From: Undaria pinnatifida
Lineage: Eukaryota > Sar > Phaeophyceae > Laminariales > Alariaceae
DNA length: 64,000 nt
Reading direction: 5' to 3'
NCBI GenBank assembly: GCA_012845835.1
Contig: JABAKD010000016.1
Span: forward strand, 2,288,359-2,352,358
Below, piece by piece: positions 1 through 64,000 of the stretch (positions are counted from its first letter, which is position 1; each line of letters opens with the position of its first letter). A model generated the notes under the pieces. That model was not told where the DNA came from. It worked only from the letters and a program-made list of their open reading frames with translations, and made no database searches. Position numbers and translations under genes: made by a program.

Positions 1-839
1 GTGGGGGCGGGGGGTAAAATCTTATAATTGCTACTTCGTATTATACAGCTTGGTACAAATGACAGTATGTTTTTTTAATAACAGTAACTGCGGTGTCACC
101 CCAGCACAACCGGTGCGCAAGTGAAGCACCGGGCACCGACGCCTCCAAGTACTGCTGTCTGCCTACTGTTTCCGTATCACACATACTGCTGGAAGCATCA
201 AACGAGGTCGGGCAGACCTCCACATTCAGGTAGACTCACCTCTCACTGCTGCTCATCATATTTGTACGAGTACAGTAGTATTAATATCTCAACTGAATGC
301 AACACAAGCAAGGGGCACACTTTGCTTGCAAATATATAGACATACTTACAACAGTCTCGGCAAATACTCGTCTTGGAATTACTTGATTATAATGCCCTGC
401 TTCGCTCTCAGCGCTCCCACCCGGACCACACCTGCCTAAACCCTCGTCTCCGAGAACCTTCCCGGCGGCTTTCTTTGTGTTCCTTGCTTTCTTCGCCTTC
501 TTCGTGTTCTTCACGACCGCCCCAACACCAACTTCAAGACAAGATCTCCAGCACTGCTTCAAGGTAAATATCCCCACGCAAATTTCAGATATTTTCCTCA
601 CTAAAATTAATATATACTCCGAGAATATATATTTTCGAAAAGTCGAAAAAAAATCAAAAATGGATCTTCAACACTCGAGTCAGACTTCAAAAAGCGTAAA
701 AACTGAGCAAGATAGCCATTACTACACTAAATGCAACACAAAAGGTACTGATGAAACAAAATAAATTGCAAAAAGTGTGTCCGAATACGTACGTACACGT
801 TTCCTTTACATAGACTTACTTACTAATATCTTTTTGCTG
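1..839. other. No assignable gene; one weak exon candidate
   Basis: I see no recognisable gene here. On the minus strand a strong GTAAGT donor begins at 349, and the frame before it stays open up to about 600 with a possible acceptor at 432. A segment 431-350 would have the right phase to follow the DUF1365 exon at 4879. The residues do not clearly match that family, so this is only a candidate and is not called as an exon. Confidence 0.3.
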
Positions 840-840
840 A

Positions 841-930
841 AGCTCGGTTGGTGCATCCCTGGCATCTCCGAGGTCGAACGGTCCGGCTTACTTGCGGAAC
901 GGTTCGGCTTTTGTTTGATTTCTTGCTCCA
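841..930. repeat. Dispersed repeat, copy 1 of 2
   Basis: The stretch starting GCTCGGTTGGTGCATCCCTG is repeated at 3190-3285, including the shared CTTACxTGCGGAACGGT and TTTGATTTC stretches. Both copies lie close to SINE-like or tandem repeats. No coding potential is seen. Confidence 0.6.
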
Positions 931-989
931 CCTGATCTATTTTTGTTACAAATATATATCGATTTTTTTATGGGGATCACTTTTTTTTT

Positions 990-1230
990 CCGATGACACC
1001 CAGATTCGAACCACCGAAGACCAAGCTTATAAGCGGACAGTCTATCTACTAGACCACAACGTCACATTGATATCTATTTTATTTTTACAAATAAAATTGA
1101 AAAATAAATACCAAGTATCGATTTTTCATGAGGATCATTTTTTTTTCCGATGACGCCCGGATTCGAACCAGCGAAGGCCAGGATTATAAACGGACAGTCT
1201 ATCTACTAGACCACAATGTCACAGCAGCAG
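990..1230 (-). repeat. tRNA-derived dimeric SINE array (A and B units)
   Basis: Two tRNA-like units follow each other on the minus strand. Each carries a B-box-like GGTTCGAATC and an A-box-like TGGTCTAGTAGATAGAC, and each is bordered by poly-A (poly-T on the plus strand). Unit A (about 990-1078) has CTTATAAGC in the anticodon-arm region. Unit B (about 1147-1222) has TTTATAATCC and a different tail, CAGCAGCAGTGGTATC on the plus strand. The acceptor stems do not pair well, so these are SINE bodies and not working tRNA genes. The A-B order is the same as in the larger array at 2157-2620. Confidence 0.65.
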
Positions 1231-1499
1231 TGGTATCTACCAGTACTATTTTTTTATGTGCAACTACTACTGTATATTAGCGAAACATAGATGTACCACG
1301 CAGCTTGCAAAGTTGAGATTCAACCGTTCAATCGGTCGTACTCACAGCTGACGTTTTTCAATTTTTATATAGAATACTAGTGGTACTCCCGAAATATGCC
1401 AGTTGCCGGCCGGTATGGCGGACAAAAACAAATTGGTGCTGTATCCTCTGTATTAAGTACTAAAAGAACAAAATAATAACAGGGCAGTACGACAATGCC

Positions 1500-1760
1500 G
1501 CCGTACGTACGGTAGTAAAGGTATCATCCTCTGTATGTTAAGTTTTGCAAAACAAAAAAGATAACACGGCAGCAGTAGTACGTACGGTAGTAAAGGACAG
1601 AGGAGTGCAGCACCTTTACTACATACAGCAGAACAGCAGTGCAGCAGTACGTACATCAGAACAGCAGTGCAGCAGTACGTACAGCACAACAGAACACCAC
1701 CCACCATGCACCCACGAACCTACCCAGTACAGCAGTGCAGCAGAAGGAAATAACTCGAGT
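1500..1760. repeat. Short tandem repeats, GTACGTACGG and CAGCAG types
   Basis: GTACGTACGGTAGTAAAGG occurs near 1500 and near 1578. It is followed by two copies of an AGAACAGCAGTGCAGCAGTA motif between about 1628 and 1683 and by further CAGCAG steps. The open frames through this stretch are composition artefacts. From 1761 to 2156 there is a C/G-rich spacer with no gene that I can support. Confidence 0.5.
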
Positions 1761-2156
1761 AGCATTTGTTGTTCAACATTTATTTTTAGTCTTCCTCACA
1801 ATATAGTTGGGAGTTCGAAAAAAAAAAATTAGCAGGCAGCGACGAAGAAAAAGCGGGGGGGGGGCAAGCGAGCCGTCCCCGGGAGGGCGATTTCCACGCT
1901 CCCCCCTCGCCGAGGTGGGGCACCGACGGCCGTTCTTTCGCCGGCATGTCGTAGTGCTGCTGTGCGGATGGGACGTGGCGGCACCGCGAGGCCGCCTGAG
2001 GCCGAGTGGAGCTCGGGAGTCGCCGCTTTTTGGGGGGGGGTGTTTCAACCAAGATATTTTTCAAAGATCCAAAACGTCACGACCACCTTCACGACCATCC
2101 TTAGCGTATTAATTAATAAGGATATATCGATTTTTTAGGAGGATCATTTTTTTCCC

Positions 2157-2620
2157 CCGATGACACCTGGATTCAACCAACGAAAACCAGGCTTATAAGC
2201 GGACAGTCTATCTACTAGACCACAAAGTCACATTGCTATGATATCTATTAATTTTTTCTTCACAAATAAATATCGATTTTTTATGAAGATCATTTTTTTT
2301 TTTGGTGACACCCGGATTCGAACCAGCGAAGGTCACCAGGATTATAAGCGGACAGTCTATGTACTAGACCACAATATGTCACAGCAGCAGTGGTGTATCT
2401 ACCAGCACTATTTTTTTACAAATATTTGCCAATTTTTTTATGAGCATCATTTTTTTTTCAAATGACCCCTGGATTCAACCAACGAAAACCAGGCTTACAA
2501 GCGGACAGTCTACCTACTAGAAGACCACAAAGTCACATTGATATCTACAATTTTTTTTATGAGGACAATTTTTTTCCCCGATGACACCGGGATTCGAACC
2601 AACGAGAAGATCTTGAAGCT
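2157..2620 (-). repeat. tRNA-derived dimeric SINE array, second cluster
   Basis: Four more tRNA-like units continue the alternation seen at 990-1230: A at about 2157, B at about 2304, A at about 2459 and a truncated unit at about 2578. A units share the CACATTGATATCT flank and B units share CAGCAGCAGTGG. All units share poly-T borders and the segment GCGGACAGTCTA. The AB period is about 300 bases. The array suggests amplification of a dimer and not independent insertions. Confidence 0.65.
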
Positions 2621-2689
2621 TACACGAGTACATAAGGTTTGTACATACCATCAGGTACTACGCTGTTGGATCACAATGCACGCCCAGAT

Positions 2690-4690
2690 CAGATCAGTCC
2701 GGCTTCATACAGCCCAGCAGCGCAGCGTAGCGCCGTGCGGAGCCGTGCGGTGCGATGCCGTGTGCCCTTCGCTGCCGTGCTGTGTCGTGCTGCGCTGTGT
2801 GCTTTCTTTCGAACATAGAGCAGTACCGGGTATAATACGTATTGTTGTGTACTACTTTTCTTCTTTTTTATTTTTCTACATGTATTTGGTCTTTCACGGC
2901 CCCCTGTTTTTTTCCCCACGCAAAGTACCCCCGTACTGCCGATCAGAACGTAACACCGGTAACAAAAGCACACGGCGCAGCTGAGCACAATAGGGCAATT
3001 TGTTCTGCACAAGCTGCTCTTGGCATTATCAAATCGCTGTTCGCACCAAATAATGGGCCTCTTCTTTCTGCCCCCTTTACATTTTTTAGTTGCATTCTTC
3101 CTTACCTTGCGCGAGCGTAGCGGGCGGCATCAGCCGCCCGCGGAGCGGAGCCCTTGTATAACTTATTTTTATATTTCTGCTGCAAGAGCTCGGTTGGTGC
3201 ATCCCTGGCATCTCCGGGGGTCCCACTTGGACACCGCCTCCTCTCTTTACATGCGGAACGGTCCAGATTTTCTTTGATTTCGTCCTTCTTCACGTTTTTT
3301 TCGTAGTTGCACGAAGCTGCATCATAGATGCCAGGTCCCATCTGATGATCTCAGCTTGGCTCATCACATCATCAGCTCAGCTGCACGAAGTACAATCAAA
3401 CCAGTTCCCAGCTGGCCTCAGCTTGGCACATCAACTCAGCTCAGCTCGGCAGCGCACCGCAGCTCTATCTCAGCAGCACAGCGCCGTGCGGTGCCGCGAC
3501 GTGCCGTGCAGCGTGCTTTGCTGCGTACGTACTCTAATGTACATGGCAGTGTCATTCGAAGTATCATACATACGGTACCACGTACCCGTACTACTACACA
3601 CAAGTGCCAGGGTTGTACATGCTACACTTCGCTGAATCGCAATAAATGCACCCCCAGCTCAGCTCAGCCCACAGCTATAAATACAGTCGCTCAGCAGCGC
3701 AGCGCCGTGCGGTGCTGTGCGGTGCTGTGCCTTGCCCTGCGGTGCTGTGTCGTGCTGCACTGCTGTGCTTTCTTTCGAACATACAGCAGTACCAGGTATA
3801 TCATGCGAAGCACCAGATACCAGGTGCCAGTGTGTATGTGTTGTGTACTCGTCTTTTTTCCTTCTTCAGATGATTGTACTCTCTCGGTCTCCATGTTTTG
3901 TTTTCCTCGCAAATTACACCCGTACTGCGGATCAGAACGTGACATCGCCAAAAAGCACACAGCATAGTAGTGCGCACAGGGTAACTGTTGATAGCTCTGC
4001 ACAAGAAGCTCTTGGCATCATCACTTCGCTAGTCGCACCAAATCATATGGGCCTCTTTTTTTCTGCCCCTTTTTACACCGACAAGCCATCTTTTGGTTGC
4101 ATTCTTCGTTGCGCAAGCGAAGCGGGCGGCGTCCACGGGGCGGAGCCCTTGTTTATCATATCATAACACGTTGTTCGTAGACTACACGTACACGTTTATG
4201 TTGCATCTGTTTCTTCTGCTCAAATCACATGAAAAACACACCCACCCGCAGCTCTTAGAGCTACGGCAGTAGTAGAATGTTGCAGTTGCCGTCGAGCATG
4301 ATCAAAACGACAGAACACAGCACAGCGCACTCAGCCCTCTCAAGGCCTCCTACTATTTATGTACTCGTACCGGTGTGTACGTGTGTACTGCTGTTTACTC
4401 GTCTTTTTGCGTTCATTGATTGTAGCCTCTCGGTCCTCTTCATGTTGTTTCCCCCCCGCGAATTACACCCTTACTGCCGACCAGAGCGTGATATCGCCAG
4501 CAAGCACACACCACAGCATAGGGCAGCCCGAGCTGCACAAGTAGCTCTTGACATTATCAAATCGCTACGAGTAGTTGCACCAAAGTATGGGCCTCTTTCT
4601 GCCCCCTTCACATTTTTTAGTTTTGTACTCTTCATTGCTCGAGCGTAGCGGGGGGCGTGAGCAGAGCCCTTGTTCATGCATAATACACGC
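2690..4690. repeat. Triplicated long direct repeat
   Basis: Three diverged copies of one unit run head to tail, with their distal parts at about 2810-3170, 3770-4165 and 4370-4680. Shared landmarks in order are: GTGCCGTGCGGTGC-type GC-rich runs; TTTCGAACATA with CAGTACC; ACCCGTACTGC then GATCAGAACGT; a CACAAG...CTCTTG block; GGGCCTCTTT; and ending GAGCGTAGCGGGCGGC then GGAGCCCTTG. The first copy ends with a perfect GGGCGGC-ATCA-GCCGCCC hairpin. The repeated open frames are shadows of the repetition and I do not call them genes. Confidence 0.65.
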
Positions 4691-4878
4691 ATATATTGCA
4701 ATGTCTTCGGGTGGTTCTTGTTCGGCAACCTGCTTCGAGGCATCGCACAATTTAGTGATCGGCTATTACATGCGTATACATGGCATGCCCGTTCCTCTAG
4801 TGCTCTGTGATGCTGTGAGCTGTGATGCCCTCTGTCCTGCTGTCATGCTGTCGCAAGCAAAGTCGTAATTCAACTCAC

Positions 4879-5150
4879 CATGGAAAAGCAACTTCAAGCT
4901 CATCCAGGTCCAAGAGGCAGTAGAAGATAGGGTATGAGAACTTATGGACCGTCGGCTTGAACCGGACGTGCCACACTCGGCCCGCATAGATCCCCGATCT
5001 CGCCCGACCCTCGCCTCGCCTCTCCCTACGCCACCTCCAAGCTGTGTCTAACAGCGTAGCTACAGACACCAGCCCCAACAGCGCAACAACGGAAGCCACA
5101 GAAACATTTTTCAAAAGTAGCCACCACGTCAGCACAAAATTCTCGGCCAT
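4879..5150 (-). CDS. DUF1365-family protein, first exon (partial gene)
   Basis: The ATG at 5150 opens 90 whole codons plus two bases of the next, up to a good GTGAGT donor at 4878. Residues about 15-40 form one hydrophobic segment (SVASVVALLGLVSVATLL), so the protein is probably membrane anchored. After a basic linker come IYAGRVWHVRFKP and then CLLDLDELE. This is the N-terminal signature of DUF1365, whose members begin with Y-x-G-x-V-x-H-x-R-x-x-P...H-x-F-x-Y and reach LDLDEL. The biochemical function of the family is not established. In bacteria it often neighbours cyclopropane-fatty-acid-synthase-type genes, which hints at lipid metabolism. I could not identify the downstream exons: the next intron runs into the triplicated repeat and SINE arrays and may leave the window. 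The gene is divergent from the dioxygenase gene starting at 5420. Confidence 0.8.
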
Positions 5151-5419
5151 GTCGGAAAATAACAGCACAAAATCAGCGCATTGGCCGTCTCTCTCTTGTG
5201 GGGAACCTCTTGCCGGCGTTGCGAGTTACACACACACCTTGTGCGTGACAGATGTGGTGCTTTTACATGGGGGCATCATGGTCCCAGGGTTGACGTGTAC
5301 GTATCCCCGTTTCCTGCTTCTGCATGCAGAGTGAATAGAATGGAACTCCTCCTGGAGGAAAAAAAGTGAAAAGCGCCCCAGGGAGGCGGAGCGCTTGCTA
5401 AGCAAAGGTTAAGAGCGAG
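5151..5419. promoter_or_regulatory. Shared intergenic region of a divergent gene pair
   Basis: Only 269 bp separate the start codons of the DUF1365 gene (minus) and the dioxygenase gene (plus). This stretch must hold both 5' UTRs and is likely a bidirectional promoter. I see no convincing TATA box. A TAA in the reading frame of the plus-strand gene at 5399-5401 limits how far upstream its start could lie. Confidence 0.5.
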
Positions 5420-5653
5420 ATGAACACGATGACTGGCATTGAGCACAGGCTGAGCCAAGCAGATGAACAAGAAACAGACGAGAGCATGCCTGTCAGCTCT
5501 GATTCCGTGCATACCAAGAAAAACGCTGATGCCTCACCCCGTTCTTCAATGCTGTGTTCAGCAGAGCAAAGGCTTCGCTCGAGGATCGACAAGTTCGTGG
5601 CCGGGTACTCGCTGACCCCCATGGGGAAGGCGGTTGCTTTCAACTGGATAACG
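5420..5653 (+). CDS. Dioxygenase gene, exon 1
   Basis: The ATG at 5420 follows an in-frame stop at 5399-5401 and is the first Met. The exon codes 78 residues: an acidic, serine-rich, probably disordered N terminus (QADEQETDESMPVSSD), then a basic amphipathic stretch ending GKAVAFNWIT. The donor GTGGGT at 5654 is phase 0 and matches the phase of the next exon. If it were not spliced, the frame would close 21 codons later. This exon carries no conserved domain, so its extent rests on the start, the donor and the phase. Confidence 0.6.
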
Positions 5654-8600
5654 GTGGGTGTTCTTTCCTGCTACGCTAGTACAATGCTACACACCAAAAA
5701 GTTGCACTACCGGTAATATTTTTTTGCGGAGAGAAGTGGACAACCACCCCGCTCTTTATAGAGAGAAGTGGATAACGGTGGTTGTGACGAAACAGGATCC
5801 GCGTCGCTGTTTACTACTACTGCTGTCTTCCTGCTACCGATGTGGATCCAAACATAGAAGATCGTATCCAACAACCAAACAGAAGATCGTATCCAACAAC
5901 CAAACATAGAAGATCGTATCCAACAACCAATCAAACCGTTGTTGGATACCAGGTACCTGGCACGATCCACTCTGTATTTAAATAGTACAGTATCAGTATC
6001 TAACAACCGCAAGATATGCTCACAATTGTATAATTGCGCAACAGCCACTACTGTATGCCCACGTTCTCCCTCTTACGTTGTCGTCTAGGCGCATTAATTG
6101 TTGTGGATATATCATACCCCATGCGCGCCTGCAGAGTATCGGATCGGATACCACCGAGGAGTTCACACGGGTGCGTCGTTGGCTTATCGGCCGCCTTAAC
6201 GCATTCGGTCGGCAAAGGAGCGCTTCAGGGAGTGCCACATTTCCACTCCCTCCTGGTGCCAGCCAGTGGCAAAGGGGTTGCCCTGAGATCATTCCCGGTG
6301 GGTTCTTACGCTATGATACCTCCAACGACTAAGTTTGTCTTTTCCTTTCTGAGTACATGTCAGTAGCCGTTGTAATGCTGCACATTGCGGTGTCAAATAT
6401 GTTCATCGGTCTCACCATTCGAGGTGAGCCGACGAGGGAAGAAAATGCTGAACTCTTCTCGAGATAAAAATGGAGGCACGTACCGTAGTGGGGAGGGGGA
6501 AGGGGGGCCGCTATGTGACCCCGGATCTGAGTTACTACTGGGAAGGAGCGCGAGAGCAGTGCGAGGATAATAAATGGAATGAAGCAATAGAAATAAAAAT
6601 AGGTCTACTGCTACTACTGGTTGGTGGTGGTACTGTATGATTTGTGTTTGCCATCCGACAATGTGCCTTATTAATAGTATGAGTTTCAACATTGATCACT
6701 CTTAACATTCCCGAAAGAACAGAACTGTATTTATTTTTAAAGAGCGTGGGTGAACGGTGCCGACTCTCTGGTTGCATGCGCCTCACACACCTCGAACAGA
6801 TCACGATCTACTGTAGATCATATAGATCCTACACCTGTCGCTATACAATAAGTTGTTCGGGATTTGTGTATAGTAGTACGGATCCAACCCAGGAAACATG
6901 TGAAAACTTTAGGTCAACCTTCTCCTGTGTGGCATTCGTCCTATCAGGCATGTATGTATGTGCTCTGCCTTCCAGCTAACCCGGAATGCCGGCTGACTCT
7001 GAATGCCAAAACATGAGCATCGGTTGATGTGGTGTCGCTTTCCAACAACTCGGGTGCAGTTAAAACACCAACACCGATTGCTATGTTGCCGTTCTCCAAA
7101 ACCTTGGGTGCAGTTAGTTGTACAGGAGAGTTGTAACAGGTATGGGGGAGAGTTGACATCCCAACGCTTACACATAGTTTTTCATCGCTAATGAAGGTCT
7201 GAGATCGAAGGCATTCTGGTCGCGCGAGGAACTACCTTGGGTGGCCGACTTCGAGAAGGGTTTCGACAACGTCAGGAAGGAACTTGTAGCTCTGAGGGGA
7301 CGGGGAGGATTCCAGGTAGGAGGTCGCGTTCATATTGAAACCAAATATGACATAGATAGGTATGCTCGTATTCTGCGTCTTGCCTCTTTCGTTCGGCCCT
7401 GGGCTTTTTAGCGTGTCGTTGTGTGTGATAACGTCCCTGGTAAATGCTTCACGTGAAATGTTTACTCCGTTGTACCATGTATGCCTAGACAGAATAGTCC
7501 ACGTATGAGCGTAGTCCATGGTGTTTCTCGTGTGGGAACGCGCGTACAAGCTGCCTCAAAACTTGGCTAGTTGGGCGAGTTAGCTTTTGAGCTCTTCACG
7601 CTATCAATAGGATTCGCACCCAATTTCACCGCCTCAAAAGTACCACTAATGCAACTCTTATTTCAAGTAGTTCGTGTTCTGGTATTTGGCTTGGAAGGCC
7701 GGTAATTTCAACCCTCCACATACCTCTGGTATGGGTAATTGGAACGTATGCGTATATATCAGGAAGGCGTATTGTAGACGAGAAACTCAGGAGACAGCAG
7801 TGGGGGGTTCCTTTCGTTCGTGCCTGAAACGGCGCTCCAGTTAATCTATACTATTATTGCTATTAATAGTAGTTGAGTATTAACGGCTACGAAAGGGGCG
7901 GAAGGTTTCGGCCAGAATATTTTCTGAATTGCGGGAGTCCTTAAAAAAACGGTGCTTGTGAGAGGACGGTTCTTGTTTTTTTTGTGGCATTATTCGTTTT
8001 ATACCTATGCAAATGCCATGGGGTTTTGATTGTTCATCGGATTGCTCGCTCATTTTTCTCAGAGTCGGTGGGTTGGGTGAGGTAATGTAGACCTCTTCAA
8101 TCGCATGATCGTGGACAGAGCCTCAGAAGCGAAATAATACATCTCTACCGCCGTATGGTATATTATACTGTATATGATAAAAATAAAAATACACTCCAGC
8201 TGTGAGATCGAAGATTTTGTCGAAACTCATATTTGCAAGCTGTGTGTGATACTCCGATCGCGCGTATTACGGGTTGTGTGTCCTCGTTAAGGATATAGGT
8301 CGGCGACTTCCCTTGGAACTACAGTGTAGCTATCAGGGTCGACAGGGTGATATTAGTCAGCCTGTGCGCGGAAACTATAAAACCCTTTTTTAAGGGGGAC
8401 AAAATCTGACAGCTGTGGAAGGAAATGCATCAGTTTATCAAGTGTATCCTGTAAGTAGTATAACCGGTGAGGGGAGGGCGGAGTTTTCAAGGGCGTGGGG
8501 GCATGGGTTTGAACAAGAGGGAGGGGGGAGGGGGGGGGAGGGGGGGGGGGGGAGAGGGGGGAGGGGGGGGGGAAGGGTTTTTAACAGGTTCAGGTCGCAT

Positions 8601-11600
8601 ATATGTAGGGGCTTGGTGTACGCGTGGTGCTAGGTCTAGGCAATCGTGTGGGTGGTGGGGAAGGAAGGGGTGTTGGGGGGGGGGGGACGTTGGGGGGGGG
8701 GAATAAATTAAAGCTTCGTCATGGATGAAAGATAACGACGTGATATCAATTGCGTAGAAGTGTTTATTACTCTGGCCGATTTCGATTTTAGGTGGGTCGT
8801 TTGAACAAGATGGAACGGGGGAAAAAAAAAAGGGGGGGGGGATATGTGTTTTGGGACCTGTAGGTATAGCGACCGAAGCCACAACAACTGTTATTGTTGC
8901 GGTGTTATCGGCCGTCTATTAATACGCCATCTATGATACGTAGAGCGTCACCGCGCAGCAGCAGTACCGTGCAAGCATCATCAATGCTGTGCGCGTGCAT
9001 GGTACACGTTACTTTATTCGTAAGGTTGCATTTCGGACACACTCCCCGCCCCCCGGCAGCTCGGGCTACTGCTGGGCGCGGGCGGTGTTGTAATCAAGTC
9101 ATCATGTTTTTGAGACGACTTTCCTGACGGGCCGATGTAATCAAATCGTCAAGTTAAGACGAATTCCCCCTCGGAAGTCCCAAAGGGCTTATTTACTGTT
9201 AAGCTGTTAAGAACGGGAGGTAGAGCTTGTACGTACGTAGTAGATAGGTTTCCTGTTTTATTGGTTTACCTTGGCTTTCATTTACTTGCTTCTGGGAATG
9301 AATGCTTAGGAGTGATCGACACTGAAGCGAAGCTCATCATGCTGCGTATGTGTGTATCTATATACTGTCCGCTTTGAGGTGAGAAGATATTGAAGGCCTT
9401 GGCTCAGTTTGGATTGATTAAATTGGAACGTTGTGCTCGGAGGGCAAAAGCAATGCCTGGAAAGTAATAATATTATTAATAGAAAAAAAAACACGTGCAT
9501 TCCCTTTTACGACGCATTAGGTACACACCACAGTATATTGGGGACGCATGCTGCGGTGTTGAAGGGGCGCCTGCTTTTTCTGAGATTCTTCCTGTTTGAG
9601 CTCTATCATACATACCAGTATACCTCACTCAACAACTGATTTTCTGCTGAACAAACGAAAGCGCAGCATGAATGAGGAACAGTCTCATTTCCTCGTGGCT
9701 AGCTAGGTGCAGAACAAACAATAAAAAGAGTGCAAACGAAAAAACACAATTGATTGTTGGTGTTTGAACGACATCGATTGGGTGTGTAGTTTGTTGGGTA
9801 AGAACTTTTTCAGCCCAAAAGTGTGCGCGCGTATTAGTTCATTGATGTCAGCCCTCTCCGTCGTACCCCTCGTCTAGATTTTGTGCTCGAAACGTGGTCG
9901 ATGCAGTTAACTTGCAACAACAGCGGAAGACGCTAACTCTTCGTAGAAAAGTTAGGCGCACGCCCCCCCCGCTAACGTGTGTCATGACTCTCTGTCCTCA
10001 TCTCCGACTATCTCCGATTCTATCGCAGCCGCACAGGGCCCCTCGCAGTGGTTTTGAGGGGGTCGGCTGACCCTCTGAAGTCCCAAAGCGGTTAGGAATG
10101 AGAATAAAATCAAGGCTCGTCCCCTCTACGGCAGAGCTCTACGAGTGGCATGACTCTTTTTGTCGAACATATAGCACTACCTGCTACCCTCACATAGTCA
10201 TGCAACTATTAATAGTAGGCTCGTGGATACAATGATATATACTAAAGAAAAGCGTGCAAATATGTATGTACTTTTGGCATTTGACGAATCTCGCGGGCTA
10301 GCATTGGTCTCACAGGGAGAGGCTCTCCTCTCACCACGGACTACGGCGATGATAGGTACCGAGAACTTCGAGCCTTTTTCAAACAAGAGAAGCGACGATG
10401 TTGCGAAACGAGCCCATACTATGTTTTATGTTTAAAACCGAAGGATCTACCGACCGACTTAATCACGCAGGGCTCTCTAGCAAACACTGAAAAACACCTC
10501 CTTGTCTCCAAACATCCGGCTCCCTGCTCTATCGCAGCCGAACAGGGCCCCTCGCAGTTGTTCGAGTGGTCGGCTGGTCCTGTGAAGTTCCGAGGGAGGA
10601 TACATCTTAGAAAAGTTGAGGTACCTCTCATCTGCCGTTAAATCTTGGAAAATAGAAAGGCACGCCCCACCTACCGTTAATCATGAGGAAAGGTAAAGGA
10701 CACCCCACTCAGCGTCAAATCTTGGAAAAACTAAGGTGCGCCACACCTATATGTATACACCGTGTCGTGACTCTGTATCTCCACCTCTGGCTACCTCCAG
10801 GCATGACTCTATACTAGCCGTATGGGGCCCCCTCGCCGTGGGTCCAGCGGTCTATTGCCCCTTTGATGTGCCTCTCGAAAGGGTTAAATCTTGGAACAGT
10901 TAAGGTACCTACCGTTGAACCTTGGAAAAATTAAGGTACACCCCACTTACCGATATATCTTAGAGAAATAAGGTACTCCACACCTATACACCGTATCATG
11001 ACTCTGTGTGTCCACCTCCTGATACCTCCGGCTCCCGTCTCTACCTAGCCCTAAACCCTAGCCCTAACCCGTACCCCAAGGGGTATAAATATTGGAAAAA
11101 TTAAGGTACACCTCACCTACCGTTAAATCGTAAATATATTAAGGTACACTACACCTACCGTCTAATCTTAGATAATTTGAGGTACACCACACCTATCGTC
11201 AAGTCTTAGAAACATTGAGGTACACCACACCTATCGTTAAATCTTGGATAAATTAAGGTACACTACACCTACCGTTAAATATTAGAAGAAGTAAGGTACA
11301 CCCCACCTACCGCTAAATTTTAGAAAAGGTACTCCACACCTATCGTTAGATCTTGGATAAATTAAGGTACACTGCACCTACCGTTAAATCTTAGAATAAT
11401 TAAGGTACACCCCACCTACCGCTAAACTTTAGAAACAGCGAAGGTACACCCCACCTACCGTTAAGAAATCTTGGAAAAATTAAGGTACCCCACACATAGC
11501 GCAAAAAAACTCAGAAGTAGGTAAGGCACTCCCCACCTACTGTGAAATCTTGGACAAATTAAGGTGCAACCCCCTACAGAGCCCCTCGCAGTGGCTCCAG

Positions 11601-14600
11601 TTGTCGGTTGGTCCTCTGACGTTCAGAAGGGAGTAGTATTGGCAAAAAAAAGTACGCCCGCTCTATGCTGGATGTATACCACTACCCACAAAATAGCCTA
11701 CGTAGTCTATGTGACTATCATGGTAGACTCGTGGGTGGAACCAATAATATACGCATGCTCCTGTCGATTATAGAACACCACCAACTGAGCTACTGAGTCA
11801 CGCGACTAAGTAGCTCGGTGGGCAGTGCTATATACCAACAAAATGTATGTTTTCGAGCTCTTTGATTAAATCTCACCGACTTTGTTACAGTGGCCTCTGT
11901 GGCTCTCCCCTCGCCACGCGTACTATCCAAGAAAAAAAGACTGACGTCATCATCCACGGCCACTTTTCCAAGTTTTTATCTTTTCAGAAAAAGTGACGTC
12001 ACGATTCCGGATTACGACAAATGTCGACCAAGGATTTTCCACCACTCAAAATTTCCAACCAAAAAAAATGACCAATCAGAAAACTGCGCGCACGAAATCC
12101 TTTTCTCTCTACAGCGGTGTTCATTATTGAGGAGCACACTATCGTAACGATTCACCACGTCTCCAGCGCGCAGTGACTCAGCTGTCTAGTGGATAAACTG
12201 TTCGCTTCTGAGCCTGGTGTGCGTGGGTTCGAATCCCGGTGCCATCGGGGGAAAAAAGACTCGAACGTGTTATATATCCCTCGTAGACACTTGTCACGTG
12301 GCGAGGGGAAAGACCCGGATATCCTTGCTACGAAGTCGGCGAGATTCAGCGAACTCGAAAACATAGGTTTTGGTGGTTATATATCAACTGAGCCACTGAG
12401 TGCTATATATAATATGTGACCCAGTAGCTCAGTGGAGATTGCTATATGACCAACAGGTAATGTATGATCATGCTCTTATACGCAGCAAGCAATGTTTCAA
12501 GATTGTGCTGCAGCAAGCAATGTTTCAAGATTGTGCTGCGGGTGCCCGGGTATATTCCTGGTAACCTGCTGAAAGCAAGCCCTAAAACCAATGTTTGTCT
12601 TCGTTTTGCGGCTCTCACGCTCTATCGCAGCCGTACAGGGCCCCTCGTGGTCGACCCAGTGGTCGCTCGGCATCTGACGACGGCATTGAGCGGCAGCACC
12701 TGAAGGCGGCATCTGACGGCATAGGGAGCCATTGCCATGAAGGTGGAGACTGGAACGTCTTTTACCTCTTCCTCCACAACATCGAGTTTGAGAAGGTGAG
12801 CTGGATGGGGGGGGGGAGAGGGGAGCGAGGGGGATCTGGACGGGGGAGGCGGGGCCGGGGGCAGGGGCGGTGAGGGAAGGGGGGGGGGAGAGGGGAAAAC
12901 AGACGGGGAGGGGGGGTGAAGAACGGGAGAGGGAGGTGGGGGAGGGAGGGGGAAGGAGAGGGGGGGGGGGGGGGGGAGGACGTGGGGTGCGGGGGTGCAT
13001 GAAACCACCGAAGAAAACTGGAACAGGAAAAATAGAACTAGAGCAGGAAAAAGAGCAGCGCGAAACCAGCCACCCTAATTTCTGACGACTCTGTGTTCGT
13101 ATTAATGTGATTGTGGTGTCAACGTGTCTGCTTCGCCTTGTGGCGAGAGCCTCCCAAACGAGTCAATCCGACGTGACACCCGGAAAAGTCAACTTCCTGG
13201 TGTGACGATTGCAGGAGTCCCACAAAGGGGAGGAGGAGGAGGAGGAGGAGGAGGAGGAGGAGAGTCGAAACCCCTCATCGTGCGCAGTTTGGCCGTGCGT
13301 TGCCCTCGTCGCTCTCTGGCTGTTGCGGTGTCGATGGCGTTTGACTAATGCCGACGGTGACAAAATCGACGACTTCATACAATGTTTTGCACTATCTTAC
13401 CGCTGCTTTACCGTACCACGAGGTACCGCGTTTGATGCCGGTGGTCGCCACTGAAGCTGTGAACCGTCGCACTTAAACCCCAGCGTCACAGGCCCTACCA
13501 AAGCCAGAGGCCCGTCTTCGACTCCTAACTAACCTCCACCCCCCCTCCCACGTGCATCCCACTACCCCCCCCCCTTCCCTACCCTCCCGTATTATCATCT
13601 CTCGCTACCCCCCTATCTTTTCCCGTACCCCCTTCCCCCTACCTGAGCGCCCAAATGTTGGAGATGTCTCTATTAGAGTATGAAGGGTGCTCCGTCTCGC
13701 AAGGGACGTGTGGTCAATGGTCAAATGACTAAGGCTAGAAACAAATGAGTACGCTCCCCCCCCCCCCCCCCCCCGCCTGGGAATTTTGTGCAACATTCCT
13801 ATTCTTGCTCATTTGTGCCAGAATCGTTCCATGTGCCCGGAAACGTGTGCGCTGATAAAAGCGCTGCCGAGACATCACGACCACGCCTTCTTTTCGGCCC
13901 TAGCGCCCGGTACGCACGTCATCAAGCACAAAGGTAAGGGTGGGGAAGGGGAGGGGTGTCGGTGTTGGTTTGGTGTAAGACGCGGTGGTGGTGGTTTTGG
14001 TATTGGTGTTGGTTGTTGGTGTTGGTGTTGGTGTTGGTGTGGACCTGATTTATTATTTGGCTGTTTCAGGACTGTTTTCCCTAGGTCCCAAAGCGGTCAC
14101 CCGTAGATGTGGCGAGGGATCGATAGCGTGTCCCGTCCCCATCTGGTTGCTTGGAGTCTTGACCTGTGCGAAGCCTTGAGCTAAGAAACAATTACTCTAC
14201 GAGAAGAAGCAAAAAAACGCGAAGAAGTGCCTCCCAGCCCCGACACGTCCTGTGTTCTTACCACTCGGCAGCACTTTGAAGGCTGGGTATGCCAGAAAGA
14301 GAAAAGAGGGATACCCGTAGTCGCTTGGAGGAAGCAATCAACACACAGAGCTGCCCTTGTGGCAATGCAGACAAGAGTAGAACCCATATAGTCGGAGAAT
14401 GAATGTGAACTGTACAAGGATGAACGGAATGTGTTAAGATATGAGGAAAATAGACGCATGTGACACGGAGAATTTGGTGCAGTACATCGTAGCGAGGAAA
14501 CGATCGCTATCCTAGAACATAGATGGCGGCCACAGACGGATGAAGCAAGGAAGAAATAATATGTGTTTTTGTTTAATATAATACACGAAATTATTGTGCT

Positions 14601-16964
14601 GAGCACTCGAACGTTGGAGGTGTCTCTATTAGGAGTAGGTGCGGTGCTCCGACTCGAAAGAGATGCGCGGTCAATGGTAAAATGACTAAGCCAAGCAAAA
14701 ACTGAGTACCCCCCCCCCCTCCCAGGTAATCGACGCTGTCATCCAGATGCAACAAAGTACGCACAAGACGCCCAAGCCCGCCCCAGAAAAGATTCTTACT
14801 TCGACGCAGCTCACCCTTCATGCGACTCGCCGAACATTTCACGGTGCTCGCGCTTGGTGCAAGCAATGTTTGTCTGGTCGGTGAAAACCCGACATGCCCC
14901 ATCCCGACATTGCAGGGACGCGGGGATCCATGGTCTTAACAGACTTCGGTTACGCATGACAAAGATTATACCGCCCCCCCTCCCCTCGCAACCCCCTCCC
15001 CCCCCCCCAATCCCCCCTCCTCCAATCCCCTCCCACCTGGTTGGTGAAAACCCGACGTGCTCCGTCCCAGCATAGTAGGGATGCGAGGGTCTATGGTCAT
15101 GCGACTACGGCCATGCACAAATTGAGTACACCCCTCCCCAATCCCCTCCACTCCGCCCCCACCCACCCCCCCCCCTCCTCGTGTTTTTGCAATGTTCGCG
15201 GATCTCACTGTTCGGTCGGTTTGTGTCACCCACCTCCCTGTTTCCGCCAAACTCAACGCGTTTACAGGGTCGACCAATAAAAAGCTGAGGGTGCACCTTC
15301 CGATATTCGCGCCGAGCGGTGGGCTGTCGCGTCTCCGAGTGGGTTCCGAAACGCGGGAAGCGGTGGCGGGTAGAGCGTTAGTGTTTGATGACTCTTTCGA
15401 GCACGAGGCTTGGAACGACGGTAGCGTGAGTGACGGGTTGAGCGGAGGTGTAGGGGAAAGCTTAGGCGAAGGAAAGAGGGAAGTTTTGGGCGAAAGCTTG
15501 AACGAAGGCTCCAACGAAGGTTTAAGCGAAAGTTTGAGCGAAGGCTTGAACGAAGGCTTGAGCGAAGGCTTGAGCGAAGGCTTGAACGAAAGGTTGAACG
15601 AAAGTTTGGGGGAACGTTTGAGCCAAGGCTTGAACGGTGGCCTGAGCGAAGGCTTGGGAGAAGGCTTGAGCGAAGGCTGGAGCGAAGGCTGGAGCGAAGG
15701 CATGGGCGAAAGCTTGAGCGAACGCTTAAATAAAAGCTTGAACGAAACTTTGAACGAAACCTCGAACGGAATCTTAAACAAAAGCTTGAGCAAAAGCTTG
15801 AGCGGAAGCTCGAACGAAAGATCGAAAGAAAGGTCGAATGAAGAATCGAAGGACACCTTAATCGGCGGCTTGAACGGTGACCTGGGCAAAGGCTTGAGCA
15901 CCGGCTTGCGGAAAGGCTTGAGCGAAGGCCTGGGCGGAGGCTGCTGTGGTGGTCGGGAGGGTGATAGTGCTGCACAGGTGGTACCGGAGGGAGATACGGG
16001 TGGAGGACGAGAAGGAGGGAGGAAAGGAGCGCGAGGACGGGGGGGAGGGGGGGGAGGGAGGGAAGGGGTGTGGGGCGGAGAAGGAAGGGGGGGCGGAGCA
16101 GGCAGCGGAGGAGAGGGGAAAGGAGGCGGAGGAGCAAGAGGAGGGAGAAGGGAAGGGACGGTGCGAGAGAGGAGAGGAGGCGAGGGAGTGGCAGGAGGAG
16201 CGAGGCGGGGAATAGCAATGTCAGCAACAGCAGGAGGACGAGCGGGGGTAGGCAGAGGTGTAGAAGCGAGGAAACGGTGTTGGAAGGTGGGGGGGAAGGG
16301 AGCGAAAACGGTAGCAGCGGATGAGGAAGAACAAGAGAGCGACGATGACACTACTTGCCGGAGCGGAGATGACGGCGGCAGCGGCAGCGGCAGCGGGTTC
16401 CGTGAAAGCAACGGCCACGAAGTTGGCCGTGTGCAACCTATTAAGAGTCACAAAAACGATGGAGTGGGAGGGGAGACCTCACGCACGCTAGACTCCAGAG
16501 GGATCGAGGCCTCCGAAGGAAATTCTCGCGACAGAGCCGTCGACGCTGAAAATATCAACAGCGGTGGTAACGCTGAAATTGGTGGTGGTGGTGGTGTTAG
16601 TGTTGGTGTTGGTGCTTGTGTTCGTGTTGGTGGCGGTGGCGGTGGTGGCGGTGTAGGTGGCGATGGCGGCGACGGTGTCGATGGCGGTGTCAGTGTCGAT
16701 GGCGGTGGCGGACCTAGCACGCTCGAGACCAGGGCCGCGGAAATGAGCGGACGGGCGCCACCATCTCCTAGGATAACTCTGATCGCTGACGTCTGGCACC
16801 CGGATCTTTCACCTAGGCAAGCACGGCACGATTGGTCGGTTACACAGCGGGCTACCCGATTTAAGATCGTCCATAGCAAGATATCACTAATGTATCAGCG
16901 GCCACATCGCCTTGTGACGCCTTGTGACGCCTATACCAAAAGCCTATATCACGCCCAACCTTAG
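5420..16964 (+). CDS. Aspartyl/asparaginyl beta-hydroxylase-like dioxygenase (whole gene, seven exons)
   Basis: I rebuilt this gene from seven exons with GT-AG borders and matching phases: 5420-5653, 6135-6297, 7197-7315, 12697-12795, 13822-13933, 15268-15425 and 16728-16964. The sum is 1122 nt, giving 373 residues and a stop. The family (AspH-type, Fe(II)/2-oxoglutarate-dependent, double-stranded beta helix) hydroxylates Asp/Asn side chains in the animal enzyme; the substrate here is unknown. The core motifs are PGLRSKAFW, LPWVADFEKG, DWNVFYLFLH, MCPETC, FSALAPGTHV, STNKKLRVHLP, RVGSETR, FDDSFEHEAWND and RITLIADVWHPDLS. By comparison with the human enzyme as I recall it, the His of RVHLP and of FEHEAW are the iron ligands, and the Arg of RITLI binds 2-oxoglutarate. 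No signal peptide or clear membrane helix is seen, unlike animal AspH. The first five exon joins are secure; the last one is uncertain (see 15426-16727). Confidence 0.85.
5849..5930. repeat. Tandem repeat, about 27 bp x 3, in intron 1
   Basis: Three near-identical copies of AGAAGATCGTATCCAACAAC with a CAAACAT-type linker lie in the first intron of the dioxygenase gene. Confidence 0.85.
6135..6297 (+). CDS. Dioxygenase gene, exon 2
   Basis: The acceptor CCTGCAG ends at 6134 and the exon opens in phase 0, matching exon 1. It codes SIGSDTTEEFTRVRRWLIGR and then a variable linker, ending QRGCPEIIP plus one base. The donor GTGGGT at 6298 leaves phase 1. When joined to exon 3 it restores PEIIPGLRSKAFW, the typical entry into the AspH domain, which is good support for both borders. 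Confidence 0.8.
7197..7315 (+). CDS. Dioxygenase gene, exon 3 (start of the AspH domain)
   Basis: The acceptor AATGAAG ends at 7196 and supplies the two bases needed for phase 1. The exon reads (G)LRSKAFWSREELPWVADF and on to KELVALRGRGGFQ, the alpha-helical entry region of the family. The donor GTAGGA at 7316 is phase 0. An acceptor at 7177 would also keep this frame but has the wrong phase for exon 2. Confidence 0.85.
7316..8185. other. Intron 3 of the dioxygenase gene, first part
   Basis: This is the start of a 5.4 kb intron (7316-12696). I see no gene or clear repeat in this part. The open frame on the opposite strand over exon 3 is a shadow. Confidence 0.5.
8186..8320 (+). repeat. Dispersed repeat family R120, copy 1
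   Basis: This is a copy of a family I find eight times in the window. Its core in order is CACTCCAGCTGTGAGATCGA, then GTCGAAACTCAT, TTGCAAGCTGTGTGTGATAC, TCCGATCGCGCG, and a tail with GTGTCCTC and AGGATATAGGTCGGCGA. It has no open frame and no Pol III A/B boxes that I can see. Its nature (short MITE, SINE or fragment of a longer element) is unknown. Confidence 0.8.
8500..8704. repeat. G-rich low-complexity tract
   Basis: There are long runs of G on the plus strand (several of 8 or more), interrupted by GA steps, within intron 3. The tract is predicted to be able to form G-quadruplexes. The open frames over it are composition artefacts. Confidence 0.8.
8705..10019. other. Intronic sequence without a recognised feature
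   Basis: This part of intron 3 holds no gene and no repeat that I can assign, apart from a short poly-G run at about 8830. Confidence 0.4.
10020..10085. repeat. Dispersed 60-bp repeat, first of five copies in intron 3
   Basis: CTCTATCGCAGCCG followed by CAGGGCCCCTCGCAGTGG and a GGTCGGCTG block recurs at about 10525-10600, 10810-10870, 11575-11630 and 12625-12685. The last copy ends about a dozen bases before exon 4 of the dioxygenase gene. Confidence 0.7.
10640..11575. repeat. Minisatellite, unit about 45 bp, roughly 20 copies
   Basis: The unit combines CACCTACCGTTAAATCTTGG with AAAAATTAAGGTACACCC. Copies vary by single-base changes and small indels, and the array contains a block of telomere-like CCCTAAACCCTAGCCCTAACCC at about 11048-11070. 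It lies wholly within intron 3. Confidence 0.85.
12165..12250 (+). repeat. tRNA-related SINE-like sequence
   Basis: An A-box-like TCTAGTGGATAAACTG and a perfect B-box stretch GGGTTCGAATCCC are spaced as in a tRNA gene and followed by a short A-run. The acceptor and anticodon stems do not pair, so this is not called a tRNA gene. Fragments of another A-box-like motif (GTAGCTCAGTGG) lie nearby at about 12422. Confidence 0.5.
12697..12795 (+). CDS. Dioxygenase gene, exon 4
   Basis: The exon codes HLKAASDGIGSHCHEGG then DWNVFYLFLHNIEFEK. The W-N-V-F-Y-L-F-L-H block is a hallmark of the family. The CAG acceptor ending at 12696 is phase 0, matching exon 3; an acceptor six bases earlier would add two residues. 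The donor GTGAGC at 12796 is phase 0 and is followed at once by a long G-rich tract. Confidence 0.85.
12800..12990. repeat. G-rich tract just after the exon 4 donor
   Basis: Runs of G separated by GA/GC steps start within 20 bases of the 5' splice site, for example at about 12806-12815 and 12961-12976. The 128- and 167-codon frames on the opposite strand are artefacts of this composition. Confidence 0.75.
13228..13262. repeat. (GGA)n microsatellite
   Basis: About a dozen GGA units lie in intron 4 of the dioxygenase gene. Confidence 0.9.
13640..13775. repeat. Dispersed repeat next to poly-C tracts
   Basis: A GGTGTCTCTATTAG...GTGCTCCGTCTCG...GGTCAATGGTCAAATGACTA block ends in a poly-C run. 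Related copies are at about 14600-14720, 25030-25100, 38270-38350 (reverse), 40345-40410 and 40420-40490. Shorter related pieces with CCCGACATGCTCC are at about 14885-14975, 15045-15130 and 60600-60680. Confidence 0.6.
13822..13933 (+). CDS. Dioxygenase gene, exon 5
   Basis: The acceptor GTGCCAG ends at 13821 in phase 0. The exon codes NRSMCPETCALIKALPR and FFSALAPGTHVIKHK plus one base. CPET and S-A-L-A-P-G-T-H are family motifs leading into the first strand of the catalytic fold. The donor GTAAGG at 13934 is phase 1 and is followed by a G-rich and then a (GGTGTT)n tract at about 13985-14042. Confidence 0.9.
15268..15425 (+). CDS. Dioxygenase gene, exon 6 (catalytic core)
   Basis: The acceptor TTTACAG ends at 15267 and completes the phase 1 glycine codon. 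The exon reads STNKKLRVHLPIFAPSGG, RLRVGSETR and ALVFDDSFEHEAWNDGS. It supplies both expected iron-binding His residues (252 and 288 of the spliced protein), with the acidic pair of FDDS before the second. The open frame continues past its end without a stop. A consensus GTGAGT donor at 15426, phase 0, directly follows WNDGS; a weaker GTAGCG donor lies at 15421. Confidence 0.85.
15426..16727 (+). other. Stop-free intervening segment in the dioxygenase gene (exitron-like intron or in-frame insertion)
   Basis: This 1302-base segment (434 codons, a multiple of three) is open in the gene's frame from exon 6 to exon 7. About 15430-15930 is a degenerate 12-bp repeat (GGCTTGAGCGAA) that would code (LSEG)n/(LNEG)n. 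About 15990-16330 is purine-rich Gly/Arg/Glu coding, and about 16560-16715 codes Gly/Val-rich GGT/GTT repeats. The start is a consensus GTGAGT. The only phase 0 acceptor near the end is a weak CTCGAG at 16722-16727. The better-looking CATCTCCTAG ending at 16771 has the wrong phase for that donor. If translated, the protein would be about 807 residues with an insertion inside the catalytic barrel. The opposite strand is also open over most of this stretch (481 codons), so openness alone is weak evidence for coding. Confidence 0.6.
16728..16964 (+). CDS. Dioxygenase gene, last exon
   Basis: The secure part starts at about 16764 with PSPRITLIADVWHPDLSPRQ, the last strands of the AspH fold, including the Arg expected to bind 2-oxoglutarate and the WHPDLS motif. 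The acceptor is uncertain. With 16728 as the first base, 13 non-conserved residues precede PRITLI. The reading frame runs on about 50 residues past WHPDLS, without recognisable features, to a TAG at 16962-16964. Confidence 0.7.
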   Translation, partial: TRAAEMSGRAPPSPRITLIADVWHPDLSPRQARHDWSVTQRATRFKIVHSKISLMYQRPHRLVTPCDAYTKSLYHAQP

Positions 16965-17590
16965 ATAAGGGCGACGCGGCAATACGACCGGCAGCACTAG
17001 CACGTTCCGAAAGGCTCTTATTCGACTACCCCACCGTGCGTATTATATATCCAGCCTTGTGGGCCTACTAATAATGCCACTGAGATGTACCGCTGGCGAA
17101 TGGAAAACCGCGCTTCCGAGTTGCGGACTGTCGCTACGTTCGGTGCGACTACCCTTCTCCCTCGAGTCACGATGCGGCGGAGGAGGTACCCGACTTTCTC
17201 GGGGTTCCAAACGCGAGGAAAGCCGTGGTACGGTGAGGTTTGCAATTTTAAACCCCTAAAAAAACGCACTGCCAGAGCTTCTCAACTGGGGGGTTGCCCA
17301 ACGTCAGAGTGGGGCTTAATGGTTAACGGTTAGGGTTAGGGCTGAAAATACTCAGGAAATTCCCATCAAAACTGTTTTGACCTGACTGCGACCGGACGAG
17401 GCGATTGCAATATAAACAATCTTTTGGAATTCTCTCATCGGGTTAGTCTTTTTCCGACTGCTTATCTAGTTATCCATCCCACCCTCACCCCCCACGCAAC
17501 ACGCCCCCCGCCTCGCCGACGAAAACCGGACGCAGTGAGGTTCGGTTTCTGTCTTTTCTTCAGCGGGCCACTCTTCGCCCGGAGAAGGGT
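16965..17590. other. Intergenic stretch with a short telomere-like motif
   Basis: I see no gene that I can support. TTAACGGTTAGGGTTAGGG at about 17321-17339 is a two-unit TTAGGG-type motif. Confidence 0.4.
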
Positions 17591-18454
17591 GTGGTCGAGA
17601 AAGCGAGGGAGGCAGCAGTGACAAGCGCAGCGAAACGCGACAGAGAGGGAAGACGAGATCGGCAGGAGGACCTCGGTTGTCGGCGACAACAATCTTCGAA
17701 GGCACTGGCAGCGTCACCGCCACCGCTGCTGCCACCGCCGCCACCGTCAAAACCGATGTTGCCGCTGCCAACGATATCGCCTTCACAAGAACAGAAAAAA
17801 AAACGACAGGGCAGTAATGCTCAATACGCTATGATGGATACTTCTGCTGCTGTTGCTGCTGCTCCTGCGGCAGCGACAGTTGCGGGGGGGGGGGGAACTC
17901 GCCAGTACCTTCACGAGGGCATGGGAGTTGCCACCAGCACGATGAGAAGCACGCGTGTGGGTAGTGCTTCCCCAACCCAGGATATATTTGACACAAGTAC
18001 GAGTAGCACTCGTGTTGGTAGTGCTTCTCTAGCGTGTTCACCGGACGCTGTCCTTGGGGCAGTGACAACAGTGACGCCGACGACCTCAGCAGGATTCACC
18101 TTAGCGGATGGAGAAGTCAACCGGAGCGTTCACACGAGTTGTGGTGGCGGCGGTAGTGGAGATGGTGGCAGGGGCGGCGGCAGCTGCAGCGACAACAACA
18201 GAGGAAGCAACAACAGCGATAGCAACGTTAGCAGTTACGCTAGTGCTTCTTGTGCGAAGTGCTCGCAGCTGGAAGGGGACGACAAGGAATTCGGGGAAGC
18301 AGGGGGTGGGGGAGAGGGGGGCGGCGTTGATTCCCCCCCCTGCGGCCCCTGCGGTAGCTATTGTGGTGATATCTCAGATAACTTTTTGTCCGTGATCAAC
18401 CGTGCCAGAGGTATCCGCTCGGACGAGTCCAACATATTCGGAGCTTGTTCTTGA
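17591..18454 (+). CDS. Hypothetical low-complexity open frame
   Basis: I do not recognise this 287-codon frame. It opens with GTG and not ATG. It codes basic, Pro-rich, Ala-rich and then Gly/Ser/Asn-rich segments with a short internal direct repeat (STRVGSAS twice), ending in a Cys-containing stretch PPCGPCGSYCGD and a TGA. It could be part of an exon or only a GC-rich spacer. The opposite strand also has long frames. There is no splice or homology support. Confidence 0.2.
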   Translation: MVEKAREAAVTSAAKRDREGRRDRQEDLGCRRQQSSKALAASPPPLLPPPPPSKPMLPLPTISPSQEQKKKRQGSNAQYAMMDTSAAVAAAPAAATVAGGGGTRQYLHEGMGVATSTMRSTRVGSASPTQDIFDTSTSSTRVGSASLACSPDAVLGAVTTVTPTTSAGFTLADGEVNRSVHTSCGGGGSGDGGRGGGSCSDNNRGSNNSDSNVSSYASASCAKCSQLEGDDKEFGEAGGGGEGGGVDSPPCGPCGSYCGDISDNFLSVINRARGIRSDESNIFGACS

Positions 18455-18599
18455 CTAAAGGGGCTAGCTTGTACAGCGAGATACAGTAGACACCTCTGTT
18501 ACGAGGCGCCTTGAAATAGCAATCTATCATTGAAAGAGCGCTTGTTTAGGCTTGTCACGGCGTGCTCACAGAAACCAGCGCGATATCGTCAGTACACAT

Positions 18600-18870
18600 G
18601 AAGAGGTACCATTGCTTAGTTCGGCGGCCTTATGTGGTACCAAGAACTCAAATGCGGGGCGTGAGGGGATGGGGGGTATGAACGTGTATTTAGTTCGGGG
18701 GCCTTCCCGGGTACCAGGAAGTCAACTTTACGCTCCCCCTCCCCCCCAGTACCCACTCCTCGTGTGCAATGTGGGTGTGGGGTGTGGGGGAGGTGGGGGG
18801 TGTGGGGGATGTGGTTGTTTAGTTTGATGTCTTATACGGTACCAAGGGCTCAACTTCCACCCCCCATTGT
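18600..18870. repeat. Short dispersed repeat with GGTACCAAG core, three copies
   Basis: A CTTATGTGGTACCAAGAACTC-like core recurs at about 18632, 18703 and 18829, each followed by C-rich or G-rich runs. A further copy lies at about 24765-24805. The rest of 18455-19087 shows nothing recognisable. Confidence 0.5.
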
Positions 18871-19087
18871 AGGGATGCGTCTATCTTAAGACTACAGATA
18901 TCCATGGGATGAGCCACCCCCCCCCCCCCCCCTCCGAGCGCCCCCCTCAGCGCCCACCCCCCATGTGCAACGCGGCTGCGCGATGTGTCACGTTTGAACA
19001 GAACGATTTGCATCCCGGGAGTCGCAGGCCCTAGCAAGGCGACAACTCAAGACACTTGCTACAGCGGGGGAAGGAAGTAGTGCTGAG

Positions 19088-19557
19088 CCATACCACGGTG
19101 GGAGTGCAACAGAAAGTCTCTGAGCTGCTCGCATGAGGAGCGCAATGTCTCACCCGAAGAATGACTTCGAAGGCGCTCGTTCGCACAACCCGACCACAAG
19201 CTCCTATGCCTCCGTAGTAGTCCTAAAACACAACATGTACCCGTGGAAATACGTGATCAATTGACTAACCGGTAGTTCCTCGCTCGAGGAGCTCAACCGG
19301 ACAGGTGCATTGATAGGGGTTGCAGTTGTAGGATTGCGCCAAAAAGTCCCTGGGCGATTGAGTTCCTCATGTTAGGAACTGCCGGTCAATGACGTATTTT
19401 CACGAGTACATTTTATTATAGAACTAAGGCGTAGAAGCTTTGGTCGGGTTGTGCGAACGAAGAATGCCTTCGAAGTCATTTTCTCGGGTGAGATATTGAG
19501 TTCCTCATGTGAGGAGAGCTTAGGGACTGATGCCGCAACCCTACCGTGGGATGGCTA
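19088..19557. mobile_element. Long inverted-repeat (foldback/MITE-like) element
   Basis: Two arms of roughly 190 bases (about 19089-19285 and 19370-19557) are inverted copies of each other. Shared landmarks are TCTCACCCGA, ATGACTTCGAAGGC, TTCGCACAACCCGACCA and AAATACGT. The spacer is about 85 bases. No coding potential is seen. A related half-copy with the CCTTCGAAG and GAGATATTGAG landmarks lies at about 27470-27530. Confidence 0.75.
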
Positions 19558-19939
19558 CATTAGTATTGGTTAATCCAACAACTGCAACCCTTACCGTCGG
19601 ATGACTCTGACACCGACTGCTGTGTGACCAAAACTGTTTGTTTTTGTTGACCGACAGGACACCGTAACTGAGGCACTGTCTAACAAAAGTCGTTGGAACA
19701 GCGAACAGCCAAGCGGGGTTTACTGCGGCATTATCTACGGTAGACGCGTGCTACGATAGATGTAGCATTTTTTTGTTTTGTTTCGGTCGAAAATATGTGT
19801 TCTGGACGACGGAGCTCGTTAACTCCCGAAAACCAAATCGTCGGAATTGCCATTCTTGTTCTTTGCGTTGTTGTTTTTTTTGTACACCTAGAGCGCACGG
19901 GTTTGTCAATTGGGTTGCATCATCAGTATAAGTCAACAT

Positions 19940-20208
19940 GACTGATTCTACGATAGCCCCCTCTAAAAAAAAAACAGCGATTTTCTTTCACGACCGTTTC
20001 ATGCCTGCTCGAACATGAGGAGAAGGGTGCCCATTAAAAAGAAAAGGTCTCCCATGTATTTTCTTGTGTGCAAAGGTCTATCGAACGGTGACACCGGGGT
20101 GGGCAAGGGACGCCGTATCTCAGGAGGTCCGACCGGGAGCTGGTTTCAAAACCCGGCAATTTTCGTGAAATAAAAAGTTGGCGGGGCTACGACCGTACAA
20201 GAGAACTC
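19940..20208 (+). mobile_element. MITE family M1, copy 1
   Basis: The left terminus GACTGATTCTACGATAGCCC and a right terminus GGCGGGGCTACGACCGTACA flank a body that matches 31270-31526 in detail: AGCGATTTTCTTTCACGA, TTTTCTTGTxTxCAAAGG, TATCTCAGGAG and CCGGGAGCTGGTTTCAAAAC. It is non-coding. Confidence 0.7.
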
Positions 20209-20389
20209 AAAATCAGTTTTCTGGGGTGAGGTATGGAGCTCCTTCAAATGAGGAAGGCTTCTCGGAGAAAAATTGTTTTGCACAGACGCGGGCTATGATA
20301 GAGGTATATATAAAGACTGATTCTACGATAGCCCCCCCCTAAACCAGGGGCCACCTGCACTATCTGCATTTTTGTTGGAAGCTCGTGAA

Positions 20390-21815
20390 AGCTTCCATGG
20401 AAGCTTCCCTGGAAGCTTCCCCGAAAAGCTTCCGTGGAAGCTTCCATGAAAGCTTTCACGGACACGGAAGCAACTTCCACGGAAGCTTCCATGAAAGCTT
20501 CCACGCAAGCTTCCACGGAAGCAACTTCCACGGAAGCTTCCACGAAAACTTCCACGGAAGCAACTTCCACGGAAGATTCCACGGAAGCTTCCACGGAAGC
20601 AACTTCCATGGAAGGTTCCATGAAATCTTCCACGGAAGCAACTGCCACGGAAGCTTCCACGAGAGCTTCCGCGGAAGCAACTTCCACGGAAGCTTCCACG
20701 GAAGCTTCCACGGAAGCTTCCATGAAAGCTTTCACGGAAGCAACTTCCACGGAAGCTCCCATGAAAGCTTCCACGGGAGCAACTTCCACGGAAGCTTCCA
20801 CGAAAGCTTCCGCGGAAGCAACTTCCACGGAAGCTTCCACGGAAGCAGCTTCCACGGAAGCAACTTCCACGGAAGCTTTCATGAAAGCTTTCACGGAAGC
20901 TCCCACGGAAGCAACCTAACCCTAACCCTAACCCTAACCCTAACCCTAACCTTTCATGGAAGTAACTTCCATTACTTCCATGGAAGCGTCCATTACTTCC
21001 GCGAAAGCTTCTATTACTTCCATGGAAGCTTTCGTGGAAGCTCCCGTGGAATTTGCTTCCACGGAAGCTTCCATATCTTCCATATCTTCCATGGAAGCTT
21101 CCACGGAAGCTTACGGAAGCTCCCATGAAAGCTTCCGTGGAAGCTTTCATTTCTTACATATCTTTCATGGAAGCTTCCACGGAAGCTTCCATGATGATTT
21201 CCGTGGAAGTTACTTCCATGAAAGCTTCCATTACTTCCATGAAAGCTTCAATGGAAGATTTCGTGAAAGTTACTTCCATGGAAGCTTTCGTCGAAGCTTT
21301 CGTCGAAGCTCCCGTGGAAGTTACTTCCGTGGAAGCTTTCATATCTTCCATAACTTCCATGGAAGCTTCCAATGAGCTTCCGTGGAAGTTACTTCCATGA
21401 AGGCTTCCATAACTTTCGCGAAAGCTTCCACTACTTCCATGAAAGCTTCCATGGAAGTTTTCGTGGAAGTTACTTCCACGGAAACTTTCGTGGAAGCTTT
21501 TGTAGGAGCTCCCGTGGAAGTTACGTCGGTGGAAGCTTTCAGTTCTTCCATATCTTCCACGTAAGCTTCCACGGAAGCTTTCATGAAAGCTTCCGTGGAA
21601 GTCACTTCCATGAAAGCTTCCATAACTTCCGCGAAAGCTTCCATTACTTCCATGAAAGCTTCAATGGAAGCTTTCGTCGAAGCTTTCGTCGAAGCTCCCG
21701 TGGAAGTTACTTACGTGGAAGTTTTCATATCTTCCATCTTTTGGAAGCTTCCATGGAAGCTTCCATGAAAGCGTTGAAAGCTTCCACGGAAGCTTTCATG
21801 AGCTTCCACGCAAAA
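20390..21815. repeat. Degenerate minisatellite of palindromic GGAAGCTTCC units
   Basis: About 1.4 kb is built from GGAAGCTTCC joined by CAC/CAT/CGT steps, with GGAAGCAACTTCC and GGAAGTTACTTCC variants. The unit is a palindrome, so both strands stay open and give false (EASTEAS)-like and (GSFHGSF)-like frames of up to 275 codons. The left half is rich in CACGG steps. The right half is rich in CATGG/CGTGG steps. The two halves are separated by the telomere-like block at 20915-20951. Confidence 0.9.
20915..20951. repeat. Interstitial telomere-like array, six CCCTAA units
   Basis: About six perfect CCCTAA units lie between the two halves of the GGAAGCTTCC minisatellite. The sequence continues on both sides, so this is interstitial and not a chromosome end. 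Confidence 0.9.
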
Positions 21816-22208
21816 TGCAAGTAGTGCCGGAGACCGCGATTTCGTTGAAAAAACGCTTGGGGGGGCTACCGTAGAACGACTCTATAGCACTCTTTTTGGC
21901 TCAACGAAAAGTTCACATGACGGGGATCCTTAACCTCTTAATACAAATCGTCGAAGTGCCATCGTTTTTTCGTTTCGCAATAGTACGTAGGGATTTTTTT
22001 TTTTTTCATGTCTAGGCTATGGAGGTGGTTGATTGTGGGGGTTGTGCTTTCGCTTTTGCTCAAAACAAGTTTTTTGGGTGAGGTTTCTGTATAGCTGCCC
22101 CTCGAGCAGTTAAGAGCCTCGGAAACAAAATGGTGCATTTTGCCTTTTAGCGTATCGTGTGTTTCCACCTCTACCACAGCATGCGTCTCTGCACATCATT
22201 ATACCTAT

Positions 22209-22650
22209 TGTTGATCACGGGCCCTTGCAAGGGCATTGCGCGGGGACACAGAGTATCCCCTGAAGGTCTACCTATTGAGCAGGTCCTCGGAGAGTGCTCA
22301 CTTTCTTTGCCTTAGGAGAGACGTAGCTGTAGTAGATTCCACCAGAGCCTCGGATGACTTCTGAGAACGAGGCGCGTGCCTCCATTCTATTTCCTGACTA
22401 TCCCGAATAGAAAACGCCAACGTTATCATATGAAACCCGACCAAATTATCTCAATTCAACTAATTACAGGCCTTTCGAGGCCGTACCTTAACATTGGCCC
22501 ACCCTGATGAGTCGCATACGCAGAAATATGGGAGATTCGGGGAAAATCCAGTTCTACGAACTAGACCATGAGTCGAAGATGCGGCTCGTCAAAACCCACT
22601 CCCACACCTCTAACGGCCTGGCTATGGAGCCAGGAACACGCTAAGAAAAA
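22209..22650 (-). mobile_element. TRIM-family retroelement, partial copy (one LTR plus internal part)
   Basis: 22209-22493 matches the 269-bp LTR at 31900 (GGGGACACAGAGT, GAGCAGGTCCTCGGAGAGT, CTTTCGAGGCCGTA) and ends TTAACA. The internal part 22494-22650 follows with CCCACCCTGATGAGTCGCA, GGGAGATTCGGGGAAA and CTATGGAGCCAGGAACACG. Homology stops after about 22650, exactly where the tRNA-derived part of the intact copy begins. The outer end of the LTR is not exact. Confidence 0.7.
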
Positions 22651-23342
22651 CAGTTGCAGGAACGCAGACCCTACAACCAGGCAAACCACCCATCAATAAC
22701 TTGCCGCATACCGCCGGTGTGGCGGGGGGGAGGGGGGCGGAAAAGGCTCTACGGCAAACCAACCACATAAAAGGTACTAGGGCGAGGCGAGCCCTCGTCG
22801 ATATGAAGGGGGACACAGCGCTAATACAAGGGAGAAGTCATACCAAAAACCTCCCACGGGCCATCGGCATGGCGGTGGGTTAGACGAAGAAACGACAAAT
22901 GCCCGGAATGGAAGGTGGCATCACCTACAGCCCCGCGAGGGGGGGGAGCGTTTAGCCGAAAGAAAAGTAGAAGAAATACAACACACAAAAAAAAAGAAAA
23001 AGATAACACGCAGTCCCTTAAATAGCCCTGTACCACGTCACACGCGAACAGGGTACCCTGGTCGCCCCCCCGGCTCTGGGCTGAGGCGTCGGCAGGGCGA
23101 ATATGAACAATGACGAAAAAGCGACAGTCCTGCGCCTCAGGTAGCGGCATGTCAGCCGAACGCTGGCCCGGCACAAGGCGGGAGGGGTGCCGGCAGGACT
23201 AAGAAGAAAAAATGGCTAGAACCGCCCCACACCCAGTAAAAAAAAATGCTCGAAAACCACGAACAACCCAAAGGCAAAAACTCCACACCTCGTAACCAGA
23301 AAAAAAATAGAGAACTATCGAGGGGCGGTGGTGGCTTGAAAG
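22651..23342. other. No recognised feature
   Basis: I see no gene or repeat that I can assign here. A-rich stretches occur on the plus strand. Confidence 0.4.
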
Positions 23343-24010
23343 TCAGCTGGCCACGGTCGCGCCTCGAGATTCATCTACGTTACGTTGGATCCCCCGAAGA
23401 AAGGCGCTGGCGATGTGAACTTGCAGGTACCAAGAGCCTCGTACGGCTCCCGTCGAAGTCGTGTAGCGCGCCGAGGGAAGAGGGAGTTTAATCGGCCCCG
23501 GGTCGTCCAGAAAGCGGACCAGGTATACTTTATCCTCGGTTGTGCTCGCGTTGATTTTTCCAAGCCACCACAACCCATCGTCTCCCTTGTACCCAAATTG
23601 GGCTCCCTTAGGGAGCACCTTGTCGTGGTGGCTCCCTTAGGAAGCACCGTGTCGTGGTAGCGGCGGAGCCAATCGGTGCGGATAACACAAGCGTAGCCCG
23701 GCGCTAGGAAGTGCCTCCCCGTTGTTGCGGGAGAGGTCGCGCTGCGCCGCCCCGATCCGCATTCGGGGGTAGAGGCGGTTGGTTTGGCGGTGCTGGTCCG
23801 GCGTGCAGGCCCAATAGCGCAACACGTAGGGGTGGGAGAGGTGGAGGTCCATTTCCCGCTCCCAGGAAGGTTCAGAGAGTCCCGCCTAATGCGTCTCGTA
23901 TAGCACCGCGATGACGCCACCTCGCCCCCGGACCGACTGATGGCCGGTGATCTGCTCCACTTCCAGCCGTTGGAGAGGGATCAAAACATCGTCTTGAGTG
24001 ACATGGTACG
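23343..24010 (-). pseudogene. Degenerate mobile-element protein with a Tudor/chromo-like C-terminal part
   Basis: Read on the minus strand, coding-like pieces follow each other in changing frames. First comes DDVLIPLQRLEVEQITGHQS (about 23975-23916), closed by an in-frame TAG where a Trp codon would fit. Next is DLHLSHPYVLRYWACTPDQH (about 23850-23790), then a frame change to CVIRTDWLRRYHDT. Last is FGYKGDDGLWWLGKI followed by VYLVRFLDDPGPIKLPLP (about 23600-23480). A short duplication around 23595-23650 (GTGCTTCCTAAGGGAGC-like, twice) causes one frame break. The DDGLWWLGKI...VYLVRFLDD pattern resembles SH3-like reader folds at the end of retroelement polyproteins. I recall very similar sequence from brown algal genomes but cannot name the family. 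Confidence 0.6.
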
Positions 24011-24419
24011 GAGGGGACTTCTTGGAAAATTATTGAACACATACTGCGTTAGCCCCGCCGATAGGTATTTGGGCATGTCCCCGCTGTCGTGGGGGTTGGC
24101 GCAGGGCTTGCAGCGTTCAATCGCCACACGCCGGCGAGCATCCGAACCGTGCAGGTCAGAAGGGAGGTCCAAATAGAGGAGGCTGCTCCCGAGTGGCGAG
24201 CCGTCTGGGGTCTCGGCGGCGGAGCAGGGGCCGACAGCCAGGATCTTGTAGGCCCCCGTCCAGTTAAGCGCGAGTTTTAGATCGCGGGCTCTTGAGAAAA
24301 TATATCTCTTTTATTTTTTCATTTTTTCACTTTGCAGTCGCATCGGAAATGGCCGTTTGCTCTTCATGAAGAAAATCGGCTGTTTAATGGTGTAGATAGA
24401 ACTCTTTTCGTGACCAGCC

Positions 24420-25945
24420 GCAAAATGGGATAGGTTGGGGGTATCACAACGATCTGCGGGTTGGTTCCTGTCTTCTTCAGACCGGCTACTTTTATGGGAA
24501 TCACTTCAACCTCCCCCATCCCGCACCCTCGACACAAATCGTCCATCTACCTCCTTTCTTCAGTTCTGCCGGCTAGGTGGGCGAAGGTGCTGCGAAATAC
24601 CCCCTTTCTTCTTGATTCATGACTTCTGTTAAACGGTGAAACGCGAACCGTTACGCAACGACTACTACTTTGCGAAACGCCTTCCCTTTTCAGACATGCT
24701 TCAAGGCCATCCAAAACCTCTTGGGGTGCGGCTGGTGGTGGTAGTGAGTAGTGGGATTGTTGAGTTTGGATGTCTGTAAAGGTACCAGAAAGTCAACTTC
24801 CCAACCCCCTACCCCTACCCTTGACCACTGGGTAATAGGCCCCATACTGTACCTTGCCGTTTTTCCAAACCCGGAACCACGCGCCTAAACTTGGGTCCCT
24901 TCCTGTACCTCGCCGCTCTTTCTACCCCGGAACCACAACCCCTAACTTCGTCGCAAAACCCGTAGCTCTGAACATTACGCTTTGCAACCCCTGGGCCGAA
25001 AGCCCCTCGTTGTACCGCCCCCCCCCTTCTCCAATGCTGCTCCGTCTCAAACGAGATGCGTGGTCAACGGTCGAAAAACTAAGGCAAGCAACTAAGCCCC
25101 CCCCCCCGCCCTCCCTTCTCCCTATCCCCGGAACCACACCCACAACCATGTTCGCAAACGTTACTCTGAGCATAACGCTTTGGGACAGCTGTGCCGTAGG
25201 CCCCTTTTCGTACACCCCACCCCTTGTTCGTACCTCGGAACCACATCCGCGAATGGCTTGCGCGTAGTGGGCAGTAAGGCTCTTCAACTAACACCGAACC
25301 ACACCCACCCCTATACGTGATGCGCAAGGGTGGGTACAACGATTTGCGTCGCCAGTCGTAATGGGTTTGTTGGGGCTGACGCTCTGCGGGGTTTTATCCC
25401 TTCCTCTCCAGACCACCTACATTTTTAGGAAACACACCCTTATAAGAAAACCCTTCGACCCCCCCCGCCCTAAACCTCTACAAAAACCTTTCGTCTACCT
25501 CCTCTCTTCAGTTGTCCCGGTTAGGTGAGAGAAAGCATTGCTGAGACTCTGCTTTAGACCAAGGCTACCGCAGGGGAGGTACCCCCGTTTGTCGCTCATA
25601 GATTTGAGTCATCATACTCGCACGAGTGACTCTCTACCTCGCTGACGAAAGAGTTTTGCACGATATTCTTGGCGCAGCGTGGCTAACGATTGCATTGCGG
25701 ATTCATGTCGCGAAATGAAAATAATAGCGCCAAAAAACTTAAGACCACTGCAAAGGAACAGGGTGTCACTCGCGCGAGTGACTCTTGGCCACCGCAGAAA
25801 AAGGCCCAAAAACAAAATGTAAAAAACGATCGTTGCTTTGGGTTTATACCTTGATTTATTTTTACGGTTTAACAGTGAAAAGCGAACCGCTACGAAGTGG
25901 CCTGAGTACCACTTTGCGTGAAGCGCTCTCCCTTTTTTGGAAAAT
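24420..25945. repeat. Direct repeat of about 250 bases, two diverged copies
   Basis: 24420-24710 and 25360-25945 share CTACCTCCTTTCTTCAGTT, a CCGGxTAGGTG block, TTTCTTCTTGATTCATGAC-like sequence and CGCGAACCGxTACG...CTACTTTGCG. Between them are C-rich copies of the 13640-type repeat, for example at about 25030-25100. No gene is supported. Confidence 0.5.
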
Positions 25946-26951
25946 GTCCAACAACAACGTAAACAGTCTCTGAAAAAAAAGAAAACGTCGCCCACAACGA
26001 AACGACCCGTCCAAGCACTAAGAACCGAGGTCGAAACGCCTTGCGCGTTTGCTAGAGGGTTCTGTCGCAACGCGTTACAGCGAACGTGATGTTTTTTGGG
26101 ACTACGCTATGCCTATTCGCAAACCGTTATGATCCTCGTGACGATTTACGAATCGAGACACCGTCCCGTTTGCGAGACGTCACGCAATACACAAGGCTTC
26201 ACGAAACAAACGGGTTTGTCAACAAGGCAGAAAGAAAACACACACACAGAAGGAACTGACCGAGGCCCGAGGGGAATGCACTGCAGTGTGTTATGCCACG
26301 CCATCGCTTGCCGCATTACCTCCCCCGTCCATAATCCTCGGCTTCCGTTCAAGTCCTTCTGTGCGCATTTCCGCACTTTTTATGCCGCCGTCGAGCCATG
26401 TGTAAGGAAGGGCTCGATCCAATGGACTAGTCGTGGAGCACTAGCCTTGAAATGAACTTTCCTGTTAATGGTTGGGACGCACGCTACAAACACCGTAGGG
26501 GATGCATCCACACGTTTTTGCTCGGGCCCCTCGCGTGAGGGCCTCCATACCCGACCCAAAACCTGTTTTTTTGTGAGAACATACGACCGTGCAGTGTTAT
26601 GGTATTCCCCTGGGAGCCTAACAATGGTGGCCTGTGTCTGTAACAGACCCTTAATCTTACTATAGCAGCGCGACGAACAACCCCCTGGTCGAGGGTATAC
26701 GACTAGACCCAGACTGCGGCAGAGGGGGTCCCTTTTGAGGCTTTTTTCATGCGGTGATTCGGGGTCGCTCGCGCGGGTAACCCCCTCTGTTCCGTTGCGG
26801 TATCAAGTTTTCCGTGATGCCTTTAATTAACAATATCGACCTGCAATGGAATGGTTAATCTACGCTGGGCCCAAAACAAAATCGCCTAAATCAGTATTTC
26901 CCGCGAAGTACTGAGTCACTCGCGCGAGTATATGATGGTATGATGGCTCAA
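25604..26951. mobile_element. Possible TIR element with palindromic CACTCGCGCGAGTG termini
   Basis: TTGAGTCATCAT...ACTCGCACGAGTGACTC at 25604-25632 is the inverted counterpart of the 26913-26951 stretch that ends GATGGCTCAA. Further copies of TCACTCGCGCGAGTGACTC lie inside at about 25767 and, degenerate, at about 26757. The 152-codon frame on the minus strand inside (25612-26070) resembles no known protein and is not called. Confidence 0.45.
26594..26644 (+). mobile_element. LTR remnant
   Basis: TGTTATGGTATTCCCCTGGG at the start and TGGCCTGTGTCTGTAACA at the end match the two ends of the 265-bp LTR at 41350-41614, with the middle deleted. Confidence 0.65.
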
Positions 26952-27139
26952 GACCGGAAGTGAAATTGGGGATTCCCTCGCCTACCGTGTAGCCTTTTTG
27001 GTCACTTTATGCAACCAGAGAAATCCCTCTACATTGCGGTACGGGTGGCGTTTTATGGGGGCAGAGGTGTCTGACCTTCTGCTAATGTTAGGTTGAGCTT
27101 CTCACGTGGTGAAGCTATCGGTTGGCAGCGATAATTTTA

Positions 27140-27417
27140 CGACGCGTGTTACGATGGAGGTAGCACGTTTTCGTCTGAAGATTTTTTTTCTAAAGGACGG
27201 GGCGTTCTTAACCCAAAATCGGAGGGAATTTGCTCACTTTACATTTGGCACGACTTTCTCGTCGTGTATCTAGCCCACTAGGATGTTTCATCCGGTAGAA
27301 GTTTTTTATTTTTTGCTCCAAATTAATTTTTGGGGTCAAGAAGGACATGTCTTAAGCTCCCAAATTGAGAGGTAGTATTAGAAAAAAAAGAGGTGCACCT
27401 CTATCGTAGCACGCGGC
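27140..27417. mobile_element. MITE family M2, compact copy
   Basis: The inverted termini ACGCGTGTTACGATGGAGGT and ACCTCTATCGTAGCACGCGG flank 278 bases. The interior includes TTTTCGTCTGAAG, CTTTCTCGTCGTGTA and TTAAGCTCCCAAATTGAG, which recur in the copy at 33157-33438. It is non-coding. Confidence 0.75.
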
Positions 27418-27619
27418 GGAGTAGCGCACGCACATAAAACGTTGGTCTGGTTTCTGCTTTTGAACGAACGCCTTCGAAGCCAGGTTTTTCGAGGGAGATA
27501 TTGAGCTCGTGTTACGAGCTCTCAGAAACAACCAGTAAACCTGTAAGAAGCCGATGACTCGGTTGGGTATAGCTTCTCCCTATGAGGAGCCCCGTCAGTC
27601 CCATTTTTCTTGGTAAGAG

Positions 27620-27790
27620 AAAAGGCTACCCCTATGTGTTTTGTCATCTTCCCGTTAAACTTACATTTCCACCCATCTACGCCCAGCACAACCAGGGTCC
27701 GTGCTGATGCCTCACAGGGAGACGAGCTCTGTGGTCACAAACTACGAGACAGAAATGTGCATTGCGATTACAGCAAGGTGATTTGGCCAT
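27620..27790 (+). repeat. Dispersed repeat, copy 1
   Basis: CATCTACGCCCAGCACAACC, then GGTCCGTGCTGATGC, a CACAGGGAGACGAGCTCTGTG hairpin-like block and CACAAACTACGAGA match 54355-54445 and, more weakly, 63645-63720. The 146-codon frame across it is not supported as a gene. Confidence 0.55.
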
Positions 27791-28500
27791 GCGGTGCCAC
27801 CCGAAATGAGCGCGCGGGCAAACAAACAAAAAACATTCAAGCCCGCACACCAGATTACATTTGCTATAGTAGCACGTGTCTTAACGTAGATTTGGATGCC
27901 GTTGCCCCTCGTTCACGAAGCCGCAGTCGCACTGTGACTCATTGCGACCTCTGCACTCATCCATCCGCAAATCGTCACTACATGCGTGAGGCTTTGCGAA
28001 AAATCACCCTCTCTCCCGAAAGGGTAGTGCTTCACACTACCTATCTCTAAAATTGGCCAGTTTTTTACCCCGTGAAGCGTTCATTCCCCACGGACTACGA
28101 CGCGTTGATGGGGCAAAACGCGATGCACGCAAGACCACACACAGATCGAGCGGTTATGGGGACTTTTGACTGTTCTCAATGCGGTGCGGACAACGCACCG
28201 CCTTCCTACTATCAATAGATGGCGTTACCTCCGCGGATAACCGTTGTGAACGTGGTAGCGCTTTGCTGATCGAGACGTGGCCTGTTCTCAAATGAGCTAC
28301 TACAGTACGCGCAATGAAAAAACTTTCGCGGACGAGCATCTGTACTGTTCCCAATGCGTTACGTACGACACATTTTTTTGCTGCTCGCTGCACCGTTCCC
28401 CGTCTCCGTACGCATGCCAGCCTGGCATCACGCTGGCCCCTTCAAGGCGAATGTATCTGGATCGGGTATCTACCACCGCCGACGCGCGGCCAAGGATTGA

Positions 28501-28857
28501 CGGGAGTTCCTCTACGCAGAGGATATCAACGATACCAGTGGCAACAGGAAGGGCTCCAAATGCCACTGGGTGGGCAGCCCCACCGACATCTGCAAACACC
28601 TCCAGCCTGCTCCGACGTCCTTCTACGAGGTGCTGAGGGAGGGACCGGTCGTGGTGTATGGGGATTTCGACGTTAAGCCTGGCAAGGTAATCGCTGACGG
28701 GCCCACGCCCAGCATGAATGGACACCATGTTGTCGTTGGGTTGGACGGTGGCGACCTCCTGGCGACGTTCACAGAGGGGGAGATTAGTGTGGGCGGGGAG
28801 TGTTCTTCGCAGTGCGTTCGACGAGGCGCTTGGCGCACTGCTCCACGACGGTAAAGC
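28501..28857 (+). CDS. Coding-like segment, unknown; weakly papain/C39-fold-like
   Basis: The frame opens after a TGA at 28498-28500 and codes REFLYAEDINDTSGN, WVGSPTDICKHLQ, SFYEVLREGPVVVYGDFD and MNGHHVVVGLDGGDLLATF, ending TAA at 28855-28857. Codon use and residue composition look like real protein, unlike most frames here. The pattern of a -EVLREGPVVV- segment followed by -GHHVVVVG-like sequence is reminiscent of the His-bearing half of papain or C39-like cysteine peptidases, but I see no catalytic Cys and would not name it. No start codon is seen, so it is an exon or a broken gene. Confidence 0.45.
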
Positions 28858-28869
28858 CACTGCTCGCAT

Positions 28870-29097
28870 TGGAGTTGCGTGTCGATGAAGGACAACTTAT
28901 TTCACCACCTTGCCATCCGGCCCCACCTCTCCGACTACGGCGGACCCTGTCGGAGCGAAGTTCCTCTTTTTCGACGCTTCGGTGATGGTTTTCTTGAAGG
29001 CTGTGAAGGGTCCCAGCAGGGGGCGAGACAGCGAAGGCGCGCAGAGGAAGCGGGACATTGTGGCTGGAAAACAACCCGGACAAGACAAAGAGGGATA
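28870..29097 (+). CDS. Coding-like segment, unknown
   Basis: In the next frame, TTLPSGPTSPTTADPVGAKF, LFFDASVMVFLKAVKGPS and a basic tail RKRDIVAGKQPGQDKEG run to a TAG at 29096-29098. The composition resembles real protein, and the segment may belong with its neighbours to one disrupted or spliced gene. No homology is recognised. Confidence 0.3.
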
Positions 29098-29098
29098 G

Positions 29099-29550
29099 AC
29101 CTGGGTTGCCCCCCCGCGTAATGGGGATCCACAGGTGGGCGCCGTCGCCACCGCCGCCGCTTTATATTACGCCAGCAGTCTTCACACATTGCCGCGACTT
29201 GGGGCGGTCTTTGGCCGTGACGTCGCTCTTTACGCATGTCAACATTGCTTAGTCACCGTACACGACAGTCCTGCCTTCTGCTTTAACGCTTGCTCTCTCT
29301 GTCTTGCTTTTGTTTTGTGGCAACACGGGTGGGGAGTACATCAGCTAGTCAAAAGCATTCCCGTAGGCACCGCCGTGTACGCCTCGAAGAACCAATGCAT
29401 GCGCCTGCTGGGGTCTGGAAAATATCTACGGAGGGTTACAGCGGCCGGGAAACATCTCCCTCACGTGGGGGTGCCCTTCATGACGATCGAGACGGAAGGG
29501 GAGAGTGAGTGGTCGAGGCCGGAGCAGCAGAAGTACAGATTAATTGCGGG
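29099..29550 (+). CDS. Coding-like segment, unknown, with a good splice donor
   Basis: The open frame codes LYYASSLHTLPRLGAVFG, several Cys residues (ACQHC, CFNACSLC), AVYASKNQCMRLLGSGKYL and PFMTIETEGESEWSRPEQQ, then reaches a consensus GTAAGA donor at 29551. The small Cys clusters could suggest a metal site but are not a known motif. Confidence 0.35.
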
Positions 29551-29566
29551 GGTAAGAGTAGCCTGA

Positions 29567-30172
29567 ATGAGACACTCGATCTCGTATCCGATCAGCCTCG
29601 CTAGCTTGGGTGGGGCGAAGGTCTACGCCTACCACTCCAGCCTGGTTCACCTGGAGGAGGGGTCAAGGGCAAGAGCCATGGACCCCGCCGTTCAGGGCAC
29701 GGCCGACGACCACCTGGCGCGGGTAAGGAGCGCGTTCACCAACAGGGGGGACGGCGTCGGATACACAGCACCTACGCGCATCGATGAGCTTGCGATGGAC
29801 AAGTTCGCCCAGGACTTTTCGGACGTGCGCTTGAAGTTCCTGCTACCGAGGAGACCTCAAAAGCTGGGCAAGAACAAACCCAGGCGCGAGAGCACCAGCG
29901 ACTACAGGCAAGGGGTAGACGGCGTTGCGCCCAGATCTTTCTGGGAGACCACACACAGAGCCGTCTACAGGAGCCTTAAAACCATGGGCCGAAACGGGCA
30001 AACCATCCACCGCAGATGCTGCGACTACAAAAGGGGGTTGCCCGACGGAAGGGACGACTTCTCGGCCCATGCGATGGTGTCGGAGGACCGCTCGTATGGC
30101 GTTTGGTGCTGGATTTGCTCCACCATGTTGGATGGTGCTCTGTTCAGATTTCCTTCATCCACGCGGGATTGA
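29567..30172 (+). CDS. Hypothetical open frame of 201 codons
   Basis: A real ATG at 29567 opens ISYPISLASLGGAKVYAYHS, RVRSAFTNRGDGVGYTAP, DELAMDKFAQDFSDVRLKFL and LPRRPQKLGKNKPRRES, and ends TGA. The Lys/Arg-rich middle could bind nucleic acid. Together with the three segments before it, this makes a 1.7 kb coding-like island in otherwise repeat-derived DNA, which suggests a decayed inserted element or a multi-exon gene. I recognise no family. Confidence 0.35.
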   Translation: MRHSISYPISLASLGGAKVYAYHSSLVHLEEGSRARAMDPAVQGTADDHLARVRSAFTNRGDGVGYTAPTRIDELAMDKFAQDFSDVRLKFLLPRRPQKLGKNKPRRESTSDYRQGVDGVAPRSFWETTHRAVYRSLKTMGRNGQTIHRRCCDYKRGLPDGRDDFSAHAMVSEDRSYGVWCWICSTMLDGALFRFPSSTRD

Positions 30173-31269
30173 GAGGGATAGCCGGCAGGTGCGATCACTG
30201 CACGCCCAAGCATACAAGGAGAGAGGAGTTGGAGCGAGCGCGAGGGCTACCACCGCCCCACTGCCCTCGCAACATGCTCGAACGGACGTGGTCGTGAAAG
30301 GGGGTGCGGGGTCGAGGAGACCACCCCGTAACGGGGACACCGCCTTTGGAGGGGTCGGTCGGTCGATTCTTCTGAGCGGTGAAGGCCCCGGATAAGTTCG
30401 CCAACCGTGGCTGGCTAGACTCTTCCGCGGGTGTCGACGCGGCCTTGGAGATGGTTCTCTTTTGCAGGCCGGATATCCACTCCAGCAGAGGTTGGACAAC
30501 AAGAGCGGACAAGGCCAAAGCCGCACTCGGATGGTAGAGTGTTTCGCAAGCCGTTGCGTAGGTCACCCCCCCACGGCAGTGTATGTGTGAGGCGGGGTGG
30601 TCGAGGGAAGGTGGGGTAGGGCCTGGGGTCAATAGTTCGCGAGACGTTGTGTTGTACACGATGCTTTGCGATTTGATTTCGGTCGTGCTGGGACGTTAGT
30701 GTGGGAGCCTTCGACCGCTTGACCGCGAAGCGCTGTGTTCAACGTAGCGTTTTGTGACATGACACAGGATTTTTCAACGACCAACGCGGAAAAGCGACAG
30801 TGCCAAGGATGTGTACTTAAAAAAGCGGTAACTGCTGATACAGAGCTAAATGCTACCTACTGTGCTGTGTTCTACGACCGGACGAAAGACAGTATCTGGT
30901 AGAAAATATGTTCAACTCACAGCTTACGACGTACTTTTCAACCAATACTTGTTTGCTGTATGCGGAGGCTTGACGCGGATTTTCACTTGAGTTTAGATTC
31001 AATTTTTTTTGGGTTTTGGACTGATGCTGGAGTTATCGTGGTAAGACGATGGTTTTATTCTTGATCTAACATGCGGTGGGCGTGCTTTGTCATGTGCCGA
31101 GCAGGAGGGGAATTGATTGTACTCGGGCACACGACAAATGTATGGTCCATCGCATATTACGGAGTTTTTGCTTTTGCGTTGTGCATGGAGAGGTGTGAGG
31201 TAAAGATGGCCGTGAACTAGTTGAATGCCTTGTTCGCCGCGCAAGGGGCGGTGAATGAATTATTCAGCG
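30173..31269. other. No recognised feature
   Basis: I see no gene or repeat that I can assign in this stretch. Confidence 0.4.
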
Positions 31270-31526
31270 GACTGATTCTACGTTAGCCCCCCCCCAAAAA
31301 AACCAGCGATTTTCTTTCACGAACGCTTCATGGCTGCTCGGCACGAGGAAGGATGCCACGAAATGCATATATTCGCATATTTTCTTGTTTTGCACGAAGG
31401 ACTATCAAACGACGACGTCGGGGTGGCAAGAGGCACCGTATTTCAGGAGATACGACCGGGAGCTGGTTTCAAAACCGGCGATTTCGGGAAAGACAAGTTG
31501 GGTGGGCTACTACCGTAGAACGACTC
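31270..31526 (+). mobile_element. MITE family M1, copy 2 (compact)
   Basis: GACTGATTCTACGTTAGCCC at the left and GGGCTACTACCGTAGAACGA at the right are imperfect inverted repeats around 257 bases. The body matches copy 1 at 19940-20208. It is non-coding. Confidence 0.75.
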
Positions 31527-31899
31527 GGCGTGCGTTGCAAACAATGAGTGAGTGCGTGACGCCGTCGATACCCACCGTTTGGACAAAAGAGATGTGCCGC
31601 TCACTACATGATGACTAGACTACAACATGCTGATGATCTGGAGTTGGTGAGAGTGACGAGAGAAACCAGTCGGCACCCAAACAGATTCCACCCCGGCAGG
31701 TGGGGTTTGGCTCAGACCGAGCGTCTGCGTGCTGCTGTCCTTCAGTGTTGTTTGACTTGTATCTCGGTCTTGCAGTTTGTGACCATAATAGTATTGAAGT
31801 ATTCTTCGGTAGTCCCCCCAGCCTTTCTTTAACGAAATCGCCGGTTTTGAAACCAGCTCCTGGCCGTATCTCCTGAAATACGGGGCCCCTACCCACACC

Positions 31900-32168
31900 T
31901 GTTAAATTGAAGGTGGGGGACACAGAGTGCCCCCTGCAGGCCTGCCAATTGAGCAGGTCCTCGGAGAGTACTCACTTTCGTTGCTTCGTAAAGATGTAGC
32001 TTTATTCGTTTCCACCAGAGCCCGGGATAGCTTCTGAGATCGGAGGCACGTGCCTCCGACCTACTTCCTAACTTTCCCGAATATAAAACGCCAACTTTAT
32101 CATACGAAACCCATCCAAGTGATCTCAAATTCGGATACTTACAGGCCTTTCGAGGCCGTATCTTAACA
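31900..32168 (-). repeat. 3' LTR of the TRIM
   Basis: The LTR is 269 bp with TGTTAA/TTAACA termini and nearly identical to the LTR at 32399-32667, which suggests a fairly recent insertion. It contains the palindrome GGAGGCACGTGCCTCC. Confidence 0.85.
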
Positions 32169-32336
32169 CTAGCCCACCCTGATGAGTCGCACATGCAGAA
32201 ATATGGGAGATTCGGGGAAACTTCGGTTCTACGAACTAGACCATGAATCGAAGATGCGGCTCCTCAAAACCCACTCCCACACCTTTAACCGTCTGGCTAT
32301 GGAGCCAGGAACACGCGAAGAAAAGCAGTAGAAAAC

Positions 32337-32396
32337 GCATGGATTCGAAACCCATTGTTATTTCACGCGCAGGTTCGTGTCCTGCCGTCGACGCCA
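32337..32396 (+). other. Serine tRNA (CGA) 3'-half sequence with CCA, at the TRIM primer site
   Basis: Read on the plus strand, this stretch folds as the 3' half of a class II tRNA. An anticodon arm ATGGA-TTCGAAA-CCCAT has anticodon CGA. A variable-region stretch TTGTTATTTCACGC follows, then a perfect T arm GCAGG-TTCGTGT-CCTGC and an acceptor strand CGTCGACG ending CCA at 32394-32396. The CGCGCAGGTTCG block is typical of eukaryotic serine tRNAs. No 5' half is present. The CCA is not encoded in eukaryotic tRNA genes, so this was most likely copied from a mature tRNA by reverse transcription. Confidence 0.75.
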
Positions 32397-32398
32397 CA

Positions 32399-32667
32399 TG
32401 TTAAATTAAAGGTGGGGGACACAGAGTGCCCCCTGCAGGCCTGCCAATTGAGCAGGTCCTCGGAGAGTACTCACTTTCGTTGCTTCGTAAAGATGTAGCT
32501 TTATTCGTTTCCACCAGAGCCCGGGATAGCTTCTGAGATCGGAGGCACGTGCCTCCGATCTACTTCCTAACTTTCCCGAATATAAAACGCCAACTTTATC
32601 ATACGAAACCCATCCAAGTGATATCAAATTCGGATACTTACAGGCCTTTCGAGGCCGTATCTTAACA
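32399..32667 (-). repeat. 5' LTR of the TRIM
   Basis: This is the 269-bp partner of 31900-32168. In the element's own (minus) orientation it is the upstream LTR, directly followed by the primer-binding site. Differences from its partner are few single bases. Confidence 0.85.
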
Positions 32668-32950
32668 CACCGACGTCATCATTCGATAGTCCTTCCTTCG
32701 CAAACAAGAAAATTCGTGAAGATGTTTTCTTCATAGCATCGAGAAAGAGGCACGTGCCTCCGATCTACTTTTCTAACTTTCCCGAATATAAAACGCCAAC
32801 CTAATCATACGAAACCCATCCAAATGATCTCAAATTCGGATACTTACAGGCCTTTCGAGGCCGTATCTTAACACACCGACGTCATCGTTCGATAGTCCTT
32901 CCTTCGCAAACAAGAAAATTCGTGAAGATGTTTTCTTCATAGCATCCTTT
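32541..32950. repeat. 205-bp tandem duplication across the TRIM/MITE junction
   Basis: The segment from GAGGCACGTGCCTCC in the LTR to TTCATAGCATC in the M1 flank (32541-32745) is repeated immediately (32746-32950) at an offset of 205 bases. It therefore includes the LTR end and the flank, so it arose after the TRIM inserted. Confidence 0.8.
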
Positions 32951-33156
32951 CTCGTGTCGAGCGGCCATGAAACGTTCGTTCAACAAAATTGCTGGTTTTG
33001 GGCGGGTACTACAGTAAAATCAATCTATTACAGTTCGCGGCATCACTCAAGGCAACAATAAAATTTATTTAGACGAAAATAAGAGCATGGGCTCTTTCGT
33101 ACTGCAAATAAATTATGTAGGACACACGCCCTGCCTTACATGAAAATTCCAACCTC

Positions 33157-33438
33157 AGACGCATGCTACAACGATAGAAGTAGCGCTTTTCGTCTGAACT
33201 GTTTTCTGAATGACAAGGCCTGAACTTATTAACCCAAAATCGTCTGAAAAAATAGGCCATTTCTTTTTGCACGATTTCTCGTCGTGTACCTCGGCCATGG
33301 GATTTTTTTCATCCGGTACGTACATGGCAGTTTTTTTTCTTTTTTTTTTCTCTCGAAATCACTTTTTGGTTTTAAGCTCCCAAATTGAGGGGTAGTGTTG
33401 GAAAAAACAGTGGTGCACCTCCATCGTTGCACGCGTCC
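33157..33438. mobile_element. MITE family M2, copy
   Basis: The terminus AGACGCATGCTACAACGATA and the inverted terminus CACCTCCATCGTTGCACGCG flank 282 bases. The interior matches the 27140-27417 copy (TTTTCGTCTGAA, ATTTCTCGTCGTGTA, TTAAGCTCCCAAATTGAGG). Confidence 0.75.
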
Positions 33439-33938
33439 TATACTATAATCAAGATATAAGAGATTCTTCACTGGGGCGTCGCATACTGTTTACGATTATC
33501 AGTAGCCACCTATCCGCCTCTGCGCTGATTGGGGGGGGCGGGGGGGACGTGTTGACAAGGTGAGAGGCAGCAACAACAACGTTTTCCATACCTACATGCG
33601 CTGTTGTTGCATGAGCCTCTAAAACCCAGTGCATGCCTACTCGTAGTTCTTTTTAGTTTTCTCCTTTGAGTTACGCGTATATGTTCCTTTTTGAAGTATT
33701 TGCTTTGCGTTAACATCAATACCCCCATCGTTTTGATTTACCTTTCCTTGCTGTCTTGCTTCACAGGCATCACCACCAACCACCAGTTGTTTCGTCGACC
33801 GCCACAACAAAAAGCCCAACTCTCTAAACGACAAGCATGGTTGCCGCACAGGTCGGCGTGCAAAACGAGTACAACAAAGTTAAAGGTTTTCCCACTCTTT
33901 TTATTAGTAGCAAAATACCAGGGTACCCGGTAGCAGCG

Positions 33939-34000
33939 CCCATCAATCAATCAATCAGTCAAGAGGCCCATCAATCAATCAATCAAACACCAAACAAAGA
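33939..34000. repeat. (ATCA)n microsatellite, two blocks
   Basis: CCATCAATCAATCAATCA occurs twice, separated by about 20 bases. It is non-coding. Confidence 0.8.
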
Positions 34001-34183
34001 CAAAAACAACTCATGAAACAACCACACCTTAACTTTCAAGCCTCCAGTACCGCATTGGGGGTTCCCCTTGCCCAGCTCTAACGACTCCAGTGCCGGTTCT
34101 TTATAGTGCCTATCGCCGGCGAAGTCGCTTGGCACAACTGGAACCCGTTGCGCTTATAGTCTAAGTAGTAGTACCAGAAGTAT

Positions 34184-34470
34184 TGACTCGTGTTACGATA
34201 GAGTTGCGCCACTTTTCTTCTGAGGTTCCTCAGTTTGAGAGCTCAAGGCATGTCCCTCCCAAAAACTGATTTGGAGAAGAATCAAAACTGCTACGTACGA
34301 GTACCGAATGAAAAACCCCATGACCCCTGCTCGTAGGCACACAGCAAGAACCGCGCAAACAAAAAAATGACCTATTTTCCGACGATTTTGGACCAAGGAG
34401 CCTCGTCATTCAGAAACAAAAAGCCACAAAAGGGTAGACTATCTCTAGACTAAAGTAGTAGCACGCGTCA
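34184..34470. mobile_element. Probable MITE family M2, inverted diverged copy
   Basis: GACTCGTGTTACGATAGAGT at the left and TAGTAGCACGCGTCA at the right resemble M2 termini. The interior shows the M2 landmarks in inverse order (GTTTGAGAGCTCAAGG, CGAATGAAAAACCCCATG). Confidence 0.5.
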
Positions 34471-36150
34471 TTTTCGATACTAAAGCTACGGTAACAGTGC
34501 TGGTGTCCGGTATACCGCCCAGGCATTGTTGGCGGGCATGTACTGGCGCAACAGGGAGACCACCACTGCATAATGCATGCCTTATCCTGATTGCCACTAT
34601 TATAGACTAAATACCCAGAGTGCCGAAGGAATGGGGTGAGGAAAGGAAGGCAGCTATTAATAGCAGCGGCGCCGCACCAACTACAGCAGGTAGGTAGTTA
34701 CAGCGGCAGAACTCGTAGTAGTAGCAAACAAATTTAACAGGTACAAGGTAGGTAGATACATAGAGGACACTGTAACACCTGTCGTCGCTAAAGGGACTCG
34801 CCAGGTTACTTGCCACTAGACTGTCAACTTGACAAAAATGCATGTATGGGTGTGTGCTCTGGCTTCAGCCCGCTCAAAAGTTGTCCCTATTTTTTTGCGT
34901 CGGTTGGACAAAAAAACTCGCATTCGCTGGAAATGATATTACGTGGTTGCGAGAGGTATTGTATGGCGGTGGGCAGGTAGGGAACCAGGTAGACAGGCAC
35001 GCATTGTAAATATTAGCCACAACATAAATCCCAGTTACAGTGGGAAACTCGTATTCGCTCGAAATATTTCACCTGGTACGTATCATTAGTATCAATAGTA
35101 GGTATAGGTGGAGGGAAGGCACGCTAGGGAGGCAGGACAGTTAGCCTAAGGTTGTTGTATTTCATTGATCCTTCGGTCGCTCGAGACGCACGCACAAAGC
35201 CGACGTCACCATCAACAAACCAGATCGCCCAAGAGCCCAACCACGATCGTCTACAGTGCGTTTCAGAACGAACGATCAGACCATCAATAATCTAACCTCA
35301 GCGTTTCGAGCTGTGAACGCCCCAAAACCAAACAAACCTTACCCCCGCACCACTCACCCCCCGTACGCAAAATCACACCAATGTTCGTATCCAAAACGTG
35401 CCGAAAAGAAAACAAGGCGTGCCGAAGATCCAAAAGATATACGCAGCCGTCATTCAACGGTAGCGCTGCGCCGTAGTAGTAAATACTGATGAGTTCCTAC
35501 CGGCGCGAAGCAGAACAACGTCTGTCATTTATAGATCGCTACGTGTGAATACACATTATTATTTCATAAGAACTCTCATTTTTTTTTTCGCTGCGAGCGT
35601 TGTCGTCGTCATCATCATCATCATACTCGCAGCAGTACATCAGCATGCGCGCAGCAAGCAAAAAGCGGCACAGCAGACAGACACCTGCCGTCACATCATC
35701 ATCGTATCTCTTCTCCCATGGAATAAAAAAAGCCGTCGTCAAAAAAACAAACACAAAAAAAAGGGCGGAGCCGCTCATCAGAATGTTACGATCCGCGAAA
35801 ATGCCACCCACGCCCCGCAACTGCCCGTGTCTGGCCCTCCCCCCCCTTCACCCACCAAAATCTAACCCGCCTCAAGGCAGAGTGGAGCCAGCGAGCCTAG
35901 GTATACAGCTTGCCTACGTTCGAACCTGGACAAGGGCATCCGCTAAGAATGCCCCTCTCCGTCCCCCTACCCCCTTCCCTCACGCACGCCTCGGTCGCAC
36001 GAAAAAAAACAAAATACTTCCCAAAAAAGCCATCCGGAATTACTAGTAAAAAAAAAAACGAAACAGGAAAAAACTAGTGCACATCAAAAGTGACCCACCC
36101 ATTCAAAACGTGCCACAACATTAATTAGTAGCCACGCTCCTTTTGCTCCC
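34471..36150. other. No recognised gene
   Basis: I see no gene here. A short (ATC)n run lies at about 35604-35625. Short TAGTAGTA-type runs are scattered. The open frames are short and unlike known proteins. Confidence 0.4.
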
Positions 36151-36159
36151 GTGCCTCCC

Positions 36160-38090
36160 TTTCGCCCCCCCCCCCCCCCCCCCCACCCCCCCCCCAACCC
36201 CCTGCCCCCACACTATCAAGAAAAATCCCGACGTCTCTCCACAACACCTCCCTCCTTACCCAGGGCACTGCCAAATCGTCGCCAACCATCACCGTCTGTT
36301 TGCAAATCTCGCTTTTTTTTTTTCAAAACGCATCAATTTCCAAAACACTCTTGAAGGGAAGGAAAAGGGGAAGGAAAAAGGGAAACGTGGTCTCTGCAAG
36401 CTCCAAATGTTCAAATATTCCGGGATCCGCCTTATCCCCCCCCCCCCCCTCCTACCCGCTTCCCCTAATCAAAAACTCCCCGCTTGCGGCGTCGGCCGCG
36501 TTTAACCCTCCCAGGAATTGAATTTCACTCGCCTATATATCTCCATAATAACCCCCCCCTTTAAGCCTCCCTCATTTTGACTAGGCCCACAAATACAACC
36601 TCAAAAAGACAGCCAAATAGAGAGCGCGCGCGAGACGGTCAGCAGATGACGCCCTGTCAAGAAAGCAACCCACGAAAAAGCGGTCCGCGCCAAAGGCGGG
36701 GGGGGGGGAGGAGACCGAAGACAACAAAAATAAAACACTGTACTGAAAACATCGTACTGTACTGAACTGCTGTACCGCACCGTGATGGACAGTTACTGTA
36801 GCCGTCACTGGTATTTTATAGCCGTCACAAAAAACAAACGGGGCCGCCGGTCAGTGGTCGATTTACTCAACACACCCACCACCGCTGCGTGAGCATTTTC
36901 GCTTGTGTGTTTTTCTCTCTCATACCCATAGGGGTCCCATCAGCCAAGACATGCACACTTACTCTACTTTTTTGCTCTTGCTACAGCCACAGCCACAGCT
37001 ACCGCCTTCCCCTAATCGAACCCCAACCCCGTTCTGCTTGTCTTGACGAAAATCCAACACAGACGATCTGCTTGCTGTTAGTAACGAAAAACCAACGAAC
37101 GATTTGATTGCTTTGACGACACTAACGCACGTCTTTAGCTTTTACCGCCTCCCTCCCCGGGGATCCACATTACCCCCGGGGGGGAACGCATCAGCCCCCC
37201 CCCTCCCCCCCCTCCCCCCCCCCCCCCTCCTCCAGGGTGCCATCAACGGGACGGGAATGCGGGAAAACGAACCTCCCATTCTTTTTCACGACCCGCCCAC
37301 AAAATACACGGAAAATTGAGACGTTCGGTTGGGACTGAGACAACGGGAAAAGGATGAGGGGGGGGAGAGGTCGACCCGACAAAAAACGGGGAAAAAAAAG
37401 AGGAGAAAAATAAGATAAGGTGGCCCTACCCCCCCTCCCCTTCTCTCCCCCCCCCCCCCACCGCGCGCGCAGATTTAAGGGGAAGCACGGTCCCCCCTGT
37501 TGAACCAACAGCAGCCGAGTGCAACTGTACAGAAAACGAAAAAACAGTCCTCATCCACCCAGCGAGAGATTTTTTTCCCAAACGCAAGACTGTGCACACA
37601 ACACGCCCCCCCCCTCCCCCCCCCCCCCCCGGCCTTCGCCCCGCCCACAACCGCTGACCCCCCCCCCCCCCCGCCTCCCATCTTCAGCCCATCCTCTCCT
37701 ACTATTCTCCACCTCATCGAGCAGCCAAAGATCGACAATGGGTAAAAACGAAATTGGGCTGAGGAGGAGGCGTGGGGGGGGGGGGGGGGGGGGAGCGGGG
37801 CTGGGGGCCCCCATCATCATACTCTTAGGATTGGGATAGGGGGGGGGGGGCAAGGGACAGGGGGGGATAGGGGAGGGGCTTTCCCAACGCGCTACACGAC
37901 GAATATAACCCTCAAAGCCAAGCAATCGCTGGCTTCTTACGTCACGAGATGACGCAGCCCTTCTTGCCCTTCTTCTTCTTCATCTTCCTTTGGTTTTGCT
38001 CTAGCACACACCGAATCGCTCCGTCGAACACCTGTTCATCATCAAAACGTCAGCGCAGGGGGCGGGGGGGGGGGGGGGGCAACAAGAAGG
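36160..38090. repeat. Region of long poly-C and poly-G tracts
   Basis: Runs of 10 or more C (about 36165-36195, 36440, 37195-37232, 37448, 37608-37672) and G (about 36700, 37771-37794, 37840, 38065-38080) are interspersed with unremarkable sequence. The many Pro-rich and Gly-rich frames of up to 124 codons come from these runs. I see no exon that I can support. Confidence 0.7.
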
Positions 38091-38599
38091 TCAACACAAG
38101 GAGGGAAAAACGGGGGAGGGCGAAAGGTCAACACAAGGGGGAACAAAATGGCTAATACTACATGAACCCGCGGTGGCAGGTGGCATCAGACGAGAGAACT
38201 GGCACACACCGCAGGAGTCTGGTTGAGTAAGCACGTACCAGGTATATTATAGGATTCGACAGGGGGGGCGGGGGCGTACTCATTTATTTCTTGCCTTCAG
38301 TCGTTTGGCTATTGACCACGCATCCCTTTCGAGACGGAGCACCGACAGAGGGGTTGGGGGGGGGAGCAATACAAGGAAAAAAACTGACAACTAAACAATT
38401 CGAAGGCGGCATCATGCAGACGAGATACCCAGCAGGCCACAGAAGTCTGACTCAGTGACAGCACTTGACAAGGGGAGGGGGCGGGGGGATGGTGGCCTGC
38501 TATCGCTCATGGCACATCTCTCGTGGCGCCTACCGTGCCCCTTGAGTATGCCTCATAGATAACCTGGTAAAAAGCTCATAAAAGAGTGTCCGTACTGCT

Positions 38600-39250
38600 G
38601 CAGCATCTGATTGATATCGCTTCTAGTACCTCGCTAATGCTATCAAGTGCCTCTAGTACCCCGCTAATGCTATCTAGTACTCCGCTATGTTACTGCCAAA
38701 ATGCCTCATCGACAGCCCCAGTAATTTACACATTAATAGTGCCTTCACTGCTATACGCAGTGTACCGTGTTGACAGGGCCTCTTATCAACAGCAGTGCAC
38801 CGTCATGCACGCTATAACACCGCCTTTATCGCTGTACCAGTGCCCCAACGCCAATGGTTTTCATGTCCCATAAAGGCTATCAACAGTGCCACATTGTTAA
38901 GTGTCTCTGGTGCCCGGTTCATAGCGCCGCTGATGCCCCATCGACATCGCCTCTATTGCCCGATGACATCGTCTGTCAACGCTAGACAATTGGGGGTCAA
39001 AAATAAACTTTCTTTTGCGAGACTCCAGGCTGAAGCCTGGAGACCTTACTGTTGTGACCCATTCATAGCGCCCCTCAGTTATTTCTTCTGCTTTGGGGTT
39101 CTCAAAAGCCTGTCTTGCAACTTCGACTAAAAGCGAGAAAACCACGACAAATAACGACAGTGCCTTTATTTCTAGAGTGTCCCATCAATAGTGCCTCCAT
39201 ATAGCCATGTGCATAGTGCCCCTAGCGCCCCATCGGTAGTGCCCCTAGCC
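38600..39250. repeat. Short interspersed GTGCCTCTA/GTACC-type repeats
   Basis: AGTGCCTCTAGTACCCCGCTA-like motifs recur irregularly (about 38635, 38650, 39180-39240). They are related in style to the AGTGCCGGT family further right. No gene is seen. Confidence 0.4.
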
Positions 39251-39259
39251 TTTCACTTT

Positions 39260-39420
39260 TTCTCAGTATTTTGGCATCCTCCGGCGGATGGAGGAAAAAA
39301 GGCAAGATAAAGATAACTCTCACCACACTTTCGCGTATTTTCAACCACGTCGTGTGTCAAGTTCACCCAATTGCATATTAGCAATCCAGCCCCAGCTGGC
39401 GTGTCCTTCAGTTCCCGTGG
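39260..39420 (+). repeat. Dispersed repeat with TCCGGCGGATGG, copy 1
   Basis: TTCTCAGTxTT...TCCTCCGGCGGATGGAGG, CTCACCACACTTTCGCGTxT, CGTCGTGTGTCAA and CAATCCAGCxxxAGCTGGCG recur at 39830-39975 (plus) and 45268-45392 (minus). It is non-coding. Confidence 0.75.
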
Positions 39421-39579
39421 TTGCGACAGCGCGAGCTGTCCCTACCGGTGGTCCTCATTGCCATTCATCAGCGCAAGCGGCCGTTGTGTAGAACTAGTAC
39501 CTATTGATAGTGCCTCTACGATAGTGCCCCGTTCATACCTTGTGTACTGCTGTAATCTAGACTCGTGTGATTGTTCCCT

Positions 39580-39672
39580 GACACACTCGGTAACGCACGC
39601 GATCGGAGTATCGCACACAGGTTTCAAATATGAGTTTCGACGAAATTTTCCATCTCACAGACGTAAGTGTCT
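39580..39672 (-). repeat. Dispersed repeat family R120, copy 2
   Basis: This is the inverse of the R120 core: GCGATCGGAGTATCGCACAC, then TATGAGTTTCGACGAAATTT and CATCTCACAG. See the copy at 8186. Confidence 0.75.
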
Positions 39673-39829
39673 TCTAATTTTCATCACAATAACAGCGCCC
39701 TAGTGTCCCTCCCGCAAATGGTGCCTCTATTAACAGTGCCCTACAAACAGTGTCCTGCCGCAACAATTACCCCGCCCTAAATATAAAAAAATCCACGACT
39801 TTTTTTTTTTTTTTTTTTTTTTTTTCCGT

Positions 39830-39975
39830 TTTTTCTGAGTGTTCTCCGGCGGATGGGGAAAAATAAAGCTCAAGCTCACCACACTTCCGCGTGTTTCCAT
39901 ACACGTCGTGTGTCAATTCAACTCAATTGCATTCGCAATCCAGCGCTAGCTGGCGTGTCCTTCAATCCAAGACTG
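39830..39975 (+). repeat. Dispersed repeat with TCCGGCGGATGG, copy 2
   Basis: This copy follows a poly-T run at 39799-39825 and matches 39260-39420 in order and orientation, ending AGCTGGCGTGTCCTTCAAT. Confidence 0.75.
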
Positions 39976-40344
39976 TTCCAAAAAACGTGGGAACGGTTTC
40001 AAAGAAAATTCCAAGAATTTTGTCCCAGAAAAAACGTAGGTGTCCTTCTAAAGCGCCGAGGCGCATACACGCCGGACGCCACAACACACAACAAAGAAAC
40101 AAGGGTACGACACCACACGTGAAATGAAGGTGCGTGTTAACCCGTCCGCCCAACCCACGTCAGAGCGACCCAAACCAAAACGCTTGCTGCGGGTCCCCAT
40201 CACACAACCCGCCCATGATATAATAGCATCGTGGCCATTCCCCGCCCCCCCGCCCTTTGCGCGCAAACAGCAATAGTGCCTCCTCCCCTCCCCCCCCCTC
40301 TTCGCGGGCAAACAATATTGCCCTCCCCCCCCGTGCTCCGCCTC

Positions 40345-40490
40345 CAAGGGGATGTGTGGACAACGCTTAAATGACTGATACGCACCAAATGAGTGAGACC
40401 CCCCCCCTCCCTCCCTGTTCCATCCCCAAAGGGATGCATGGTCAATGGTTCAACGACTAAGGCACGCAATAACTGAGTGCGCCCCCCCCC
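40345..40490. repeat. Two tandem copies of the poly-C-associated repeat
   Basis: GGGATGTGTGGACAACG...AAATGACTGATACGCACCAA and GGGATGCATGGTCAATGGTT...CAACGACTAAGGCACGCAA follow one another, each ending at a poly-C run. They are the same family as 13640-13775. Confidence 0.6.
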
Positions 40491-40689
40491 TTTTGCTCCT
40501 CTCTCGACTCACAGCATCAACGGTCGGTGATGCCACAAGAGTAGTACTTTTGATATGTACAATATATGAAACGGTAGTATCGACCAATGCACTGCCGCTG
40601 AGGCTTGTCTTGCCGAAAAGCGCATGCCAGTGCAACCCAAATACTTGCACAACAACACAACTCACAGCCCTAACGTTGCTACAGTGGGG

Positions 40690-41165
40690 GTCTCCATATT
40701 GTGCCGGTCCAATAGCGCCTGTTGCTCCTATAGCGCCGGTGAAATCGCTTCGCGCCACTGGAACCCTCTACATTGGTATAAATACCAGTATCAGTACTAT
40801 ACCCAATACTATACCCAAGAGTGCCCGTGTCCCGTATCCTGCCGGTATTGCGGGCTGGGATAATATACCCGCGCTATATGGAAGATCACACACTGCACTA
40901 CCTTTGCAGCAAAACGTCCACCGCTCACCCCCGACGGGTAACATTGATAGTATGGTCGTCCTTCCATACGATACAGCAGTGTACCTGGCATTACATTGTA
41001 CTTCTTTCTTGCTACAGGAGGGCTCCCTCTATAATGCCGGCTGCCTGCTATGGAGCCTGTGAACTCGCGTGGCACAGATACGACCAAGTAAAAGTGGCAG
41101 TGTGCATAGTAGTGCCGGTTGTCGCTACAGCAGTGCCGGCATCTCCGACTCGCACAAAACCGGCG
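40690..41165. repeat. AGTGCCGGT dispersed repeat family
   Basis: GTGCCGGTCCAATAGCGCC...GTGAAATCGCTTCGCGCCAC and related blocks recur at about 34090-34165, 46030-46110, 53220-53400 and 61171-61490. A tail reading GGAGGGCTCCCT-like sequence often follows. The 205-codon frame across this copy is not supported as a gene. Confidence 0.5.
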
Positions 41166-41174
41166 CTATAGAAG

Positions 41175-41614
41175 GACCACTACAGTACTGTATATCAGGT
41201 ACAGTATGTGGGTTTTGTAGCCTCGCACGGTAGAGGTGTGGGAGTAGGTTGTGAAGAGCCGCATCTTCGAGACATGTTCTAGATCGTGGAACCGGTGCTT
41301 CCCCGAATCTTCCATATTGTTGCATATACGGCTCATCAGGGTGGGCTAGTGTTATGGTATTCCCCTGGGAGCCTAACGAGGCGTGAGTTATGGGATACGG
41401 CTGGATGTAAAGGGTTTCATATGCCTTTGAGGGCATGTGCGTATAGGAAAAAGGGGATGATGCTTTTGCCTCGCGGAATTGAACGCTATTCAGTTCGTCC
41501 GTGGAGAGTGTGAAACTAATACAAGAGCTTATCTAGTACAAGTAAGCGACGAACGTGGAACCTGCCTATTATTAGTAGAGAAACCTGCAAAGAGTGGCCT
41601 GTGTGTCTGTAACA
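41175..41614 (+). mobile_element. TRIM-family relative: internal domain plus a different 265-bp LTR
   Basis: Read on the plus strand, 41175-41349 is the same internal domain as in the TRIM at 31900 (GAGCCGCATCTTCGAGACAT, CCCCGAATCTTCCATATTG, CATCAGGGTGGGCTAG). It is directly followed by a 265-bp LTR (41350-41614) that starts TGTTATGG and ends CTGTAACA. That LTR is largely unlike the 269-bp LTR of the other copies. The purine tract AGGGTGGGCTAG sits right at the LTR border, as in the other elements. The other LTR is missing. Confidence 0.65.
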
Positions 41615-41829
41615 GCCCCTTGATCTTGATATACTTTCCAAAAGAGGCCATCCGTTCGGGACGCAAACATGGCAAGGATTTATAAAACAAATGACAAGTA
41701 CGGTCATATAAAAAAGGGTGAAAGGTGCAGGATACTACTGTACGTAGTTCACATATCGAACAGATCATTATCTGGAAAGTCCACCTGGTAGATGCTACAT
41801 CTGTCATGGTATTATCTGTCGTGCCAAGA

Positions 41830-42990
41830 TCTTTGCAGTACAGAGTAAATCAAGGAAACTTGTGATACATGCTTTGAATCATCCGGCTCTCGCCCGGCAA
41901 CATGGTATATAGGTCATGCAGATCATATGAGCTAATCTAACAAGTTGGCCGCCAGGATCTTTGGGGCGGTCGGCTGTTCGCGTGTGCGAGCAGGAAGCAC
42001 TTCCTGGTCGGATAGAGGTACGGGCGTAGACCCAACCCACCCCCTATAGCCCTAATCCGAACACAAAACGGGCAGAAATGGGCGAGAAACGAGGCTGCGC
42101 CGCTTTAGGAAATTTATTTATTACTCCGATCTGCCGACCGCAATATAGCCCTCGGCCAATGAGACAGCGTAAAAACTACCCTCCAAGATCCGGGCGGCCA
42201 CATTGTTAGGTCTTCTGGATCATATGTACCAGGGATCTGTCTTCCCTGAAACACATAGATCATACAGATCATATACCGGTATCATTATCAGCTATATCAC
42301 ACAAATCATACAGATCATATAGATAACTAATAGAGATATCATCTGCCCGATGTGTGCACTACTTCGTTCTACGCGCGTATGGTACAACTCCTTCACACCT
42401 GGGACATATCACGATCTACATAATCTACAGCAGAATCTGCATAATGAGAATAGAGCGCAGGATCTGCATTTAACGGGTACATATCCAACTCTGGAAACAG
42501 TTACAAGATTATGCAGATCGTACGGCTCCCACCCGGTAACGTGAGCTGTTAGACCATGCAGATCTTCCCCTTAATATCTAGACCGTCAAGTGAGGATCGG
42601 TGGTCATCTGTCCGACTTGTGAACTCTTTGCATTGGAGACTGGAAGTGGTATGACCATTCGCCCCTAACCAATGTAGCAGCCAGCGTTGCTTTGTGCGGC
42701 TGATGCTATAATCGTCAAAAAAAATATTCCAAAACCTGGTATTGGACACACGTCGGATAGACCACCGATCCCTACTCGGGTGATCAAGATATTTCAGGCA
42801 AGATCTGCACGGTCTAGCCCATGTTACCCGGTGCAAGCCGTACGATCTGCACAAATTTAGCAAATAATGTCCAGGGACCTGTACTCCATATACAGATCCC
42901 ACAAAAACATGTCATAACGGCAGGTACGGAATCTGTTGCAGACAGATAAGCTAGGTCATGATCTGCCCGACATGTGAAAACATGGCGACA
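41830..42990. repeat. Cluster of GATC-rich repeats
   Basis: Motifs such as CATGCAGATCATATGA, CACATAGATCATACAGATCA, GATCTGCxxxxTTxA and CCCGACATGTGAAAACATGG recur, along with CTGxCGxCTGCCCGA-like blocks. Related pieces are at 6790-6840, 50415-50650, 56375-56545 and 60900-61090. No coding exon is supported. Confidence 0.5.
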
Positions 42991-43459
42991 CTGCTGTATC
43001 ATTTGTCTTGCCTCTCCTTGCTTTTCCTGTCTTTTCTCTTCTTTCCTTTCCTTTTTCGTTTTTCCGCTTTCTTGTCTTTTCATTCCTTTCCTTCATGTTC
43101 TTTTCCTTTCTTCATTTCTTTCTTCCAACTGACTTGCGTCTGTTGTGCCTATGCGTGTTGATAGGCACTATTAAATACGTGCAATATATACGTGGTAGTC
43201 TTTCTTGGGGGCAAGCGGTATAGTCGATTTTTCCAGGCGCGAGTAGTGAGACGTATGCACCAGTATGAACCTGGCACATCGTAGGCTGACTCCCGATTTC
43301 ACTTTTACATGTTTCTGGTGGAGGCATGAATTGCGTCAGCTGTGATATGTGCGTGTACTACCTTTGGTTTGTTTGTGTTTCTTCCCTGGGGCATTTGTCA
43401 GCTCCAGAGCGACTGGAGCCTGTCCTGTGACCACGGACTTGATTAGGCGAGTTAATGTG

Positions 43460-43545
43460 AAAACAACAACCACAACGACCACAACAACAACAACAACGGC
43501 AACAACAACGGCAACAACAACAACAACACCAACACCAACATCACG
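43460..43545. repeat. (CAA)n microsatellite
   Basis: An imperfect CAA/CGG array follows a GACTGGAGCCTGTCCTGTGA motif at about 43408. The same motif and a CAA array recur together at about 53790-54160 in the opposite order. Confidence 0.8.
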
Positions 43546-44149
43546 GTAAAAACATCGGCCACACCAACAAGTCCGGCCTGCTGGGGTAAGGGGCGCGGCC
43601 GAAGTACAACGGAAGGAGATACAAGTACGACACGCACGCACGCACGCAGCATCATGATACTTTTACTGCTGCGCATCCTTCGTACATGGTTGATAAAACC
43701 ACACACTTTTATCGCTTTTTCGGAGGTCAACGACATCGGAACGATACCCCAACCATACCTAAGCAGTCACAATTCGAAAAAAATGAACACCTGCAACAAA
43801 AATAGCGTCCGTCAGCGCAACGCACAGAAAAACGATTCCGAGAGCAGACGTAAGCAAGCAGCAGCCGTTGCAATACTCGCGGGGACATCTACACTAATCT
43901 ACACACAACGGCGCACTTATACATACACACTTATACATGTACCAGGTATGTGTTACACTAGTTATACTTCCCACTATTATTAGTAGTACCACTAGTACCA
44001 CTACCATTAGTAGTACTTTACTAGTACTACTATTAATAGTAATACTAATACTACTAGCACTACTACTACTCTGCTAATAGTGGAAAATAGTAGCACTCCT
44101 ACTAGTACTAGTGGTACTAGTACTTACAAGTAGTACTGGTCTACTACTC

Positions 44150-44158
44150 CTAGTAGTG

Positions 44159-44222
<64 letters not shown>
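44150..44222. repeat. (CTA)n microsatellite
   Basis: More than 20 nearly perfect ACT/CTA units lie within a wider CTA/GTA-rich stretch (about 43975-44270). Confidence 0.9.
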
Positions 44223-44269
44223 AGCAGTACTACAAGTACTACCACTACTACTACTATCTCCTACAACCT

Positions 44270-45267
44270 GCCACTTCTCATACACCCTCTACGACTACAA
44301 ACTCCTTATACCACCACAACGACGCCTTCCCAAGTCTCCTGGAATGAAATAATACGAGCAACACCAATACTGTTCTTAATGCTAACTTAGTCGAACGTGA
44401 AGAGAGTTCACGACGTCACATTCTAACTACGGGCGGGAAAAGTCGCTCTCCCCGCCAACGCCGTAACAAAAAACGCCGACAACATCATCAAAAACAACAC
44501 CAACACTCACCACAAAAAATATGAAAAAATACGAACTTCGAACATGAAAACAAAACACCGACATCACCAAAAACAGCACACCAACATCGACATTAACACT
44601 ATAGAAGCACAAACAATAGAAAACAAGAGCCAAACGCAACAGCAACAGCCAACAACATCGCCCAAAACCATAGCCAAGGGCAGCAACAGCCAACAAGATC
44701 ACCAACAACAAAAAACGCGCACAAACGCGAAGAACTACATCAATAATAGCACCAACACGAAAAACACCAGAAAAACAAACACAAAAGCAACAAGAACAAC
44801 ACCAACACCAACCGCACTACAGACAACACCGCCACCAACTCATACAACCAGAACATCAATAACAGTAGCCAGAAGCAAGAACAAAAACAACAGCAACAAC
44901 GTCAACAGTCATCAGAAAAAAAAAAACTGTTTGAGCCTGAACAGTGTCCATCCTCGCGCGGTACAGGACAGGCCACTCTCACTAGCGGTGCTACAAGGGT
45001 CAACGATACCCAGATGCAGCGCACACCCAAAAGGTATGCGCGATATCCCCTCAAAATGTTCAAAGACAGACCGACGGAAAGGCAGACCGACATACCGAGA
45101 TATTTCTGATCGATGGCGCTCCTAAACCAAGGGTGTAACCAACATCATCTGACCACGATTTTTGGAATTCAACAATACGCTGCTGGAGTATCAACGGTGA
45201 CCGCCGGCAGGGACACAACAGCTCGCGCTGTCGCTACCACGGGAACTGAACGATACATAACCTATCA
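44270..45267. other. A-rich low-complexity sequence; no gene supported
   Basis: A 193-codon frame (44544-45125) codes Asn/Gln/Thr/Lys-rich sequence that follows directly from the A- and CAA-rich composition. It lacks any domain and is not called. Confidence 0.4.
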
Positions 45268-45392
45268 TGACCTATCACAGCGCTGGATTGCGAATACAAC
45301 TGAGTTAGGTTGACACGACGTTTGTGAAAATACGTGCAAGTGTGGCGAGCTTAAGCTTGATTTTCCCCCATCCGCCGGAGGGAAACGACAGC
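45268..45392 (-). repeat. Dispersed repeat with TCCGGCGGATGG, copy 3 (inverted)
   Basis: This is the inverse of 39830-39975: CAGCGCTGGATTGCGAATAC, GTGAAAATACGTGCAAGTGT and CCCCCATCCGCCGGAGG. It borders the long CAA array. Confidence 0.7.
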
Positions 45393-45394
45393 AA

Positions 45395-45642
<248 letters not shown>

Positions 45643-46109
45643 TAGCAAGATGATGTAGCTTTCGCTACGAACTTGCGCAGGCACATATTTGTAACGGCCG
45701 CCAACTGTGTGCGTTCATGGGAAGCAGGAACAGGTCCAAACACAGCCCAACCCCAACTCAACTCAACCCAATCCAACAAAATTGCTCTTGAGGCCGCACT
45801 TCATCACCAATTACTGTAATAATAACTGATTTGATTCCCGTCGTGCGGTGGGACACGCGCGAAAAATCAGGCACACGAGATTGAAAGCGAGCCCCTCTTT
45901 TGTTATGAAAAGGCTCGTATAACATCACAGATCAGCCGTCGACGCATAAGTAACAAACCGAGGGTTTATGTTTGGGTTGCCCGAAAACAAAAAGCTCATC
46001 ACATCTATGTACAGTTCGGTTGGTACAGTTAGGGGTTCCTCGATAAGGCGGTCTGAGTACGGTGGTATCCCGATACAAGGCGGTCAAAATCGCTTGGCGC
46101 GACTGGGGC

Positions 46110-46739
46110 ATTGCACTCATAACACGGAATGAAGAAGGCGGCTTCCCCCAATAAAGCGGTCATGGTCATGCTGTTCTGGCACACCACCTCCCCATGGGGA
46201 ACCCTATTGAACTACTGTAATGGGTTTGTGGCGCCGTCGGAAATTAGAAACTCGCTTCGCTCGTAATTGCTAGGCCGTGGGGCTGTTCACCGGGTTGCAG
46301 TTTAACTGGTATTATTTTCTCCAAGTCGGTGTTAGGGTGAGAGAGGTATAGATAGCTCCTCAAGCGACCACCCTCATCAAAAACAAGGCGCTACTGTAGC
46401 CTTATCGCAGCTTTTGTCGAACGACAGACAGCTCGGACAGACAAGAAACCCAACAGATCCGATAGGTAGATAGCTCGCGCGGCTCGTACAAAGAGGGCCC
46501 ACAGCTCAGACAGACTTACGTATAACACGCAGGTAGGCACCACCTACAAGACAAGAAAAGACAAAAGGCCGACCAACAGACAGGCCGTCAGCTCAACCAG
46601 CTCAGACATGGAGACAGCTCTCCGATAGCTCAATCAGACAGACAGTCAGGAAGTAAACCAGCCAGCAACCTCCGACATAGCACGGACGCTACTACGCTCA
46701 ACCCCTCACCCACCCTGCTCCTGCTGCGACATAAAACCT
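46110..46739. other. No recognised feature
   Basis: This stretch is downstream of the last readable exon of the GTPase gene (minus strand). I looked for a C-terminal Rho exon (FDEAI-like, CAAX end) and did not find one. Confidence 0.4.
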
Positions 46740-47559
46740 CTCCAATGCCCGCCTATTGTTCCATTACAGCCTGTGCTGGGTGAGCGCACTGGATTGTACG
46801 TAGTGGTACGCGCTAGGAGTTCCGTTGCCAGCCCCTGATAGAACACGAACGCCAACCCAATTTGCCACCCCACCTCCCTGCCCCCCTCCGCCTGTGTACG
46901 GCAGCAACCCCCGCCCAATGCCCCCTCGGTAGCGGTAAACGTCTAGATCCGTCACCAGTCTTACACCCCCCCCCCGCCCCCCCCCGCCTGTGTACAGTAT
47001 CACCCCCCCCCAATGCCCATCAGTTTTGACCCGTGCTGGGTAAGCACAACTCCCCCAACCCCTTTGCCTGCGTACGGTGGCAAAGCCCCCCAAAGCCCAC
47101 CTGTTTTCACTCGTCCCGGGCGGGTGCGCTGCACTCTAGGCAGCGGCATGCATCTAGCTCCGTCATCTGCCCCCACAGGCCAACCTCTCCCCTCCCACCT
47201 GCCTCCGTCTGTGTACGGTACCACCCCCCTCAACGCCCACCTGCGTTGCCAGCCCCTGACAAAGCACGAGACGCCAACCCGCCAATATCCCCCCCCCCCC
47301 CCCCCCCCCCCCCCCGCGCCCCCGCATGTGCACAGTATCCCTTCCCCCCAATGCCCATCCCATCTGTTGAAACCCGTGCTGGGTGAGCACGCTGCACTCT
47401 GGGTAGAGGTGCGCGCCTAGCTCCATCGCCAGCTCCTGACAAAAACATGGACGACACGACGCCACCCCCCCCCCCGACCCCCTGCCTGTGTACACTTGCA
47501 AACCCTCCCAAAAACCCACCCCCTCCCCCTGTGTACGATATCAAACGGGGCCACCTCAC
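46740..47559 (-). repeat. Tandem degenerate copies of the 3' half of the Rho exon
   Basis: Five to six pieces resemble the last ~70 bases of the exon at 47560-47742 plus the start of its intron. The clearest (47450-47365) still reads ELAMELGAHLYPECSVLTQH and is preceded by TTTTTGTCAG, but its donor is AT and not GT. Others are at about 47200-47100 (MTELDACRCLECSA, shifted frame, GTGGGC donor kept), 47290-47250, 47045-47020, 46960-46920 and 46865-46765. Each is followed by GGGCATTGG and a CGTACACAGGxGG block, so the repeat unit spans exon end and intron start. Confidence 0.75.
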
Positions 47560-47742
47560 CTGTTTTAACCCGTGCTGGGTGAGCGCACTGCACTCTAGGT
47601 AGCGGTACGCGTCTAGCTCCGTCGCCAGCCCCTGCGCTTCGCTGAAGCTGATGGGCGTCTGCCGACGCTCCGCGAGCCGCTTGACGGCGTCCTGGTCATC
47701 CCTCAGGTCAAGCTTCGTCCCCACGAGTATAAACGGGATGCC
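47560..47742 (-). CDS. Rac/Rho-type small GTPase, exon with the G4 and G5 motifs
   Basis: The exon (61 codons, phase 0 at both ends) has acceptor TTCTTCGCAG before 47742 and donor GTGAGG at 47559. It codes GIPFILVGTKLDLRDDQDA, a Rho insert-helix-like LAERRQTPISFSEAQGLA and YRYLECSALTQHGLKQ. TKLDLR is the guanine-specificity motif (G4) of Rho proteins and ECSALTQ is G5. The TKLD form and the region between the two motifs place it in the Rac/Cdc42/Rho family and not Ras or Rab. Rho proteins are membrane-bound switches controlling actin and polarity. The C-terminal exon with the prenylation site is not found. Confidence 0.9.
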
Positions 47743-47860
47743 CTGCGAAGAACAAACACAAAGTTCATACATATCATGCACATATCTTACAGATCATAAA
47801 CACTTGACACAAAACACAAATAATAGAGAAAACAGACACAATACGATAGCCACAAGCGCT

Positions 47861-47945
47861 TAACGTTCTGGTCATCCCCCGGGTCAAGCTTCGTCCCCAC
47901 CAAAAATAAACAGCATGCTCTTCAAAAAAACAAACACAATTCAAC
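47861..47945 (-). repeat. Degenerate copy of the 5' half of the Rho exon
   Basis: CTGGTCATCCCCCGGGTCAAGC then TTCGTCCCCACCAAAAATAAAC matches the exon's start (plus-strand view) with frame-breaking changes, and is followed by the same GAACAAACACAA-like intron end. It lies in the intron directly upstream of the true exon. Confidence 0.7.
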
Positions 47946-48959
47946 AAAGACCATAAAGAACAATAAAGAACGAACAAAAAAAAAAAAAAACAGGCGCACG
48001 AAAACAAATACGCGGAAGAAAACAAAGCTCTAAAATCACGAAGAAACAAAACAACAGAATACGGAAAAAACAGAACAAACAAACGACCACACACAGATGA
48101 ACACACATGCCAGCGGGCACCATTGCTGTGCCAGGTACATACAGGTGTCTGGTGCTGCCGTTTGCATCCAACCCAAAAAGCCTCCCCACCCCCTCCCGCC
48201 AACAACCTCCCGCCACCCAGAAATACCCCCAATAGGATCCATGCTCGTTTCTGGAATCGTATCATACTACAGCAAGTAAACAGAAGGTCGTTAGCCATAA
48301 AAAGGCATACCAGGGAGGGGCGGGGGGGTCCTTGACACCTTTTTACATTACATTGGACATGCGTCACAGTAAGCTCCTCACATAAGCTGCGCTCATTACC
48401 CAAATAACTCCTCCACCGGGATATGACCTAAAACGCGAGGAAACCCCGCTTCTAGCCTCAAGACGTTTCACGGCTTTATGGCAGGGGCTTCATTCACCGT
48501 TTCATGGCGTGCAGAACACCGACCGATACGCCTATCAAAACCCCCATCAACCTTCAGCAAAGGACAAAGGCGCGCACCATTCGTCCTATGGAGCAGCAAC
48601 AACATACCTATGCATAGCAGAGCAATGCTGTCGGAGGTCGGAACAAGCCCATGTACCCCGGCGTTAGCGGCAATACTAAATAAGGAGATTTCGCGGAGGA
48701 TTTCAACTGTACCGTAAAATGGCGACAAACACCCTCGATATACCGTTCTCTGAATAACGCCTCAACTAGAACACAAACGTATTCACACACACAGGCATGT
48801 ACCGCCAACCCGGCAACTAGGAAACCCACGTCGTACCCGTCTACTTCACGGGCAAATATTCATGTTGACGGCACTCTTCAAATTTGCCGCTTTTTTGTTC
48901 ACTCTCCATCTTTACATGTTTTTTGGCTGTGGAAGCTGGGCTTTCAAGTTTGACGCCTG

Positions 48960-49927
48960 CGAGGACAGTTGAAGTTCGCGAAAGTCATACATACACGCAC
49001 GCACGATATTTTTGTAGTCTGTGCCTTGCTCCACACAACACAAAGCAAGCGCAAGCCCCGAGCTATTAATAGCAATGCCTTCGATTTACCGGCCTTCTCC
49101 TTCGAAGAGGTCCAAGTCGTGTGGTGGTGGCGCTGCAGGCGATGCAAGTGGCAGAGGTGGTGCTGGATCGGCAGGGTGTTCCCCTGTGTGGGTGGGGAGC
49201 CTAATAAGGGCGACCCGAAATGGCTCTGCATCGCAAAGGTCGTACTGGGTGCATCCTGGCGAAGACCAGGAAAAACTCCAAATCCCATTGCGGTGTCTGC
49301 GACACCCGGAGAAGTGACAACGCTGGCTTGCCAAATATTGTTGTACCATCAATAACCGTCACTGGGGCTAAGAAGGGCCACCCGGATTGGCTTTACCTCA
49401 AAAAAAGGCTGTACTGGGCGCATCCTGGCGAATGCCAGTAAATACTCCAATTTTCGGCACGGCATGTGCGATACCAGGAATAGTGAGACTTGCCAATTGT
49501 TTGACAACATCAATAACCGTCACCGCAGCAAGTCTACTCCTCCCGGTGTCGCAGACACCGTACTGAGAATTGGAATTTTTCCTGCTCTTCGCCGGGATAC
49601 GCCCCGCACAACCTTCTTTGGGGCAAAGCCACTTCGGGTTGCCCTTCGCAAGCTCACTTCCCCGCCCACAGCGACCCACTCTCCCGACCCAGCGCCACTT
49701 CCGCCACATGCACCGCCCGCAGCCAGCACCAGCACCACCTCCCGACTTGACCTCTTCCAAGGAGAAGACCAGTAAACGGAAATCATTGCTATTAATAGCT
49801 CGCAGGCTCGGAGCTTCGGCTTGCTTTTTTGTTGCATGCGGCAGGGCACTGACTACAAAAAAAAAAAGTGCGTGTGTGTATGAATTTCGCGAACTCAACT
49901 GTCGTACCAGTAGCAGGATGCATATTG
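48960..49927. repeat. Large inverted repeat within the Rho gene intron
   Basis: 48960-49350 (plus) and 49927-49465 (inverse) are diverged copies of one unit with a 110-base spacer. Shared landmarks are GAGTTCGCGAAA/GAAGTTCGCGAAA, GAGCTATTAATAGCAATG, CTTCTCCTTxGAAGAGGTC, AACCCGAAGTGGCT/GACCCGAAATGGCT and GTGTCTGCGACACC. Both copies can be read as KGxPKWL...AKxRKNSxSxxGVCDTxRS. The spacer holds a third short echo (AKKGHPDWLYLKK). It may derive from a coding element, but no intact frame remains. Confidence 0.65.
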
Positions 49928-50400
49928 GAAAAAAATCCAGCTTCTACAAAAAATGAAAATTATAAAAGGGTGAACAAAAAAACAAATTCGTAAGTTTAAC
50001 TTTCACAAAAAGAAAGAAAAATATCAAGCGTAAAGGAAAATGAAGATCTCCAAAATCGGGTTGGGAGAAACCAAATGTGAAGGGAGCAGTTGCAAAACCA
50101 AGGAACAACTGAAAATATGATGAAAGAAAAAATTAGGGGGGAAAAAATCAAAGAAATGGTCGACCGTTCCGCAAGTAATGCAAGGAGGCGGAGTCCAAGA
50201 GCGAGCTTTTGAGAGGTCAGGGATGAACCAATCGAGCCCTCTCGGAAAAAAGAAAAAACTAAGTTAAGTGCATCATTTAAGTCAAGAGACCCGTCAAATA
50301 CATCCGTCAAAGACACCCGTCAAAGACTACCTCACACGAAAAACAGCACACTAACTCCAAAGAGGCCTTGACGGGCCAAAGCTAGACCGTCAACCGGTCT
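49928..50400. other. No recognised feature
   Basis: This is an A-rich part of the Rho intron with short CGTCAAAGAC-type direct repeats at about 50285-50335. Confidence 0.4.
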
Positions 50401-50680
50401 ATTCGAAGATTTTCATACATCGGACAGATCACGATCTAGATCATCCATCAATATATCCTATACCTGCCGTTGTGGCATGTTGCGCAGGACCTTGGCATTT
50501 CCATATCCAGCCCATGAATAATGCGCCGGACCGTGCAGGTCATACGGTTCCACACCCGGGAATACGATCTAGGCCATGCAGATCGCATGAGACCAGGGAT
50601 CCATCCGTCTGCCCTAAAAAGCCCAGCTCATAATAGAACGGGGATCTCAAATCTGTCCGAGCCGTGACTTATTTGCTTAC

Positions 50681-50773
50681 CGGAGCATGGTGCCGTAGCT
50701 CGGGTATCCACTTTAGCTTGACGTTGTGGAAGCTCGTGGGGTCTACGACGCTGAAACAGACGAGGAATACGTC
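50681..50773 (-). CDS. Rac/Rho-type small GTPase, upstream exon
   Basis: The exon (31 codons, phase 0 at both ends) has acceptor GTTTCACAG before 50773 and donor GTAAGC at 50680. It codes [18 protein letters not shown] and [13 protein letters not shown], the strand and helix that follow the switch II region in Rho proteins. Joined to the exon at 47742 it gives ELRHHAPGIPFILVGTKLDL, as expected for Rac, across a 2.9 kb intron. I searched the minus strand up to 64 kb for the exons with the P-loop (GxxxxGKT), switch I (PTVFDNY) and DTAGQE and did not find them; they may lie beyond the window. Confidence 0.9.
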
Positions 50774-51671
50774 CTGTGAAACACCACAACCAGCAGCCGA
50801 TCGATCCACCATCCAAGCCGAGCGGCAGCACCAACAACAAAAAACATAACAACGAAGCGGGGGGGGGGGGGAAGGGGGGAGGGGCGGGATCAGAAACCAT
50901 AGGGTGGGCGGAGGAGGAAGAGGAAGAGAAGGAAGGGATGGGCGACTACGGAGAGCAAGCAGGACCTAAGCACTGAACGAAAACAGCTTTGCTGACTTGC
51001 TGAAAGCTGGTAAGACCGAGGGGTGGTTGGGTGCGACTCGAGAGGACACGCAGGAGAAGGAGTGGGGTATCACAAGAGGGGGGACTAGAAGCAGGAATCG
51101 GAATAAGAAAAGGAGTAGGAAGCCGGGGAGGAGAACGAAAAGGAGGAGGGAAGGAGGATGGATGTCTACAAGACGAAAACTCGAACAGTCTAGCAAAACT
51201 TGTTCACACCAAAATGTCCGGAAAAGCAAGGACCGTCTGGGATAAAAAAAAAATGCACAGACGGCTATCATATTTCCGGACAGAGCAGTACAAGGCGGAG
51301 CGGTAGTACAACGCAAACGGACACAAACACAAGCGCCACACTGCTCATAATAATGCTTCTTCTACAGACACAAGCACCAGACTGCCGATGGTGATGGTTC
51401 TGTCATATATCACAACAATAGCAGCAGCGCGTTAAATAGTCAGCTTGACGCCAGACAGTGGGTAGGAAGGGCGCAAAATCTCCCCTCGACAGTTCCTACG
51501 ACACCATTTCCCCAAAAACGCAGAAGAAAAGTTGCTTCCCCCCCCTTTCGATATCACAGCAGTTTTATTTCGTAACGGGTCCAGTAACCGGTGGTCTGAT
51601 AAACAGCCACAAGGACAGGACAAGGGGGCACCGAATAATGTATCATGTGTACATTATATATTATAAAAATT

Positions 51672-51804
51672 AAAATACACTCCAGCTGTGAGATCGAAGA
51701 TTTCGTCGAAACTCATCTTTGCAAGCTGTGTGTGATACTCCGATCGCGCGCATTACGAGTTGTGTGTCCTCATTAAGGATATAGGTCGGCGACTCCCCTT
51801 ACAA
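51672..51804 (+). repeat. Dispersed repeat family R120, copy 3
   Basis: This is nearly identical to 8186-8320 through CTCCAGCTGTGAGATCGAAG, TGCAAGCTGTGTGTGATACT and GGATATAGGTCGGCGAC. Confidence 0.85.
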
Positions 51805-51814
51805 TTATATATAT

Positions 51815-51988
51815 ATACCCCCGGGGTACCCGAAGCTCAAAGCTCCATACACCATCTGTCAATAACTCATTATATTTTATATGATACATGAACATATTAT
51901 ATACCCCCGGGGTACCCGAAGCTCAAAGCTCCGTACGAGTACACCATCTGTCAATAACTGATTATACTTCGTATTTTATATGATACAT
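51815..51988. repeat. Tandem duplication, period 86 bp
   Basis: ATATACCCCCGGGGTACCCG, AGCTCAAAGCTCC, CACCATCTGTCAATAACT and TTTTATATGATACATGAAC occur twice in order. Confidence 0.85.
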
Positions 51989-52800
51989 GAACGTTTTTCA
52001 TACAAAGATTACTAAATTGCACTGCTGCTGTTTGGTGTACTTTTTCTTTTTAAATGCCCGCCAAAAAAGGGTAACAAGATTGCACTGGTGTTTGGTGTCT
52101 TAACTACTAAATACCAGCGATTACCAGCGCAAAACAAATATTACATGGCGCACCAGATACCAGGCACAATAAAACAACCAATCGTTTACAAACATACCAG
52201 GTGATTTTGTATTTTTGTACGTGCGTAAGCGTTTAGAAACATAATCTTTGTTTTTTGTACGTGAGTAAGCTCTGAGTCCGACCAAACGACTAAACCTGGT
52301 TGATCCAACCATAAACTATCACACAATCAACCTTTCGTGAGCAACGACTAATGATTCATGATTGACGACTGATATCTCATACATACGTTGGCCGCTCGGT
52401 CGCACGGCTGTTACAATTCCCTCTGGTCTAAAGATGCCAGCATAACCGCAGTTTTAGCTACCGTCGGTCACACTATTAGGATAAAACACACTAAAATCTA
52501 GCATACCACGTCCAGACGGCCATCTGTCACGTCACAGGCCTAAACTGCGGTCTCTTGGAGTGTTGCAGTCACACCCTAGGTAGAAACTACACTAAACATG
52601 ATTACTACGTCTAGATGGTCGTCCGTCGCAAGCCTGACTGCCGTCTACAGATACGGTTGCTCCGGTCGGGCCAGATCACCAACGCACGCCAGGAAAAAAA
52701 AAAAGGAACCGTGGGCGAATGGCGAAGAGCTTTGCCTCGATCTCAGCGGAACAATGACCCGGCATCGTTTAAAAAAAAAAGTGAAACTTCCAGAAAACTT
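51989..52800. other. No recognised gene
   Basis: I see short direct repeats (AACCAGxGATTACCAGCG-like, GTACGTGxGTAAGC twice at 52220-52270) and a CCGTCGGTCACACTATTAGG/CGTCTAGATGGTCGTCCGTC-like block that recurs at about 57370-57450. No gene is seen. Confidence 0.4.
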
Positions 52801-52885
52801 CACTCCAGCTGTAAGATCGAGGATTCGGTCGAAACTCATCCTTGCAAGCTGTGCATGGTACGTTTGTCGCGCGCGTGGCGGGTGT
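52801..52885 (+). repeat. Dispersed repeat family R120, copy 4 (diverged)
   Basis: CACTCCAGCTGTAAGATCGA, GGTCGAAACTCATCCTTGCA and AAGCTGTGCATGGTACG match the family core with more changes than other copies. The sequence that follows to 53105 shows no repeat that I know. Confidence 0.7.
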
Positions 52886-53219
52886 AGACAATGTCCCAAC
52901 AACTTTTCAAGTGTGCGTTCTTTAACTCGTCTCGCTCGATTATTTTCGAACGTGCTTGGCATTTATCAACAATTCCACTCCTCAGTCTTAAAAGGGCAAC
53001 CAAAAATCCGACGCCGTTTTCACTTGTTCCGTGTCCTCGTCTCGACCGATTTGTTTTCGAACGAGGGCGAATATCAACATTTTCAACCACTAACAGCTTA
53101 AACATATCTTATTACCCAAATTCCAAGTAGTTCGTATAGAAAACGTTGGAGCAAATCCCCATGCTCAAATTCGAAATAGCTTCTCCCCAAACGGTACAAG
53201 TCCCCTGGCTCTAATTCCA

Positions 53220-53400
53220 AGTACAGAGTGAATAGTAGTGGTCCCTATATAGTACCGGTTTTGTGCCGGTATGTGCCAGCCGGTGATATCAGCACTATGG
53301 CGGCAACCGGCACTACTCCGCATACTGACACTACTGGTTGTTCCCATCGGTGCCGACCGATTTCACAGGCACTGCAGCGGGTGACCCGCACTTTAGAGGG
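53220..53400. repeat. AGTGCCGGT family copy
   Basis: GTACCGGTTTTGTGCCGGTA, GGCGGCAACCGGCACTACTC and TAGAGGGACCTCTACTGCAC resemble the 61171-61490 copies, including the palindromic AGAGGGACCTCT. Confidence 0.5.
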
Positions 53401-53566
53401 ACCTCTACTGCACTGTACTTTGTCCCGAAACACGTTGGTGCAAGCCGTTTGATTGGCCATGACTAATGAAACAGCGGTCGCTTGCCTTCGCCATCAACAC
53501 GAACAGGCACTAAACAAGCGTCGCGCCTTTTGCAATACCAGGTACCTCGTATGTGATATTCATAAA

Positions 53567-53748
53567 ATACCAAGACGACAATAAGCAAACCGCATATATC
53601 ACCGGACGGAAACGAGAAATGATAAAAGGGACGCAAGCTCTCATCTAGCCCGTCATAATACCAACACGACAATCAGCAAACCGCATATATCACCGGACGG
53701 AAACGAGAAATGATAAATGGGACGCAAGCTCTCATTTAGCCCGTCAGG
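53567..53748. repeat. Tandem duplication, period 91 bp
   Basis: ATACCAAGACGACAATAAGC through AAGCTCTCATCTAGCCCGTC is repeated at once with few changes. It is followed by CAA/CAG-rich sequence up to about 54050. Confidence 0.85.
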
Positions 53749-54339
53749 AGAACTTGAAACGCGCGCTAGAGAGCCCACCCTCCATGCTCGGCGCAACAAC
53801 AAAAACAACAGAAACAACAAACACATATAAAACAGCACAGACACGAACCATCAAGAGCTGCAGAAAACACACACCTGCAGCACAATCACATAAGACGACA
53901 CCAGCAAAAACAACAATAACAGCAGCAGCAAAAACAACACCTGCAGCACAACAATCACAGCAGAACAAAACACAGCAAAAACAATAACTGTCGCATATGA
54001 TATCATGCAAACCGCAGAACAACACATCTGCAGCCTGCAGCACAACGATCACAGAAAAAAAAAGGCACCTCACACTCCACACGTATCACTTCGTTTTCAT
54101 TTCGTTTACCCTCAGCGTTGTCCAGAGTGATTGGAGCCTGCCCTGTGACCGCGGACTACATCAGATTATGGCGATACGCCCATGAGCCCATGAGCTGATG
54201 TGACGGCAAAAACTCCTAAGCGGCCTAAGGTACCCGTCTACCGTGTTAACGATACCAGGTACCTGGTATACCTACCATATCAGGTATGTATACATACTAA
54301 TTTCAAGTAATTTTTGTCCCCGAAAAAGGTTTCCAGTTC

Positions 54340-54630
54340 TAAAGGCGTTGTAAACTGCCCTTTCCGCCCATCGACACCCAGCACATCCAACGTTCGTGTC
54401 GATGCATCGTCACAGAGAGACAAGCTCTGTGATCGCAATCACAAGAAAGGGATACAATACACCGCACCAGGTACGTCACCCCGACAAAATGGAACGCTGA
54501 ACCCTATGTGCGTTAAAAAATGAAGGCATGGACCGGGGGGAAAAGGGAAGACACCAGTGACGATGACCTTGTCCGGCAGGTCGCCGAGGATAAAAACCTC
54601 TTGCGCATTGAGCTGGAAAGTTAAAGCGGT
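54340..54630. repeat. Two dispersed repeats in series
   Basis: 54355-54445 matches 27620-27790 (CCCATCGACACCCAGCACAT, GACAAGCTCTGTGATCGCAA). 54505-54630 matches 57940-58055 (AAATGAAGGC, ACGATGACCTTGTCCGGCAG, GTAAAGCxGTAGTAAA-like). The frame on the minus strand of the second part (LPDKVIVTG / LLDKVMVTG in the two copies) might be a remnant of element coding, but this is weak. Confidence 0.5.
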
Positions 54631-54984
54631 AGTAAAACAAAGCATAACTAAAGGCACGTCACCACTGCTGTGTGATAGCGTGCTACATGTTACAAAGTGC
54701 ATACAAACCCCCTTTATAAACCCCTTTATAAACCCCTCTTGTTAAAAGGTTTCAAATACGTCAGCTGTGAGTAGTCAGTCGCGCGAGCTGGGTCATTTTC
54801 ATTCAGCCTCGCCGGGCAGCGGGCAGCGCGGACCATGGAAACAACATTGGCTGCTTCTGTTTCTTCATGACACGAGTAAAAAAAACACTACCATGGTATT
54901 ATACTAATCATCATGCTGCGAGCTCACATTATCGTATACCTGGTACCTGGCAACACACAAGCAAGACAATGCACGTCTCAGACG

Positions 54985-55400
54985 AACTTCCAAGCTGGGT
55001 TTCTCCACATCAAGGGGGGTACGAGCACACGGTAGGCTTGGGAACAATCTCCTCGGCATTTTTCCACCGACGCATCGCTCGGCGCTTGCTCCCTCTCCGT
55101 TGCCGAAAAAAATCGGCCTGGAAAATCGTTTCGGAGGTGGGTGGGTGCTATCTTGCGTGTGACCGTGCATGACAGCAGCAAGCAAGCAGTGTAAATAAAG
55201 CCCCTTGAGGGGATATTTTGCGGGGCCGACTTGCTTCAAAACCAGGGGGGCACATGAAACGAAACCAGCGGCTTTTGGAAGGTATCGCGTTCGCACTCTC
55301 TGTCGCCGAAGAAAATCGTGCTTGGAAAATAACCCGAGGGGGTGTGCTATGTTGCGCGTTATTTCCGCAGACGGCTGGTGATTTGGCCAAACATCCCGAT
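54985..55400. repeat. Two copies of a 200-bp repeat (third copy at 56060-56300)
   Basis: CACCGACGCATCGCTCGGCG / CGCGTTCGCACTCTCTGTCG / ACACGCATCGCTCGGCGTTT are followed by (G)CCGAxxAAA and a GGAAAATxxxxCGxGGGxGG-like end. They mark three diverged copies at 54993-55170, 55198-55395 and 56060-56300. A further fragment may lie at about 62700-62760. No gene is supported. Confidence 0.5.
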
Positions 55401-57490
55401 TGCTTTGGACTCGATTTCTAAGTCACAAAAAAAAGGGCTACGGGAAAAATTGAACGTGTCATGGGGCATGCCCTACAGAGGGCAACAACGGGATCTTTAA
55501 AACTAAACACCACCAACCAAACGTCCAGCAGCAGCAGCAGCAGCAGTGGAAACTCGGAGTATAAACACCTAGATGACAGACAAATACAACATGAAGAACA
55601 AAAATTGGCATCACTAAAAGCAACAAACGCCCTCGAGGCACGTAATTTACGAAATATTTTACGTTGGTCTCCAGAATGCCGTATCATATCGATACTTTTG
55701 TCTCATCCCTGGTAGGTATGGTAGGTACATAAGTGGAGGTTTTGTAATTTAACAGCAGTGTAATTGCTTTGGATCAACTGCTTTTAAGGAAGGTACGCAG
55801 AAAACGATATTGCACATTGCAAACATGTACGAAGTGAGATCTCACCACTTTTAGGCAAATAAAAAATTGCCTGCCGATCTGAGCGAGCAACAAAACACAC
55901 ACAAAAAACAATATACAACGAGCAAAACCGGTTATACCGCTGTAAACTGTAAGTCTTGTCACGGCCCAGATATAGTTATACATGTACACCTAAATAACTA
56001 CAAACGCCGAAATACATGCTGTCTGTCTCTTCATAGCAGTGTACCTACCGCATGAAACGCAAGATAACAAACATCCGCTGGGATGATTTTCCGAGACGTC
56101 TGTCTTCAATACAAGAGGCGTATCACACACAACAAAACGATAGGCTTTGGCAAGACCTCGTCCAGACCAATCCATACACGCATCGCTCGGCGTTTGCACT
56201 CTCATCCCCCGGTCGCCGACAAAGCCTACTCGGAAATTGGCCCAAGGGGGGGCGGGGTGTTCTTGCTTCTTGCTTGTATTACGGGTGTTACTGCGCACGT
56301 TTCGTCGCACACACGAAAAAATAATACCAGGCACGATTCTTGCACATGTCCAATAGATCACCCATCCCCACTTGACCATTTACGTCTTCCAGGACAGACC
56401 TGTATAGCCTATAGATCATGTTACCGGGTGGGAGCCATGGGACCTGCACGGTCTAGCACATGCTTCCTGTGTTCGATCTGTACTCTACTGTATGCACCGT
56501 ATCTTAAAACGGCAGATAGATACATCTGCTCTACATGATCTAGAGTGCCAACTGCCCGGGGTGTTAACTCCTGCACCCGTACACTTGAACCGAGGACAGC
56601 CCGGATTGCATGACGTGGCCGTTGCTTAACTTTATAACTCTCAACCCCTGTGCCAAAAAAAAGTCAACTCACGATCACAGCATCGGCCAACCCAAGCAGC
56701 CGGACCGGCTGGACTAGTCCAGGGGAGTAGAGCGTATTTATTCCTACTAAATTTTATTAATAGTTGATACGACCGCTCTTGTCGCTCTGTACTTTTTCCG
56801 TCGCTATTGCTGCTCCCCAAAGCGCATAATCATACACTTAAATTGGCTTGTCACCGGTGGTTCTAAAGTGGGTACACAGCTGTACCGCTACTGCTGTGCT
56901 TGGCTCGAGCTCTCCTCTCTCTCTCCTCCCGCAGCCCCTTTGTATGGGTTTCCCTAATGAAACGCGGCGTGTTTCTTGAACGTACGTGCATCATCAAATC
57001 TACCGGAAACTACTGGCAGACTCAATCAGTAGATAGATACTACCAGTAGTACTCTACTGGCAGTATGAAGCACTTTGCCACTCCTCAGCTTTGTCAATCG
57101 GTAATCGTCACGATTCGTCAGGTATTCTCTTTCAAGTCCCAAAAGGATTAATTCCAAAGACAAGTCAGAAGACATGCAATAGCTTACCCACCCCCAGAAC
57201 CGAAATCAAGCTGTGTCGATAGTTCAGGAAAGGATCAAAGCCTCCAGACTAGTGCACCAACCAGGCGTCGGAACGCCAAACATACACCAAGTATGCCAGG
57301 AAGAGACGGCAGTTATCGCCGTCGTCAGTCACAGCTTTAGGACTTACGACACCAAAACCAGTATGTTCCGTCTAGACCGTCTGGACGGCCGTCCTAGCAC
57401 GGTACGTCTAGACGGCCGCCGGTCACAGGTCAAAACTGCAGTCTCCTGACATCTTCGAGTAGGGTTGGTAGGGCCGCTCCGAGGGAGTCC
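55400..57490. other. Mostly unassigned sequence
   Basis: Apart from the repeat copy at 56060-56300, a (CAG)n run at about 55528-55545 and GATC-rich repeat pieces at about 56375-56545, I see nothing I can assign. No exon is supported. Confidence 0.4.
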
Positions 57491-57497
57491 GAAATGG

Positions 57498-57779
57498 ATT
57501 CAACATTCGACACCTAAATCGTGTACCAGGTATACCTTAATTAACGCCTTAACAACTCGAAACCCGTTTTGGGGGACAAATTACTTTAAACTCGTAAAGG
57601 ACGGGGTTTCTGGGCTCTAAAGGGATTAAGGGGTTATGATTCAACATTAACACCCAAATCTTGTACCAGGTATACCTTAATTAACGCTTTCACAACTCGA
57701 AACCCGTTTTGAGGGACAAATTACGTTAAACTCGTAAAGGAAGGGGTTTCTGGGTTCGAAAGGGATTAAGGGGTTTTAT
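57498..57779. repeat. Tandem duplication, period 141 bp, running into GGGTTTCxGGGCTC repeats
   Basis: ATTCAACATTxxACACC, TTGTACCAGGTATACCTTAA, ACAACTCGAAACCCGTTTTG and GGGATTAAGGGGTT occur twice. From 57780 to about 57885 shorter GGGGTTTCGGGGCTCTAAA units continue. Confidence 0.85.
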
Positions 57780-58231
57780 AAGAGGTTTCTGGGCTCTAAA
57801 GGGGTTATAAGGGGTTTCGGGGCTCTAAAGGGGTTTTGCTCTAGAGGGATTTTACAAGGGGTTTCGGGGCTCTAAAAGGGTTATAAGACGTGGTATGCGT
57901 CGATGCAAAATCGACGAGCGGTGAGGGTTCTAACTCTTATGTGCGATAAAAATGAAGGCGGGCTTTAAACCATGGGGGAGAAAGGATGGCACCTGTTACC
58001 ATGACCTTGTCGAGAAGGCCGCTGAGGGTAACATCGCGAACGAGTTGAGCTGCAAAGCAAAAGCGACCGGAAAAAGAAACGAGAAGAAAAACGCTGTTGC
58101 GCTGTTGTACAGCAGTTTCATGCGCGTTCAACGCTGCGTTCCACATCTCGTGAAACTTGGGAGTCGTTGGAGCACCAAGCCAGTACATATTAACGGGTTT
58201 AAGACGAGAAAATGGTATGGTTCGTGCGCCT

Positions 58232-58437
58232 TCCCAAAGCTCAGCGTTCACGACAGCCGCACCACACAAGCCACAGCATCCAAGCACGGAGTACCCCACA
58301 ACGGTAGGGCTAGGGGTAGGGTTTGGGTTTTCCCAAAACACGGCGTTCACGACGGCCGTACTACACAAGCCACGGCGTCTAAGCATAGAGTACGCCATAA
58401 TGATAGGGCCAGGGTTAGGGTTCGGGTTTACAAAGTC
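58232..58437. repeat. Tandem repeat, about 99 bp, two units with telomere-like ends
   Basis: CCCAAAGCTCAGCGTTCACG and CACAAGCCACAGCATCCAAG mark unit 1. CCCAAAACACGGCGTTCACG and CACAAGCCACGGCGTCTAAG mark unit 2. Unit 1 ends TAGGGCTAGGGGTAGGGTTT and unit 2 ends AGGGCCAGGGTTAGGGTTCG, both degenerate TTAGGG strings. Confidence 0.75.
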
Positions 58438-58989
58438 AACGCTCCCCAGACCCACCACGCTTCGTATTTTAGCTTATCTACTGTCTACAGTACAGTCCTG
58501 TCACAATTCGGAACCAAAGAAAATTCCTGGAATCTCGTTGGTCTAACATTCGTCTCAACAGTCTCCGACAAGCTGGCACCGCAAATTACAGCGGAACGTG
58601 TGATACGAATACATCGTACGCGTACTCTACTGCTGTAGTGACGGATATCGAACAAGCATCGAGCTCGACATGTACCAACAAACCAAACATCAAATCGAAG
58701 CGAGTTCCACAATGATTGTAGTTGATAAAGTTAGCTGTATGTAGCGAATTTTTTTGCTCGATATCAGTATACAAAAGAAAAACTGTACGAATAGGGATCC
58801 CAGGTTCCAGGGGCTTATCAGGTGGGGGGAAAAACGCGCTCGAAACGATATATTGATTATCAAGTCCGATAGTTCATATCCTGATATATCGCAACTTCCC
58901 ATTCGATAGTCGACACTACTGATTTGTGTTTCTTGTTTTGTTGTGGACGACCTACAGTTTTGCAAAACAGAACAAAAGTTCGGCTGGCG

Positions 58990-59095
58990 TGATTGAGGAC
59001 TTCGTCGCAACTCATCTTTGCAAGCTGTGTGTGATACTGCGATCGCACGTGTAATGGGTGTACTCTACAGGAGTACAAAATGTGTCCTCATGGAA
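58990..59095 (+). repeat. Dispersed repeat family R120, copy 5
   Basis: TCGTCGCAACTCATCTTTGC, AAGCTGTGTGTGATACTGCG and ATGTGTCCTCATGGAAG match the family. A short CTCTACAGGAGTACAAAATG stretch is inserted before the tail. Confidence 0.8.
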
Positions 59096-60460
59096 GACAG
59101 TTTATCGGACCAGGTATTGTCTGATACGATATAACTGGTATGCGATATGATTGCTGTTGTTGTTTTCTCACATCAACTCTTGTCAAAAAAATCCAGAGTC
59201 CGTGGTCAAACAAAGGTGCTGGAGCCCTAGGAAGATCCGAAACCCCCCCAAAAAAACCAAAATTCGTCCGGTATGTACTACGCTTTTCCGCCTAAAACGC
59301 ACGATACGAAGAAGGCGCAAGAGTGAAAAGATCCAATGTGCAAACTGAACTCACATGACGGCGGGTATCCACTCAACTACAGCATAGAGTTCCCCCGTTC
59401 CCACAACTAACCAACTCGCGGCTACAAACTACAGCGGTTGGGCTGTCTGCACCGTACGAACCGCACGGTAATCGTGAGCACAGAAGAGCGCGCCTGTTGT
59501 CTGGAGTGCTGTCAGAGTGACGACCCGCGGGCATGCAGTGAACCAAGAGCAATCCAACCAAAAGCCACAATACAAACATCAATGATCGCCCCGCCTTCCC
59601 GAGTTATTTGACAGGTTGCAGCGCAGCTACGACGCCCGTGCTTGACAATTGAAAATTGCGGGGGGTCGCCCCCCATGAAGGGTATACAACTCTTCTACAA
59701 ACTCTACAAAAAAAAAACAGGGACGTAAGCAACATGTTGTACTACTGCCTCGTAAAAAAAAACTGAAAAAAAGACGATCGCTGATATGACGGTGCGATTC
59801 CGATCGCATGCCAAGGCATAACACAGATGTATGAACAGGTTGCGTCCTGGGACTTGTAAAGCGCATCCCGCTGGAAACAGCCGTATGTCATCATACACCG
59901 TAGACGGGCCGGACGGACCGCTGCTGCATACTGCTGTCTCGCCGTTCGTAAAGAAAGGAGATCATGGACCAGGAACATGAGATGAGAAACCTCTGGAAAA
60001 CACGAACGATAGACGAACAAAAACACACAAAACACACAAAAAGCACTAAAACAAAAAAGTGCAAACATGAAGCCAGCCCAGCTCGTGTTCAGCGCGCATC
60101 GCAAACAACGCGATTCCGAAACAGCCGTAATCGCCCAGCAAGCAGAAAAACGGTCAACAGCAAGAAACGCTCCCGCTCCACCCTCCCCACGTAGTTTGTG
60201 ACCACAGAGCTCATCTCTCTATTAATACGAGATAGGAGGCATCGGCAGAGACACTGGTTGCGGGATGTAGATGGGTGCAAACATCAGTTTGATGTGAAGG
60301 ACACACACCGATAAATGCAAAACTGCCCACCCGCCGCTTCCACGAGTATCGGTATCACGTTCCTCGTAATATTCAATAGCATACAACATCACGACATACC
60401 CCTTTCGTGACTCGTGACTGACTGCGCACCATCTACCGAAAGACAAATATATGATATATA
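59096..60460. other. No recognised gene
   Basis: I see no exon or repeat I can assign in this stretch; open frames are short and unremarkable. Confidence 0.4.
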
Positions 60461-60565
60461 TAGAGGACACACAACCCGTGATACGCGCGATCGGAGTATC
60501 ACACACAGCTTGTAAAGATGAGTTTCGACAAAAAATTCGATCTCACAGCTGGAGTGTATTTTAAT
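60461..60565 (-). repeat. Dispersed repeat family R120, copy 6
   Basis: This is an inverse copy: GAGGACACACAACCCGTGAT, GCGATCGGAGTATCACACAC, AAGATGAGTTTCGACAAAAA and TCTCACAGCTGGAGTGTATT. It is followed by an AT-rich TATATA stretch. Confidence 0.85.
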
Positions 60566-61170
60566 TTTTATAATATACTCCGGAGTATATATATATAAGG
60601 CCACACCCCTGCCAGGTCAGCGAAAACCCGACATGCTCCGTCCCGGGATAATGCATCATAGGGATATCGTCATACAACTACCGCCATGCATGAAATAAGC
60701 ACACACACATCCAAGGCCCCGCTGTCCAACCTCGCCACGCGATTTCATCGTTCCATCCTACAACCAACCTTGCGCATTGGCCTTTCCCAACCCCTCCGGC
60801 TCAATGTCAAGGTTCCTGTCACATGTGACATATAATTTTATTTTTACAATATAATACTACTGCTGTACAATAATAGTTCCGATCGCTCTTCATGTTCTGT
60901 GCCTTGCAGGGCAGACAGACACCTAATCTTGTGATTGATCTCCATGGGTTGAAGATCGTGCTGACGGATGACACCCAGACGACCTGAATGATCTAGCACA
61001 ATTTTCCTGGCTTGGATCTGTGTTACACATACTGCACAACATACTATTAATATATATATGACGACAGATGTACGATCTATATGATCTAGATCGTAACCTG
61101 TCCTTTGCGTGGAAACTCCAGCTCCCGGCTCTCGTCAACCGCTCGCCCTACAGCAAAAAAAAAAGGCGAC

Positions 61171-61447
61171 CCGGTACAACAGAGTAGTGCTCTCTTCATA
61201 GTGCCGGTTGCCCCCTACATTGCCTGTAAAATCGCTTGGAATAGTTGCGAACAACCAGTAGTGGCAGTACGCAAAGTAGTGCCGGTTTCCTCTATAGTGC
61301 CGGTAAACCCCGGTCCAACAGAGTAGTGCTCTGTTCATAGTGCCGGTTACTCCCTACAGTGCCTGTTAAATCGTTTGGGACAGATGAGAACAACCAGGAG
61401 TGGCAGTGAGCAACGTAGTGCCGGTGGCCCCTATTGTGCCGGTATTT
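61171..61447. repeat. AGTGCCGGT family, tandem duplication with period 139 bp
   Basis: Two units (61171-61309 and 61310-61447) each run CCGGTxCAACAGAGTAGTGC, CATAGTGCCGGTTxC, GTTAAATCGxTTGG, GAACAACCAGxAGTGGCAGT and GTAGTGCCGGTxxCC. Confidence 0.85.
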
Positions 61448-62001
61448 GCGGCACTAAAGAGGCAACCAGCACTATAGAGGGATCACTACTGCTGCTGTAA
61501 TGAAAATAAGAGCAGTGTCTAATTAAGATTCTGCGGTATGTATATATACCAGGAACACCGCCAGAGGGCACGATTTTCTTTTATATTATTACGTCGCTTT
61601 TCGTGGCTCTGAGGGCAGCGGGAAATCCGTCCAAACTTGTAGAAAGCAAAAGGACGTTTTGGCATAATTTTTGGGCATGGTCAACCAACTTGTTGAGAGG
61701 ACTCGCATGCATACTTCGTATTTCTTTTCTCGTTGCTCGAGGTTCTGGTACTGCTGTACTGACTCCGGTATTTGTTTGTTTGCACCCCTCCCTCCCTTCC
61801 TCCCTAGCTGCAGGGGGAAAGGAGAGGGTAGGAGGTGGTGGAGCAAGAGAAAAACAGAACACAAAACGTTTCAAACATGCTTCAAACCATAAAAAAAAAT
61901 AGAACAAAGGAAAAAAACAGCAGAGCAGTAAGTCAGCGCCCTTGTGTTATACCACTACCTGGTGTTTGTTAATGGAACAAAAACAAAGAAACACACACTT
62001 T

Positions 62002-62130
62002 GGCCGCGAGATCGCGCATTTATCCGAAACTCATCTTTGCAACCTGTGTGCGATGCTTTGATCGCGCGTGCTACGGCCGTTGTACTACTGTTTGCCCTCA
62101 TGAAGGATATACCGGTCGGTGAATCCCCTT
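62002..62130 (+). repeat. Dispersed repeat family R120, copy 7
   Basis: GGCCGCGAGATCGCGCATTT, GAAACTCATCTTTGCAACCT, GCGATGCTTTGATCGCGCGT and AAGGATATACCGGTCGGTGA match the family with local changes. Confidence 0.75.
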
Positions 62131-62706
62131 GGTGCTAACTAAACCCAGGGTCAACAGGGCAACTTCACAACGTTTCAGAACGTTAGACTTTCTCTTCGGG
62201 GAGGGGGCTCGTCCCCTCTATTACCTTCGCACTGCTGTTCTTTCCTCCTTCTCCCTCCCTAGACGTAACTCAGATCCAGGCTCAGCGAGCAGGCTCTTTG
62301 CCGCCCTCGCCAATACGGTACACGCCTTCATTCTTTATCGCAAAACGAGTCCAGCTATTTCTTCCCTAGTCGAGAATACGTACGCACATACCTGGCATTT
62401 CACAATACAGCGGTGTACAGAACAGACTGCTGTACAGAACGATAATGGCCTCTTCGCCTATCGGCCCCGAGACCGTCATAACTTTGAGAGCCCGGGCGAT
62501 CTCACATTCCAGGTGTCTTACTCCTGATTTTTCATCAAGAGCGCGTCGGGCGGTTCACAGCCCAAATCACAACCATGGGAGGACTCGTCCGGCTTCGTCG
62601 CGGTTGCCTCTCGGCCTCAAATGCCCCACACAGAGAACAAACAAGAGTCGGGGTGACCGAACACGCGAATACACACACACAAGACAACACACCCCCTCGG
62701 GGCGAC

Positions 62707-62828
62707 TTTCGAAGCTGTTTGTCTCGACAACGGGGAAAGAGTGCAAACGCCACACGATGCGTCTATGTTTCGAAGCTGATTGTCTCAACAACGGGGAAAG
62801 AGCGCAAACGCCAAACGCCACACGATGC
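62707..62828. repeat. Tandem duplication, period 61 bp
   Basis: TTTCGAAGCTGxTTGTCTC, CAACGGGGAAAGAG and GCAAACGCCACACGATGCGT occur twice, the second with an extra AAACGCC. The frames here (up to 173 codons) are not supported as genes. Confidence 0.8.
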
Positions 62829-63910
62829 GTCTGTGGGGCGCTGTGGCGGTGCTGTGGCGGATCGGCGTACTGGTGGCGGCGGAGTGTGCGCCATTTCTTG
62901 GCAAAGCAGTGCGGTAAACACCGACGAACGCCACGGAAGGATTTGACCGCACGGATGCGGCGCTGACTGACGACAGACGACACCATCTCTCGCCTTGCAA
63001 GTGCACCCACGGCTTCCTTTCCGTCAGTTACCCCGTTTGGGGCACATGTGCAAACATTAGGTCCTAAAATTCAAGCATAGCGTTAACACAAATAAGCAAA
63101 AACGCGGGAGTGTGCAGCATACGATAGTGCATTTTGCGCGCATGTCGTACCGGTTCCTTGCACCGATATCCAACATGACAGCACCAGCAAAAACCTCCTG
63201 CCCTACTTATAGCAGCCCGAGCTGCCTTGTTGGGCGGAAGCTGTGAATTATTTTCGTCATTTTTTCGCCTCTCGAGTCTCAAAAGGGTCAATTGTTAAAT
63301 GCAAACTCCTTCTTCCTCCGCGCCTGCTGCCATCAGACCTCCTGGGTGTAACACCAGCCCCCCAAAAACCAAACAAAAAAAAGCAGATACGTGCATACAA
63401 CATCTTCACCAGGGACAAACATGTGATAACTGGTATATATACACCGGTATACAGCAGTGTACCGACACACACACCAACACAACACAAACCCCCCAAAAAC
63501 CAGCAAAACACAAACCGAGGAAACGAAAGAAAGAAACGAACACCCAAAACGCACACTCGAATATGTGTCGCAAACCACAAACGACGTCACCCGCAGCCCT
63601 GCGTGTGTGTGCGTTGTCGACCACAACCGTTATTTCCACCTATTGACACTTCGACACCCAGCACACCCAGTGTCCCAACATGAGGATTCTGCGTCCTAAG
63701 AGAGATACCCTCTGGTCTCTCTCTGTCTTCACACATTCATGTGTTTTCACACTATGAATTTGAACAGCAGTGCGCGGGTAGTTCCAAGTATACATCAAAC
63801 TACTGCACGGTTCAAAATATGCATCAAACTACTGAGAGGAAACTGCTGATGCTGTGGCGCTGGCTGCTGCTTATAAGTAACTGACAGGGAGTCCCGGGCC
63901 TTAAGTCGTC

Positions 63911-64000
63911 CATGAGGGCATACACAACCCGTAACACGCGCGATCGGAGTATCACACGCAGCTTGCAAAGACGAGTCTCGCTGAAATTCTCAATCTTGCA
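63911..64000 (-). repeat. Dispersed repeat family R120, copy 8, cut by the window end
   Basis: This is an inverse copy: CATGAGGGCATACACAACCC, GCGATCGGAGTATCACACGC and AAAGACGAGTCTCGCTGAAA, running into the end of the window. Confidence 0.8.

Follow-up and report, generated by a model that had tools for sequence, protein, structure and literature searches.

Why should a short LTR retroelement carry, beyond the point at which its primer-binding site (PBS) would be expected to end, a long stretch of the tRNA that primes it? The question is raised by a locus in the 64,000-nucleotide stretch of the Undaria pinnatifida genome analysed here (the window). A sequence-only reading of the window had placed a half-tRNA-Ser with CCA at the PBS of a TRIM element, at 32337-32396; the half-tRNA is real, and its true extent is 32339-32396, two bases shorter than claimed.

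A short LTR retroelement with a lengthened primer-binding site

The sense strand of the tRNA is the plus strand, and therefore the element reads on the minus strand, as a short LTR retroelement of 768 bp composed of LTR, PBS, internal region, purine tract and LTR (Table 1). The LTR pair forms direct repeats with TG...CA ends and three differences in 269 bp (98.9% identity), and no Pfam domain was detected at an E-value of 0.1 in four open stretches within the element or adjoining it. Paired LTRs ending TG...CA, a PBS to the 3' end of a host tRNA, and small size without coding capacity found place the element among the TRIMs. The right LTR end and its flank sit in a tandem duplication of about 206 bp (32542-32950), in which a partial LTR is about 95% identical; because of this duplication the insertion age is uncertain, and the identity of the LTR pair may stem from conversion. 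Pairs of inverted repeats lie around the element (31299-31390 with 32908-32999, and 31420-31510 with 31809-31899), which suggests that it inserted inside or beside older inverted-repeat transposons.

Table 1 Parts of the element and its related copies in the window
Feature	Position	Strand	Remarks
5' LTR	32399-32667	-	269 bp, TGTTAA...TTAACA
LTR-PBS spacer, 2 bp (CA)	32397-32398	-	same CA spacer in sister copies having a PBS
Canonical 18-base PBS	32379-32396	-	complementary to tRNA-Ser positions 59-76, CCA included; eight sisters match over just these bases
Over-extension, complement of tRNA-Ser(CGA) positions 27-58	32339-32378	-	40 bases past the PBS; 32378 is T (plus strand), host gene A58
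Short internal region	32181-32338	-	meets the tRNA piece near 32333-32338
Candidate polypurine tract AGGGTGGGC	32172-32180	-	found also in the 22-kb and 41-kb copies
3' LTR	31900-32168	-	266/269 bases identical to the 5' LTR
Candidate 4-bp target-site duplication CACC, left	31896-31899		flank match
Candidate 4-bp target-site duplication CACC, right	32668-32671		flank match; right flank inside local tandem duplication
Related copy, about 86% identical	22242-22666	-	no tRNA piece, no second LTR found in the window
Third partial copy, internal region	41227-41354	+	opposite orientation

The additional sequence derives from tRNA-Ser(CGA)

The stretch at 32339-32396 corresponds to positions 27-76 of tRNA-Ser(CGA), CCA included, and lies 2 bp from the 269-bp LTR. 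It comprises an anticodon arm (ATGGATTCGAAACCCAT), a 13-base class II variable arm, a T arm (GCAGG-TTCGTGT-CCTGC) and an acceptor strand CGTCGAC followed by G73, CCA, the CA spacer and the LTR at 32399. When both strands of the window were scanned for structure, a perfect T arm with CCA turned up twice, where Markov sequences would give 0.23 per 64 kb, and its combination with a class II anticodon arm at 32339-32396 alone (expectation 0.1 per 64 kb). Against human tRNA-Ser, the 40 bases past the PBS score 40, a value reached by none of 5000 shuffles and none of 12,792 40-mers from the window; the match to yeast tRNA-Ser is weaker, with 10 shuffles in 5000 and 24 window 40-mers in 12,792 attaining its score. 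The resemblance of the piece to a tRNA is beyond chance. ARAGORN called no tRNA, LTRs included, and Rfam cmscan reported nothing in the 141-base context of the piece and a weak, truncated tRNA match for the isolated 60-base piece (14 bits, E 0.76), which is not surprising for a piece without the tRNA 5' part. The tRNA identity is settled by a host CGA gene (L055) that agrees with the piece at 53 of 55 gene-encoded bases, differing at 32359 (G to T, variable arm) and at 32378 (A58 to T). This comparison with the parent gene, which the sequence-only reading had proposed, carries the match well past 18 bases, and the order of parts given in that reading, a CGA anticodon arm, variable arm, perfect T arm and acceptor strand with CCA beside the LTR, is borne out by the structure and by the host gene alike.

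The same reading had suggested that the element might be turning SINE-like. The piece runs antisense to the transcript inferred for the element, and similarity to a D arm, which would contain the A box, is not significant in the window copy (for human tRNA-Ser the score of 8 lies below the shuffle mean of 9.9, and for yeast the score is attained by 536 of 2000 shuffles). It is an ordinary PBS made longer, and a SINE-like function is not supported. Retro-pseudogenes of tRNAs that include CCA occur in other genomes, and a tRNA-derived SINE or retro-pseudogene might have inserted beside the LTR by chance; against such an accident, which we regard as extremely improbable, the piece lies 2 bp from the LTR in the exact place and orientation of a PBS, and the 18-base PBS followed by NN-TGT is common to 1,662 sites in the host assembly (511,146,479 bp in 68 contigs).

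In viral and prokaryote contigs there was no match to the LTR or the internal region and no tRNA-Ser pattern with an anticodon arm. The T-arm pattern with A58 returned 30 stretches from the viral contigs, many of them tRNAs, and the T58 pattern returned two, neither resembling a tRNA gene. When compared with viral tRNAs, the piece gave 43 for a Tyr tRNA and 42 for both an Asn tRNA and Ser(CGA), Ser(CGA) not being singled out.

Family members differ in the length of the tRNA match

A search with the 768-bp element returned at least 53 matches in the host assembly (40 of 2,750 candidates were scored), and aligning their PBS regions, as the sequence-only reading had recommended, revealed same-family copies with 18-base and with longer tRNA matches. 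Among the copies with a readable PBS, the match covers just 18 bases (positions 59-76) in L036, L062, L063, L064, L065, L068, L069 and L080, and is shorter in L061, L066 and L067 (= L039). Over-extension within the same LTR family is seen in the window element (L033), L034, L035, L037 (= L071) and L070, the junctions of which differ; three of these five have T58, L070 has a garbled loop one base shorter, and L035 keeps A58. In seven of the eight 18-base copies (L062-L065, L068, L069 and L080) the base adjoining the PBS, at position 58, is likewise T. This could be a misread m1A58 followed by a stop or could be part of a T-rich internal sequence, the two being indistinguishable.

The copy near 22 kb had been described as ending its shared internal sequence exactly where the tRNA part begins in the element under study. 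It does lack the tRNA piece, but there is no simple stop: it runs on into internal sequence of the family type (ACGCAGACCCTACAAC), and it is this sequence, present in the 22-kb copy and in other family copies, that the piece at 32339-32396 replaces. Across the family copies, 60 to 1,126 bp separate the shared internal end from the LTR, so that the small copies look like internal deletions.

Copies across the host genome carry letters expected of a mature tRNA

Searching for the T arm of the window piece identified ten tRNA-Ser genes (genes with a different T arm fall outside this set), six with the anticodon AGA and an acceptor strand ending GACGACG and four with CGA and GTCGACG. All ten have G26 and no encoded CCA, none has a GGA anticodon, and each is followed by a T run, of at least five T in nine genes and four T in one. 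With position 58 left free, the ten T-run sites without a CC or CT continuation all have A58, and the other six T-run sites (C1:670309, C2:12178555, C2:15312136, C20:6138899, C30:10688444 and C33:8226990) are followed by CC or CT. Beside L056 lies one more variant gene, likewise with A58.

The whole T arm through an encoded CCA was found at 234 sites host-wide and at none with the reversed pattern as a control. Position 58 is T at 138 of these sites (17 in one tandem array), A at 65 and, by subtraction, G or C at 31; two further CCA copies with A57 lie outside the pattern, and L035 is another A58 case outside it. The sequence context was read for all 82 A58-pattern sites, for 19 of the 169 non-A58 sites and one odd site, and for 19 sites of a set in which positions 26 and 34 were free. 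Of 67 A58 copies with CCA, 11 are full length or one base short and 16 start at position 26 or 27 (16 of 52 partial copies), the starts of the others being scattered. Position 26 in the 12 long A58 copies is A in ten and T in two; mismatches at other positions mostly amount to 0-9% and rise to 18% (2 of 11 or 2 of 12) at three positions of the D region. The first position of the variable arm (tRNA 44) differs in 8 of 61 copies (13%), above most positions outside 26, possibly through another modification or through shared ancestry.

With positions 26 and 34 free, 46 sites were recovered. Twelve have G26 (AGA 5, CGA 6, GGA 1), ten of them being genes without CCA and two (L106 and L174) having CCA. 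The remaining 34 divide into A26 with GGA (17) or CGA (7), T26 with GGA (2) or CGA (4), and C26 with CGA (2) or GGA (2); CCA is present at 30 (15 of 19 sites in one set read, 11 at other loci read and 4 assigned by position), and the 3' ends of the other four are decayed or rearranged (TCA in L177, CTA in L179, ACA in L189, rearranged in L181). AGA, the anticodon of six genes, is absent outside genes among the 46 sites, and GGA is common. The 46 A58 copies that reach the anticodon have GGA (21), CGA (23), GGG (1) or TGA (1) and in no case AGA, and the 19 non-A58 sites have GGA (7), CGA (6), AGA (1, L162) or another or no anticodon (5). All three altered letters are combined in the full-length copies L185 and L187 (A26, GGA, T58) and L188 (A26, GGA, C58).

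Judged from these letters, the combination of CCA, G34, A or T at position 26 and T58 indicates cDNA of a mature tRNA rather than gene DNA. GGA would represent inosine-34 of the AGA tRNA read as G, and the starts at 26/27 would fit a block at m2,2G26. Recombination or gene conversion at the DNA level between a tRNA-Ser gene and the PBS would explain why the window piece equals the CGA gene at all but two bases (53 of 55), but the genes found with this T arm are without CCA, have A58 and G26 and never GGA, whereas the copies have CCA and altered letters; we give this reading hardly any credence. Some observations tell against a modification-based origin of the substitutions: A58 is kept in 65 of the 234 copies and in L035, AGA is kept in L162, and the variable-arm difference from the gene at 32359 is one for which we know of no explanatory modification.

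The positions concerned are those at which modified tRNAs are misread elsewhere. Misincorporation occurs at m2,2G26, m3C32, A34I and m1A58 in fission-yeast tRNA sequencing (PMC4697793), and in zebrafish errors occur at m2,2G26, m3C32 and m1A58 and I is read as G (PMC11417395). m3C32 is described for tRNA-Ser in a further report (PMC7969016); misreading at this base was dropped as a signature, the host gene having T32.

Junctions are mostly distinct

Of 55 readable junctions between tRNA and internal sequence, 51 are distinct. Exact repeats are confined to the tandem duplicates L101 and L133 and to the pair L059/L122, to which L092 is a near match. The dispersed group of L059, L092 and L122 (= L146, L144 and L145) was considered as a case of renewed mobility and rejected: its flanks are shared on both sides, and it is therefore one insertion copied with its surroundings, a duplicated repeat. 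The earlier suggestion that the altered element had stayed mobile is thus not borne out, since repeated junctions belong to tandem or segmental duplicates.

One or a few ancestral elements might instead have captured a full-length tRNA copy that later deletions trimmed, the signature letters being inherited. The variable internal deletions of the family, which leave 60 to 1,126 bp from the internal end to the LTR, and the tandem or segmental duplicates (L101, L102, L133, L144-L146 and the C13 array) would agree with such a history. It is nevertheless unlikely in view of two isoacceptors (CGA and GGA), four bases at position 58, at least two at position 26, many combinations of these, many LTR types, the predominance of distinct junctions and the peak of starts at 26/27. 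Still less likely is a 3' half-tRNA or tRNA fragment that served as primer or was ligated in, a variant of which, a half-tRNA cut near the anticodon, had been offered in the sequence-only reading. The window copy does hold the 3' part of the tRNA alone; yet its end at position 27 lies upstream of the anticodon, other copies stop at many different points or, in 11 of 67 cases, extend as far as the tRNA 5' end, and the 18-base PBS is ordinary, so that no cut is needed.

Among 20 loci tested (L135-L154), an LTR pair starting just after CCA and spacer was found at six (L138, L144, L145, L146, L148 and L152); eleven had no direct repeat in reach, and L136, L150 and L153 had nested or partial repeats. 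The two-LTR elements with tRNA pieces include L138 with a full-length tRNA, L148 with a start at 27 and TGGG on both flanks, and L152. Given these six loci in 20, and given that 12 of the 67 A58 copies with CCA have no TG 1-4 bases after CCA (two of these 12 have TG immediately), some of the copies have decayed, are cut off by the limits of the stretch read or have no link to a PBS.

Two loci have further unusual arrangements. L041 contains, at 1149-1945, an inverted palindrome of 798 bp that has the tRNA-Ser anticodon loop at its centre; both arms include LTR sequence, and there are six mismatches in the 400-base arms. This inverted dimer would fit an extended strand whose end at position 27 folded back onto its own anticodon stem and served as its own primer; a folding prediction that used RNA parameters gives such a structure for the 30-base end. 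At C13:868343-874114, 17 copies of the tRNA-Ser PBS with T58 form a tandem array with an even spacing of 359 bp. The array unit in L170 (C13:868300-869100) has a second tRNA-like T-arm stretch (the reverse of GTGGGTTCGATCCCCAC), possibly a Helenus-like LTR.

Over-extended plus-strand synthesis as the probable origin

In order to rationalise these copies on the molecular level, we start from what is directly established, namely the near-identity to the host gene, the CCA, the layout of LTR, 2 bp and PBS, the distinct junctions and the concentration of substitutions at positions 26, 34 and 58. With high confidence we propose, on the basis of these sequences, that a short non-autonomous LTR element was primed by mature tRNA-Ser(CGA), that plus-strand synthesis went past m1A58 and that the over-extended end was joined internally. 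During plus-strand strong-stop synthesis, reverse transcriptase would normally halt before m1A58 and leave an 18-base PBS copy. In the window element m1A58 would have been read through with A misread as T, and misreads of m1A58 favour T; the primer, still attached, would have been copied to position 27, adjoining the expected m2,2G26. Presumably unable to pair fully in the normal second strand transfer, the over-extended 3' end may have been joined at a nearby internal site, which would produce the tRNA insert and the internal deletion together, and the same event would have occurred many times in the host, up to the full-length tRNA. We infer that the host has these modifications, that over-extension belongs to plus-strand strong-stop synthesis and that the ends were joined by misplaced strand transfer, although end joining may have been at work instead. 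That reverse transcription ran far into the primer tRNA, as the sequence-only reading had put first, finds strong support in host copies that come in many lengths, the complete tRNA with CCA included, and is backed further by their substitutions at usually modified tRNA positions.

The biochemistry underlying this proposal is known. As set out in a review (PMC13191261), retroviral plus-strand synthesis halts at m1A58, can pass it, and reaches the tRNA end on unmodified tRNA. Primer over-extension in lentiviruses and spumaviruses, treated in the same text, resembles the present case in synthesis past A58 and in element sequence that matches the tRNA beyond the 18-base PBS. There, useful over-extension ends at 54-55, whereas the host copies reach 27 or the tRNA 5' end, and the match contiguous with the PBS continues beyond position 59 for 40 bases in the window element. 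Unlike what is related of those viruses, the host copies have internal-deletion junctions and modification-type substitutions fixed in the genome.

The element also shares features with systems covered in PMC10886601. Helenus and TRIMp3 are likewise short non-autonomous LTR elements carrying tRNA-derived sequence, but in Helenus the tRNA sequence forms part of the LTRs and has no relation to the PBS, whereas here it is the PBS itself that is lengthened, in a place flanked by the LTRs and in antisense to the transcript; scans of the LTRs by ARAGORN and Rfam returned no tRNA-like sequence inside them. Copia-type priming from the anticodon loop similarly yields an LTR-adjoining region that matches a tRNA around the anticodon, yet in the window element the PBS corresponds to the usual 3' end of the tRNA, to which the anticodon part is added. 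With TRIM elements, as described there, the window element has in common LTRs, a PBS, a short internal region and no coding capacity found, and it differs in the over-extended primer tRNA of its internal region and in family members with longer interiors, which extend 1,126 bp or more past the part in common. A survey of titles and abstract openings, with subscription papers mostly outside it, found no genome-fixed primer tRNA copies of this length, and the word 'tRNA' is absent from the main text of an Ectocarpus TE paper (PMC12477816). Genomic copies on this scale appear to be new.

We favour, with some reserve, a wider reading in which the reverse transcriptase of host LTR elements often passes m1A58. 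The genome would then hold an archive of tRNA-Ser cDNA, with more than 200 copies, most of them independent, that records inosine-34, m2,2G26 and m1A58 in the form of substitutions that are fixed and can be dated, and short, internally deleted LTR elements would regularly arise through over-extension and a subsequent misplaced strand transfer. The m1A58 stop and its failure, known mainly from retroviral work in the test tube and in cells, would become countable in a genome, and the copies could date tRNA modifications in the lineage, show the error rate of strand transfer and point to the way in which some short LTR elements originate.

Other features of the window

A minisatellite at 20377-21813 is built of 12/27-bp units with open frames and is interrupted at about 20915-20951 by telomere-like CCCTAA repeats. 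Pfam searches of 27 open stretches gave just two matches, Asp_Arg_Hydrox at 15192-16964 on the plus strand and Ras at 47233-47793 on the minus strand, and both stretches are probably exons.
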